From assembly GCF_964204645.1 (NCBI RefSeq), contig NC_134025.1, positions 24,892,001 through 24,956,000 on the forward strand: DNA of 64,000 nt, read 5' to 3'. This document shows, piece by piece, positions 1-64,000 of the stretch. Origin of the DNA: Tubulanus polymorphus (taxonomy: Eukaryota; Nemertea; Palaeonemertea; Tubulaniformes; Tubulanidae). Position 1 is the stretch's first letter. Each line of letters begins with the position of its first letter. The notes below the pieces were generated by a model that was given only the letters and a program-made list of their open reading frames with translations, did not search any database and was not told the DNA's origin. The position numbers were made by a program, and so were the translations under genes.

Positions 1-563
1 TTTTCATTTTGCTCGCTTTCTTGAGTTTAACCTTCGGGGTGTGAACCGGCGATTCTTCGTCCGAGGAACGAGATTCGAGCGCGTCGGACGACGTGGCTGT
101 GAATAAAATACCGGAGCCCGGAAAATGTTCATCTACTTTTTTAATGCCCATACATGTCGATACGCAGCCGGCGTCCAAACTCAACTGAGAATCGGCGCTC
201 GCTAAATCACACGGAGCGCTTTTCGAGCCGCTACTTCGCCGCAATCGATTGGTCCATCTTTTTCGAAATTTAAAAGAAAACCAGTATTTGCGCCCGCCGC
301 TTCCGCTCGAAGAGTTCGACGACGATTTCTTTTCTTTAATTTCGCCGCGGTTTTTTTTACGCTTTTGAGACATCGTGAAACGATACATTTTTTTCGACCT
401 AGTCTCCGAAGCGATGGCGTTATCGTCGGAATTCGACGCCTCATCGCCGGCGGAACTTTCTTCGTCGATATCCGCGAACATTCTTCGCGATATTATCTGA
501 TCACGTAACGAATCGATGGAGCTTCCCGAATCGGGATCCTTTTCTGGTTTGTTCGTAGACATT
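1..563 (-). CDS. Unidentified Ser-rich basic protein, 5' exon (partial)
   Basis: Open from an ATG (complement of 561-563) to the window edge: 187 codons without a stop, starting MSTNKPEKDPDSGSSID. The encoded stretch looks disordered. It has acidic/Ser patches (DEESSAGDEASNSDD), a Lys/Arg-rich patch (KRKKNRGEIKEKK), an aromatic-basic patch (KYWFSFKFRKRW, about residues 92-103) and a second acidic patch near residue 165. No domain is recognisable, so no function is assigned. It is head-to-head with WDHD1 across 706 bp. In human, as I recall, the head-to-head neighbour of WDHD1 is SOCS4, whose N-terminus is also long, basic and Ser-rich. That orthology is only a guess, since the SH2 and SOCS-box part would lie outside the window. 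The exon may end just left of position 1. Confidence 0.6.
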
Positions 564-1269
564 TCTAAGCAATAGTAGTGCTAACCTATAATATAAACAG
601 AAAGTAAATAAACGGGAAAAGTTAAAACTGGCGCTGGATGAGACAAGTCCGGGCAGATCACTGCTGCATGACTCATCTGTTTACGCAACTCAGCACACAC
701 CAAATCTATACATGACACAAATGCACCACACGTACTCTAGGCCTACATTACACAATTTATTAGGCTATCTTCATAACACACTTTTTGAAGATATTCCATC
801 AAGCTAGAAAAATCGTTATCCAAAGAGATAAATACCGTTAAATCACTGTTCATTGCACATTACAGACACTTATTTCTCACGCTAAGCGAAATATGTCGCA
901 ATCTCTGGCGCGCCGAACTGTTACAAGCGCTAAATAAATACTACTCACGATATTTCTCCATGAACGACCGATCCCTGATTCATGAATGAAATGTTGAGTG
1001 CCGGATGTGACACGTGATGCGGTAACTAATCAACATTTTCATGAATTAAGAACGCTCAGAAAATACAGGCTAAAATAAAGAAAATTAATAAAACCGTTGT
1101 AAAATAATGGAAAGAATTGAAATCTTTGATTCATCGCGCGTTGGAGGATTTACCGAATTAGAAAATCTATTATCTATTTATTCATTTACTGCGGAGATTT
1201 TTAGTTGCGGGAAATTTGGATGAGATTTTCGTTCGAATTCTGTCACTAAAACGATAAAAAAAAGATCAG
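564..1269. promoter_or_regulatory. Divergent promoter: left-edge gene / WDHD1
   Basis: This 706-bp gap separates two outward-facing start codons. It holds a GGCGCGCC palindrome at 907-914 in the setting TTCGGCGCG on the minus strand, one base off an E2F-type site. That would suit a replication gene such as WDHD1, but it is an inference. No TATA box or open reading frame of note is seen. Confidence 0.45.
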
Positions 1270-2729
1270 ATGGCAGCGACGAAAAAGCCTCTTCGGTTTG
1301 CCCACAGCGAAGGCCACACAGATTTATGTTATAACGACCCGGGAAGGTTTGTAGTTTGATTTCAATGCTTTAATTGATCATAATTCAATGATTTTTCAAA
1401 CCCGGAAGTGATTTCAAATAAAATTCAAATTAAATATTTATTCTGCAGGAAGTTTTAAAAATCCGTATGTATCCTATTTGAATGATCAGCCCTGAATAAT
1501 TGAATTTTTGAATCGTAAATTTCTTGCAGTCATATTTTTACTTGTGGCGCTGATGGAGATGTGCGAGTATGGGCTGGTATCGAAGACGATGATGCTGAAT
1601 CGTACAGAGTTGGTGATAAAGCTTTCGCCGTTGCGTTTAAAGTATGACGTTCCTCAACAACTGATGTTTTGCGAAAGAGAGGATGAAATCCAATTGATAA
1701 TCTCAATCTTTATTAGGCCTACTGAGTTTCTAATTTATTTACGTGAATTGTTGCCGTTTCAGGATAAACATTTTTATGCAGCTACTGAATCTAATGTCAT
1801 CCAAGCACATACATTCCCAGATGGAAATCCTGATGGCACCATAGCCAGATTTACTTCACCTGTTACGCAAATTTGCATAAATAAAGATGGAACAAAACTG
1901 GTGGCTGGTGCAAGGTATGGGGCTGTGAATTAGTTGTTTTTTAAAAGGATGTTTTTTGTCGGTTACGATGAGATGAACTCAATACATTTCAATCAAATTT
2001 TTCAGTGACTTCGCTATCAAATTGGTCTACATTGCAAACAAGGAATTCAAAACATTTGAAGGTCATGATGCACCCATTCTAAGCATAGCTTTGGATCCGA
2101 AAGAAGAATATTTGGTATGACAAATTTTCAATGAAAATTTACACTATTTATGGCAATGAATTGCACAACATCTCATTGAAATTCCATTTTGATTTTTAGG
2201 CATCTTCATCTTGTGATGGAACCGTAAAGGTTTGGAGACTGGCAGATCAATCTTGTTTGAAAACTATGCATCTTCTTCCTAAGTACAGTGATATTAGGTA
2301 AGTTATTATACTATAATAAGAAAGGAAAATGATAAAGGACTCCAATAATAGAGATTCACATGTAATGCCCTGGTATGTAGTAATGGCATTCAGTAAAAAT
2401 TCATTAAAAGATGGTCATCTTTTTTCAGCCTATCAAAGGGTCTTTGCAGAATGGACTGGGAACCCAAAAGTGGCAGGGTGTGTTTTTTATTTCGATTAGA
2501 AAAAAACTTCTTTTAAAAGAAAAAATACTATTTGCTGGTGGTATGTTATCATACATATTTTATTGCAGTACCTGGCTATTCCCACTGATAAAGAGATACG
2601 ACTTTACGAACGCGATACTTGGGATAATCTCAGGTTTTATGCCGATACATCAATTAAAACGGTAATCTTCAAAAATTGAAACTGAAAATTCGTTCACCTT
2701 CATTTGAGATTTCATTTGTATTTATTATG

Positions 2730-2763
<34 letters not shown>

Positions 2764-5700
2764 TGTGTAGGAAATTTCTATTACCACATTTTCTCCCTGT
2801 GGAAAATATCTTGCTGCGGCTACTTACGATGGAGGTATTTTCATATGGTGTACCGAGACAAGAAAGTGTCTGTTGAGGTTCGTATAATTTACTATTTATC
2901 TAGATTTTGAAGATCTAATTTCACTCTTGAGTATTCTTTGTATACGTTCATAGGGACCGGCATCCTAAAAACTTGACAATATGTGCTTTGAAATGGAATC
3001 CTAAGGGCAATCAAGAAATTGCATTTTGCGATACAGAGGTAAGATTTATTATAAGACCACAATTATAGGTTTGCATAGATCATGCTGCTGATATTTTGTA
3101 TGAGTTTGCTTTTTCTTGAACAGGGTCAATTTGGAATTTTGGAGGATATCAGATTTGATAGTGAAAACAATGAAGATGAAGTAAGTATAAGATACCTTTT
3201 TAGAAAACTTTAGATTTATTCGATTGATAAGATATTGTTTAATTGATAGGCTGAGGAAGGATTAACTGCTGAACAGTATGCCAGTCTGTTCGCTGAAGAT
3301 GATGACGATGATGACAATATGGTCATACCATCGCTGAGTAAAGGGAAGAAAGTTGTAAATGCAGATGGTGAAGATGATGATGATGACGATGCATCGAGCG
3401 TAGTTTCTTTGCAGCGACTTAAACAAAAATATCTTCCAGAAGATGAAAATTCAATGGGTAAAGTATTAAAAAGTGTTAATGCTGGGATGTCTGCTTCACC
3501 CAGCTGATTTTATATATTGCACTTTTTGTACCTTGTACCTGCGCATGGTAAAAATTTCTGAATTGGAATGTTTATTTCGTCATAGATGTAGATAGCTTGT
3601 TCAAGGCTCCTGAAGATGAAGCAGACAATGTTTCTGAACCTGTAATTGAAGAGAAAGTCAAAACAGTAGTAGTTGATGGATACAAACCAACACCTTTACA
3701 GCGGCCTTTTCAACCTGCATCGACATCAGCCGGTCTTTCACAGAGATTCATGGTAATCACATATTAATACCTCTTGGGTGCAAACTTGGAATCAATTTGT
3801 GCTTATGCCTCTGACATTCTACTGAAGGTATGGAATTCTGTCGGCGTAATCAGACAATATTCAACGAACGAAGAAAATTCGATAGATATCGAATTTCACG
3901 ATACAGCTACTCATCACGCTATGCATATGTCAAATGATCTGGGTCATTCAATGGCAGATATGTCGAAAGAAGCTGTAATTCTAGCATGTGTGAGTGATGA
4001 TGAAACACTGAGGTAAGTATAAGATGCATTGTACTGTCTTAATGTATAAAAGTGCATCGTTTGAACTTCTGTTTGATATTTTTTGCTTTTCACAGTAAAT
4101 TGGTTTGTCTACACTTCTCCTCATGGGATAATTCAAGAGACTGGTCTATTTCTATGCCCAAAGGTGAAGAAATACAGGTATATTGAACAGTTTTGATATT
4201 GAATACAGATATTGTTTACAAACGTTTATCTGATAATCTATTCATAAATATGGTGTTGCAGTGTATTACTTTGGGTAGTGGTTGGATAGCAGTTGGAACC
4301 GATAAAAGACATGTGCGTATCTTCACAATCAGTGGAATACAGTGTCAGATATTTAGCACACCGGGACCGATCGTGACATTAGCAGCCCATGGTAATCAAC
4401 TAATGACTGTGTTCCACATAGGACAAGGTGTGCCAGGCGATCAGAATCTCGGAGTTAAACTTTTACAAATTAGTCGTCTAGCTTCCAAACCATTACCGAT
4501 TGGGGAAGGTTTACCCATCAGTCCAAAGTCCACCCTAAGCTGGATCGGGTAAGCAAATTAAGCTGATGGATACATGACAATCCTTACACATAGAATTAAT
4601 AGCTAATAACCATTAACTCTGAAGATCTGATTGATTGTTTTGTTAAAAAGTTTTTCAGCGGAACGTACACCATTTACTGTAGACTCTGCTGGTGTTGTGA
4701 GAATGTTAAACAGGAAATTTGGTTTGACTTGGATACAAGTGGCAAACTTCAAAGATCATGTAAGTTCTACAACTGTTTTTGCTTCAATATATTACTTTAA
4801 TTTTCCAGATCAATACTAGTAATATTTCTTTCCATTTCAGACAAAAAATCGTTCGGATAGTTATTGGCTAGTCGATGTGTTAGAAAACCCAGCACAACTG
4901 CGGTGCATATTGTGTAAAGGCAGCACTTTTCCGACCATGTTACCCCGACCTGTTGTACAGATCCTGCCATTTCAAATTCCTCTTTGTGAGTTGGAAACTG
5001 AAAAGTCACGGCTCGAGGTATGACAAATTCGAAAATTTGGCGTTTAGGCATGATGATCGTACCAACTGAATGAATATGTCATGATTAGTTGTATTTGTTT
5101 TTGAAGGAAACCTACTGCAAATCTCAGCTATTCAGTAGCCATTTAGATCGATGGATGTCCTTAGGACTAGATGAAGAAATGGTCACTATGAGAAAATCAA
5201 GTGCTGAAACTACCGATAGAGAATGTTTAATGAAGATGTTTGCAGTGAGTGAAAGGAATCCCAATAGAACAGAATATCGTATCTGCTTCTATTTGCATGC
5301 AAATATTTGATACGTTTTTTAGTTGGCTTGTAAATCAGACCGAGAATTCCGCGCTACAGAAATCTGTGATTTGATGCCTGACCAGCAGACGGTACAATTA
5401 GCAATCAAGTACGCTAGTCGCCTTCGGCACTTGATGTTAGCCCAACGAATTAGTGAAATTGCCAAGCGGAAAGGTGAAGAGGAGGAAGCCAGATTATTTG
5501 GAGATGCACACGCAAATGATGACGATGACGAAAATTTCAGAACTGGCATTGATAATCAGTAAGAATATTTTAGATAATTTCTAGTCTGAACTTTATCAGT
5601 TTATTGCTTATGTTGATTATTTTTTTGTCGCAGACATAATACAGTCGATAGTGAATGGTCGAGCAGAAACGGCTATGGCAAAGGTCTTAGTAATGAAGAA

Positions 5701-6923
5701 GAGGAGAATGAAAACCTTGAAGATACAATGGAAGAGGAAGAAATTAAATCTGGTATGTACTGTTATTGTTAGTATTTCTCAATGAAATTTGAAACATTTC
5801 CTATTATTATTACTACCGTATGTCATAATGTCAAACTTTTGCTTTTGACTTGTATTTCACATTCAAAATGACTGCTTGGTCCTATATATCTCATTCAATT
5901 CAATTACAGCCCCCATGTTGATGGTCAAAGAGAAGAAGCCAGAGCTGAAACCTACTCTTTCACAAATTTCCAGAAAAAACCCATTTAAGGTACGGTAGGA
6001 TGTTACTTAGGTTTTAGAAAATAACGATAGTGTACAGGAGAATGTATTAAACTTACTACAACTGTGGTTACCGGTACTCAATTCCAATACTTTGCAGATG
6101 TCTCAACCCAAAGAATCAGCAACCCGTGGCACTAGTGTTTTTGACAATATGAAACCAGAGAAGAAAGCTGCATCTAAAAATATATTTGGAAAGCCTTCTG
6201 AACCATTAATCGTTCATAAGAAAATGATCAAGAAAAAGGTACAATTGAAGTAATGTTATAATCGACAGAGTCCCTGATAGTTTCAATCATCTGTTAATAG
6301 ATCTTTGGTTTCTTTGATTTTTAGCCCAGTGCGCAAATGACAATTTTTTCATCCAAAGCCAAAGATAAAACAGCTTCCGAGGTCAATGCGTCTGATACTG
6401 AAAAAAAGAAGTTAGTCTAAAAAAGTTTCATGCAAAATTTCTGCTTGTGAGTTGAACAACAATCTAGAGTATCATCTTATTTTTCAGACCAATTTCTGCA
6501 TTTCAATTGTGGTTGGATGAGAACAGACCTTCCTTGGAAGAAGAGCACCCCCATTTGTCCGCTGATGATTTGACAAAACTTGCTGCTCGGAGTTTCCGTC
6601 AACTTACCAAAGATGAACGAAAGGTGGGCACATCTTTTCTCTCAGATTCATGTTCTCTTGCATTGTTCTTAATACTGGAATATCCCCATGTGTCTTCCAA
6701 AATATAGGAGTGGATGGACAAAGCAAAATCCATGAATAGTACTGAGGAAGACACAAAGAAAAGAAAGAGGGAAGATAATGACATGGAGAATAAGGAAATA
6801 GAAACCGAGATAGTCGACGATCAACCTAAGAAAAAATCCAAAGACTCATTAAGTGAACCTAAAGAACCTCTCAGTCAGCGCGTGAATTCAAAGTTATCAG
6901 GATTTGCTTTTGACAAAAGATAG
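1270..6923 (+). CDS. WDHD1: WDHD1 / AND-1 / Ctf4, replisome adaptor
   Basis: Trimeric hub that links the CMG helicase to DNA polymerase alpha at the nuclear replication fork. I rebuild 25 coding exons: 1270-1346, 1530-1641, 1763-1914, 2006-2114, 2200-2297, 2429-2477, 2569-2661, 2771-2877, 2954-3038, 3124-3180, 3250-3457, 3586-3752, 3828-4012, 4096-4177, 4262-4548, 4651-4759, 4841-5017, 5107-5244, 5323-5558, 5634-5752, 5910-5989, 6098-6238, 6325-6410, 6488-6623, 6708-6923. They total 3306 nt (1101 aa; human about 1129). The N-terminus MAATKKPLRFAHSEGHT matches the family. WD40 repeats fill residues 1-330, an acidic loop about 314-382, the second propeller/SepB region about 439-805, and an HMG box about 985-1038 (FQLWLDENRPSLEEEHP). 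Exon 16 uses an unusual acceptor (see findings). A poly(A) signal follows at 7039-7044. Confidence 0.96.
2728..2760. repeat. (AT)n microsatellite in WDHD1 intron
   Basis: About 15 consecutive AT units lie just upstream of the acceptor of the exon that starts at 2771. The tract replaces a normal pyrimidine tract there; only TTAATGTGTAG separates it from the exon. Confidence 0.9.
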
Positions 6924-7038
6924 ACTTTGGATAAATCCGGTTATGGTCTCGAATGTTCATGTCTGTGCACAGATATTTAATTTGTCTGCAATTGTAAATT
7001 TTCAGATTGTCAATATACAATATATATGTACTATGTAG

Positions 7039-7044
7039 AATAAA
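7039..7044 (+). terminator. Poly(A) signal, WDHD1
   Basis: AATAAA 115 bp past the WDHD1 stop codon. Confidence 0.75.
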
Positions 7045-8142
7045 GTATTGAAATATAATGTATAATGCACACTGCGTTATTTTTGGTTATGTTAGTGGAA
7101 TATACATCTGGGATAAGCATTCACTCCATAGGTTTTTATTGCCTCCAACTTCATAAGATATCCTCTCCGTATTTGGAGTGGTACTGTATGCTGTGGAACC
7201 TGCTTCAATACCAGATATACACATGAGAATTTCAACGGGCCTTTCAGAATTCTCGGTTTTTATGCAGCATATAGCAAAGGTACGTGTAGTTGTCATTTGA
7301 TTCGATGAAAGGTGGAACATCTGACTGGCAAAGAATAATCACTTCTATGCGAGACTGCATCGAATCAAAGAAGAACCATGTTTGAAATGTTATTAAATCA
7401 CAGTTTATTTAGTAGTTATAGTTTTTTACAGAAGCACTTAATGCATAAAATCATTACAACTAAACACTCCTTTTCTTTCATTCACATAACATTTGTTAAT
7501 AAACCCACGCCTTGTAGCATACCCCATAGTAAAGTACAAGGAACATAGACCTTTCAATGGCAACTGGACCTGATGAAATATCCACAACTAAAATATAAAT
7601 TACGCACCAAAATGATTTCCAGGATACTTTTCATTTGTTATAATTAAGTCACATAATTTTCAGATTCTTGAATTTTTTTAGATATACCATGTACCTATGT
7701 TGTTTGTTAGCATTAAATGGGTACAAATGATTCGCATTCATTAAATATGCCCAAGATATTCCGCGCTGCTATTTCTCCTCTAGCCTCCTGGTAGCCGATA
7801 AGTTTCTTTTGGAAAATATACATTTTTTTCTCGGAATTCTGTACATTTGTGAAATATATACACGCATTGAGAGAGAAGGCGAGATACTTTGTTTATTTCT
7901 CTAGCAGTATTTCCTAAAACCGAATCCAGGCAGAATTTTAACAAAGCAGAATGAATCCCAAATATTTTGTGCGCTATTTACATATCATACAACTGTAACA
8001 ACTGGATGAATCATCAATAGTAACCGTGCAATTGTATAGACCGGATGTAGTAGTATACACATTACAAGCATTATTTTGAAGCCACCTCGAGCTGATGGCT
8101 ACCGAATTGGTAAGCAATATTCCAGTAAAGGAGTTCTTAATT
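7045..8142. other. Convergent 3' region WDHD1 / WDR43
   Basis: No supported gene. A minus-strand AATAAA (TTTATT at 7892-7897) is the likely 3' end of WDR43, 250 bp past its stop. A 77-codon minus-strand frame at 7087-7320 matches nothing I know and is not annotated. Confidence 0.6.
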
Positions 8143-8245
8143 TCAGTCAGAATCTGAACCAGCTTCTGAATTGTGTTCCTCCATTTCAACATTATTATCA
8201 TCACCACCCTCTTCATCATCCATATTACCATCTTCATCATCGTCG

Positions 8246-8279
<34 letters not shown>

Positions 8280-11200
8280 ATTCATCCCAGTTATCCTACA
8301 ATGCACAAGTTTTTATATAAACATAGGTTTGACAGGTGGACATTACGGCCAGCCATTTTGTTGAAATCAACAACCGACGCTGGTTTTACCTCAGAATCTG
8401 AAATCATTTGCATCATCTCAGCATCCATGTCTTCATCTGAACTTTCTGAAAATCACAATAATACGAAGAATGAAAATAAACTAATTACGCATATACACAA
8501 ATAGAATGAGATCTTCAGTTTAATTCAGAATGTTTGATAAGTTTAAGTACATTCACTTCAGGGCAAGAGTGAAAGTTCAAAATGTATAGAAACGCTAGAG
8601 GAAGATGGTAAAAATAGACATGCTTTATTTTACGAACAGACTATGAAGGAATATTGCTATTTACTTACCATCTTGATAAGCTAATAGCGCAGGCTGCTGC
8701 ATAGAAACTGCGTCTTCTTCCTCCTCCTGTGATGTGATCTGTAATAACAAGTCGCGCTATATGAAACTTGGGCACTACAAATTGAAAATATAAAGCTTTC
8801 CCATGTCTCAGCTCCAAAAACAAGAACATTTCTTATGACAACTTACTTGCGATAGCATCAGATCCAATTTGCCTTGTAATTTCGAAAGTCTGGTAAACAC
8901 GGACACTCTGGCATCCATCATTTGATATAAAGAACTTAGCGTTTCCACTATTTCAGGTACCTACAAACAAATTCAAAGCGTATTGGATTGTGAATTGAAC
9001 TATGGTATTTTCGGAAGGTTTTTTCACTAAGAGAAAAATTAACTTACAGTCATTAGATACGACGCATGGATTGTGAGCACCATTTTCACCCATGTCACCA
9101 AAACCTGCCCGCTATAATCAAATAAGAAACCGTGTTAGCTACTCTATGAATGACATATACATGTACCGTACTAAAAAGACAAACCGATTAGTAACCGTTT
9201 ATGGCGGTAATCCTATTACCTTTGTGAATGTCCATGCATTCTCTTTGACAGCTCTTTCACTAACGGGACGATGGCTTGAACTGACAGTCGCTTTACCGTA
9301 TTTCGAATCAATGTTTCATTCCTATTTTGTAAAACGTTCTGCAAGGAAACAACACAAGAAGTCAAAATCTCGTTATATGAAGCTATTACTCCTGAAAAGA
9401 AGTCATTTTATGGATAAATTCTAAATTCACTCCCCTTAAGATTTTCAGACTGTACTTACATTTAATATTCGGCTATCATGACTAAGTAAACCTTGCATTA
9501 GGAGCAAAGCGAGCGCATCTACTTTAGGTGGATGGGTTTTATCAGAAATTCCAGTAGTTTTATCCATTCCAAGCGCATGTAATCTGTCTTCAATCGTTAA
9601 CTGAAAAACGAAATTGAGAAATATGATATAGGAACCACTAATAATAAATCATAGCAAAATACCAGTTAGGTTTGATACCAGAGTTTATCATCAACTATTC
9701 AATTGATTGGACCCACAACTGTAGAAATTGATCATATAAACTACTTCAAAAATTACCTCAGTTGAGTTTTTCCTCTTTTTCTGTTTTTGTTTTGATTTAC
9801 CGGCTTCCGCCGATGAACTAGCGACCATTGGCGCCATATGACCAGGAGCTAGGACAGTAATTTCGTTCGATGTATCCGGTATTTTCACCTTCGTTACATC
9901 GTGCATAGTTACTTCTTTTGGTTTCACTGACGTTTCCCTTATCAAACAGACATCGGATTCCATTGTTTTGTATGGCTAAAATGGAATGAAGTTACCGTAC
10001 AATACAAGGAACTACAAAACATTTCCGCTCAATTTGATCCCGAGATACATACCACTTTCTCGAAAACAGGTTTCAGATAGTTGCCATAAGCTATGAGAAC
10101 ATTTTGAACCCTGTCACCGCATAAATATACGGCTAGGATTGGAATTGGGACAGGTATCGCATCTTGACCATTACTGGCAATCTGTAGAGATACTTTGGGC
10201 GAAATGGGCTTTTTACATTTCCTAGAATGAAGAAATCATTACAATCAGATTACACCATCAAAAAGCATCTTATATACTTGTGACATTAAGAAATAGAAGA
10301 AATCAAGAAAATATAGAAATCAAGCATACATACCCATTTAGCACATGTTCGTATATAACCATCTGACCAGAATTTGTGATTGCCGTCATTAAAAGAGACT
10401 GAAATTTTAAACGAAAACCAAACCATTTTTAGAATGAGAGATTTTGATAACATCTACACACTTGAAATACTTTCAAACTAATAAAATAGGATAAAGATTA
10501 GTACCTGACTTTTCTCATGATTGGAAATAGTAACTGACGATGGTTCATCAGGTAATGAAAATGAAGCAGTCGCATTCTTGTCTCTTGATGATAAATTCAC
10601 ATGCCTGTAAACAATCACAAATAAGAAATTGGATACATATACGTAGAATAGCATCCCCACTAAAGATCTTTCAAAACTTCCTCTCCATTTCTTACCAAGC
10701 ATTAAGCAGTCGGTCATCTCTCGCACCAGATAAAAAGTATGTACCGTTGACTGTTGCACCATTCGTCATTCCACTGCTTGGAATTACAGGAACGCTTAAT
10801 AAACTGAATACTTCACTAGCGTGTCCAGTAAACGTCTAAAATTCAGACAGTAAAATAAGACACTAATGAGTTTCAAAACTTAGAAAACTTCAAACCTAAA
10901 GCTGTAACTTACTTTTAACACCTCTTTAGTGTTCAAGTCCCATAATTTAATTGACCTACTGGCAGTTAATAAATGCATTTCATCCGATGTAAGAGATAGT
11001 GAATAGATAGGACCCTTATCGCCTTTCCATTTTCTGAAATGACACAATGATGATCTTAGCAAGCTGAAGTGCATTGAACTTGAATCATTCACAAGGATGA
11101 GCTTTACCTTTTTACTTTTACTGTAGATATGTCCCATTCTACTATATGGTTATCATTTGAACAACTATATAAAGTGTCTCCTTCAGAATTCCAACATAAG

Positions 11201-12238
11201 GAATTCACACGGTCTGTGTGCCCTTCACTCTGCAAAACCAAATCAATAAATAATCACTTGTACTATACCGCAAGATAATGGAAGGATAGTTCTACCAATT
11301 GTTCTTCCAAGTGCATATGTTATAAATCCAGAATTCTTTTAATAAATCCAGATATCTTTGGTAAAAAATTCCCCGCTATATTGGGGCCAAGAACCCTTAA
11401 GTAGCTTATTAACCAACTAATTAGATTCCACTAATTAGATTCCAATGGACAGAAATATGGAAATCAAACATATTTACCAACTGACTCTGTACATCTGCTT
11501 TTTGTACATTATATAAGAATATGTTTCCAACTATGGTGCCTAAAGCAATAACATCAGTATCAGTAACAACTTCTGGTGTCTCTGCCAATGATTTCCGTTT
11601 CTTTTTCTTCCTTAGAGGAGTATCCTGAAACAAATTATTCTGTTAGCTTCAAATGATGACCGAGTGGTGACAACTAGTGGCCTTGAAATGGTACCCTCTT
11701 CAAGTATTCTTGAAAAAATGTTTGTTATTGTCACCAAATTTTTCTACGCACATACGATACATCGTCTCATTCTAGCACAAGTCGACACTCCGAAAAACAT
11801 ACTCGTAACTCGTGAATACGCAACCACCCAGCCCAGCAACAAGCATGCTCCAGTAATTCACAAAAACATCATTCAGTGCATATCTATCAGCAATTAGTAA
11901 ATTACTATCAACAGGCTTTTATAATGTGGGCATCTATAATCTAGTGATACATTTTAGAAAAGCGAAGTTAGCCGGGTACAGTCAACAAGAGGCGATATAC
12001 GACAAACCACACAACCTGCCTGGAACCAACCAACAACCGAATCGAAATCTGATCTTACTTTCGATCGTTTGTACGTCGTCCACGACAGACAGGTGCACGT
12101 GGCAGCTAAATGCGCACTCGGGGTATATTCTTGTGAAAGTGTTCCTGTTGCCGTTTCCCATAATTTCAGTACACCGTCCGGTCCTGAATAGGCGAAATAA
12201 CTTCCATTCGGCGAGAAAGTTTGAACCTTCGACGCCAT
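8143..12238 (-). CDS. WDR43: WDR43 / UTP5, t-UTP subunit of the SSU processome
   Basis: Nucleolar WD40 protein needed for rDNA transcription and 18S pre-rRNA processing. Sixteen exons, high to low: 12059-12238, 11478-11624, 11108-11229, 10913-11033, 10696-10835, 10505-10604, 10334-10398, 10053-10221, 9757-9975, 9460-9600, 9220-9338, 9048-9111, 8847-8960, 8669-8738, 8390-8445, 8143-8295; 1980 nt, 659 aa (human 677). Residues 1-340 form WD40 repeats (LKLWETATGTL, SAHLAATCTCLSW, SRSIKLWDLNTKEV). The Utp12-type helical domain spans about 440-555 (MQGLLSHDSRILN, WVKMVLTIHASYLM). The tail from 568 is acidic and includes a run of Asp encoded by a GAT microsatellite. The start MASKVQTFSPNGSYFAYSG aligns with the family start. 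Head-to-head with the nucleoside transporter. Confidence 0.96.
8241..8278. repeat. Coding ATC/GAT microsatellite (poly-Asp)
   Basis: An (ATC)n tract inside the last WDR43 exon; on the minus strand it reads as consecutive GAT/GAC Asp codons in the acidic tail. It also creates a spurious His-rich frame on the plus strand. Confidence 0.9.
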
Positions 12239-12699
12239 TTTACTACACGTGGGTCACAGCGCGCCTGCGCGAGGTCTACCGTACACAATAAAACACGGAA
12301 AAGGCACAATTTTCCAAAACAATACCGATTACGCGTTTTATCGCTGACCTCATTATTCACTTCCGGTAGCAGAAGTCACAAGATTTCGAATCTCTGAAAT
12401 TTAGAGCAAGTTTTATGGTTTTATCGAAGCTTTTTATGCGTATTTTATCGTTTTAACCGAACTGATTCGATTTGAGACACACGTTCAACGAATCGAAAAA
12501 CGTAGAACAACCTCAGAATTGATCGAGGAAGCTGAAAATACAGCAAATATCATCATCGCGCGGCCGAACGTTTGAAGTTTCTTCACCAGAACCGACGCCA
12601 TCTATCCACCGTATTGCGAATTAATTATGTTTTGTTTATGTCAAGTTTGACACATGTTGATGACTTGTTTTGGCCAATCATACACACGACGCACAGGTT
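12239..12699. promoter_or_regulatory. Divergent promoter: WDR43 / nucleoside transporter
   Basis: 461 bp between outward-facing starts. It includes CCAAT on the plus strand at 12673-12677 and no clear TATA box. Part of it is presumably 5' UTR of both genes. Confidence 0.5.
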
Positions 12700-15600
12700 A
12701 TGGTAAGTAACAATGCTTATATTTGGGTCTGGGCCTGATAAGTTGTCATGACTTCAATTGAAAAAACCTCTATCCAACATTCAAAATTAACTCATTTGTG
12801 TTTCTGGTTGTACTTGCTGCATCCATATATATGCGCAACAGTAGCTGGTCTGTGTCGCACAGAATACGGCTAGGAATCCCTCAGTATATGGTTGGCTGAC
12901 TGTTGTCGCTGTGAGGTGATTCCAATCAACTGTTTAGATCTTTCTGACTTGTTCTGCAAGCAACGCAGCGAAAAAGATTGCTGTGAACTTGTGAAGTTTG
13001 AACTTTGATTTGCTGTGTACCGACTGAAATATGAACAGCGATTCTGAAATTTGTCATTTGTTATTTATTTGAATTCATGGAACGCAACTGATTTGTAGAA
13101 TTATGTCGCTTAGGAAAATCGAGGATAAATTTGATATTAAGAATGATTGTACTGTTAAATATAGCCCTCTTCTGAAATGGAAAGAGGTAGGCACCTAAAC
13201 AAGGATGAATGAGGAAATTGACAACATGTCTATATTGAAATTCTAGAATAATCAGAAATTCAATGATCATTAAGCTTCATGATTTCTTGCGAAGAGATTG
13301 GGCATTCGAATATTTTTAAAGTCAAAGTCTCAATTCTCGTGTTTAGTTTTAGTTGAAATCTTCTTTGAATCTTTTAGTTGTTGTTCTTTCATTTTGATGT
13401 TGGATATTCAATACAGTTGACCCTCAATTATCCGGCACTCTTGGTGGTACCCATATGGATAATTGAAGGTGGCAGATAACTGAGTCATTTTAGTTGTCTA
13501 TGAACTAAGTTTATGTAATCGGGAAATTAAATTTTGGGTGAAAACATTGGCAGATAACGAATGAATGACGGATAAATTGGGCGTTCACCTAGCTCACTAA
13601 ATTTCAACCGTTTGTTTAGTGATCTTTGTTATAACAATGTTTAGGATTCGTTGTTGAATCGTTTATCTCAGATGGGTTACACCGATGATACTATGGCTGA
13701 AGACGACGCTTTCGATGAAAATGCGCAACTGAATTTTGCGACCAGTACTCCTCTGAAGAAAGGCTTTCGGCGGTACAGCGAACCTGCAATACCAACGAAT
13801 CGCCGATCAAGTGAGAGTGACCCTTTATTAGCCCCTGCTGATGATTACGAACCTAAAGGTGGACCACCAGATAGGTCAGTCAGAGCATTTTTTCTTCAAA
13901 AACTTTGGCATCTCCTATTTAATTTGGTTTCTCTACCATTTGTGTCCATTTGAAAATACTATTTCATGAGTTTTTCAGATTTCACTTGGTGTATATACTA
14001 TTCTATGTACTAGGCATTGGTACGTTGTTACCATGGAATTTTTTTAGCACTGCCAAAGGAGTAAGTATATATATCGATGAAATATTTTAGATTCTTCATT
14101 TATATTCTTCATGTGATCATTTTATATTTCATTCAAAAATTTTATTCATCTTTTTCAGTATTTCCTTTATAAACTCAGGAACACTAGTATTCCAGTAGCA
14201 AATGCTACAAATCCAGACATGCTCAACAATCTTCAAATATCGTTTGAAAGTTATCTAGCCATCGCTGCTATGGTACCAAATATTTTATTCCTGTTTCTCA
14301 ATACTGCGTTAACCAAAAGGTACATATTCCTAGGATTTGGAGTTTTTGGTATTTTGATACACCTTGAAGCATTAATCTAAGCTGTGCTAAGTTAGAATAA
14401 ATTGATGGTCTTCAATTGGAAAGTGTCGATGTAGAACAAGAAAAATAGATTATTGTTAGTTGCAATGATTAGTAACATTGAATATCATTGATGATTTCTA
14501 ATTACTCTTTGATCATTCTACTAATAGATCTCCATGTCTTCATATAACATTACTAACTATTATATGAAATTTCTTGATTGTTTTGAATTTTAGGATAAGG
14601 TTGAAAGTTCGAATGGTTACGTCAATAGTGATTATGATTATCATGTTTGGTTTTACAATCGTCCTCGTCAAGATAGATACTGATCAATGTAAGAGTAGAT
14701 ATATCATTCGATTAACACTCGAGTGATAATTAAGTAGATTTTTAAGTGTTATCTATTTGATATGTAGAAAACCCGCAATAGTAACGAAAAAATAATATGA
14801 ATTTCATAAATGTTTCCTTGAGCTAGTAGTTGTTCGATGTTTTGACTACCAACATGGATATAGTGTTTTTATCTATGGTTATTGTTATCTATTTAATGAT
14901 GCTATTCTTTTTTTTCAGGGCAAGAGACTTTCTTAGGTGTAACTCTAGGCACAGTTGTTATTCTAAATGGTATGTACCAGTACATGAGAAGTGGTTCACA
15001 GCTTTGAGATATATGTTACTGCTAACTTGCGGATTAAATTGGACTTTATATTTCTCTATAGAATATGTGTGACCCTAATCTGTTAATCATTATATCAAAA
15101 TTGTGGCTTCGCTGTTACGTGTAGTGACTACTAAATTATATCAATTGTGTTAAATGTCATATCCCAATACAATGTACGTATTCTGTCCTTTGATAACTCC
15201 AATTTCATCAGTATGGTAAAAATAATATTACCAGATCTGGATTCTCTACCCTGTATTCTAAGCAAAAAAATGTACTTGAAGAGTTTCCTATCAGATGCAC
15301 CTTATATTGATAATTTTTCGGTGGGAAATTTGAAAAAATAAAACGTCTTATTTTGTTTTTAGCAAATGGTGCTATTATGCAGGGATGCTTATTTGGTCTC
15401 GCAAGTATGTTTCCAAGGAGATATCTGCAAAGTGTTATGGGTGGTCAGGTATTCTATCTACGATTCTTGCCATCATATAGAAGTTCAGTACAAAATGTAC
15501 AAACAAAATATCAATTAATTTAGCTAGGTTAATTTGATAATGTACTGTTTTCATTATGTTTGCTAGCAAAGTAAACCACAGATTGCCGATGTAGGTTAAT

Positions 15601-18466
15601 TCTGTAAATTGTAATTGATCTCTCGACTGAAATAGTGCTATCAAATGTTAACTACAGGCTTTGGGAGGATCATTGGCAGCTTTGGCGAATATAGCTGCAA
15701 TTAGTGCTGGTAATGATGACTATATTGATAGCGCATTCGGATATTTTTTGACGGCCACAGTGATACTTATCATATGTTTGATGTCCTACCTTGCTTTGGG
15801 AGTCTCGGTGAGTATTTGACAATCACAAAGGATTTAGTCAAATTTTACATTTAAATTTTAAAAAGCAAATTGATATGTATATGTCATTTCTTTTGATCAG
15901 ATTCTTATAAATTTTTCAGCATTTTGCGAAGTTCCACGCAGAAAAGTGCCGTAAGGATCTTATCTCTTAATCAATAATCAACACAAGTTAATACGACTTT
16001 CCTACTCTCCTTCACTTCAATATTAGTGTCAGGCCATTCAATAATGTCTTTATCATTGAACTCAGACATTCAAGTGACCTCATATCACCTGATGGGTCAA
16101 ATGTTTATACATTGTATATAGAATCAAGAACATAGTTCTTTTGGGTCAATTATATTCAGCACGTGAACAGTAGCTTCATGTTTAGGGTGTCTTGTTATGC
16201 ATTTGCTATGTTTTCATTTATATTTCAGGGTGTTACCGATGTATTAATCTTAGTTTTGACTCTTTAACTATAAACGACGGAGACCCGAGCCCTTGGGTTA
16301 AGAAAGACCCGTCTCCGTTTCATGTAATCTTTAAAAAGGTACGAACCCTTCCTGCATACACATGCATGGCACTGAACTTTTTTTCTTTTCTCTACATGAT
16401 TAATTTAGTTGCACATCACGAGTCCCTCGACAAAAATGCAGCCGTTATTGATTTGGGCAGCAATGAGGCTTCTGTTCCATTGATACTGAATAGAAAGATA
16501 AATTATTTTATGGTTTGGCGTCGGGTAGGTGTTAATCTAAAACACAACCGCTTCGACCTAACCCGGCTCTTGATTTATTAACAGTATAGAGAGTTCCTCT
16601 ACCCACACATACTCTGATTTAATGTAACCCTTTTATTACTGCCAGTTCTTTGAGAGGGAGTTCGTTTCGAAGTTAGCAAGTTAATATGATAAGTACCAGT
16701 ACTGGTATATTGGAGAGAATAAAAGAATATTGACATTGATTGATGATATCAAAGCCCACGTTGATGAAGGATAGGCATTTCGTAATGAATTGGTTAACCA
16801 TTCTTAATTGATTTTTTGCTGTGTATCCTGCAGGATGCTAAGATTGAAAATCATTCTTTTTGCTTGTAATCAATTTTAAATTCTATGTATGAATACTATT
16901 TCATGGGTAATCATTGAAACCTTCAAAATTCAATGACATTTTACAATTTAATTATGAGAAATTGTTTATCATCTATTTTCAGATATGGTTCTATGCAGTG
17001 AGCGTATGCATAATATTTTCAGTCACTTTAGGTTTATTCCCAGGAGTTCTGTCGGCTATAGTTTCTGAAAACTATGGCAAATCTAAGTGGGCTAGTAAGT
17101 ACCGCATCTTCTAATATACTGCTCCTGATACTTATTCATTTGATAAATGAAATCATTATGGTGTAAGTAATGTTATTCTGTCTGTGTCTTTCAGCTCTAT
17201 ATTTTACCCCAGTAATCTGTTTCTTCCTGTTCAATACTGGTGATTTAATTGGGCGTACATTAGCAGCATGGCTACATGTTGTAAGTGGACCATTACGGCA
17301 ATTTTGAAAAATTCAATTTCTGAAAATGATAAGTTTAGCCTGGTGTTACCTCGAACTCTTGACCAGTTTGTTTTACGTACATTATTGTTACTTTCTATTT
17401 CAGTTCCGTAAAGGACCCGGAATTCCACTCATTACGTTTATGCGTCTCGGTTTCATTCCGTTGCTTTTATTCTGTAACGTACAACCTCGGATACACGGTT
17501 TACCAGTATTCTTCTCTAATGATGCCTACCCAATAGTATTCATTGCATTGTTTGCAGTCAGTAATGGATTCATCGGTACTTTATGTATGATGTTTGCTCC
17601 TGGGTAAGTAATACATCCGCTGAATAATGAATAAACTTGTGAATCTATTTTAATGTTATGTTCTTCGTACTTCTTTCTGTGATGCACTTCTGAATTAGAA
17701 GATATACAGAAATAGAATTGATTTTAAAAAATCCAGTTTTTTTACTAGATTTAGTATTACATATTTTTTTATTAGTGGTCATCACCCTATATTTATGTAT
17801 TTCTATCTCATCAATAGATTATCCTGTTTTAAAATCTGGTTTTAACTAAATCTCGAATTGCTCTTATCGATGCATGAAATGCACTGCCTAGCTGTCTCAT
17901 CTTGGTCTTGCATTCACTAAATGTTTTTATCTTTGCATGTAACCCTCTAAAAATCCCTCATCATCAGTTTATTCTGTTCTGTGTTGTCTTATATGTGAGT
18001 CATGCACTTCATACTTCCTGTCTTCTGCACGCTTTTCTTTCCGGACTACTAAAACTACTGTCACACAACTTTTCTGGTAACGGATTGCAAACTTATTGAA
18101 CTCATTGTTGATTGATCAATTAAACATAGTCCATGTTTGAAACTATTTTTCCAATTTTGTGAGCAGATTCATGTGTAGTAATAGTTGTGTTTTGGTGTGA
18201 TATTTACAGCCATGTTCACCCAGACGATGCAGAAACAGCAGGCTCGATGATGTCATTCTTCCTATCAGTTGGACTTGCGCTTGGTTCTGTTATATCGGTA
18301 GGCCTGGTAAAACTTGTATGATTCGCTGATTACGCGATCGAATCTTTTTTGTAGCCGGGTACATCCTGACGATGCGGAAACTGCTGGCTCAATGATGTCA
18401 TTCTTTTTGTCACTCGGTCTGGCATTTGGAGCTGTGATATCTATGGGACTCATCAAAATGCTATGA
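12700..18466 (+). CDS. SLC29A: Equilibrative nucleoside transporter (SLC29/ENT) with two alternative last exons
   Basis: Eleven-helix membrane carrier for nucleosides. Exons: 12700-12702 (ATG as the last three bases of exon 1), 13645-13874, 13979-14060, 14159-14319, 14594-14688, 14919-14969, 15363-15448, 15658-15807, 15920-15950, 16229-16338, 16983-17094, 17195-17280, 17404-17603, then either 18210-18321 or 18355-18466. Each version totals 1509 nt (502 aa; human ENT1 456, ENT3 475). Family marks are FYVLGIGTLLPWNFF in TM1, FESYLA, GDLIGRTLAAW and the HPDDAETAGSMMSFF end. The N-terminus carries ESDPLL (residues 58-63), an acidic dileucine like that of lysosomal ENT3. The exact paralogue is unsettled. 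The start is uncertain: out-of-frame ATGs occur upstream in exon 1, and ATG 13672 (MGYTDDTM) is the alternative. Confidence 0.93.
13414..13590. mobile_element. Degenerate pogo/Tigger-like MITE
   Basis: Begins after TA with CAGTTGACCCTCAATTATCC and ends near 13590 with an imperfect inverted copy (CGGATAAATTGGGCGTTCAC). It lies in the first intron of the nucleoside transporter. No coding capacity. Confidence 0.45.
18210..18321 (+). CDS. Alternative last exon A of the nucleoside transporter
   Basis: A 112-nt exon after TTTACAG, read in the phase left by the exon ending at 17603. It encodes 36 residues beginning HVHPDDAETAGSMM and ends in TGA. It is the upstream member of a tandem pair with the exon at 18355-18466 and encodes the last membrane helix. 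Confidence 0.85.
18355..18466 (+). CDS. Alternative last exon B of the nucleoside transporter
   Basis: A 112-nt exon after TTTTTTGTAG, in the same phase as exon A, encoding 36 residues beginning RVHPDDAETAGSMM and ending in TGA. It shares 28 of 36 residues with exon A. Only 33 bp separate the A stop codon from the B exon, too little for an intron, so B can be used only by skipping A. Confidence 0.85.
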
Positions 18467-19461
18467 ATATTAGCAAAAATTCATAGTCTTGATTTTTGAT
18501 ATTAGGAATCTAGTTTTTAGCCCACTTGGGACTTAAGTTCCTACGGGCTATTGCGCTAATTAAGTAATTACATGTCAGGGTCAGTACTTAATTCTTACAT
18601 GGCTGGTTTTCTTGCAATGATATAACTCACATGCAAGTTACGTTAAAGGCTAAATGATTTTAAGGATTATTGAAAAATTTAGGATTTTTTACATACTGTT
18701 TTTTCATTTCTATGCATACTAGTGCATATACCAGTTAATATTTTATACAGCGATTGTATTCTGAGAGACAGTTTTAATCATAAATCATTTTATTTTTGGT
18801 CTTAAAGAGGAAGGTTTTACATCATGTATATTTACCATCGTTTTACTGTAAAGTATTCGTGGATATATTGATATTTCAAGATAAAGCATGTACAGTGGAT
18901 GTAGATATATGTGCGTATTTATAACAAACTCTGGGGTGTAGATAGTTATAGTAGTTGCTATTTGAAAAGCGCCATAAACCTGTGATATTGTAAATGTAAA
19001 ATAGTTTTTAATTATTAATATAGAGTTTATTTAGTTGGATTGTACATATTTTGAGAATGGCGAACTGGTGTATTAAAGAATAGAAATTAATGTAATCGTC
19101 TTTTGTAAGGCCAGTCCTGTTAAACCAACTGGGTACCAACCGCCTGTAAATCTGTAAAAATATGTTTAACCCTGGGTTTATGGGTGAAATTAGGCCTTGC
19201 ATTAATTCAGAGTCATATTGGCATTCTTCATGAATTAACCTGTCTATATTTTGTTATCTATAAAGCTTGATTAATCAAAAGTGCAATATATGAATATTAT
19301 CCTAGTTTATTTTTAACTGGTATAATGGTATAATAAGAAAGTTGAGTGATTTTCTTTTATTGACAAGCTTTTTATGACTGAATTATTGAAATGAATATAC
19401 AATGGTAAAAGACAAATTGTTTTATTAAGAAAATCATTGGTGTATGTATTCACGGTGCCAT

Positions 19462-19467
19462 AATAAA
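19462..19467 (+). terminator. Poly(A) signal, nucleoside transporter
   Basis: AATAAA about 1 kb past both alternative stop codons and common to both isoforms. Confidence 0.6.
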
Positions 19468-19585
19468 CTATTGAAGAAATATTGCAAATGTATGTGATTT
19501 AGTTTGAAATTTGTGCCATTTTATCCTCTTAATGGACTAGGATTACTGATGGAGATTTTCTCTAGAGTCATCAACCTTCAAGATA

Positions 19586-19733
19586 CAGTAAAACCTGCTT
19601 AATCCGGATCGGCTTAATCTGGATTTTGGTCTAATTCGAATATTATTTGCAGTCCGTTTGTTCATTAATATACAAGAACATGACTTTTGAATTTTGTTGG
19701 TCCCAAATGATTCGAATTAAGCAGCTTCTACTG
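19586..19733. mobile_element. 148-bp pogo/Tigger-like MITE with TA duplication
   Basis: The left end CAGTAAAACCTGCTTAATCC and the inverted right end (CGAATTAAGCAGCTTCTACTG as it stands) form terminal inverted repeats matching at about 18 of 21 positions. TA flanks both sides (19584-19585 and 19734-19735). No ORF, so it would depend on a transposase made elsewhere. Confidence 0.75.
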
Positions 19734-20349
19734 TACCGAAATTAGGTCTTATGATGTCATAGTTGTAATCTAACCGTATTTGTCATACTTCCTTTGATAA
19801 GATCATTCTTATGATGCCTTATCTCGGCTTTGCCATGAACTCCGGAAATCCTCATAAGTAAAAAGAATTCATAACCATTTTCATGCATTGTACAATTAAC
19901 TTGAATTTATTGGAGATTAAAAAATAATCATCAAAGATCTACTGTCCCCATCATTTATTATTTCTGATGGAGTTTCAGTTGGACACTTGCACTTACAAAT
20001 TATCACAGTAAATATACAGAGAGATAAATGATGCGATATGGGGTGTATTTTCATTTTCCTAATCAAGGTACATGTATATCAATAAAATATTTAAGTTAAA
20101 AATTTACAAGTCGGTAAATCATTAATAACAGACAAAAAAATTGAACATAATAAAATAACCTTTTACTGACAATCTATTTCTATTTACTGCTTCTATAGCG
20201 CAGTAAATACTTTGGACCCAAGAATTGTTTGGTCGCAGTACATTCACAAAAGCAACCATCACTAAATCCAGCTTCAGAAGCTATAAATACAGCTTCTCCT
20301 GTTTGTGTTTCAAGTTCATAATCTCAGTTTGGTTCAGCATTATTGTTTG

Positions 20350-23300
20350 CTAAGCTACCGGTTCCGATTCTTGTTGTGTTGGAATATCTGGTATTATAGG
20401 CTTCTTGATGGAGCCGACTTCATCCACTTGAGCTTGAGTCAGAAACGTTTGATCCCCTTGATCACCACCACTAAATCAAATATGGAGAAAATGCCAAAGG
20501 AATATTCATAATTCTAATAGTTTGAAAATATACCACATTTCTGTGCTCTATTGCTTAAACAGGGGAAAAAATCTTTTATAAATGGTCTTAGAAGATAATA
20601 TTAGTTATTTCAAAATTAGGAACCCACAGTCATTAAGATAACAACAGAAATTCTAAAAATATCAGTTCAACCTAAATAACATTATTTCAAACTCACTCAA
20701 GAATAAATAATTTTTATTAAGATTGAAAAAGCTAACCATACCTTTCACTTTTGTCTTTGATGCTAAGAATAGTATTTTCTGGTTCGATGTTGGGTTTGGC
20801 TTGAATAGGAGGAAGAGCGCTGCTGTTCTTATCTCGTGCACCGTTCATCTTCGCGAACAAATAACGCAAAACACGCTCTTTCTGTTCCCACGTCAAATCA
20901 CTGATATCCACTTTGTTTGATAAGTCAACCCTGCATACATTAAATTATATATTGATGAGCAAAATCAATGATGCTACAGTGAAGTCCTTACTTGCTCAAC
21001 TCAGTAATTTTTTTTTCAACAAAATTAAGAACTGACAAATACCATGAAAGCAAAAACTTCAAAATCCATGAAAAATGAAAGATTGAAAAGAACGATAAAA
21101 CTGATCAAAAGTAATCTGAATGTTTGAACTACTACTATCTACCTTAGTTTCTTCCTGAATAGATGATATCAAGGAATATAATTAAGCTTATTATTGTTGT
21201 TTAAGAAATGATAATAAAAACAGCTACCTATGTATAGTTTATACTCACAATCGTTCTGCAGCCTCGAGATCTCTGAATACACTATTTGTGCTGGTGTCTG
21301 ACTTATTAAACGTTCGGATTTTCGGGAATTCGCCAAGACCTGCATGTGCAGCAAGCATTTTCTCTTGGTAAGCCGCCTGTGCAGCCTTACGATACTGAGC
21401 TCTACAACAATCACAATATCATCATATGAAAAAAGTCAGTAATAATGTATACTTAAATGGGGCAGGTTGGATGATTTTAGATGATGTAACCAATGATTAC
21501 ATATTCAGTGGTATATTGCAAGGTGTACATTGTTAACCATTAAACTGCATGCACTTAAATGGGGTACCAGGATATCAACTATACATATACTGATCAAAAT
21601 ACTACTACTACTGTTGGTCTTAGGTCAGGGTATGGGATACTAATATGCAGTAATGACCAGTAGGGTACGTAAAATTTGAATAGCCCAATCAGGAAGGTGG
21701 AAACAACCATTAATCTGACAACACTAACATTTCAGTACATCGAATTCTACTGAAATAGAAATACACAACAGTCAGTATACATATTCTTACCCCCTGATTT
21801 TGGCACTGTTTAAGAAAAAACAAGCAGACAATAGCAGACGTTAGAGGTGTGATAAAAATTACAGGACATTAGTTTGTGAGACCAAAAGCAAAGCGTACTT
21901 CACAGCAAGAGAAAATTTCCACTGTAGTGAATGACAAGATAAATGTATTTAAAAAGTTGTTATATGAAGAAAAATGTAGTGAGACAAAATGAAAAAAATT
22001 ACTGGTGTAGCATTGGGCACAGATGACTTACTGGTTCGCTGCGATTTCAAGTTTGACTTGTTGGAGAGACTCAAGGAAAAACCGTTCCATTTCTGTTCTT
22101 TGATCTAAAATATTCCGTGCTAAACGTTTGACTTTATTCATTTCTTTATTTTTCAGTTCAACCATGCGTTGAAGTTTCGCCAGTTCCTTGTGCGTTGATT
22201 CCGTTTCAACTCTGCCTCGATGCACGATGGTCATTTTTTCATCCTCAAATTCGTGAACGGCATGACTGAGCGCTTTTTCGAGCGTTTCCACTTTTTCTTC
22301 GAGCTAGAATATTGTAAATAGAGAAAGGGTTTTGAGATGAACTGCCTCCTTAAAATCCCCTTAAACATCCCTTAGTCTCACCATTAAGATTCATACAACA
22401 GCTTTTAAATTCACTCATAATGATCATAGGGTTGGTTCCTACCTGACGGATTTTTTCTTTCTGGTTTTTGCCTTCACGAATCTTTTCATGCATCATCATT
22501 TCATTTAGTTCCTTGTATTCGCTGAGTTCCGTGTTTTCTTCTTCAAGACGTTTTTTAATGGTCTTCAGTTCATCTCCTTCTTTCATATGATATTCAAGGG
22601 CTGCTGTTATACGTACATTTTCCTTATAGACCGATCGAGTCGTTTCATCCAAATTTCTATGAAAAGCAATAGAAAAATTTTTGGTTTTGCCATAAGAATA
22701 GAGCTACACTAGCAATACCCCTTGGCTGATGAAAATCTTTATACTTTAGATCTGATGAAATAAGAGAGTGCATTTCCATCATGCCATAAAGCCACAAATT
22801 AAGTGAAACACTGTATTTTGACCATGGAATATCACAGACATCTTGCATCTAATGCAAATATTCAACCAAAATTGATAATGATTGTTAACTAGTGTTGAAA
22901 TAAATGTTGGGGATGTTTACCCTATAGCTTCTGTATGCGCCTTTTCAGCCAATTCAGCAATCTTTTGATTTGCCTCCTGCTGTAATCTCATCTATATTAG
23001 AAAATCAAAATAACTTCAGACCATGTATTTCAAGCCTTGATGTAAATAACTATTTCAAAATGTGCCTGCTAAGTAGTGGATATATACATACCTTCTCTTC
23101 AAAGAATTTCTGCTCCATTTTAGTCATTTCTGTTTTGTGATCACGATTTGCTAAAAACATTCCTTCTTTGATCTAAAGTTTATGATTTGAAATCAAACAA
23201 CAATTTGAAATCATCAGACACAGATATCATTTTACAATGAACTTACCTCGTCCAAGTCCTTCTGCATTGCTGCTCGTTTCCTGCGAAATTCTTTCACAAG

Positions 23301-24853
23301 TTTCAACTCACTTTGCATCAGCGACACTTCATCATTCTTTTGTTTAAGCTGAGTTTCCAAATCATTAATTTGTGTACTTAACTCATTTATCTGAGAGAGA
23401 ATGAATCAAACAAACAATGAATGAAGTACATAAAAAAAAGCCTTTGATTTACATGTATCGGTAAACTGGTACTCACAATATCTTGCTTTTCCTTTTTCGT
23501 TTGACGTCTCAAATCTTTCATTTGTTGTTGCAATTGTTCAATCTGAAATTGATACATAAGTACATACATAAAAACAGCAAAAAGTATCTAAAAGTATCTA
23601 TCAGGCCTATCCCGATGATTAATAACCTGGTCATCTTTTTCCTGGTCTTTGCGACGAAGGAATGTAACGACGTCGATAGTGTCTTTTTCCGTCTGCTGAA
23701 CTTGTGTATGTAGGGTTTCATTTTCAAGGAGCAGACGTCGAGAATTATCCCTGAAAAACAAATTTTATTGATTATTGATTTAAGAGATAGTGAATTTGAT
23801 CAAGAATAAGTGGGATTTTCAGTACCGGTACTTACTTGTATTCAAGACGGGACTGTTCCAATAAGTTCAATCTAGTTTCCCATAGTTTCGAATTAGCATT
23901 CGCAATCGCTATCTTGCTATCTCCCTTCTTTGCCTTGTCTCCCTTCTTCCCCTTCTTTCCTCCCTTCCTATAAAAGTCGAACAGATTAAACAGATTTTTC
24001 TAAATGCGAGGGATCTTGATAAGATTTTAGAAATAATTCTTTGGTAATCGAACATCTGTCATATGAAAATGTAATCATTATGGATTTATGGAGGAACATC
24101 GATAATTAAGTACATGCTAAATACGAAACTAATTGACATTCACTATTTAGGTCTAACATAAAGTAAAAGCTTAGAGTATTTGGTTGGTGGAATAATTCAT
24201 CTGAAACCTAAATAAAAGACTTGCTTCACAAACGTATGTCACACTGCATTTCTGTGATAACATTGTGAAACGTGAAACATTGAGTATATATCTATTTGTT
24301 CAAACCATGCATTTGATTTGGGTATGTTCACCACATCAGGGAGGTGGGGAAAAAGTTAGGACAGAGAGCAACCCGGTCTGAGTACATTCAAAATGGGTCA
24401 TCCTTATTACCGAGATGACGTCTTTTACCGAGATGAACCGAGACGAACCGAGATGAAATGAAATATAGCATATTTATTTATTCCTTATCGATTTTAACAC
24501 TTGAAATCATGTTATATCAGTAATAAATACCTTCTAGAGTCATATTTTACATATTTTTTTTAATAAGGATGACCGTTCAAAATGTGCCAGTTTCTTTAAG
24601 TACTTACGACATCCCTGAGAAAGAAACGTCAGAGCCATAACTTTCGTTATCGCTACTGACAGTCGATGAAGATCTAGTTAAGATGAATAGATCGTCAGTT
24701 AAGTAAAAAAGAGAGCACAAACATAGCTAGGCCTGCTAATTATAATGTTAATGTTACCTCTAACTAATAAAAAGAAATTTGATTGGATTTTTTTTCAACT
24801 TACCCCTTCTTTCCACCCTTCTTCCCCTTTCCCTTCTTGCCCTTTTTAGGCAT
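20350..24853 (-). CDS. BBOF1: BBOF1 (CCDC176), basal body orientation factor
   Basis: Coiled-coil basal-body/axoneme protein of motile multiciliated cells that keeps basal bodies aligned. Thirteen exons, high to low: 24804-24853, 24608-24673, 23836-23967, 23627-23750, 23477-23542, 23247-23390, 23092-23172, 22921-22991, 22443-22656, 22032-22303, 21249-21401, 20742-20930, 20350-20470; 1683 nt, 560 aa (human 529). A Lys/Gly-rich start (MPKKGKKGKGKKGGKK) precedes a long coiled coil, about residues 60-440. Motifs shared with vertebrate BBOF1 include RTEMERFFLESLQQVK, EFPKIRTF, STNSV and DLTWEQKERVLRYLFAKMNG (about 468-487). A short acidic tail follows. Divergent from SETD3 over 286 bp. Confidence 0.95.
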
Positions 24854-25139
24854 TTTTAACAAGCGACTGTTTTGTTACATTAGATCAATTAATCGTACGA
24901 AGAATGCTGACTTCGTTCAGCAATCGATGAAATTAATAAAATAACACGTAAACTCGGAAACTAAATTTGACAGCTGATCGCCATGTTTACCATGGAAACA
25001 GTAAACAGTCTACACTAATATGCGGAATTGGACTTAAAACGTAAACTGACCAGGCTAGGCGGTGCTTTCGTCGATTATGGCAAATAGAAGTATTAAGTTT
25101 CACGGTATTTAAATTGGGCTGTTGCTTTTTTTGAAAGAT
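24854..25139. promoter_or_regulatory. Divergent promoter: BBOF1 / SETD3
   Basis: 286 bp between outward-facing start codons, the shortest shared promoter here. A gene of multiciliated cells and a broadly expressed one share it. No core motif stands out. Confidence 0.5.
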
Positions 25140-28100
25140 ATGGGAAAGAAACATCACCCCGGTCGAGCAAATCGAATCACTGCGAACACAAAAGCATTGT
25201 CTACTCACGTGCAGCTTTTGTTAGAAAGTAAGTTCGACAAAAAAGTTTAGTTTCTCTCCTGAAAGTAGGTTCACTCACTCATGACTCACAATGTGTCTCT
25301 GCAGACGGTCTGAAATCTTCGATCCTCGCTGGTCTGTACTTTTTTCACACCTATTCCTGCCAACCCAGTCGTTTCCTCAGTTTATCATTTAATTCTAGAA
25401 TGCAGCAACCCTCTTAATAATGGGTCAAATGACTGGAATGATCATCTTGAAATTAGAGACATCATTGAAAAAATCAGGAAATTACAAGAAGGTAAAATTT
25501 GTCATTTATAGCTTTATATAGGAAGGTAGTCGGTAACCTGTCTGTGGTTTAGTTTCACGATTGGATATTTTCACAAACCATAAGCCCATCTGATTATAAA
25601 AAGCTTACCACCAACGATGTAGGTAACTAACTAATAGGAAGGGGGCTAGAGTCTTCAACTTCGTACTAATTTGCGGAGCGTTTTAAAGTGGATTTCTTTT
25701 CAAGGTAAAGCGCTTATTCAAGAATCTAGGGAGGAAAGCCTTAAAGAATTTCTGTCATGGTGTGAAAACAATTTCAACACGGAAGCTGTGTCCATAGCTG
25801 AATTTGATCTGGAGGGGTATGGCTTGAAAGCAACCAGAGATATAAAGGTCAGTTTAAAAAAAGGATTGTAAATGGCGCCTCATTGAGTGAAGCTGTCTTT
25901 CCGCTATTCGTCTCAAATATAACTTAATAATTTTGATTTATTGATTATTGATAATTCTAGAGTGCAGAGTTGTTTCTTGAAATTCCTCGTAAAATGATGA
26001 TTACTTCCGACTCAGCCAAAGCATCTGTTCTCGGTAAATAATAAGCATATAAAACAGAATTTCAAAATAGTTACAATGAATTAAAAAAATGGTTTTAAGG
26101 AGCTTTTTTGTTATTTCTAGGTCAGCTGATATCACAAGATAAAATACTGCAGATTATGCCCAATGTCGCATTAGCTCTTCATTTGTTATGCGAAAGGAAC
26201 TTAAAGAATTCATTCTGGAGAAATTATATCAGTATCCTTTTGTTTATCAGAACTTTACAATACTCTTTAGATAGCGTTTCATTGAATTTTATGGAATTTT
26301 AGATATCTTTAACTCCATTTCATCAGATATATTACCCGAAGAATATACGACCCCTTTATATTTCTCATTAGAAGATCTTGTTTTGCTCAAAGGATCCCCT
26401 ACTCTTAGTAAGTAGTTAACCCGGACTTATGATCTTGAATATTGCTGAATTGTTAGTTGATAGTCCTCATAAAAAAATTAAATCAGAGGCTATAAGAAAT
26501 GATACCTTGTTTCTCCTAATCGGCCGGGTCACTTTTGTTAATTGCAATATAATTTGTGATCAGTCAATTTCTATAGCTGCCGGGTCTGTTATAGTTAGCT
26601 TGATCATGATTTTTGAAAAAGTAATGTACAAAGTTAGGTAGATAGGCTGCCAGGTCGGTCTTAGCTCAACAGAAAGGATAAACAAGGTACATGTTGTATC
26701 AAATTTTCTGAAATTTTTCTTATATTTATCAGGTGAATGCCTTGCTCAATATCGGAATATTGCCAGACAATATGCATATTTTTACCAGGTTTTTCAGGTA
26801 GGCACTGATATTCATTCAGAAATATCTCTTCATTGATGTTAGCTTTTCTTATTTTTAGTTCATTACTTTCATTAGTGACATTATGTTGCCCGTTATTTTG
26901 CAGCCATTTTATAATTAGTTCATGGTGAGTGCGAAAGCGAAACATGAATCCTTAAAAATTAATCTTAACATATTTGGCAGCACTTCGTTTCTGATTTTTA
27001 ATTCAATCAAATTGAAATGATTATATACTATTCAACATACAAGATCGTTGATATCACTACACTTGTGGTCAAAAAAGGACTCACAATTTTCAAAAACGTA
27101 CCGTAGTAAGAATTCTGTTTGATTTTAATGGTAAGTAGGTACCTGTCATGACAACAAATGAATTTAGTGTGTTGAAAACCAAGTACATGCCATTACAACC
27201 TTGTCATAATTTGATTTGATTTTTTATTCTAACTTAATTTGATACTTAACTGTGCACTGTACATTGTACACTTGTGGTTTGTAATGTTTTACTACTGGTG
27301 ATGGTTGAGTAATGGATCTATTTTGAGTTTTCTTATCTGAGTCATTTTTCTCTCTCTCTCTCGCTCTATGTCTTACTCAGTAGTGGTGTTAAGCCTCTAT
27401 CTCTGAAGTTAATTTTTTGTCTCTTCTCAATGGTGCTCTGTCAGTCTTATCTGCTGTGGTTACTTCGCAAAAGGTTAATGATTTCAGTTCAAACAAATTA
27501 TTTCAATTATCATTCTGATAGATTTATTTCAAAAACTTGACATGCATATGGTTTATCCATTTTGTTATAACTACTACGCCGATATGTTTTTCTTCTAAAA
27601 AGATATTCCCTTGACTCATTGATATTCCTTTATGTAGCATTAGATATCTCTGACTAACTGTCCACATTAACATTTGGTTACAACACTATCTTATTGTAGT
27701 AGTTATTTACCCTTGTGGTAGTCTGTAAGTAATGATAAGTTGTATGTCTTTTAAGAATCACCCAAGTGCCAAAGATCTCCCTCTTCGAAAACAGTTCTGT
27801 TATGATGATTACAGGTAAGTGGTCACCTTACAGTTACTGCAGTAAGAATTCTCAACATGGATTTCTCCAAGTTTTCATGCCTTGATCATCTAATTCAAGA
27901 CTATCATTTTTGTTGATTATTAGTCTTTTAACATATTTAGTATACATGTATATAAGTAGTGTACTAATAATAATTGCTATGATAAAAACACTGATGCTTG
28001 ATGTGGCTATTATCATTTCTTTACTGCTTATGAACTGATTTCGTGGATTTGAACTTGTAACATTATTTGTTGTTGAAAAGTTAGAATGAACTGTTATATT

Positions 28101-31041
28101 GTTCTCCCATATTTCAACATTTTCAGTTATCTTGATTGAACTTATATTGTAAGTTGGATAAAGATATCGGTAATTGCTCCACTTTTTATTATCATAACCA
28201 ATGTTGGTTTTATCCAAAAGTTCATCATTGGAATTATTCCTCTGGCTGGATATTTCCATAATTTCAATTTCCTTGGGTGCTGTAAAATTTGTCCATTCCC
28301 TCGACAATGCACTCCTATTTTGGAAACTTGTGTTTTTATCAGATTCTTTTTCACTATTTCCAATTCTCAGCAGTTGAATGTATGAAGTTTGCTTCTTCTG
28401 CTGAAATATTCGAGTTACATGGTGCTTTTCATGTCTGTATTTCGATTCGTCTGAATCAACTTCATAAAAAACCATTTGTTTTTCCTGATTTTCAACTTTT
28501 CTCACATCCTCACTGGAATCTGCTGTTTGAGACAAAACATTTCCATATTTCCAAATGTCGCTTATGTCTATTTCAAAATGTTCTATTTCAGCAAATACCA
28601 TTCTACTACCAAATCTTGCCGCATTTGTTTGATATTCTATAATCGCTAATAATATCCACCAAATTTCATTCCCCTTGTAATTCATTTTCCTGGAAAGAAT
28701 TGTTAGACTGAATCATTCGGCATTAACATTTCTGATTAATCAATTACTTCCGCCCCTTATTTAACTTACTTTCTTTGATCAGTAGAAATGCTTGCTGCCT
28801 CATGACTGATAACATATCCATCTGATTGCATGATCTAGATGTTTTGAAAATTTTTTCATAGAAAAATGTAACTGCGCAGATTTTGTTGTTTACTACGACA
28901 GAAAGTTATGTAATGAATTTGACTTACGATGTCGGGTAGATGGGTAAATATTAGCCGGACAAATTCAAAGTGCTGGAACACCTACTAGCCCTGTAGGTGA
29001 TCGATATTGTGTCAGACAGTGTAATTGCTTGATTTCCTGTCTAGAAATGTTTCTTTTTTATCAGAAATGTTAAAGTTGATGTTTGTTTGGGTTGATACTG
29101 GCTAGTCTGATACAGAGGCATATAATATAATCAACCAATCATTTGATCTGGTCTGAAAGCTGGACATTTTCATTTGTGGACCATTCATCAGTTAATAATA
29201 GATCTGGATTCAAACCAAGGACACCAGTAACTTAACTGGTTTCAGTTAAAAATCTTACATCTTCAAAAACCACTTATCTTATATCAAAAGCTTGTGCGTG
29301 TCTAACAATTAGTTTCCTATGTGTTGATGTATGATTTTTGTGCTACATTTCTTAGGTGGGCTGTTTCAACTGTGATGACAAGACAGAATCAAATCCCTTC
29401 TAAAGATGGCAGCCATTTGATCAGTGCTCTCATACCACTGTGGGATATGAGTAATCATTGTCACGGTGAGGTAGGTATTAGGTTGATAAAAACAAGGTCA
29501 TTTGCTTCTCAGCGTACTGATATTAAGTTTTAAACCGGACCGTGTAGTTTCCTAGCTTAAATAGACTGGTCATTTATATTTGTGTTAAAATGAAGTCTTT
29601 TCCTTTCTTTGATTTTCTTCAGATCACTACTGATTACAGCCTGGAAAAAGATTGCAGTGAATGCTATGCCTTACAAGATTTCAAATTGGATGAACAAATC
29701 TATATCTTCTACGGTGCTAGATCTAATAGTGAACTACTTATTCATAGTGGATTTGTGTATGAAGACAATCTGTATGACAAATTATCTATAAAATTAGGTA
29801 ATTTTGAAAGTTGTTACATTAACAGGTGTAATTAAAACTTATCGGTGGACTATTCACAATGTGCTTCAATTTCTTTATAGGTATAAGCAAAAATGATGCA
29901 TTGTATAAAAAGAAAACTGAATTATTGATGAAGTGTGATGTCCCTCAGTAAGTTCCATCATGCAACTTTTTATGAGTCCCAAAAGTTAATTCAATGGCAT
30001 TCATTGCCTACCAACCCAAATTCATCTTTTTGAAGCTAGCCTTTTTGGCAATTGTCGATGAACTAGCCATTAGATTAGTTTGTGAAACCGAGCCTAGGTT
30101 TACAGTCTAAATTATTTCAGGTCGAAATCTTTCTGTCTACAAAATGGCCCTAACCCTGTGGGAATAGATTTATTGGTGTTTTTGCGAGTTTTCTCTATGG
30201 ATGAAGGTACACCTCGCTAACATTCTCTGAATGCATATTTTGTTATGAATCATATTTTGTTTGAAATTTTGTACTTCATGTATATCCCTAGCAACATTGT
30301 CTTCATATCTTGGTGATGGTACTGAAATTCATGATTTCCTTGAGAAATTGAAAAACCCTCATTCAAATCTTTCAAAAGAGAATGAAATGAAAGCTTGGTC
30401 ATATCTCGAAACTCGAGCAGCACTTCTCATGAAATCATATCCTTCATCTGTTCAGGTAGGTTTTGAATATATTCAGAATAAGATTAAGAACAACTGATTC
30501 TATTAAGACGATATTTGTCAGACTGAATTAAAAATTAAAGCATGTTTTACTTTAAAGGAGGATGAACAGAATTTATCTAGTCCTGATCTATCACCGTCTG
30601 GTCGATCAGCCATTCAGTTGACCCTTTGTGAAAGGCAGATTCTGAAGAAAACGATTAATTTTGCCGCTCAACAAAAGCTGATATTAGCAGAAGTAATTCC
30701 TGGTGTTGAAGTTTGTGGTGGGGGTGATTGACTAGATGATAGTTCTGATGAAGAAGAATCAAATTCTTCTTCAATTGTAAGTTATCATTACCTAATATTG
30801 AATAATATTTCAATGACAATGGTTTATGGTTTTATTTCATATTTTTCAGATCACAGAAGAATCTGCACATATCGATGCACAAACTGATGTATCAGTGGAC
30901 AAAGATAACGGTCCTGAACAGTCAGTCAGTAGAGCTTATACTGATCCAATTAACTATGATCGAACCTGCATGCAGAAACTATTAGCTAAGGGAGGACAGT
31001 CTTTACAAGCTATCGATCTAACAGAATGTTGTGTGATGTGA
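25140..31041 (+). CDS. SETD3: SETD3, actin-histidine N-methyltransferase, with in-frame UGA and 3' extension
   Basis: SET-domain enzyme that methylates His73 of actin. Fifteen exons: 25140-25227, 25399-25491, 25705-25847, 25961-26033, 26121-26231, 26327-26407, 26733-26797, 27756-27814, 29356-29470, 29623-29797, 29881-29947, 30121-30206, 30292-30455, 30558-30776, 30850-31041. Residues 75-300 are the SET region (GLKATRDIK, ELFLEIPRKMMIT, SVMTRQ-type segment, LIPLWDMSNHC, EQIYIFYGARSNSELLIHSGF split over the text); 325-450 is the Rubisco-LSMT-type substrate-binding region. The Asn in RQNQIP and the Trp in IPLWDM, tied to histidine specificity in human SETD3, are kept. A TGA at 30729-30731 ends the frame at 497 aa; beyond it the frame stays open for 78 codons across an intron to TGA 31039-31041 (576 aa with readthrough; human 594). 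Confidence 0.93.
25528..25635. repeat. Dispersed repeat, copy A
   Basis: About 105 bp, roughly 85% identical by eye to 62861-62960. It runs from AGTCGGTAACCTGTCTG through AGCTTACCACCAACGAT to GGTAACTAACTAAT. It lies in the second intron of SETD3. No ORF or obvious terminal repeats. Confidence 0.75.
27852..28685 (-). CDS. Orphan single-pass membrane glycoprotein nested in SETD3 intron
   Basis: A 277-codon intronless frame on the strand opposite SETD3, wholly inside its intron 27815-29355. The N-terminus MNYKGNEIWWILLAIIEYQ looks like a signal peptide. An ectodomain of about 200 residues is rich in charged residues and N-glycosylation sequons (NTS, NRS, NFT, NNS, NIS, NIT, NFS, NVT). One membrane span follows (about 224-250, VFIIAIIISTLLIYMY), then a basic stop-transfer patch and a short cytosolic tail. 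Just 5' of the ATG the minus strand reads TCTTTCCAG, so a 5' UTR intron is possible. A minus-strand AATAAA lies at 27533-27538. I do not recognise the family; a type I glycoprotein is read from composition alone. Confidence 0.6.
   Translation of the reverse strand: MNYKGNEIWWILLAIIEYQTNAARFGSRMVFAEIEHFEIDISDIWKYGNVLSQTADSSEDVRKVENQEKQMVFYEVDSDESKYRHEKHHVTRIFQQKKQTSYIQLLRIGNSEKESDKNTSFQNRSALSREWTNFTAPKEIEIMEISSQRNNSNDELLDKTNIGYDNKKWSNYRYLYPTYNISSIKITENVEIWENNITVHSNFSTTNNVTSSNPRNQFISSKEMIIATSSISVFIIAIIISTLLIYMYTKYVKRLIINKNDSLELDDQGMKTWRNPC
30729..30731 (+). promoter_or_regulatory. Leaky stop context UGA-CUAG in SETD3
   Basis: The first in-frame stop of SETD3 is TGA followed directly by CTAG, the tetranucleotide context known to give efficient readthrough in animal mRNAs. 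The next exon junction is 45 nt downstream, inside the usual 50-55 nt limit for triggering nonsense-mediated decay, so the transcript may escape decay either way. Confidence 0.65.
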
Positions 31042-32897
31042 TGTTGATTTGTACTTTATCTGTATCTGTGAAAAAGTTAAATCAAAATATGTACTATATC
31101 GGTCTATTTCTAGAGTTCAATCAAAATTCATATCTGATCTGTGTCTGTTGTAGTTGTTGAATCAAAATTTGTACTTATCGATAAGGAAAAAAATGTGAAT
31201 CTATTTTTCATCTTTATCATTTTGTATAGTCTAGTGTTGTCATGGTACATAATCCAGTATTACACAATTTGTTCCAGCCGACATGACTAATAACTTGCCA
31301 TTCAATAGTGAAAAGCAAGATTGAAATTGTTAAATTTTTCTAAAAGAATTTCTACAGTCTAAAGTTGAAATGACCCATGACACAGGTTCCGATGTACTTC
31401 AGGATGCGGTTGGACCCTTCCGGGTAGTACAGTCTCTTTTATACATGGTGCTTGATAAAACTCAAATTAATAGGGTATATGAAGGGTATTATGACTTAAT
31501 GTTTGAGATTTTGTAAATATGTTCCTGTTAAATCTTATCACGTATTTGATAAAACCTGTTGACATGGAAAAGTAGAACTCACTTAATTCAGATAACTAGG
31601 GACTGCCCAGATTTCTTTGAATTAAGTAAAATCCGAATTATCAATAATTTACATGGTTCCAGGTTAAAAATTATTTCATCCGGAATAAAAATCTGGAGTA
31701 AAAAATTAAGTGAGTTCTACCGTAGTACTATTATTTGAATGCAATACATGATAACCTACTACTGAGTAGATATTTTGTAGTTCAAATCAGGTGGTGAAAT
31801 GTTTCATTCGATTCATAAAATGTCCTATTTATCTCAAATTAAATGATTCTCATTTTATTTTATGTTTTCTTATTTTCTAATTATTGGACATATTGATATT
31901 GTATTTATCCAGGTTTTTACTTACCGGGTATTTTATAGGTAAGAAGTTGTACATTTATTGCAGAAATTTTTAATGGATTGTTGTTGCTTATATCATTTAC
32001 TACTAGTTGTTTTTGCTAAAGTTGCATGCTTTTAGAAATATTAAAAGTTTGTTCGATAACTTTTTGTATTTGTATCAATTCAATGTCTATGCGTAGTATT
32101 CTACTTGTTTGCAGTCTTGGCAAATAAATTCAGAAATCAAATAAATGATTTGATCCAAAGAAATGAATTTTGTAATGTTTTTTCTAGTATTCCTGATGAG
32201 AAAACATCTACTTAAGCTTCTTGTATCTATTCAAGTCATGAATCGGATCTACCGCGCAGCATTGATGCTGTTACTTAAGTTCGAGCCCCAGTAATGTAGA
32301 CTAACGATTTTCGGGAGATTTGGATATTCTCGGAGCTACCCATTACTTATTTTCGGTGGTAACGAATACGACTAAACCCTAGATTAGATTCAAGGACGCC
32401 GACCGCTGTCAAAGTAACGTTTTGGACTGATCAATTATTCAATTGATTAAGAACATTAATGACACCAGGAGTATTTCTTCTGACTGCATTATTTATATTT
32501 CCTAGTTTCTTATACGTGGTGGCTGTTAACTGAGGTAAAAACTTATTTTTGTGACCCCATTGTAGGCCACAAAAATGAAAGTAGTCCGGGGACCGGGGTC
32601 TGATTCTTTTACTTTTCTAATTTTGGGCATATTGTTTTCCTGTTTGCTTTCCTATCCACTTTGATGAAAACATGTATAACCTAAACCTATAGCCTTAGTA
32701 TCACAGGGCTCGTATCAGAGCTGTAGGTACTGTAAAAATGATTATTAATGGATTAACAGATTATCGTTTTTACAGTGTAGTTTACCTACAAAACTCTTGA
32801 TGAACCCCCGTGCTTAATATCAAAAATACATAAAGACGTTATGTATTTTTGTAAATATTGATAAATTCCATCACTGCTTTTCGATTATTTTTTTCAG
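31042..32897. other. 3' region of SETD3 and 5' region of PIGH
   Basis: No gene found. It contains a MITE near 31570-31723, AATAAA at 32123-32128 as the probable SETD3 3' end, and PIGH upstream sequence. The acceptor-like TTTTTTTCAG ending at 32897 suggests a PIGH 5' UTR intron begins somewhere here. Confidence 0.55.
31570..31723. mobile_element. pogo/Tigger-like MITE
   Basis: The left end AGTAGAACTCACTTAATTCA is matched by the inverted right end TTAAGTGAGTTCTACCGTA. About 150 bp, non-coding, in the 3' flank of SETD3. Confidence 0.65.
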
Positions 32898-32900
32898 ATC

Positions 32901-32918
32901 ATGATTATGTACTGCTAA
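32901..32918 (+). promoter_or_regulatory. uORF (MIMYC-stop) abutting the PIGH start
   Basis: ATG ATT ATG TAC TGC TAA starts 3 nt after the presumed splice acceptor and stops one base before the PIGH ATG (TAA-T-ATG). If the acceptor is used, ribosomes meet this five-codon frame first; reinitiation or leaky scanning would be needed. Confidence 0.5.
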
Positions 32919-32919
32919 T

Positions 32920-33913
32920 ATGAAGAAGTGTCAAACTCATTCAAATAATGGAAATGTATTGCATGGCTTACAACAAGAATCTGATAAATATGAATATCAT
33001 ATCGATGGTTTAATATTGGAAACTAAACATCATGCAATTGATAGTTGTTCAGAGTTCCTAGTCAGGAGAGCAAATGCTGAACATAGATGGTATTGCATAT
33101 TGACTCTATTCGTGTTATCAGTGGCAGTTGTCAAGTATTACTGCTTACTTCAGGTACCATGGGTCTAGATTTAAATGTCAGGTGATGCTACAATTTCATC
33201 AAATGAGATACAATTTAGACTTACTTTATTATCTTTTCTGCAGGATCTGATTTTCTACTGTATGCCTGCTATTCTGGCGATTACATGGCTTGCGTTTCAA
33301 CACACCGCCGGTAAATAATGCTCATACCTCACGAGATATCTCAAGGGATTTTTTGGAAGTTCAGGATTTTTCAAATTATGTTTTTTTCAGAATCGATACT
33401 TGTGATAAGATCTGTTGGTGTCCAACTGACAACATGGAGATTCTTTTATCAAAAACAGACAATTTATATCCCTATACATCGAATAAAGGACATTGTTATA
33501 ACTGAAGTGATAACTATGGTAAGTTTACTGAAATTTCCCTCAGGACGCGGTATTATGATGAGTTGAAACCTTCATCCTAAATCTAGGTCTTCTCTTGATG
33601 AAAGATGGATAGAATGTGCTTGGTGAAAAGTGAAGAAAAAAACTATTCATAATCACTTTATTCAATTTCTATTCTTAGCATCAAATAAAATATTTTCTCG
33701 TGATGATATATAAAGATGAGGAAGAAATATTTCAAATTAAACCTCTATGTACGGTAAGCAACTGCAAAAAGAACTTATGGGCATATAATTTTTATGGGTC
33801 ACAGTAATTTTGATTGTACAAAGTGTACTATTTTGTTCATTTTTCAGACATTTAAACCACGGTTAGAAGCTTTGAAGATTATTTACCAAGGAATTCAATC
33901 TGTTCTCAGATGA
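32920..33913 (+). CDS. PIGH: PIGH, subunit H of GPI-GlcNAc transferase
   Basis: Endoplasmic-reticulum membrane subunit of the complex that makes GlcNAc-PI, the first step of GPI-anchor synthesis. Five coding exons: 32920-33153, 33244-33310, 33391-33518, 33679-33753, 33848-33913; 570 nt, 189 aa (human 188). A hydrophobic hairpin lies at about residues 58-98 (LTLFVLSVAVVKYYCLLQ, FYCMPAILAITWLAF). The conserved PIG-H domain follows: SVGVQLTT, IPIHRIKDIVITEVI, YFLVMIYKDEEE and KPRLEALKIIYQGIQ. It runs in the same direction as SETD3, the one break in the strand alternation. Poly(A) signal at 33995-34000. Confidence 0.94.
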
Positions 33914-35121
33914 CAAATGCTTTTCCTAAGTAATTCTTTGTCTCTATAGATCTTTTGTACCATATTTTTATTTATGCTTGATCCACAATGAATCAATAAA
34001 TATATCTATATATAATTTATTAAATCCTTGTAATTCTCTTTTCTTGCACGTCTTGTCTCAGCAATAGTCACTTCTTCTGGGGACCTGAAAATCTATTTTT
34101 GATGTGCGTATTGATAAGAATGTACAGTACATGTACCTGTATAACTAGTCTACTCCATAAGGAAAATCCTCATACGCCGACTCCCAACAAATCTATCAGT
34201 GTGTCCGTAGGTAATTGAGAAATCATGTTACAATATATTAGTGGAACCTCGTTATGGTGAACTCGGATACGACGATTATCAGATGGAACAAATGCCAAAT
34301 AAGAGAATTTAATTGATTCCATACTGGATATAACAAACTATCAGGTTCGCTGTTACAAGGTTCCACTGTAGATGGTTTATAGTCCTAAAGAATGTTCTCA
34401 TCCATGCTACTTCGAGGGTAACCGATTGTAAGTTGATAAGAACTAGAGATCTGTCCAAATAGGACCCATCAGCCATCAATTTCTCATAAGAAACAACAAC
34501 TAGACAGGACATGAAATGAAAATAACTGAAAAATCTTTTATTTGAGAATTTCTTATTCTTTTCTAACATAATTACATCGGAAAGAAGATGAAACGAAAAT
34601 ATTCAAGGACTGACTACCACAGCTTTTTAGTTTTTTTTTTTACGGATGAATCAAAAAGTCAGAAACCTTATTTACATCATAATACATGTACCGGGGTATA
34701 CTTAACTAAATCTAGAAATTCATTGTTGAAGACGATGCATAATTAACAAATGAGACACAATTTTTCATTAGCACATTTACAAAGAAATGTTTAACACATT
34801 GTGGAATACCATTTTTTACCAATCATATATACATATCAATTGCGATTATTTTTCCAAGCTGTGAATCATTCTGATAATAATGTAGTGTGATACTATGATC
34901 TATAATCAATGAACAAAAATATATCCCATCATATTCAAGCAGCTTCCATTGGCAAGAACTGTCAGTACAGCACAAAATAATCACACATTTCATAAACTGT
35001 ATAATTTGTCTAAAACAATGCCATCTTTTTAATCTGTCCCCAATTTTCGCGAGTGATATCAAATTCTTCCTTTAAAAGGATAGAGCATAGTAAAATCTTT
35101 ATTTCAAAAAGGGCTAGAATT
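33914..35121. other. Convergent 3' region: PIGH / ST13
   Basis: No gene supported. PIGH polyadenylation signal AATAAA at 33995-34000; MITE at 34241-34368; minus-strand AATAAA for ST13 at 35098-35103, only 19 bp past its stop codon. Confidence 0.65.
34241..34368. mobile_element. pogo/Tigger-like MITE
   Basis: Left end GTGGAACCTCGTTATGGTGA; right end reads, inverted, CAGTGGAACCTTGTAACAGC. TA flanks the right end. The same family recurs at 40506-40681. Confidence 0.65.
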
Positions 35122-36282
35122 TTAATCGACATCTTCAGAAGACGGAGGTGGTGGTTTCGGTTTAGTTTGATCAGCACCAACCCCACCAGAAAATCCCATC
35201 TTCTCTGCTAATTTTGTCAGAACATTCATGATCTTTGGGTTGGATTGATATTTTGCCATGTTTGCTGGATTTTGGCTAACATCCTGGAATGCGGCGGCGA
35301 TTTCTTGGTCATTGAATGCCTCCATCAATTCTGGATCGCTAAAAAGTTTTGTGAAATCCATTCCACCTGGCATTCCACCCATACCGGCCATACCTGGCAT
35401 TCCACCCATACCACCTGGCATTCCACCCATACCACCTGGCATTCCACCCATACCAGGAAAACCGTGAGGCATACCATCACCAGAACTGTGGCGGGTCTCC
35501 TCTCGATCTTTTTCTTCTCGGGCGCGTCTGATGCGTTCTCTTTTTTCTTTATCTTCTTTGTCTTTCTTCTTCATTTCTCGTCTGTGTTTGTGGTCTTTGA
35601 TTTTAATCGAATTCGGCTGCACTTCTTTCAACCAAGCGATCGCTTCTTCATCGCAGTCGAGTCTATTAGCGATGCACAGATCATCGGCTGCACGCTCCCA
35701 TTCTCCTTTCAGACGATACGCTCGGCCTCGCCACTTGTACGCCATGAACGAATCGCTGTTGATTTCGATAGCTCTATCGCAGTCTCTAATCGCCGCGCTC
35801 GGTTTGTTCAAGCGGACGTACATACTAGCGCGCTTAGCGAATAACGGCGCGCTATGAGGGTCCAATTCAATCGCTTCGGTTAAACATTTAATAGCTTCCT
35901 CGATGTTATTATCAGCCATGAAGACTTGCGCTTCTGATCTTTTTTCCATAGCTTGAGAGTGCTCTTCCTCGGTAGCCATCTTGCTGTCATCACCCATCGG
36001 TTGGATCACATCCTGTTCGTCGTCGATGACGCCTTCATTGTCGACATCGATGTCGCTCTCTTCACTTTCTACTGAAACATGCTCTGGTTCGGGTTCTGGA
36101 GCTTTCGTCTGGTGACTTTCCCAAGCAGTTTTCTTTGCAGCAGTGGGAATGGTTGCGCCAAGACTTTCCACGTAGTCTTTGAAGAAGGAAAGTTCTGGCT
36201 TGTGCAGAATATCAGGGTTTAGCCGACACATCTCGATGAACATCTTCAGTTCTTCAAGTTCTTTTACTCCAATACCGGCCAT
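35122..36282 (-). CDS. ST13: ST13 / Hip, Hsc70-interacting co-chaperone (single coding exon)
   Basis: Cytosolic co-chaperone that stabilises ADP-bound Hsc70 and joins Hsp70 to Hsp90 clients. A 386-codon uninterrupted frame (human 369). The N-terminal dimerisation helix covers residues 1-40 (LEELKMFIEMCRLNP). An acidic segment follows, then three TPRs (about 112-215, MEKRSEAQVFMADNNIEEAI onward), a highly charged region (about 225-265), GGMPGGM repeats (about 275-310) and a C-terminal STI1/DP2 domain (about 312-365, SDPELMEAFNDQEIAAAFQD). Vertebrate ST13 has about a dozen exons; here no coding intron remains. TTTTTTAG just 5' of the ATG suggests a 5' UTR intron. Minus-strand AATAAA lies at 35098-35103. 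Confidence 0.96.
   Translation of the reverse strand: MAGIGVKELEELKMFIEMCRLNPDILHKPELSFFKDYVESLGATIPTAAKKTAWESHQTKAPEPEPEHVSVESEESDIDVDNEGVIDDEQDVIQPMGDDSKMATEEEHSQAMEKRSEAQVFMADNNIEEAIKCLTEAIELDPHSAPLFAKRASMYVRLNKPSAAIRDCDRAIEINSDSFMAYKWRGRAYRLKGEWERAADDLCIANRLDCDEEAIAWLKEVQPNSIKIKDHKHRREMKKKDKEDKEKRERIRRAREEKDREETRHSSGDGMPHGFPGMGGMPGGMGGMPGGMGGMPGMAGMGGMPGGMDFTKLFSDPELMEAFNDQEIAAAFQDVSQNPANMAKYQSNPKIMNVLTKLAEKMGFSGGVGADQTKPKPPPPSSEDVD
35373..35457. repeat. Short tandem repeats encoding GGMPGGM
   Basis: Near-identical units around CCACCTGGCATTCCACCCAT within ST13, giving the Gly/Met/Pro-rich linker. Confidence 0.8.
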
Positions 36283-37002
36283 TTTTCCAGATCTAAAAAA
36301 TGCAAAAAATTTCGCACGTTTAATTAAACAGTGTCTAAAAACATCAAAAATTATTACAGCTACATTAACAAATTATCACTGTCCAATTACGAATTTATTT
36401 TGTACGTTTTGTGCACCATCTATCGGGCATTCACATGATTCTAATCATTGTTAAATACGCAAAAAATATGTTGCATAGTATGTGCATTTTCGGGAATTAC
36501 TTACATAAATGTGGTATTACCGTGCGTTACGAGTGAAAAACGGCTTTAGAAATGAGAATCTGCAGCAATGGGTGAATCGACACGCGAAAAACGAACCCGC
36601 TGTAACGATTCTTAATTCTGGAAGGTTCCAACCGACACGTAATTTTCAAGGTTGTTTTTGATTGACCTTATCATCCAATTTCTGAATGAATAATTACAAA
36701 TATAATATCTTCAAGTATCTAAAATAGCGAATTGCCGTAGAACCCTAAAATGAAATTCGACATGTTTAGCAAAACACATTTTAGCCTGGCCGAAAATTTC
36801 AGGGGTGGAAATTGCACTTCGTAACCGAAAACGAGAAAAAAAATATTGTGGGGACGCAATAATGGTTGTCATGAAGGTTGTTGAAAGTTAGGACCCCAAC
36901 CGATCCAAGCCATTTAATCCATAATTAGCCAATGGCTTTATTTGTCATTACTTGCATTAAAAACATTAATGCAAGAGCTTTGTGGTCACTGCCAACGAAA
37001 AC
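36283..37002. promoter_or_regulatory. Divergent promoter: ST13 / AFG1L
   Basis: 720 bp between starts. It carries a perfect three-unit heat-shock element at 36616-36628 and two short inverted repeats: AAGCCATT/AATGGCTT (36907-36914, 36931-36938) and CTTGCATTAA/TTAATGCAAG (36951-36960, 36966-36975). Confidence 0.55.
36616..36628. promoter_or_regulatory. Heat-shock element (HSE)
   Basis: TTCTGGAAGGTTC contains three alternating pentamers (TTC-nn-GAA-nn-TTC), the HSF1 consensus, 334 bp 5' of the ST13 start and on the same shared promoter as AFG1L. Match is seen directly; use by HSF is inferred. Confidence 0.6.
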
Positions 37003-39909
37003 ATGGCTAAGTACGTTGACAAATTGTGGATGAATCGATTGGTTTTGTTCTTTCCAAAATCTGTCTCTCCACTCGATCTGGAGTGGTCTGGAATGGAACA
37101 GTTTTTCTGTGGATCAAAAATTTTGGGGTTTATAAACGTACTGGCACAGGCGCTTTGGAAGCAATTTTTGATTGCCGCCGCCAATTGCCAATTTTTGACA
37201 GGTGCTCATGACTGTTGCTGCGGCAAATTTACTTCAATTTCGTCAAAAAAACATGGACATGGTATTCATTAAGAAAACGTTATTCAGAAAATATTTTGAC
37301 AGCTTTCACCGCTGCACTTCCAACACCACTGTGGCATTGTTAGTTTTAATGTAAATGTTAATTGAAAAATTATTGTAGATTGTTGATGTTGTATGGATGA
37401 TACCATTCAAGTCAAGTATGGATTGGGTTATAACAGTATAATAGGCAAACCCAAATCCTGAATTGAATGTATGTTTTATTGTATATCATTAGGAAGTTCT
37501 ACATCCCTTGCTACTGGAACAACCGTTAATAACAACAATTTAGGAATTTCCGATAGCAGCTTTGAGATAGTAAAAGATGAACGGTTTGAAACGTCTCTGG
37601 AACACTACGATTCCATGGTGAAATCTGGCAAACTGTCGGAAGACAAATATCAACGAACGATAGTCCAGCATTTGAATGAACTGGAATCAAAGGTTGAAGG
37701 ATATCGGCCAAATGTTAATGAATCTGGCAGCATTTTTAACAAGGTATTATATTGCTGAATCTGTTTTCATGTGCATGTAAGCAATGAAGTACTAATGGAT
37801 TTCAATACTATACACCTAGATGATAATCATTTCATGTTTACTTCCTTAAGTAGCTATTTCATTTTACAGATATTCAAAAGAGAGGTCCCCATTGTACACA
37901 ATGCACCTAAAGGTCTCTATCTGTACGGATCTGTAGGTATGGAGATCTTATTTCAACTGTATTGCATTTCTTATGAATGAGATGGAAAGAAGTATTGAAA
38001 AATTTTATATTAGATAAGCCTATTTCAAATATTACTGTCAGAATATTGTTTTTAACTGAAATTGATATTCATACTTTCTGTAGGTACTGGTAAAACGATG
38101 CTGATGGATATATTCTATACATATTGCGCGATTGGAAACAAACGAAGAGTACATTTTCATGCTTTTATGTCAGATGTCCATAAACGTAAGTGATTTTCCT
38201 CTCATTGCCCCTCTGTTCTCTCGAGTTTGATGTATTTGAGATTGTGATCTTCCGTCGAATTTCAGGAATTCACAAGATTATGAAGACGATACCTAAAGAG
38301 CACGATCGCAAGAAGAAAACTAGATTCGACCCGATTCCTCCTGTTGCTAAAACTATTGCTGAAGAAACTTGGTTTTTATGTTTCGACGAATTTCAGGTTT
38401 CAATACTTTCAAAGTTGAAAATGTCTCAACATTCTTCAACAACACTTGAGCAGATCCAGATTAAGTTTGCTTACCTGTACTCATCCTCCACAGGTTACTG
38501 ACATCGCAGATGCTATGATTTTAAAGGGGCTTTTTACTGAACTATTTCGAAATGGTGTCGTAGTGATGGCCACGTCCAATCGACATCCTGATGGTAGGTT
38601 TTCTTTTGCTAAAAGAAAAATTGTTTCATACCCTTGAAGATCGATTAATATTTCCTTGGTGCATATATAGATTTGTATAAAAATGGCCTACAGAGAGGTA
38701 ACTTCGTGCCATTCATCAAAGAATTGAAAGACCATTGCGAGGTGTTAAGCTTAGACTCGGGTATTGATTATCGTAAATTAGGAATGCCAGCGTCGGGTAG
38801 GACATACTTTGTGTAAGTTATTTATCGTATTTAACCCTGGGTCGTGAGGGATCTAAATGCTTGTGAATCCTTATTCATCTGTGTGCATTATTATTTACTA
38901 GAAAATCTCAGTGCAATGCGAACGCTGAATTGGATACGTTTTTTCAAGAACAAGCGCATGGACTCAGTGGAGGTTAGTATACTATAGATCGAGTAGGAAT
39001 AAATTCTCTACTATGAATATTAACGTGATATTCATTTGTTTTACAGTTATCGGTCCTAAGGAATTGAATGTTTGGGGTAGAAAATTAGTAATACCCGTTA
39101 CTTGCGATAAAGTTGCTGATTGTACGTTCGACGAGTTATGTTGTCAAGTATGTAAACCTTAATTAATCAGATTGTCATCGTGACATTTCCTAAATTGCAA
39201 TTATTATTGATCTGGTATTTGATTCTAGCCACTTGCAGCCAGTGATTATATCGAAATTGGCAAAGAATTCGACACCGTGATTTTACGTGACGTGCCAAAA
39301 ATGGATTTGAGCAAACGCAGTGAAGCAAGGCGGTTCATCACCCTCGTAGATACATTTTACGACAGTAAAGTGAGTCACCACTTGTCTATCGGCAGCCACA
39401 ACTATGAGTTCAGATGAATCTGGCAGACTGTACTGTTTATATCTAAAAATTGCTTGAATGGTTGTCTTTAGGTACGGTTTGTCTGTTCAGCCGATGCGGT
39501 TCCTGATGAACTGTTTTCCGCAGGTGAACATTCGGAAGATGAGCAAAAAGATCATATGACGTTAATGGCCGATCTGGGCATTACAAAGGTAGGTTAACAT
39601 GCTAGGTTCTGTTGCTTAAAGGTTGTTTCTTAGATGTAAACCATGTTCAATGTACATGCATTTACCATCGAGCTCCTGGGTTTCAAACAATACAGAAATT
39701 GATAGTGATCATTCCGATGTATTCTTAATCCACTCCAACTGATATTTTGTATAACACAGGATGATGAAAGAGCAAAGAGCAGTATCTTCACTGGAGAAGA
39801 AGAGTTATTCGCATTTGACCGCACTGTTTCACGTTTGACTGAAATGCAAACACAGATGTACTGGGAACTGAGAGATTTGAAGAAATCTGGTAAATCAAAG
39901 CACTGCTGA
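37003..39909 (+). CDS. AFG1L: AFG1L (LACE1), mitochondrial AAA-type ATPase
   Basis: AFG1-family ATPase of the mitochondrial inner side, linked to turnover of respiratory-chain subunits. Twelve exons: 37003-37201, 37493-37743, 37870-37936, 38084-38185, 38266-38396, 38494-38593, 38671-38812, 38902-38972, 39047-39147, 39229-39369, 39472-39588, 39760-39909; 1572 nt, 523 aa (human 481). Walker A is GSVGTGKT (about residue 170) and Walker B LCFDEFQ (about 245). Further family motifs are [61 protein letters not shown] and [21 protein letters not shown] (each cited in part). Exon 1 is the weak point: ATG 37003 is the first Met after an in-frame stop and gives the right phase at 37201, but its sequence is not a textbook mitochondrial presequence. 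Confidence 0.9.
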
Positions 39910-40870
39910 CAACAAATAGTTTTAGGAAATATTTATTGAGTTGTTAAATTTTAGCGTGTATATTATTCAATCATGTTGGCAGCTGGTAATCATTGTTTTG
40001 CCTTGTATCAAGGCACTCAATTTTTTATCGGGAATTTTTAGAGTACACAAAAAGTGAATGTATTGAAATATCTGTGAAACTAACTAATATTTATGTTAAT
40101 GTATCATTAGTGCATGAAAGATGTAAAAGCTTCATTGATCTGAAGGATATGTAAATACCAGGTGCTAATCTAGGCTTTAACTTCTTAAGTTACAGTAAAA
40201 ATAATACCTCGTGTCTTTTACTCCAATTGATCAAGACGAATTTGATGTAAAATATTAGCATATCTTAAGTAAAACCTGAACTGGATCTACATTAGCGGTT
40301 TACTAATTTGTTATCGAAGAATAAATTATGTTTGAACAAAATATTGAGCGTTTGCTTCGTTAACACCTGGAACTGCTTTGTATCCTATGCAAGTCTATGG
40401 AGTCGACAACTTTTGTATCTACTTGTCCTGCCAATATTTCTCTTCATATCTTTCTTGTTCAAGACTAGGAAGCAACTGCGCACAAATGAACCAGCAACTG
40501 ACACTACTTTGGAACCTCGTTACAACAAACTCCAATACGACGATTCATCGGATAACAAATATCGAACAAATATAGAACTTTGTCCCAAGTAAAACAATTT
40601 GATAAATAACGAACTAATGGTTATTTATGAACAACATATTTTCTGGTCAAGTGTGAAGTTCGCTGTAACAAGGTTCCACTACTAGACTGAGGAAGCACCA
40701 GTCATCTATTTGCCCAGCCATTTTAATCACCATAACCAACACTTGATGTCAATCAAAATAATCCATTTGATGTCAATCAAAATCAAAATAATCATATTGT
40801 ACACAAATGACATTATTTATTTACATCAATGATATATAAAATGAAATGCTCGAGGAAATGAAGGAATATC
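39910..40870. other. Convergent 3' region: AFG1L / CSTF2
   Basis: No gene supported. AATAAA at 40319-40324 is a candidate AFG1L 3' end; a MITE occupies 40506-40681; minus-strand AATAAA at 40816-40821 lies 50 bp past the CSTF2 stop. Confidence 0.6.
40506..40681. mobile_element. pogo/Tigger-like MITE, same family as 34241-34368
   Basis: Left end TTGGAACCTCGTTACAACAA; right end, inverted, reads AGTGGAACCTTGTTACAGCG. About 176 bp. Its spacer produces accidental plus-strand ORFs. Confidence 0.65.
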
Positions 40871-43800
40871 TTATGTAGAACTTCTTGCAATCTGGTCCTT
40901 AAGAATTAAAATGCTTTGTCGTTGGTCAGGAGGTAACCTGGCAATTTGCTCATCTGATAGCTGTAGAACTTGCATGATCAATGCAGCCTGGAAACAGAAA
41001 TGAATGTTTCTTTTTACTGACTTAAGATGATACATGTACACATGAATTACATAGTAAGACAGGCTGAAAAAGATATTTTACCTTCTCTTGATCTTGTGAT
41101 GAAATTCCTGCATTACCGCTTGGACCAGCATTTGAACTTGTTGGTTGGGCGCCAGGCATCTTAAAAATGAATGTTAAGATTGAATTTTTCTTAAATGACT
41201 TGGAAATGATAGCTTTGATGATATTTAAACTGAAATATTTTGGTTCTTACCGACATATTGTTCATTTGTGGTCTATTGAAATTAGGCATTCCGGGTCCAC
41301 TAGGCATAGCTCCACCTGACTGTCCTCCAGGGTTGGGACCACCCATTCCAGGCATGAATGGCATATTGCCAGGATTTCCAGGGAAACCTAAACATAAATA
41401 CACTCATAAGTCAACTAAGTACAGAATTTAATCAAGAAATGACAGAATTTGAGCATAATTACCAGCCATTGCAGGTGGCATACCGGGTGCCATTCTTGAT
41501 GCTCCCATCGCAGGTCCACCCATGTTAGGCATCCCTCCACTCATAGTATTGGGTCGTTGTTGGACAGGCATATTTGGCATACCTTGCATGCCCATCAATT
41601 GTTGTCCTGCCATTGCCATTTGAGCTTGGTTCATCGGATTCTGTTGTGACACTGATGCCGACTGCAACAACCAGATTACAAATTTCTTAAGTTTCTTGTT
41701 AAAACTAATAGACAAAGTCTTTAAAGGCATACTTACAGTAACTGTATTTGATGTATCTCCAACTTGAACTGGGGGTATCTGATCTCTCTCTCGATGAAGC
41801 ATTGCCTATAATTAATTAACATCAGGTAATTCCTATCCTAATACCACTGATAGTCTTGTGTATATTTTAGTTTTACATTTTGAACTCACCATCGCAACCT
41901 GAGGGTCGACGATTTTCATCACGATCTGAGCCTGAAGCAGGGCGTATGCCAACTGAGGATTCTTCAGTAACATGTTCCGTGCTTCAGTTGGATTATTCTG
42001 AACACATAGCTAGAATAAACCAGAAACGAGAATTGATAGAAATTTTCATACGACAAACTTTATCTAGGTCATTTAATAATGGATTCATTAACTACCAACC
42101 TTCATTTGTTTCATCAGTTCATACATCTGTTCAGGGGGTAAACTTGCGACAGCTCTAGAAATCGCTTCAGGAGCTTCCTTCGGTTCAACGGGATCACCAA
42201 ATGGACTCTGAAATTATAGAGTGAGCAATATGAATAAAAATACATCATTCCTGATGATTTTTGGCAAGAAGAGAAATGCATCCAATTGCTTACCTCAATG
42301 ACTGGTCCTCCAATAGCCTGCTGCATGGCTATAAGATAAAAAATATTATGCAATATGAATTAATTCTGATCTACTGCGATACACATGCATGACTTACAAC
42401 CATAGATGAAACACTTTGTCAATGTTGTGATGATAATATAGAAAATCCCACACTTACTAAGTCAGGAACAGATAAATGACTATTAGGGATCATTCATTTA
42501 TTACGTACGCATAAAATTTGAATTTTTCAACCCCCCCGACCTCTGTACGCAAAATCAGCCATTTTCTCATATACATTAAGCAATTGCACTGACCCCGCCG
42601 CGAATGACCCCTTATGATATTGTCAAAACGTTGAACTAACTAAAAGCTCAAGGAATCATTTTAGACTTTACTTTTCATCCTCAATTATGTACAACTTACT
42701 TTTGCTTTCATCTTTGGTTTGTTCTCCGGCTGCCGCACCGACACGCAATGGTCGACCGTTGAAATCAGCGTTATTCAAGTTCCGCATGGCACTCTGAGCG
42801 GTCTCGACATCCTGGTATTCGCAAAATCCATATCCCTTCGGTTTACCGGTTTCTCGATCATAGACGATTCTAAAGATAAAGCAAAGAAAAATTCTAATGA
42901 GTTTCGAAAATCACAAAGCTACTTTTGGTTTAAGGTTTTTCTTTCACTACTGAGCAAGAAAGCGTAACGAACTGATTGTAGTGATGCCGAGAACCATAAA
43001 ATCAACTACGAAAAGCAAACCTCGAAACTGTTTTTCAAGTATTATATTTATTCATCAATAGTAATATATATTATATATATACAACACGATAAAGAAGTTG
43101 TTTTTTTCTGCAGAGGGTTCGATTGTCACGTTATACGTACCGGAAACTAACAACAGGACCTGCTTGGCAAAAGATGTCTTTCAACGATTCCTCAGTGGCT
43201 TCATAGGGAATATTTCCAACTAAAGAAATGAATCAAAAGCATCAAGTACACAGGTTCTCAACAGTATTTTATTTTCAGAAAGTCATAAAGAAGAATGATG
43301 TATTTACACAATTCATAATAAAGATACACAAATATATGCCTATATCTAGAATACAACATAAATCTTAAATCTAACTTAGCTCACACGAAATGAGATTGAG
43401 AATTACTTTGACAAATTTTTCGAAAATGAACACAATCAAGCCCGCTTAATCTGGATGAACACAATTGCAAATCTCTTCCAGACCTATCAAGATCTACCAC
43501 ATGCATAGAACAGAGAACTTCTTATCATCCGGATTAAGTGGGTTCACTATAAGGTTAGTAAAATAAACAAATTTCTTGGAAATGATGTATCGTCTTTCTC
43601 GATGTCGCTGGGGCTGAACCAATGTACTGGTTGGTAATTCCATACAAATACAATCCACCATATTTGGTTCCATTGCCGTAATTTCTACTGTAGATTCTGA
43701 CTTTTATCCCGAGCAGCGGAATATCGAGTGCACTCTTGTCAACCGTCATTTCTTCAACCAATAAAGCATCATTTTGCAACTGCCAGCTAATTCTCATCAT

Positions 43801-44457
43801 CTAAGAAAATCACGTCTGAATCCACATTCTCTAAAGCTGTTTAAGTCTTTACATTTGATATGTGCAACTAGTGTACATGGTACATGTATTTTGCCTTCTA
43901 TCCAGCCATTCACCTGTTGTATTTATACTGAACCTGATGTACCTGATTCAATGTACCTGATGGTACTTAGCTACAACTAAGCATATTGATACATTGAGGC
44001 CATACATTTATGTACATTTAACAGCAAACGCTTTCAAGTTGAATGTCAGAAGCAGTTTTGCATATACAGTTTTGGAACAAAAACACTTGTCATGTCACAT
44101 TTTGAGTGTGATGCTGTTAGATATCATTAAATCTAAAATCTATATACATACAGAAATCAGAAAATATTCCAACAAGTTTCTGAATTATTTAGAATTTACC
44201 TATATTATATTGTAACCACCAGATGGCGCTTTTAACAAATTAAAAATTACTTCCCTATTGAGAATGAATAAGGTTTACGTCTCTAATTCGTACATAATTC
44301 ATTATTTTTGATGGATATACAAAGGTTTTATGGATGTATAGAATTTCATATCACTCGCATACATACCGAATACAGATCTTTGAGCGCGCTCAGTCGCACT
44401 AAGAGGCGAAGATTGCTGACCACCACCACCACCACTACTCAGACCGAAAGCAGCCAT
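40871..44457 (-). CDS. CSTF2: CSTF2 (CstF-64), cleavage stimulation factor subunit 2
   Basis: Nuclear RNA-binding subunit of CstF that contacts the GU-rich element downstream of poly(A) sites. Eleven exons, high to low: 44367-44457, 43141-43219, 42700-42869, 42294-42328, 42100-42207, 41890-42009, 41737-41805, 41463-41661, 41251-41387, 41082-41159, 40871-40987; 1203 nt, 400 aa (human 577). The RRM lies at about residues 28-107 with RNP2 VFVGNI and RNP1 KGYGFCEY. The hinge that binds CstF-77/symplekin is at 126-200 ([20 protein letters not shown]). A Met/Gly/Pro-rich region follows, and the C-terminal helical domain is at 363-400 ([20 protein letters not shown]). The MEARA-type repeats of the vertebrate protein are absent, which explains the shorter length. 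Divergent from MPC1 over 296 bp. Confidence 0.96.
43436..43550. mobile_element. Short inverted-repeat element in CSTF2 intron 1
   Basis: TCAAGCCCGCTTAATCTGGA at the left faces CATCCGGATTAAGTGGGTTC at the right. About 115 bp; resembles the CAGTAAAACCTGCTTAATCC element at 19586. Confidence 0.55.
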
Positions 44458-44753
44458 TTTGATTCTAGGCCAGGCGGGGTGGCTCCTAGAATCTAAAGTA
44501 AATGAGAAAATAAAGTGTAAAGTAAATTGACCGATCTAGCCGTGGAATTCAATAGTGAATTGAAGAATATATTTTGATTTGATAAATTCTATCCGTCCCA
44601 GTTTTATATATCGTTCCACCTTTCATGAAGTCGGAGCTGTCCTTTTGTCATATTTGGTTAAAGCGATCATTTTTTTTGCGTTCCGAGAAACAAGGTCCAC
44701 CTGTCAACTTTTTACTTTTCATCGGCCCAGTGAAATAAATAATCGATCAAATT
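44458..44753. promoter_or_regulatory. Divergent promoter: CSTF2 / MPC1
   Basis: 296 bp between starts. It has a perfect 9-bp inverted repeat GATTCTAGG (44461-44469) / CCTAGAATC (44485-44493) around a G/C-rich 15-nt loop, beginning 4 nt upstream of the CSTF2 ATG. Confidence 0.5.
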
Positions 44754-46312
44754 ATGGCAGCCAGTCGGTTTAGCATCGGTAACGCGCTGAAATATCTAAC
44801 GAGTAAAGATTTTAGGTCATATCTATGCAGGTAAAATTTGACATTTAATTCTTATAGAATTCAGATCTGAAAAAATAGTAAAAACATTATTGTGAAAACT
44901 AGTCTGTGTCTATCCCGTTGAATTTGTATGATTCATTACAATCGAAGGGACTCGTAGTTGAGTTTTGGGGGTGAATAGTAGCTTAGATCATCCCAATATT
45001 CACCTCCAAATTTCAACTACTAGACCCTATGATTGTGATTTAATATTAGACAGATGCTATTATTATCAGCTATTCCCCTGCCGTGTTTCTTTTTTGTTCA
45101 GAAATGAGATATTGGCCTGTTGTGACATGTAGAGAAGAGGTAACTGGCCATGAAAACTGACTGGTCATGCTGGTATAGATAGACTGATTTTGGCTTAATC
45201 GTGTTGATTCATAAGAAGCTTTCTGTCAGATAGACTATCTGTCTTTTATGAAAATCTGATCATGAAACGAAGCCACACAGTCCAGTTACTGACTAATAGC
45301 CCTGTCCTGATTGGAAACTCTTGATAGTTTAAGTTCCAATTGTTCTCACAGGGTTCCTGCCTGCTAGTTAGTCACAACAGCTTGATACTAGACTCAGTAA
45401 AATTTTCTCACGCTCAGTCCTTTATCGTAAACTGTGATATTATGTGTTTTCAAGATTTTCTATCAATTTTTCATTTCTTTCCATGTACATTCCTGCTGTT
45501 AAACAGTACTGTAAGTATAGATCACTTTTGTCCGCAACCTGCAGTTTATTCTCGTACTAATTCTTACATAGTCATTGCTAATTTTTCCATTGCAGCATTT
45601 TTGGGGTCCGGTTGCAAATTGGGGTCTACCACTGGCAGCTATAGCTGATGTCAAACGAAATCCTGAAATAATCAGCGGTAAAATGACGACAGGTAAGCTT
45701 CATAATTTCACCCTTAAATTTCAGATAGTGCCAGAAGTGCACAATCAAGGCTAATGGAGTTGTCTGTCTTAGTCATACCCACCTTGTTTGAGGGTAGTGG
45801 GTACAGGCAGCAAACTGATAGCTGATAGTCCATTTTGGTTCAATATACTTCAATCTAACATTTTCCAACAGGCATTATGATTTGATGGAACTTTTTGTCG
45901 CAATTTTTTCTTGGACCCTCATCTGACTCAACATTTTTAAAATTTTCTTATTCAGCTCTATGTATATATTCTATACTGTTTATGAGATTTGCTTGGAAAG
46001 TTCAACCTCGGAATATGCTCCTGTTTATTTGCCATTTTACAAACGAAACTGCTCAATTAACACAAGGTGCAAGGTGCTTTCATTTCCAGTAAGTATTCTA
46101 TGGAAAGATATTATACCAGCACTTTTCTTTCCCTTGAACCAAAGCCCAGTTTTGTTAAGCTAAATCTTACTGATTTTCAGTTTAAATCGGATTCCAGTGA
46201 AAAACCAGACAAATTCTTTAGTATTATTTATGAAAGTGTTTTTCGTATTTTCAGTTATATTTGCAATGATGAAGAGAAGGCTAAGATACATGAGAAGTAC
46301 AGTCAAGCATGA
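44754..46312 (+). CDS. MPC1: MPC1, mitochondrial pyruvate carrier subunit 1, with a 4-nt microexon
   Basis: Inner-membrane subunit that pairs with MPC2 to import pyruvate. Exons: 44754-44830, 45507-45510 (TACT), 45596-45692, 45956-46088, 46255-46312; 369 nt, 122 aa (human 109). The protein reads [20 protein letters not shown] over the first three junctions, then [27 protein letters not shown] and [12 protein letters not shown]. Without the 4-nt exon the first exon (phase 2) and the exon at 45596 (phase 0) do not join in frame; with it the residues S-T appear exactly where the family has them. The C-terminal tail ([19 protein letters not shown]) is longer than in human. AATAAA lies at 46656-46661. 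Confidence 0.94.
45507..45510 (+). CDS. MPC1: 4-nucleotide microexon of MPC1
   Basis: TACT lies between a plausible acceptor (CTGTTAAACAG) and a strong donor (GTAAGT). It completes AGT (Ser) from the previous exon's AG and adds ACT (Thr), restoring the frame into CAT TTT TGG. Confidence 0.82.
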
Positions 46313-48873
46313 TGATTAGGAATTCTAATATTCGGTAGTTTTCAGTAGGAAATGTTATTGTTAGACATCAGGATATGCACAGATTTATCAAAGCACGCAT
46401 GGGACTCTAGATTGTAAATCTAGATCTAACCCTTCCTGTAGTTTGAATTATTCCTATAATCATTGTGGTCAATCCTCGGTGAATTTGATACTATTTGAAT
46501 ACATTATTTGCAAATTTTAGAAAAAAGTTGATAATAGGGTAGTGTTTTGATTTGATTACGATTTTTCATCACATGGGCTTAAAAAGACCATTTTTCACAC
46601 ATCTAGGCTGTTAAGAAATACTGGTGCATATGAATTAGAACTATTAATAGCTGTGAATAAAAATATTCTAGGGTAGACAAGCCAAGTTAATTTCAATTAT
46701 GACTACTGTTTGGTGCTGTTCCTTCTGTAATTTTATACCTAATTTCATGTTTTTTTGTGATTTGTTTGCTTTGTGTAGGACATTGTCCCCGGTTATAAAA
46801 TAGGCTGGCTGGCAGAGTTTTTAAGCGTACACCTATTCAACTCAAAGTAATGATTCAAACATTGTCAATTAATTATCATTAAGTTAAATTCGCACAAACT
46901 GGATTAACATGGATAGAAGAACTAGTTGGACCTCGTTGATATGATTCAATTAAATATGAAATTTATTTCAGTTTATTATAAACTTGTTGATTACATCATG
47001 GACGTATAGCCTAGCCTAGATTATTTGTCCATGATGACATTGATTTCCAGATGTCCTGGTTGAGATACATGTATTCATATAAAAGCACATTCGGATATTA
47101 TAAAAAATCCACATGGAGTGATGATTCACTACCCACAACATTCATTCTAAAAGAGGTTTGACTGTAGTTTGAATGCCATGGATTTCTATTCAGATGCTCT
47201 TCTAGCATGAGTTGTGAGTTCTAGTTTTCTAAATTGATGTATAAAACTCAGCAAAAAATGATAAATAATTCCTAAGTATTATATTTTTCTTCTATGATTA
47301 CTTCTTTTTGAGTCAATGTCTTTCATATGGTTGAATCCTAAATCATCTGTAGCAAGCTGATGAATTACATAGATGGCATCTCAGTATCTGGCAAATATTT
47401 TCGTCCTGTGACAATGGGGAAATGACTTGTTTTTAGTGTATTTTTAAAGCTTACTGTAGATGTACCATATTTTGCCACAAACGATAAATCCTTGCCATGT
47501 CTACTTCTAATGATAACATTTTTGATGGTACAATATGTCTTTTGTAGTGGTCAGTCATATTTATGTTGGTTGTTTTAATCATTGTACACAGGTTACAGTT
47601 GTAGATATTGTTAATTATTGAATGTATATAGAGGAGATAATTTATGAGAAAAATAACATAAAATCTGTCAGTACTTATTTCATCAGATATTACTTATCTT
47701 GCCATTGGTTCATTATCTCTCCCTTGGTTCGGTTAGAACCTGATATTTCTTATTTCACCGATCCATGCTTCGTAATCATATGATCTTGAAAGTGGGTTTA
47801 ATGTTACCTAATGAAACAAAAAAGCTGCTAGTATTTTGATGACTTGATGATACGTCCATTAAAGTGTTTTTAAAGATTATCAGTTTTATCAAGTATTCTA
47901 GTGTCTACACGCTAATTGCAATATTTCAACTGACTGGGCTTATTGGTCTAAAATACCACATTGTCATAATATATACAGATATTTCTTGTGCACAACCTAT
48001 TCAATAAGTTAGTTCTAACCGGTTCATACTATTCTATATTGTTCCATATGTAGTCAGTAGGCCCTGTTTTATAAACAAGAACTGAATTTATCCCTGGAGA
48101 ATTATCCAAATTTAAATAACAGAATTCCTATTGTTTTATTTTACTAGGCTAAGGATTAACCCTATGGATTAACTTACTTGGGTTATCAAACTGGTACCAA
48201 TGGGTTAGTTCACAGTTGGTTTATAGAATATAAATGCAGTTTAATGCCAGTGATTTTCGATTATTTGTAATCATAGAAAATCAGTTTAATGAATACTTTT
48301 GATAAAATAAAATTCATAAGCTGCCTATAGAAATGTTTGTTTCTAGTGTTTGGATCACTTCATTCATTTGTCATATTCATCTGCTTGTTTTCTGGAGTTG
48401 TTGTTTCACAAATATCACAATATCCAGTAAGTACCACCCACTCTGTTCACACATTGGAAGATCATTTTTGATCATCCATGCTTCGCTTAGGTTCAGATAT
48501 GAGCTAATAGACTTTACTTCCACTTCCGCACTTTCATGATTTTGTCCCTACTGCACACAAAAACGGTGAATACATAAAAGATGCATTTATCTTGAATCGT
48601 CCGATTCTTGGAGTAGAAATGCATTGAAAACCAGACATTGTTTCGAATATTTTCCACACAATTTATTTCACAATCAACAGAAGGCAGAAAAACAGTGATA
48701 ACAACGTATGAAACTCTGTACATTCTTCTAAACTACTCATTCTAAGTTCTGCACCAAACCTGAATATGTGGACGGATTTATTATCTGACTAAGAATTGTG
48801 ACTAAGTATCACAGCTTTTCTTTAGATTTTGAAGAAATCTCTTTATGGTATCAAAAAATTAAGATTTCGGTAA
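46313..48873. other. Convergent 3' region: MPC1 / CCDC83
   Basis: 2.6 kb without a recognisable gene. It includes AATAAA for MPC1 (46656-46661), an inverted-repeat element about 46925-47164, and a minus-strand AATAAA at 48777-48782 for CCDC83. The plus-strand ORF at 48333-48539 has no family resemblance. Confidence 0.6.
46925..47164. mobile_element. Probable degenerate pogo/Tigger-like MITE
   Basis: Left AGTTGGACCTCGTTGATATG; right end AAAAGAGGTTTGACTG followed by TA. The inverted repeats are imperfect, about 240 bp apart. Confidence 0.4.
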
Positions 48874-51800
48874 TTAAAAGTTATGTAACATATTTGCTGT
48901 AACCGGCCAAGAATCTGGATTACAGTCTTTTAGTCGAATCTCATCTGTTGACAATTTAATCGGCGTGTGTACGCGTATTTTCTCACCAACAACATTCAGT
49001 AGTTTCAATTCCAATGGTCCCAGTTGTAAGTAATCCTTATAAAGAGAACAAGAAAGTATTTGTGAAACTTGATCTTCAGTCATCATCTCTGAATTGATAC
49101 AGCAAAACTGGTTTTCATCCGTCCAGATTTTCATCTTGAATTTACTTACATTCCAGTCTTCATCGTCGAAGTTGAAATAATTATCTAAAAGATCGCTTTT
49201 CTCGTGAAGCATTTCTTCGACTATGCCACATTCATCCTCCATTTCCTCTTCATCATCATCCGTCTGCTCAGCTGTTATCATACTGAATACTTTATCCTCG
49301 ACAGCTTTTTGAGTTGCACTTTTCGGGCGAATTTTTCGTTTTGAAACTATGAAGATAACGAAATGTAGGTCATTTCATAACCAAAAGGTGCAGTTCATGA
49401 ATTGATTTTAGGCCAGGCTTTTTTATTTTGTTGTTTTACAAAAATCCATAAAACGAAAAATGAAATGCCTGGCCGTACTAAAGAAAAGTTCAGTTGTGCA
49501 CTAGTTAATTACGGTTGGCTATTCAATAAGTACAACTTTTAAAGCTGTATGTTCATGTATAGAAATTGCTGACCTGGTTCAGGTTTTTCGTCATCCTCTA
49601 AACTAGTGCTCGACTGAACTGGTGTGATTTCTAATTTCGACAAATCAATTTCAAGAATTCCTGGCTGCTCCAAATCTTCATCCTCCTCAAACTGAGTCAA
49701 ATAAAATGCTCTGTAAGAACAACAACAAAAACAAATTAGCACTGGGCCTTAGATATCATCTCAAACTATGGGTCCTGGGACACCATGCCCACTTGGTGAA
49801 ATGCTTGACAAATGAATGGATGATAATTCAATGCAATAAACCCGCTAGGGCTATGCCCTAAGTGGGCTTTCAATTCAATCATCATTATAAGTAATTTTAC
49901 ATATGTCGACAATGAGGTGAACAAATTTCTTTCATTCAGCTAAATTTACCTTGAAATCTTCAGATCTTCCACTTTGCATTCGAACAATTCGCTCATGATC
50001 TCCAAATTACGTCGTTCCAATTCTTCAACGATCACTCGCAGTTCATCATAATCTCGACGATGTATTACAGCCTAAAACATGAATCGATAGAAAATCAAGA
50101 TCATTTCTTTGAAATTAGCAAGAAACTAGTTCCATGACTGATTTATACGCACCTCCCTTTTTAACCAGTCGTTATCGAGGACTTCTTGTTTACTATTCTT
50201 ATCTAGTCTGGACATAGCTTTCTGAAATTTGATCGAAAATGTGATATAGAATTCTATAGGTTGTGTATTTAAATCAAAATTCCTTCATCCTGTACCTCCG
50301 ATGCGTAGTGCTTTTGGCTATCCATAGCATTCTCCATTTTCGACTCAATCTCGGACTTGGCAGCGTCTAACGTACGTGCAAGATGATCTGAAAATAAAGT
50401 TTAGGGTGTCCATTCATTAGAGGGCCCCTAGGTACAGTTCTTAGGGCTCGGGATGTCCTGCTCAAATATTGAAATTTTCAATCAATATGTAATCAATCAA
50501 AACATTTTTTTGTATTTATACTTAAGTTTATAATATATATTTGAGAAATTAATTCATTTGTTCATCATTACCGTATGCACATATTCTTGTACAGAATGTA
50601 TACATGAATAACAAAAATGTTTACTGGGAAATAATGAGTTCACAAAAGATCTAAAGTTTAGCTTTTTCATAATACATGTACTGTGTAAATAGATGAACCC
50701 TAATCCCTTTCAGAAGACACAATTCTGCCACAGGTTTAATCTGACTTTATCAGTTTATTTTCAAATGACTATAACCCCAGAGTCAAAATCTACCAGTGTG
50801 GAACTAGTCCCAGAGTGTCGAAATATATTTGAGAGCAAAAAATATAAGTTACTTTTCATCTCTTCAAAACTGCGGTGCATATCTTCCAGTTCTTTCTCTA
50901 ACAGTTGTATTTGTGTCTGGCGATTGTGTTGACCGGTTTCTTTATAATCCGACCAATACTCAACCTCTTTCTGTTGGACAGCCACTTTTTCATCAAGTTC
51001 CTTGATTTTCGCGTGAAGATCTACAGAACAAGATCATAAAATTATTTTTGAACTAAGTTAACTCTATTCCCAAAGGCGAGGTAATATCTAGGCTTTTAAA
51101 GATTACTCAAACACTCGAATTAACTTGCCTACAAGATCTTGTTTTTCCTGTCTTTCAGCTACCCACTTTTCCTTCATAACTACAGTTACTTGATCTTTAG
51201 TTACAGGCTCAGCTGAATCTAACTGTTTTTCATACTCCTTCGCCTGGTGCATTAAATGCTGGATATAATAGACTTGTTCTGATTTCAGCCGATCATTCTA
51301 TCGAAAAAACAAGAATATGGTTTATCGATAAACAACCAAGAAAATATAGCTTGTAACCATGTATCAGACTTACTTGGTAGTTTCTTATAGGAAGATAGTA
51401 AGCATGAAATATTGATGATTTTAGAGGAAAATCCTCTGAAACTTGAATTTTCAAGAGGCGTTTAATGAATTCTCACAATTCTAGGTCCAAGGTCCCATGG
51501 ATGACAAAATATAAAATTTGAAAATTCTAATTCACGAACATAAATGATATATAAAATCAAGAAATATAAAATTCTTTATCAGAATTTCCATTCAGTGGAA
51601 GAGGAAGACAAGCATTTTTTCAGAAATCAGCGACAAGATATTGCATCACGCACACTGTATAATTGATCCAAAAGCTAGTGGCTCTGTTTGTCCATAACAT
51701 TGCCTGTGGTCACGCGGAGAAATAACCACACGGCTGAGACAACACTGGTCTGACTTATCTGAAACCCTTACACTTCTTCTTCATCAATATCAGTTTTGTA

Positions 51801-53242
51801 AATGATTAAATCCGCATGCCTACAGCGACGTATCAGTTTTCTGCGAAAACGACACCATTAGCTGTTATCTCAGCTGAGAAACACGCTGGACTCTTCTGAC
51901 TTTTATATCTCTTGGCTATAGATACAGGGTAGATTATCTGAGCTAAAAGTTTGCCAAAATACATCCAAAGGAAAAGACAATAGTGTGTAAGCAACTATTG
52001 TACAAAAAGGAGTGGCGTTAAACATGACAAGTGAATATGTATTCAACTGTAACATACGTTTTCCTAAGGATGAATGATTATGAAATGATTTACCTAGAAA
52101 TGACAATTTCATTGCCAATTTCAGGACTGCTACTAGCCAATTTTAGAATAGTTCAGACACACTCTCAAGGCATTTGGATTGAATATGGTAACTTTTAAAA
52201 GTCTTCAATGGCTTCAGAAACAATGACACAATACTGATTTATCAAATGAATAACCAAAATCGTAACGAATCAGAGTGGACCTGGAGCAGGGCAAGGCAAA
52301 TAATGACCGCAATTGAAAATCGATAGATCTTGAAGAACGTGTGAATAACAGATCGAACTATGATGAACTGTGGACGAAGTGTTACCTGCCTTTATCCCAG
52401 CCTCAGGCGACTGGAGACAAAAACGTCATGACAATCCCAATAAACTAACAACAGAATGTCATGTAGACAAAGATAGGCAAACTCATAGCTAACTTAATGT
52501 GCATTTTTTCAGAGACAGTAAGAGAAGAGCGAGGTTGTTATTGTAACCTTTCGTGATTTAATTCATGATGCACAGTAAACTCTGTTCAAGTCGAATCTAA
52601 CCAACGCCAAATAATGGTAGGCCTATGTTTTCAACTCAGATAGGCCCTTTTTCAAATATTTTGGTGCCCATAAATTAACTCGAATATTAGGCCTACTCTT
52701 AGGTCGGACAAATTTCAGTCCAAAAACATCCGACAATTAAGGCTGAACCAGTAACGTTTCTTTTTGCCCATATACTTAGCTAATAACAATTTTTTCAAAT
52801 AAAGTTTCATGATGGATTTGTTAGGCCTTAATGAAAATTTTTTTTATCAGCCCATACCATGCAACAACTACTTATTCCCAGGATCCATATGATCATCTGA
52901 CAGACTACCCATAGATAAGCCTTCGCAGACCTTCAATGAAAATATCAACTTACCCTTTCTCGAAGACGCTTGTTTTTTTCTTCCATGCCTCGTAATTCAT
53001 ATTTAATATCCTGAATTTGACCTTCTTTTATTCCAATCCTAGGAAACAGAATGGAAAATTGATTAAAATACCAATGAAGGGAAATGGAAAGAATGTCCTG
53101 ACAATTTAGGGGTAAGTCATAAAACTTACTGATAGGCTAAAATTGCTTCTTTGAAGGTCATTTCAGGCTCAGAGGATTTCTTTTTTCCTTTTCCACCTTT
53201 CTTTTTCTTTCCACTCTTCTTTCCTTTACCCTTTTTCCCCAT
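48874..53242 (-). CDS. CCDC83: CCDC83, coiled-coil protein
   Basis: Coiled-coil protein whose vertebrate orthologue is testis-enriched; a role in cilia or sperm flagella is inferred. Nine exons, high to low: 53130-53242, 52954-53038, 51129-51297, 50853-51020, 50296-50387, 50153-50221, 49950-50071, 49574-49710, 48874-49346; 1428 nt, 475 aa (human about 413-444). Motifs shared with human CCDC83 include KEKWVAERQEK, EVEYWSDYKETG, DNDWLKREAVIHRR, ERRNLEIMSELFECKVEDLK, RAFYLTQ and YLQLGPLELKLL. The Lys/Gly-rich N-terminus (MGKKGKGKKSGKKKKGGKGK) resembles that of BBOF1. The intron after the exon ending at 51129 needs a GC donor (GCAAGT). A minus-strand AATAAA lies 92 bp past the stop. Confidence 0.93.
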
Positions 53243-56200
53243 GTTTTTTCCTTGTCAGCGCCTGAGGCAGAAATATTTAAAAAAAAATTCCATTACGCTG
53301 CATTCACACGAGGCTATCCAGTACAATTATACTCGCAAACTAGGCCCCAATACTGTATCTTATCATACTTCGATAATATATATTAATTGAAATTGAATTG
53401 ATATTTCACCACTCAAAAACGGCGTCACGTCGTTAATAAAGAAATATATTATGCCTAAATTAAGCGTACATACTGTTTAATAGAATAAAAACTTGGTTGT
53501 GTTCAATTCAGGAGCACAAACCTACGTGTATCTACCCTATCTAGAACAAAATGTTTGTTTGTGTATCTGTCAAAAAATCGAAACTACGGCCGCCATGTTG
53601 TTTACTAGTGCCAACCACCGAATGTCCGCCTATCAAAATCTTCAGCCGGACATTATTTTTACTTGCTGAAAATATGTAGCTCATACTAAAAGAAAAAATT
53701 ATGCGGTCACCAAGATAAATGGAATGACGAATAGTATTCAAAGACATTCTATCAATTTTTGTCAATCGTATCATTCTGATTCGAGATAATAGTAACAATA
53801 AGATTATTTTACCATATTCGTGGATTTTTATTTTCGCGTGAGGCTGTGTTCTGGTTTCGAATCCTGCATGTGTTTCTTTTTTTCCTGATTTATGTACAAC
53901 AATAATACCGCATTCAGGAATACCAATGTATTATTCATTGTCAATAACAAATCTAATTGATATTATCTAAGGTAGTCGTGGTGCTGCAGAAAATGTTCAT
54001 ACGTGCCCACACAGCGGGCTACACTAGGGCATGAGTAGAATTGCGAATTATACCGGTAATTGAAAATAACGAACTTTGACTCAAGATTCTTAACGTAACT
54101 AACTGTCTGGGTTCAGGCTTACCTCCATTGCCGAAATAGTCAATGTTTTGGTGAAGTAAAATTGATCTTATCTCAATGCGTCATTAAATGTTCACGTCAG
54201 CAAATGAGCTTGGAAGCGAACTTCTGTGTCTCAGAACTTAATCACCGAAACTTGAAAAACTAGATGAAAGATTTTCTTAGCTGTTTCTCCGTAATATTTC
54301 ATATAAATATATTTCCCATCGTTTTATTTTGAAATGCAATCAAACAATTTTGCGTTTTTCAACGCAAAACCTTTGATATTTACAGATGAAAGAAAAAGGT
54401 TCCTTAATTATAAATATCCACGAGTTTATACAAAAGGAAATATTCTTTATTCCTGATTAATGAACCTTAAATGTAACTAGTTGAATAAGTTGATTATCAG
54501 TTGTATATCTCATATATTAGATCTAAGAAAGATTATACGGTGGGCTTAATTATTTTCATTTTATACGGATGTCTGATTAATTTCTACGAATGCGAAACGA
54601 ATGGAGAACATATTTTTCAAGGTTCGTCAACCGATTTGGATCTCCTTACTACTCGAATTGAGGTTTTCGTGTTTACCATTTAAAGATCACATCTCGTGCA
54701 ATTACAAAGTAAATTTCTTCGAATCTAAGTCGAAGATTAAACTCGCTAGCCTAATAAATCACTCCGACGTGATCGTTCGCCCCACCTTGCCGCTAGATTT
54801 GATCTCCTAATGACATATCCGATTTCTTTAAAGTGAGTGCTAATTGTTTGTTTGAAACCATGTCTTGTAATTTGTTTCTCATAAATTTTTCATCCGCAGA
54901 CTTTTCGGTGCGGAAAATGACTCGCGATTCAAGTTTAAGCCCCTTTTGCACGGATTCAATGACGAGGAACTTCCCGGTGATGTCTTCTGCCTTCGCATTG
55001 ATCGCGCGTTTGGGTCGATGGCTCCTGGACCAATCAGGCAGCCGGAGGCTTCATTGCTTACCCACCTGCTTTAGTTCTCAAACTTCCAACCCGGGTATAA
55101 TACCCGCGACTTTCTGAAAGAGACACCAGTGAAGACGTTTGCCTTTCTGTCGAATAAGACGACGACACCGTTTCATTTCCTCGCAAACGATTTTACGGAA
55201 ATTAATAAGAAAAGAGAAAAAAATTTCAGGTGAGTGAAATGAATCGACAATTTGCATATCTAATCATTTAGCTATTTGGGAAATAATTGAAATCGAAAGT
55301 AGATTTTCTGAAAAAAGTGCTATGCTTTTGATTAACCGAATCAAGCGTGTATTACGTACCAATTCGCAAGTACCCAGGACGAAACTAATTTCATCAAAAA
55401 GGATACGTGATACTTGAAAATTTGTGGCTATGGTATTTCCGTAATCAGTTATTGTATTCAATCTCATTTTTTCTGTCAAAAACTGTTAAGAAACGAAACA
55501 AACATCAATTATTCATTTCACGACCTTCGTATGAAATTACTACTGTCATATACATTTTGAAACAGATTTTTGTTTTATTAAGACATAGAATTTTGGGTCA
55601 TTGTAAATTTCATCATTTTCTACCGCTATGAAAATTCATTGAAAACTCAAAGCCGTACGGAACACGCGATCACACGCGGGATTGTGCGACACCCTTATTC
55701 AAAAAGGTTCTCGAATTCTGTAATCTGAGATACCTTTTAATATCGCATCTTCATAAATGGATTTCAAACGTTTCGTCAATGACGTTTTTGTTCTTGTAAC
55801 ATTTTGAAGAGTGTTGTTGAGATTTTGGCGAGCGATGGTTTCCCGCAGTGGTCGTTTAATTATTGGTCGACAAACCGTAGGGTAGCATATGGCTTTTGAC
55901 TCTCTTTTGAGATTTACACGATTATTTGGAAATCTGGTGCGATACAGTTTGTCATCGTGAAGAGTCTTTGGCCTAAGGCCACGCTGTTACGCCGAGCGCT
56001 TTATTTTCTTAACTAGTTAAAACCACAATCACAGCTCATTAATTTCGAAGATCGTAGTAAACTAAACCCGCGCAAATTCAGAGAAAATTGTTTGGTGAAT
56101 ATTTCATTGTCTTTTCAAATCGCACTTGGCCACCGGTATAACGCGAAACCTTTCCTAAAACTGGACGCGAAAAAAGGAGTACTCCACATCACTCATTCGG

Positions 56201-59200
56201 AACACTCCCTCGTTCGTAGAATTAGTTCACAAAAAAAATTCGTTTTGCATGATATTACTCTACTTATTCTCGCATCTAGCAAATTTGATTATTTCAGGAA
56301 TAATTATTCAAAGAATTCTTGATAACATGTTGTGAATAGATGTGTAAATTTGTTCACAACAATGAATTTATGGAATTCAATTTCTTTCCCGTTTACGGCT
56401 TTAACGAAATAAATGCAGAGAATCATGGATCCTCAATGGACGTAATATTACAACATTTCTAGATAACTATATCTACATCCCGAGTGAGACTTTTTTTGCT
56501 TTCGTGCAAATTGATTCATGATGACTTAATTGCTGTGTCCGATGACTTTAAGCGAACACAATAACGATATTGATGGTAATGAGATTTTAACACTCACATC
56601 TCGCTGACGTTGAACACATGTTTGAACGTTTGTCGCACTCGACCTGAACAATAGCCCACCACGTCAAACTCCGTCCCTTTCATGCAAGACTATCGTTCTC
56701 TTTTGTAAATTTCTTAAGAGTCTGCCGCGAGCTTTTAATTAAGACGCATTTTGTGAAGTGAAGTCGCACGTCGGTCGTCCCCGCTTGTGGCTATTGTTCC
56801 AGCCGCACGTCGGAATCACAGCGAAAACTGGTGTGTGCCGTTTGCGGCCTAAAGTTGTTAACATGTTTACAAACATTAACATCTGACCGGCCTGAAGGGC
56901 ACTCGTTTTACCCGGTCGTATTAGTATTAATATTACCAAAATATTCATGCATTTTGATATTACACAACTCACCAATCAGCAAAATTTGTTGCAATGACAC
57001 ACGTTTAAGGGGTCCAAAACATAATCTAAATCAATTGCTAATAATACTGCTAATACTACCAGTCATATTGCTAATTAAATATTTCGATGTTACCATAGAC
57101 TTGAAACATATAGTTTATCTTAATTCATTGCAATTCAAACGTTTATTCAGCTACAATTAATGTTCCCTGACATACCAAGTTGGAATCATTCACCAACAAC
57201 CTATGAGGAGGATATGTTGTGAAATGGCAGTTGATGTTTAACCGGAGGCTGTTTGGAAAATCGCTATAATGTTAATCAATGGATTGACAATTTGACTGTA
57301 AGTTTCCGAAACCTCCATCGTGACAAACGTCAATCCGTGTACAGGTTAGTCATTTCGCTGCGATCCGCCAAAATCAATCCGGAGCTAATATATTTATCAA
57401 TAACTTTCATCTATTTCGAACGGTCCACTTTTCATTTTCGGTGACTTGCGTGTTTTCCACAAAAACAAAACTAAAAACGCTCAAAGTTTCGCTGCCAAAT
57501 AAATATATTTCTAATAATTTTGCCACCACTGATTTGATAACGAAGCAAAATACACATTCCAGTTGGCACAACTTTTTGTGAATTAGTTGAACCATCCTCG
57601 GTCGTTTTCTTTAAAAAAGAAAATACATCGTCGCAGAAATGATTTATGTATTTATATGAAAATTTTAGCGTTGTCTACCCTCCCTTAGGAAAAGTATCGT
57701 TCCTGTTGGTAGTAGATATGTGCGCAAAAAGTTAATTCTGTAATCAGATAAGTGTCGAGAGCAAGTTAATTAATTGGTTAATCATCCCGTTACGGATCTT
57801 ATGCAATGATTTTATTACGGTTTTCGTACTGCGCTTCGTTTCATTAAAACAAGCGTTTTAAAGACAAAACAACGCCACGCAGTCGCACGATAACTGGCTA
57901 TCATCTTCCACATCAACCCCAGAAGTCATTGTAGAAATTTCATTCATGCAAACATTCATTGCGATATTTCTCTTTTGGTAATAACAAATGATTCTAGATA
58001 GTTTATCAGTTACTCTTCGTTACGAGACAATGTTCTCGTGTAATTGTCATCATCGGAATTTAGTGCCTTCTTAAATACAGCCGGATGCACATTCCCAAAG
58101 GTCTAACTTCATCTGATGGCGCCGGCGTCAATACAAATCGCTTAATGGACAAGACCGAGTTGCGATTAATGGTATAAATATGACACAAACATCATCGAAA
58201 CGGCAGATTCCTATAAAATGCTAATTTGACCGAATCTGTGCAACGAGCCGTGGTCAAGAGGGGCAGATTTATCCATTATCTTGTCTTATCTCACGACAAT
58301 CCAGTCGAAACATCTCAACTCGTCAATATTACAACACCACGAGCGATATGATGATGGCCATAATGCTATAATGGCAAAGTGATTTTAGGAGTGTTCACCT
58401 ATTAACGTTAAGACACCGATGGTGAATTATGGGGAATCATACGTTAATTGATATTGCAAATATTGATAAACTAAAAGCGAGCAGTTGTAGAACATTAGAT
58501 GCCCCAGAACTCGCTACACGCCCCGAGGGAAATCACTGTCCGAAGTTTCTCAATATTTATAGTTGGATGGTTTTACCAACATTTGAAAGAAAGTTTCCAT
58601 GGAAAGTTTCAATTCTAAAAAAAATCTAATATATCTATTACATGTTTCCGATTTCCATTTCAACATTATCAACTATCTTCATCCTAAGTCAGCGGGATCT
58701 GAGGGTCTGAAATAGGTATTACACTCTCCTCCGAAGCATGAATCCATAGAAAATACAATATATTTGACCAGACTTTCATAGGACCAGAATACATTAATCG
58801 TAATACGAACAGACTTTCCACCATTGTGACTTGTCAGTAATTGTTCGAGGACACACTGTTCTCACTTGAGTCGATTAAGATGTCTAAGGGTTCGCGTGGT
58901 TTCTGAAGTTAATGAGTTACTCTGTTTATATAGACGAGGTGTGACAGTAATCAGTGGACAATGCGACTACCGCTGGGTACATCATCACCTGACAACTTTG
59001 ATCCCAACTCTTCCGCGACTTTTGTCTGATGACGATATATCGACTTCAAGACCCGCCATTGACCATAATGTAACATGTATGGAAAGTATGTGTTTGTAAT
59101 GCTGAAGGGGAACTAATTATTGCGCTAGTATTACTTCCTTTAGCAAAGTTCAATGAGATGGCTGTATCTTCTTTATCTGTCGTGAGAACGCACAGATTTT

Positions 59201-59669
59201 GGCTCTGTAAGCCGCGAGTCTTGACTTTTCATTAACTGACTACGATGATGAGACACTGGGCCCCGCAGATATTGGTTACTAGTCTTGCATAATCATTTCA
59301 AAATCCCCATGTAACATTTCCGACGTGGATTGTTCGCCTATGGGCATTTTCTACTGAGATATTTCCTTAATACAAGTCTATACATTTAGCAATAAGCGAA
59401 ACTGCGCGCAATTCTAATTAGAAAGAATTTTGTGCAACAAAAGGTGATAAACGAAATTTATTTTATAAGTAGCACGCTCATCAACACCATCATTATAAAT
59501 TTTGTATGAAGGAAGTTAGCGCATTTCTTCGGGATTCTAATGAAATTCGCCGCCAACATAAAATGACCTACTGATTTTACGCTTAAGTCCGGAAAACTGT
59601 CGTCTCCGCCTTTCACTGGTTTTCGACTAATTTTCGCCGACGAACATGAAATAGCCGTTTGTCAACTTC
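53243..59669. promoter_or_regulatory. Gene-poor upstream region of the nuclear receptor and CCDC83 promoter
   Basis: 6.4 kb with no supportable coding exon. CCDC83's promoter must lie in its first few hundred bases. The rest is the longest gene-free span of the window, directly 5' of a developmental transcription factor, where enhancers would be expected. ORFs here (for example 54833-55117) show no family motifs. Unannotated 5' UTR exons of the receptor could be present. Confidence 0.45.
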
Positions 59670-62600
59670 ATGGGACTGGTTTCATTACAGATGCTTTTGT
59701 CCGTGGCGAAGATTGGACACGAAACGTCCGAACCACAGTCATTAACAACAGTGTCGCTGGAAAAGTCGATGATGTCCCGGAGTTCTAGTCCGACGATGAT
59801 GATCGCTACGCAACTCCCTCCAAGTGGCTCGGCAAAAAGTAAGTAGAGCTAAATACATTTACAAATTTTGTATTCTGATTTTTCTAACGATTTATTTTCG
59901 GGGACTTCCTTAAGTCACTTATTGTGATTATCGGATGAAGGTTCACTAAAATTCTTAGTTATTTATAGTCCTCACGATAGTATATATTTTTGATAGTTGC
60001 TTCTTGAAATATACCGGTGCGTAAAAAGTATAAATAATTTTTCAACTTCAAAAAACCTCTTCCATTTATGGGGAATCATTCACTAAATTGGAGCCACGCA
60101 CAAATATTGGAAATTACTCATATTCTTAATTCTACTTCCTCTCTGTGATTTTCCAATGGCTGTTATTCTTCGACCGGATCTTATCGCTTTTCAAAATGTT
60201 TCTACGGTTGTTTCCGATATTTTGCTGCTACACTGAAAAAAAACCGATGAAGTCAAAGCTACTTGTTAGATAAGCGGACATTGATTTGAAATAAATCTCA
60301 TCTGACTTAAGTCGTGTATCGTGTCTCAACTCGCTAATCCTATTAACTTTCAATACTTGCCGAGGTTCTCAGCGTTTTATGGATCGAGCGCTCTCCTCTC
60401 TCTCTCTATCTCTCTACGAATGATGGACACGAGAGAAAACTTTCTCGATTTTGACCGACCGCGGTTTTTTCCGCTGAGGAGAAAACCCGATCAATAGAGT
60501 TTACCATCGTTTGGTGGCATTGATCTGATACATCCAAGTCAATGAACAAAACGTTCTCAGTATTTGTCATCCATTAAGGTAAAGTGGACACGCAGTCCGC
60601 TCGGATGAGCACGAGGTGAGATAGGTTTCCCTTTTTATTAAGATTTTACATCGATGTCGTCTTTTGATGACTGCTGGCTGAACAACATCACAAGACAGCA
60701 TTCTTAATTATCATTGCACGGTTGAAAAGGGACCACAGAGAAGACTGACTACCTTTTCGCATCATTTTTGGGATCATTTATCGTCAACTCGGAGAAAAGT
60801 TCCATCGCCAATCCTTCCGCTGATACAGGGAAATAATCGCGACTAGTCAATTTCAAAAGGATTGAAAAAAAAACACGAAAATAGCGACGCCAAAGTCGGA
60901 GTTTTCTCGTCTCGCTCTTACACGAAATCTTAACGGAAAGTGAAATATAATATTGCTTATCAAAAGGCAATAAAGCATCATTATGCAACATGTAAAAATA
61001 ATAACATGATCGTCACTCATGTATTAATTTGTGATGTTCTCCATCGATAACAGTTGTTGCAAAGACATTTTTTCCCAGGGAGATTGCGAATACAATACAT
61101 TTTACGGCGTCGGGGTCGTCCGACTGACAGCTTTCACTCTACAGCACACCATTCGAGCAGTTAATGAAAAGCTAAACTCCTTCGAGAGCTCAACAAATCC
61201 ACTTCTTTGACTTTTGCTCATTTGCCAACCCGGGGCTATTATGAACTGATGAGCAATGCTACTGACAAGTTTAATGAATCGGACTCGTCACAGTCGTTCA
61301 TATAAGTGGATAAAATAACGTCTGCTCCGAGTCCCAGGAGTCTTCGATGGAAAAAACTCAGCTCCTACGAGATGATAACCAACTGATCTAGGGAGAAACC
61401 TAAGCGTATGTTAAAAGATAGATGGAAAAGTTCGATAATTACAGAAAAGATTCAAATTGTTCCTTGTAGATAACGAAATGTATACGTTGCATTGCTATTC
61501 TGTACAGTCGATCAAGAAAAGTCCATACTTAGCATTTTTATCAAGAAAGAAAACCATGTTTATATGCTATACTTTTTAAACTAAATATAATGCATGAATC
61601 TCTTACTAGATTTATCATAAAGCAAAGAAAATAATCACAAGAGAGTATACATTAATTTTGCACCAAAATTTATTTTGTACTAATAAGGGACTTGGAACAA
61701 CTAGACATTATTACATCTTTTCGATGTTTAGTTTTAGTAAACGAAGACATAAAGTAGTAAAAATCCAATCGATTTTAACATTTGGAATTTCTGAAATTTG
61801 AAAGTTGAACAACTTACACAGCCGATAACGATTGGAACAATTTATACTCTCGAGTACTCGACTATTAGCGCCACTGAAATCTTCTACAAGTTAATTGAAA
61901 AAACACTTATCTGCGATTTAAAACTTTAGCATTTTCCGCCTATGCAGCTCTCGAAAGTGCTCGAAACTATCAAAACAAAACGGTATAAAGCCGTTTTAGG
62001 CGTCTGTGATTATTCAGTCGACGTGCAACTGACGCAGTTGAGGAAGGTATTAAAATTGATACAGTGATAATAGTGCTTCACTGACTTCCCGGGGAGTATA
62101 GAATTTATCCGATCAAGTCGAACTACTTTTCTCGGCACTCTCTGAGCTGTGACTTGTCGCGGATTAATACTAGTCATCTCGAGAGCTGATTGGCGCATGT
62201 TTCTCAAATTTTTTTCGCATCGTGCGAATGTATTTGTTCACGGGCACTCGAAGATTTCATGATACACTTAGCATCGATTTGAAATTTCAGTAAAACTCAG
62301 AAAAGATTCCCGCTTTCAGATAGGTCTTTGGAAATTTTTAAGTTTTTCGTTCGATTTTGAAAATATAGAATTCTATATCCATTTGATTTAGAGATAAAAC
62401 GTTTTGCTTATCTAATGGCAGTTAACGAATTAATTCAAATATATCCCCATCGATCATTTCTAGACCTGTCATTTCTCCGTGTTACACCAATATTTCTAAA
62501 CTCGCACGTGCAAATCCGATATGTAGACGCTCAATTCAAAATCAAGTGAGTCGTTTGGCGAGGAAATCGAGTATATTTGTAATCGAATCGCGGTTTTCCT

Positions 62601-63438
62601 GCACGCGATGGTAATGTGTGGGTAAGGGGAAAATATGTGGACGGATGACTTGGTCAGATTGCATGCTAACGCAGCAGCAAGTCATAAACCAGGAAAATCG
62701 CTTCATCATTATTCAATTTCTAACCGTCGTTTCGATTAGCATAATGTATAGAACTGATACTTCATTCTGTTTAAAGACTGAATTAACACGTCCATATATT
62801 CATCATTAATTGAATTTCTAAACTGTTTCTATGTAGGCTACTCGACTCGTATTGAATACCAGTCAGTAACATGTCTGCGGTTTAGTTTTACGATCATAGA
62901 TTTTCACAAAGACCACCCGATTATAAAAGCTTACCACCAACGATTAGGTAACTAACTAATTGAATACATGATGAATGATTCTGTGTTTGGATTCTTTAGG
63001 TGACCGCCTTCTGGATATTCCGTGTAAGGTTTGTGGCGATCGAAGTTCTGGTAAACATTATGGAATATACAGTTGTGATGGTAAGTGAAAAAATATTCGT
63101 ACGATCGACGTAATCTATGCCGGCAAACCACATATTATACGCAAAATAATGTAATTTTTAATGCGTTACTTTGATTTCACAATTGATCATCAATAATATA
63201 AAAAACCCGATTTCTTTAATGAAGACTCGATTCGTCTTTTTTCAAATTTTGTCACGGTATCGGTGTTGTCTTTCAGGTTGTTCCGGGTTCTTCAAAAGAA
63301 GTATTCATCGCAACCGTGTTTACACGTGCAAAGCTCAAGGTGATTCAAAGGGAAGATGTCCCATTGATAAAACACATCGTAATCAATGTCGAGCCTGTCG
63401 TCTTAAGAAGTGTTTTGAGGCCGATATGAACAAAGACG
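59670..63438 (+). CDS. NR2E-type nuclear receptor, dissatisfaction-like, 5' part (partial)
   Basis: DNA-binding transcription factor of the tailless/dissatisfaction (NR2E) group; the window holds the N-terminus and the DNA-binding domain. Exons: 59670-59838, 63000-63080, 63277-63438; the next exon is beyond the right edge. The first finger is [20 protein letters not shown] followed by the P-box CDGCSG; the second is [20 protein letters not shown] then [11 protein letters not shown]. The leader GDRLL-type segment (here SDRLLDIP), the SIHRNR motif and the long D-box resemble Drosophila dsf more than vertebrate TLX, which has SIRRNR and a shorter D-box. The start could be ATG 59670 (MGLVSLQ) or 59691 (MLLSVAK); TTTCATTACAG before 59691 is acceptor-like. 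The ligand-binding domain is not in the window. Confidence 0.9.
60390..60416. repeat. (CT)n microsatellite
   Basis: CT-rich tract (CTCTCCTCTCTCTCTCTATC) in the first intron of the nuclear receptor. Confidence 0.75.
62861..62960. repeat. Dispersed repeat, copy B
   Basis: Matches 25528-25635 at about 85% by eye, from AGTCAGTAACATGTCTG to GGTAACTAACTAATTG. It ends 39 bp before the second coding exon of the nuclear receptor. Confidence 0.75.
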
Positions 63439-64000
63439 GTACGTTAGAATTTACATTTATTTTCATATTCAGCTACTTTTAAACTACTCCCGCCGATGTA
63501 TAAAAGGTTTAATATCCTTTTTAGTAGTTTCAATGTCGGTCTTTTCGTGGTCATGTATCGGTCAGTTTCAGAATGCATATTTTTTCGTATGGTTTTCTAC
63601 ATTCTCGCACCGCTTTGAAACTAGCGACGATTTTTGAAAGAAATGTATAAAACGGAACTGGTAATTGCAGTAATACAGAAATTTCCAAATTCACACAAAA
63701 ATGAAAATATAATATTAATAGAATCTGAGGCTAATTTGTGTGTCGGATCACTGTGAGATCTCGATGAACTTAAAATGTAACGGATCTTGCCGGAGGGAAT
63801 CCTTTGCGGTGTAAATTACATCAAACTTAGAATCTACAATTTTACTTGATTGGATTCGTTCGCGGGTCTTCTATTGTAGAATATTCGAGTGCCCTTACAA
63901 GTACTGGCGACAAAAGACGCAATATGCTGTCCGTCTGCCTTCATCTTGATTATTCATTTCAGGTCAATTTATCATTTAATGCACCGAGAACAAACGCCTA
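63439..64000. other. Intron of the nuclear receptor, running off the window
   Basis: Begins with donor GTACGT. No sequence resembling the expected next exon (the AVQHERGPR region of NR2E proteins) is seen before the edge. Confidence 0.7.

Follow-up and report, generated by a model that had tools for sequence, protein, structure and literature searches.

The question raised by the SETD3 locus of Tubulanus polymorphus is whether the UGA that ends its main reading frame always terminates translation, or whether some ribosomes pass it and add a C-terminal tail. We find that programmed or leaky readthrough of this stop, which stands in a UGA-CUAG context, is the best single reading of the locus, with a probability of roughly one half; the odds assigned to this and to the competing readings are judgements and were not computed. 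All coordinates are positions within the window, the 64-kb stretch of NC_134025.1 that was analysed, and the genome assembly comprises 268 Mb in 77 contigs.

SETD3, the gene for actin-histidine N-methyltransferase, occupies positions 25140–31041 of the plus strand and was delineated from the gene model, comparisons with PDB and Pfam, and a copy check. Its 15 exons comprise exons 1 to 8 (25140–25227, 25399–25491, 25705–25847, 25961–26033, 26121–26231, 26327–26407, 26733–26797 and 27756–27814) and exons 9 to 15 (29356–29470, 29623–29797, 29881–29947, 30121–30206, 30292–30455, 30558–30776 and 30850–31041). Every junction of the rebuilt gene is GT-AG, and a single uninterrupted frame runs up to a TGA in exon 14, in which the coding part before the stop (30558–30728) specifies the last helix region of the core. 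This core matches human SETD3 in PDB (E 2.5e-115), and both the SET and the Rubis-subs-bind domains were found with Pfam, as expected of an actin-histidine methyltransferase. No second copy, retrocopy or haplotig of the gene was found in the genome, and the search for relatives in the viral and prokaryote contig sets returned none. Two further open reading frames lie on the minus strand. A stop-to-stop frame of 286 aa inside SETD3 intron 8 (27852–28712) is a possible nested gene; it encodes one hydrophobic, transmembrane-like stretch and has no Pfam family above the cut-off. A single-exon stop-to-stop frame of 416 aa (35122–36372), which by eye we take to be Hsc70-interacting protein (ST13), is perhaps an intronless gene; the human ST13 gene is intron-rich.

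The position of the stop relative to the folded enzyme bears directly on what termination there would yield. The match to human SETD3 ends at human residue 485, 18 residues upstream of the TGA, which places the TGA at about human residue 503. A human fragment spanning residues 2–502 binds and methylates actin and has been crystallised (PMC6400499). With the TGA at the edge of this active core, the 497-aa form should be the full enzyme, judging from the alignment. A stop at the edge of the core is compatible with a tail that is added only sometimes, and equally with a dispensable tail that has been lost.

The TGA (30729–30731) is in the SETD3 frame and is followed directly by CTAG, so that the element at 30729–30735 on the plus strand corresponds to the base with what the preliminary description had reported. 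TGACTAG occurs only once on the plus strand of the window, and the SETD3 stop is an in-frame stop within a known high-readthrough context. In vertebrates UGA-CUAG has been validated as a readthrough motif: all four genes confirmed by Loughran et al. lose readthrough upon deletion of CUAG, and MDH1, which carries the motif, is read through at ~3.5% in human cells (PMC4132726). Since only 4 of the 23 human genes with UGA-CUAG have conserved extensions (PMC4132726), the motif alone is no proof. Two further points count against the SETD3 case, namely that a U at position -1 is associated with reduced readthrough and that abundant readthrough has been inferred for Pancrustacea only (PMC5100048). 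A search of the readthrough literature for SETD3 found nothing relevant. The distance from the TGA to the last exon junction is 45 nt; under the 50–55 nt rule for nonsense-mediated decay, a stop so placed should not trigger decay.

Downstream of the stop the frame stays open for 15 codons (LDDSSDEEESNSSSI, 30732–30776), crosses intron 14 (30777–30849, 73 nt, phase 0, GTAAGT...TTTTTCAG) and continues in exon 15 (30850–31041) for 63 codons to a final TGA at 31039–31041. The donor (ATT/GTAAGT at 30776) and the acceptor (TTTTTCAG/ATC at 30850) preserve phase 0. The complete tail, LDDSSDEEESNSSSI-ITEESAHIDAQTDVSVDKDNGPEQSVSRAYTDPINYDRTCMQKLLAKGGQSLQAIDLTECCVM, consists of an acidic, serine-rich linker followed by CCVM. 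The open codons on both sides of the in-phase junction 30776/30850, the terminal TECCVM and the product lengths of 497 aa to the first TGA and 576 aa with the extension had all been proposed before, and all were reproduced in the rebuilt gene. Intron 14 itself has no in-frame stop, and a form retaining it would also be open after the TGA, with a different tail end, YRCTN. From the TGA to the 3′ end of exon 15 there is no AATAAA or ATTAAA, and the mRNAs therefore probably include exon 15; the first AATAAA after the stop is at 31684–31689.

Several measures suggest that this open frame is more than an accident. A run of 78 open codons, a long extension, has a chance of 0.25% when estimated from the noncoding parts of the window and 0.48% under a Markov model, and an equally good intron is found within ~200 nt of the stop in ~1.2% of random stretches. 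The amino-acid make-up of exon 15 is protein-like, outscoring about 97% of the noncoding stretches that lack stops (a chance of ~2.5%), and its protein-likeness score, taken against a general reference composition of proteins, falls inside the span of values for SETD3 or exceeds it. By codon usage the extension cannot be told from noncoding sequence, as 21% of stop-free noncoding stretches score equally high; this measure is uninformative because the body of SETD3 itself barely exceeds noncoding sequence on it. The extension has no match in PDB, full-length human SETD3 included, or in Pfam. The closeness of 576 aa to the 594 aa of human SETD3, to which the preliminary description had drawn attention, is thus a likeness in length and not homology. 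Together, these properties suggest that exon 15 is coding now or was until recently.

A further element, which goes beyond the preliminary description, is a perfect 11-bp RNA hairpin with a 3-nt loop (30749–30773, plus strand; arms 30749–30759 and 30763–30773), 17 nt after the stop. In the minimum-energy prediction for the spliced mRNA, seven further pairs that use exon 15 bases lengthen it: the 5′ arm of this extended stem (30737–30743) begins at +9 from the U of UGA and pairs with 30774–30776 and 30850–30853. Since these partner bases are split across the 30776/30850 junction, the extended stem can form only in the spliced mRNA. Such a hairpin at a distance of 5–40 nt is found at 0.17% of plus-strand positions, and 0.7% of synonymous recodings contain one of at least 11 bp. 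Shuffling of codon order yields such a hairpin in 2% of cases, the runs of GAA and TCT codons favouring the stem; GAA runs are common splicing enhancers. Overall, the sequence downstream of the stop does not fold with exceptional energy, as 10% of synonymous recodings reach the same total. In Drosophila dfr, a stem-loop from +9 to +59 drives readthrough, and both its distance and its stability matter (PMC13170385). The SETD3 hairpin departs from the rules of the Drosophila screen for stem-loops (at least 35 nt, a loop of 3–10, bulges of at most 2) in length and bulge: the +9 start of the extended stem and the 3-nt loop fit, whereas the bulge-free hairpin measures only 25 nt and the extended stem carries a 5-nt bulge.

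The same genome provides a precedent. Its MDH1 gene (L036:1639–1662; region G000:C1:9573200–9573334) ends in ...MSFVQ, TGA CGG, RANSRL and TAG, that is, with a hidden peroxisomal PTS1 signal behind UGA-CGG; PTS1-like ends make up 0.29% of the ORF ends in the window. The MDH1 readthrough extension with its hidden PTS1 is conserved across animals down to Hydra (PMC4207609). Because the sequence matches this known animal case, it is very probable that at least one gene of the T. polymorphus lineage relies on UGA-C readthrough, in a context that differs from that of SETD3.

The tail end CCVM conforms, as sequence, to the C-a-a-X pattern of prenylated proteins. PRL-3 has exactly this CaaX, which is needed there for membrane localisation, the first Cys being the key residue (PMC2635958). 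Among the 2890 ORF ends of the window, 9 are equally CaaX-like, which makes CCVM notable; as many other motifs could have been looked for, it is not decisive. Basic residues are absent near the CaaX of SETD3, a point against the readthrough proposal. A PRL-type phosphatase gene in the same genome (minus strand; L037, G000:C8:9835232–9835348) ends in KPCCIQ, resembling the CC-a-X prenylation end of human PRL-1; this suggests that the species employs such CC-a-X ends. In Drosophila, the readthrough extension of Syx17 carries a predicted farnesylation signal (PMC3840789). Prenylation of the SETD3 tail and tethering near cortical actin remain suggestions.

Readthrough is favoured by the combination of the in-frame UGA-CUAG, an open frame unlikely to arise by chance, the position of the stop at the edge of the core, the hairpin, the MDH1 precedent, the decay-safe position and CCVM. 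The proposal of readthrough in the preliminary description thus gains from the validated vertebrate motif, the hairpin, the protein-like tail and the MDH1 precedent, while translation of the long form, its prenylation and its cortical location found no support. What makes readthrough less certain is that two in-frame splice routes reach the same tail. If the tail is normally reached by an mRNA lacking the TGA, the TGA-containing form would be a separate short isoform with a true stop, and we regard such alternative splicing, which is absent from the alternatives named in the preliminary description, as a serious rival, possible though on balance unlikely. Exon 14, at 219 nt, begins and ends in phase 0 and is thus symmetric; skipping it keeps the frame but would delete the final segment of the folded core. 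The other route uses a possible alternative donor of phase 0 at 30692/30693 on the plus strand (GAA/GTAATT), which when joined to 30850 removes the TGA and leaves the frame open to the CCVM tail. This donor resembles that of exon 10, likewise GTAATT, and outscores the donor at 30776 on SETD3's own matrix (5.57 versus 4.24), but is the weaker of the two on a generic donor matrix (3.47 versus 5.65). No alternative acceptor scored within the extension before 30776. Published practice also leans towards splicing: where an exon break interrupts the second ORF, readthrough is accepted only if the stretch ahead of that break is coding in its own right, and Jungreis et al. generally invoke splicing when the stretch from the stop to the exon break does not score as coding (PMC5100048). 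In SETD3 this stretch is the 15 codons of LDDSSDEEESNSSSI. However, alternative splicing leaves the CUAG, the hairpin and these 15 open codons before the junction unexplained.

A recent stop gain would account for the open, protein-like extension and its in-phase intron without any recoding. The ancestral protein would have had 576 aa, and a nonsense mutation, whether fixed or still polymorphic, would have removed a dispensable tail; the position of the tail outside the catalytic core is compatible with this. The CTAG would then be coincidental (base composition gives it a chance of ~0.3%, and CTA by itself 1.9%), the hairpin would have to arise by chance as well, and we therefore consider a recent stop gain quite unlikely. 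That the extension was never coding, with stop, open frame, intron and CaaX all products of chance, would agree with the non-significant codon-usage test and with a tail that matches nothing in PDB or Pfam, but would have to combine the open frame (~0.5%), the good intron (~1.2%) and the protein-like composition (~2.5%), and is improbable. Much the same holds for an assembly or sequencing error that turned a sense codon into TGA, which we judge very improbable. The sequence comes from a single assembly with a G5 run just upstream, and with a single SETD3 copy in the genome there is no second haplotype for comparison; yet a lone indel would have put the two sides of the TGA in different frames, whereas the frame is identical before and after it, so that a substitution error would be required. 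A-to-I editing of UGA to UGG, an alternative raised in the preliminary description, can practically be set aside despite the hairpin in the region, as the predicted stem of the fold starting at the stop does not include the target A, which also has a 5′ G, the neighbour least favoured by ADAR. Decoding of the UGA as selenocysteine was rejected, as Rfam gave no SECIS match in 24000–34000 even at E 5.

Returning to readthrough, the sequence itself establishes UGA-CUAG, the open frame, the complementarity of the hairpin arms with its rarity in this DNA, and the match of CCVM to the PRL-3 CaaX. From these we infer the following course of events, from the recoding itself and the action of the hairpin to tail prenylation and any cellular role. 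The main frame of SETD3 would end at a leaky UGA-CUAG at which most ribosomes terminate and release the complete 497-aa enzyme. A minority, a few per cent as expected from the vertebrate motif, would insert an amino acid at the UGA, aided by CUAG and probably by the downstream hairpin, and would add 78 residues forming the acidic serine-rich linker and then CCVM. A farnesyl group could be attached to this end and keep part of SETD3 at membranes. The fullest version of this scheme, in which a conserved, hairpin-assisted UGA-CUAG readthrough gives a farnesylated, membrane-held SETD3, and a single mRNA thereby serves both a soluble and a membrane pool of the enzyme, is considerably more tentative and we hold it to be doubtful. 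If real, readthrough of SETD3 would bring an enzyme of the cytoskeleton into the known set of readthrough genes, combine in the same mRNA the vertebrate CUAG motif with a hairpin of the insect type, and offer a testable route to localised actin histidine methylation. MDH1 of the same genome is a built-in positive control for readthrough tests.

Compared with human SETD3, the T. polymorphus gene is orthologous throughout the core, up to about residue 502, and has the same SET and Rubisco-LSMT substrate-binding domains; the human tail, in contrast, is encoded to residue 594 without an intervening stop and has no CaaX, its C-terminus being VKE. With Drosophila Syx17 it would share a C-terminal prenylation signal exposed by readthrough, although Syx17 was detected by ribosome profiling and is another gene with another motif. 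The predicted SETD3 stem also begins at +9 after the stop, like that of Drosophila drifter (dfr/vvl), but it is a shorter, predicted stem interrupted by a 5-nt bulge, whereas dfr is an intronless gene with a UAG stop and a conserved, experimentally tested stem-loop. Unlike the vertebrate UGA-CUAG genes, whose extensions are conserved or measured and whose confirmed members lack conserved RNA structure, SETD3 has a hairpin and an extension that is predicted from the sequence and crosses an intron. It nevertheless shares with OPRL1, OPRK1, MAPK10, AQP4, MDH1 and LDHB of vertebrates a CUAG straight after the UGA and an open in-frame extension, and in vertebrate MDH1 and LDHB that extension carries a localisation signal, as the CaaX-like tail of SETD3 might.
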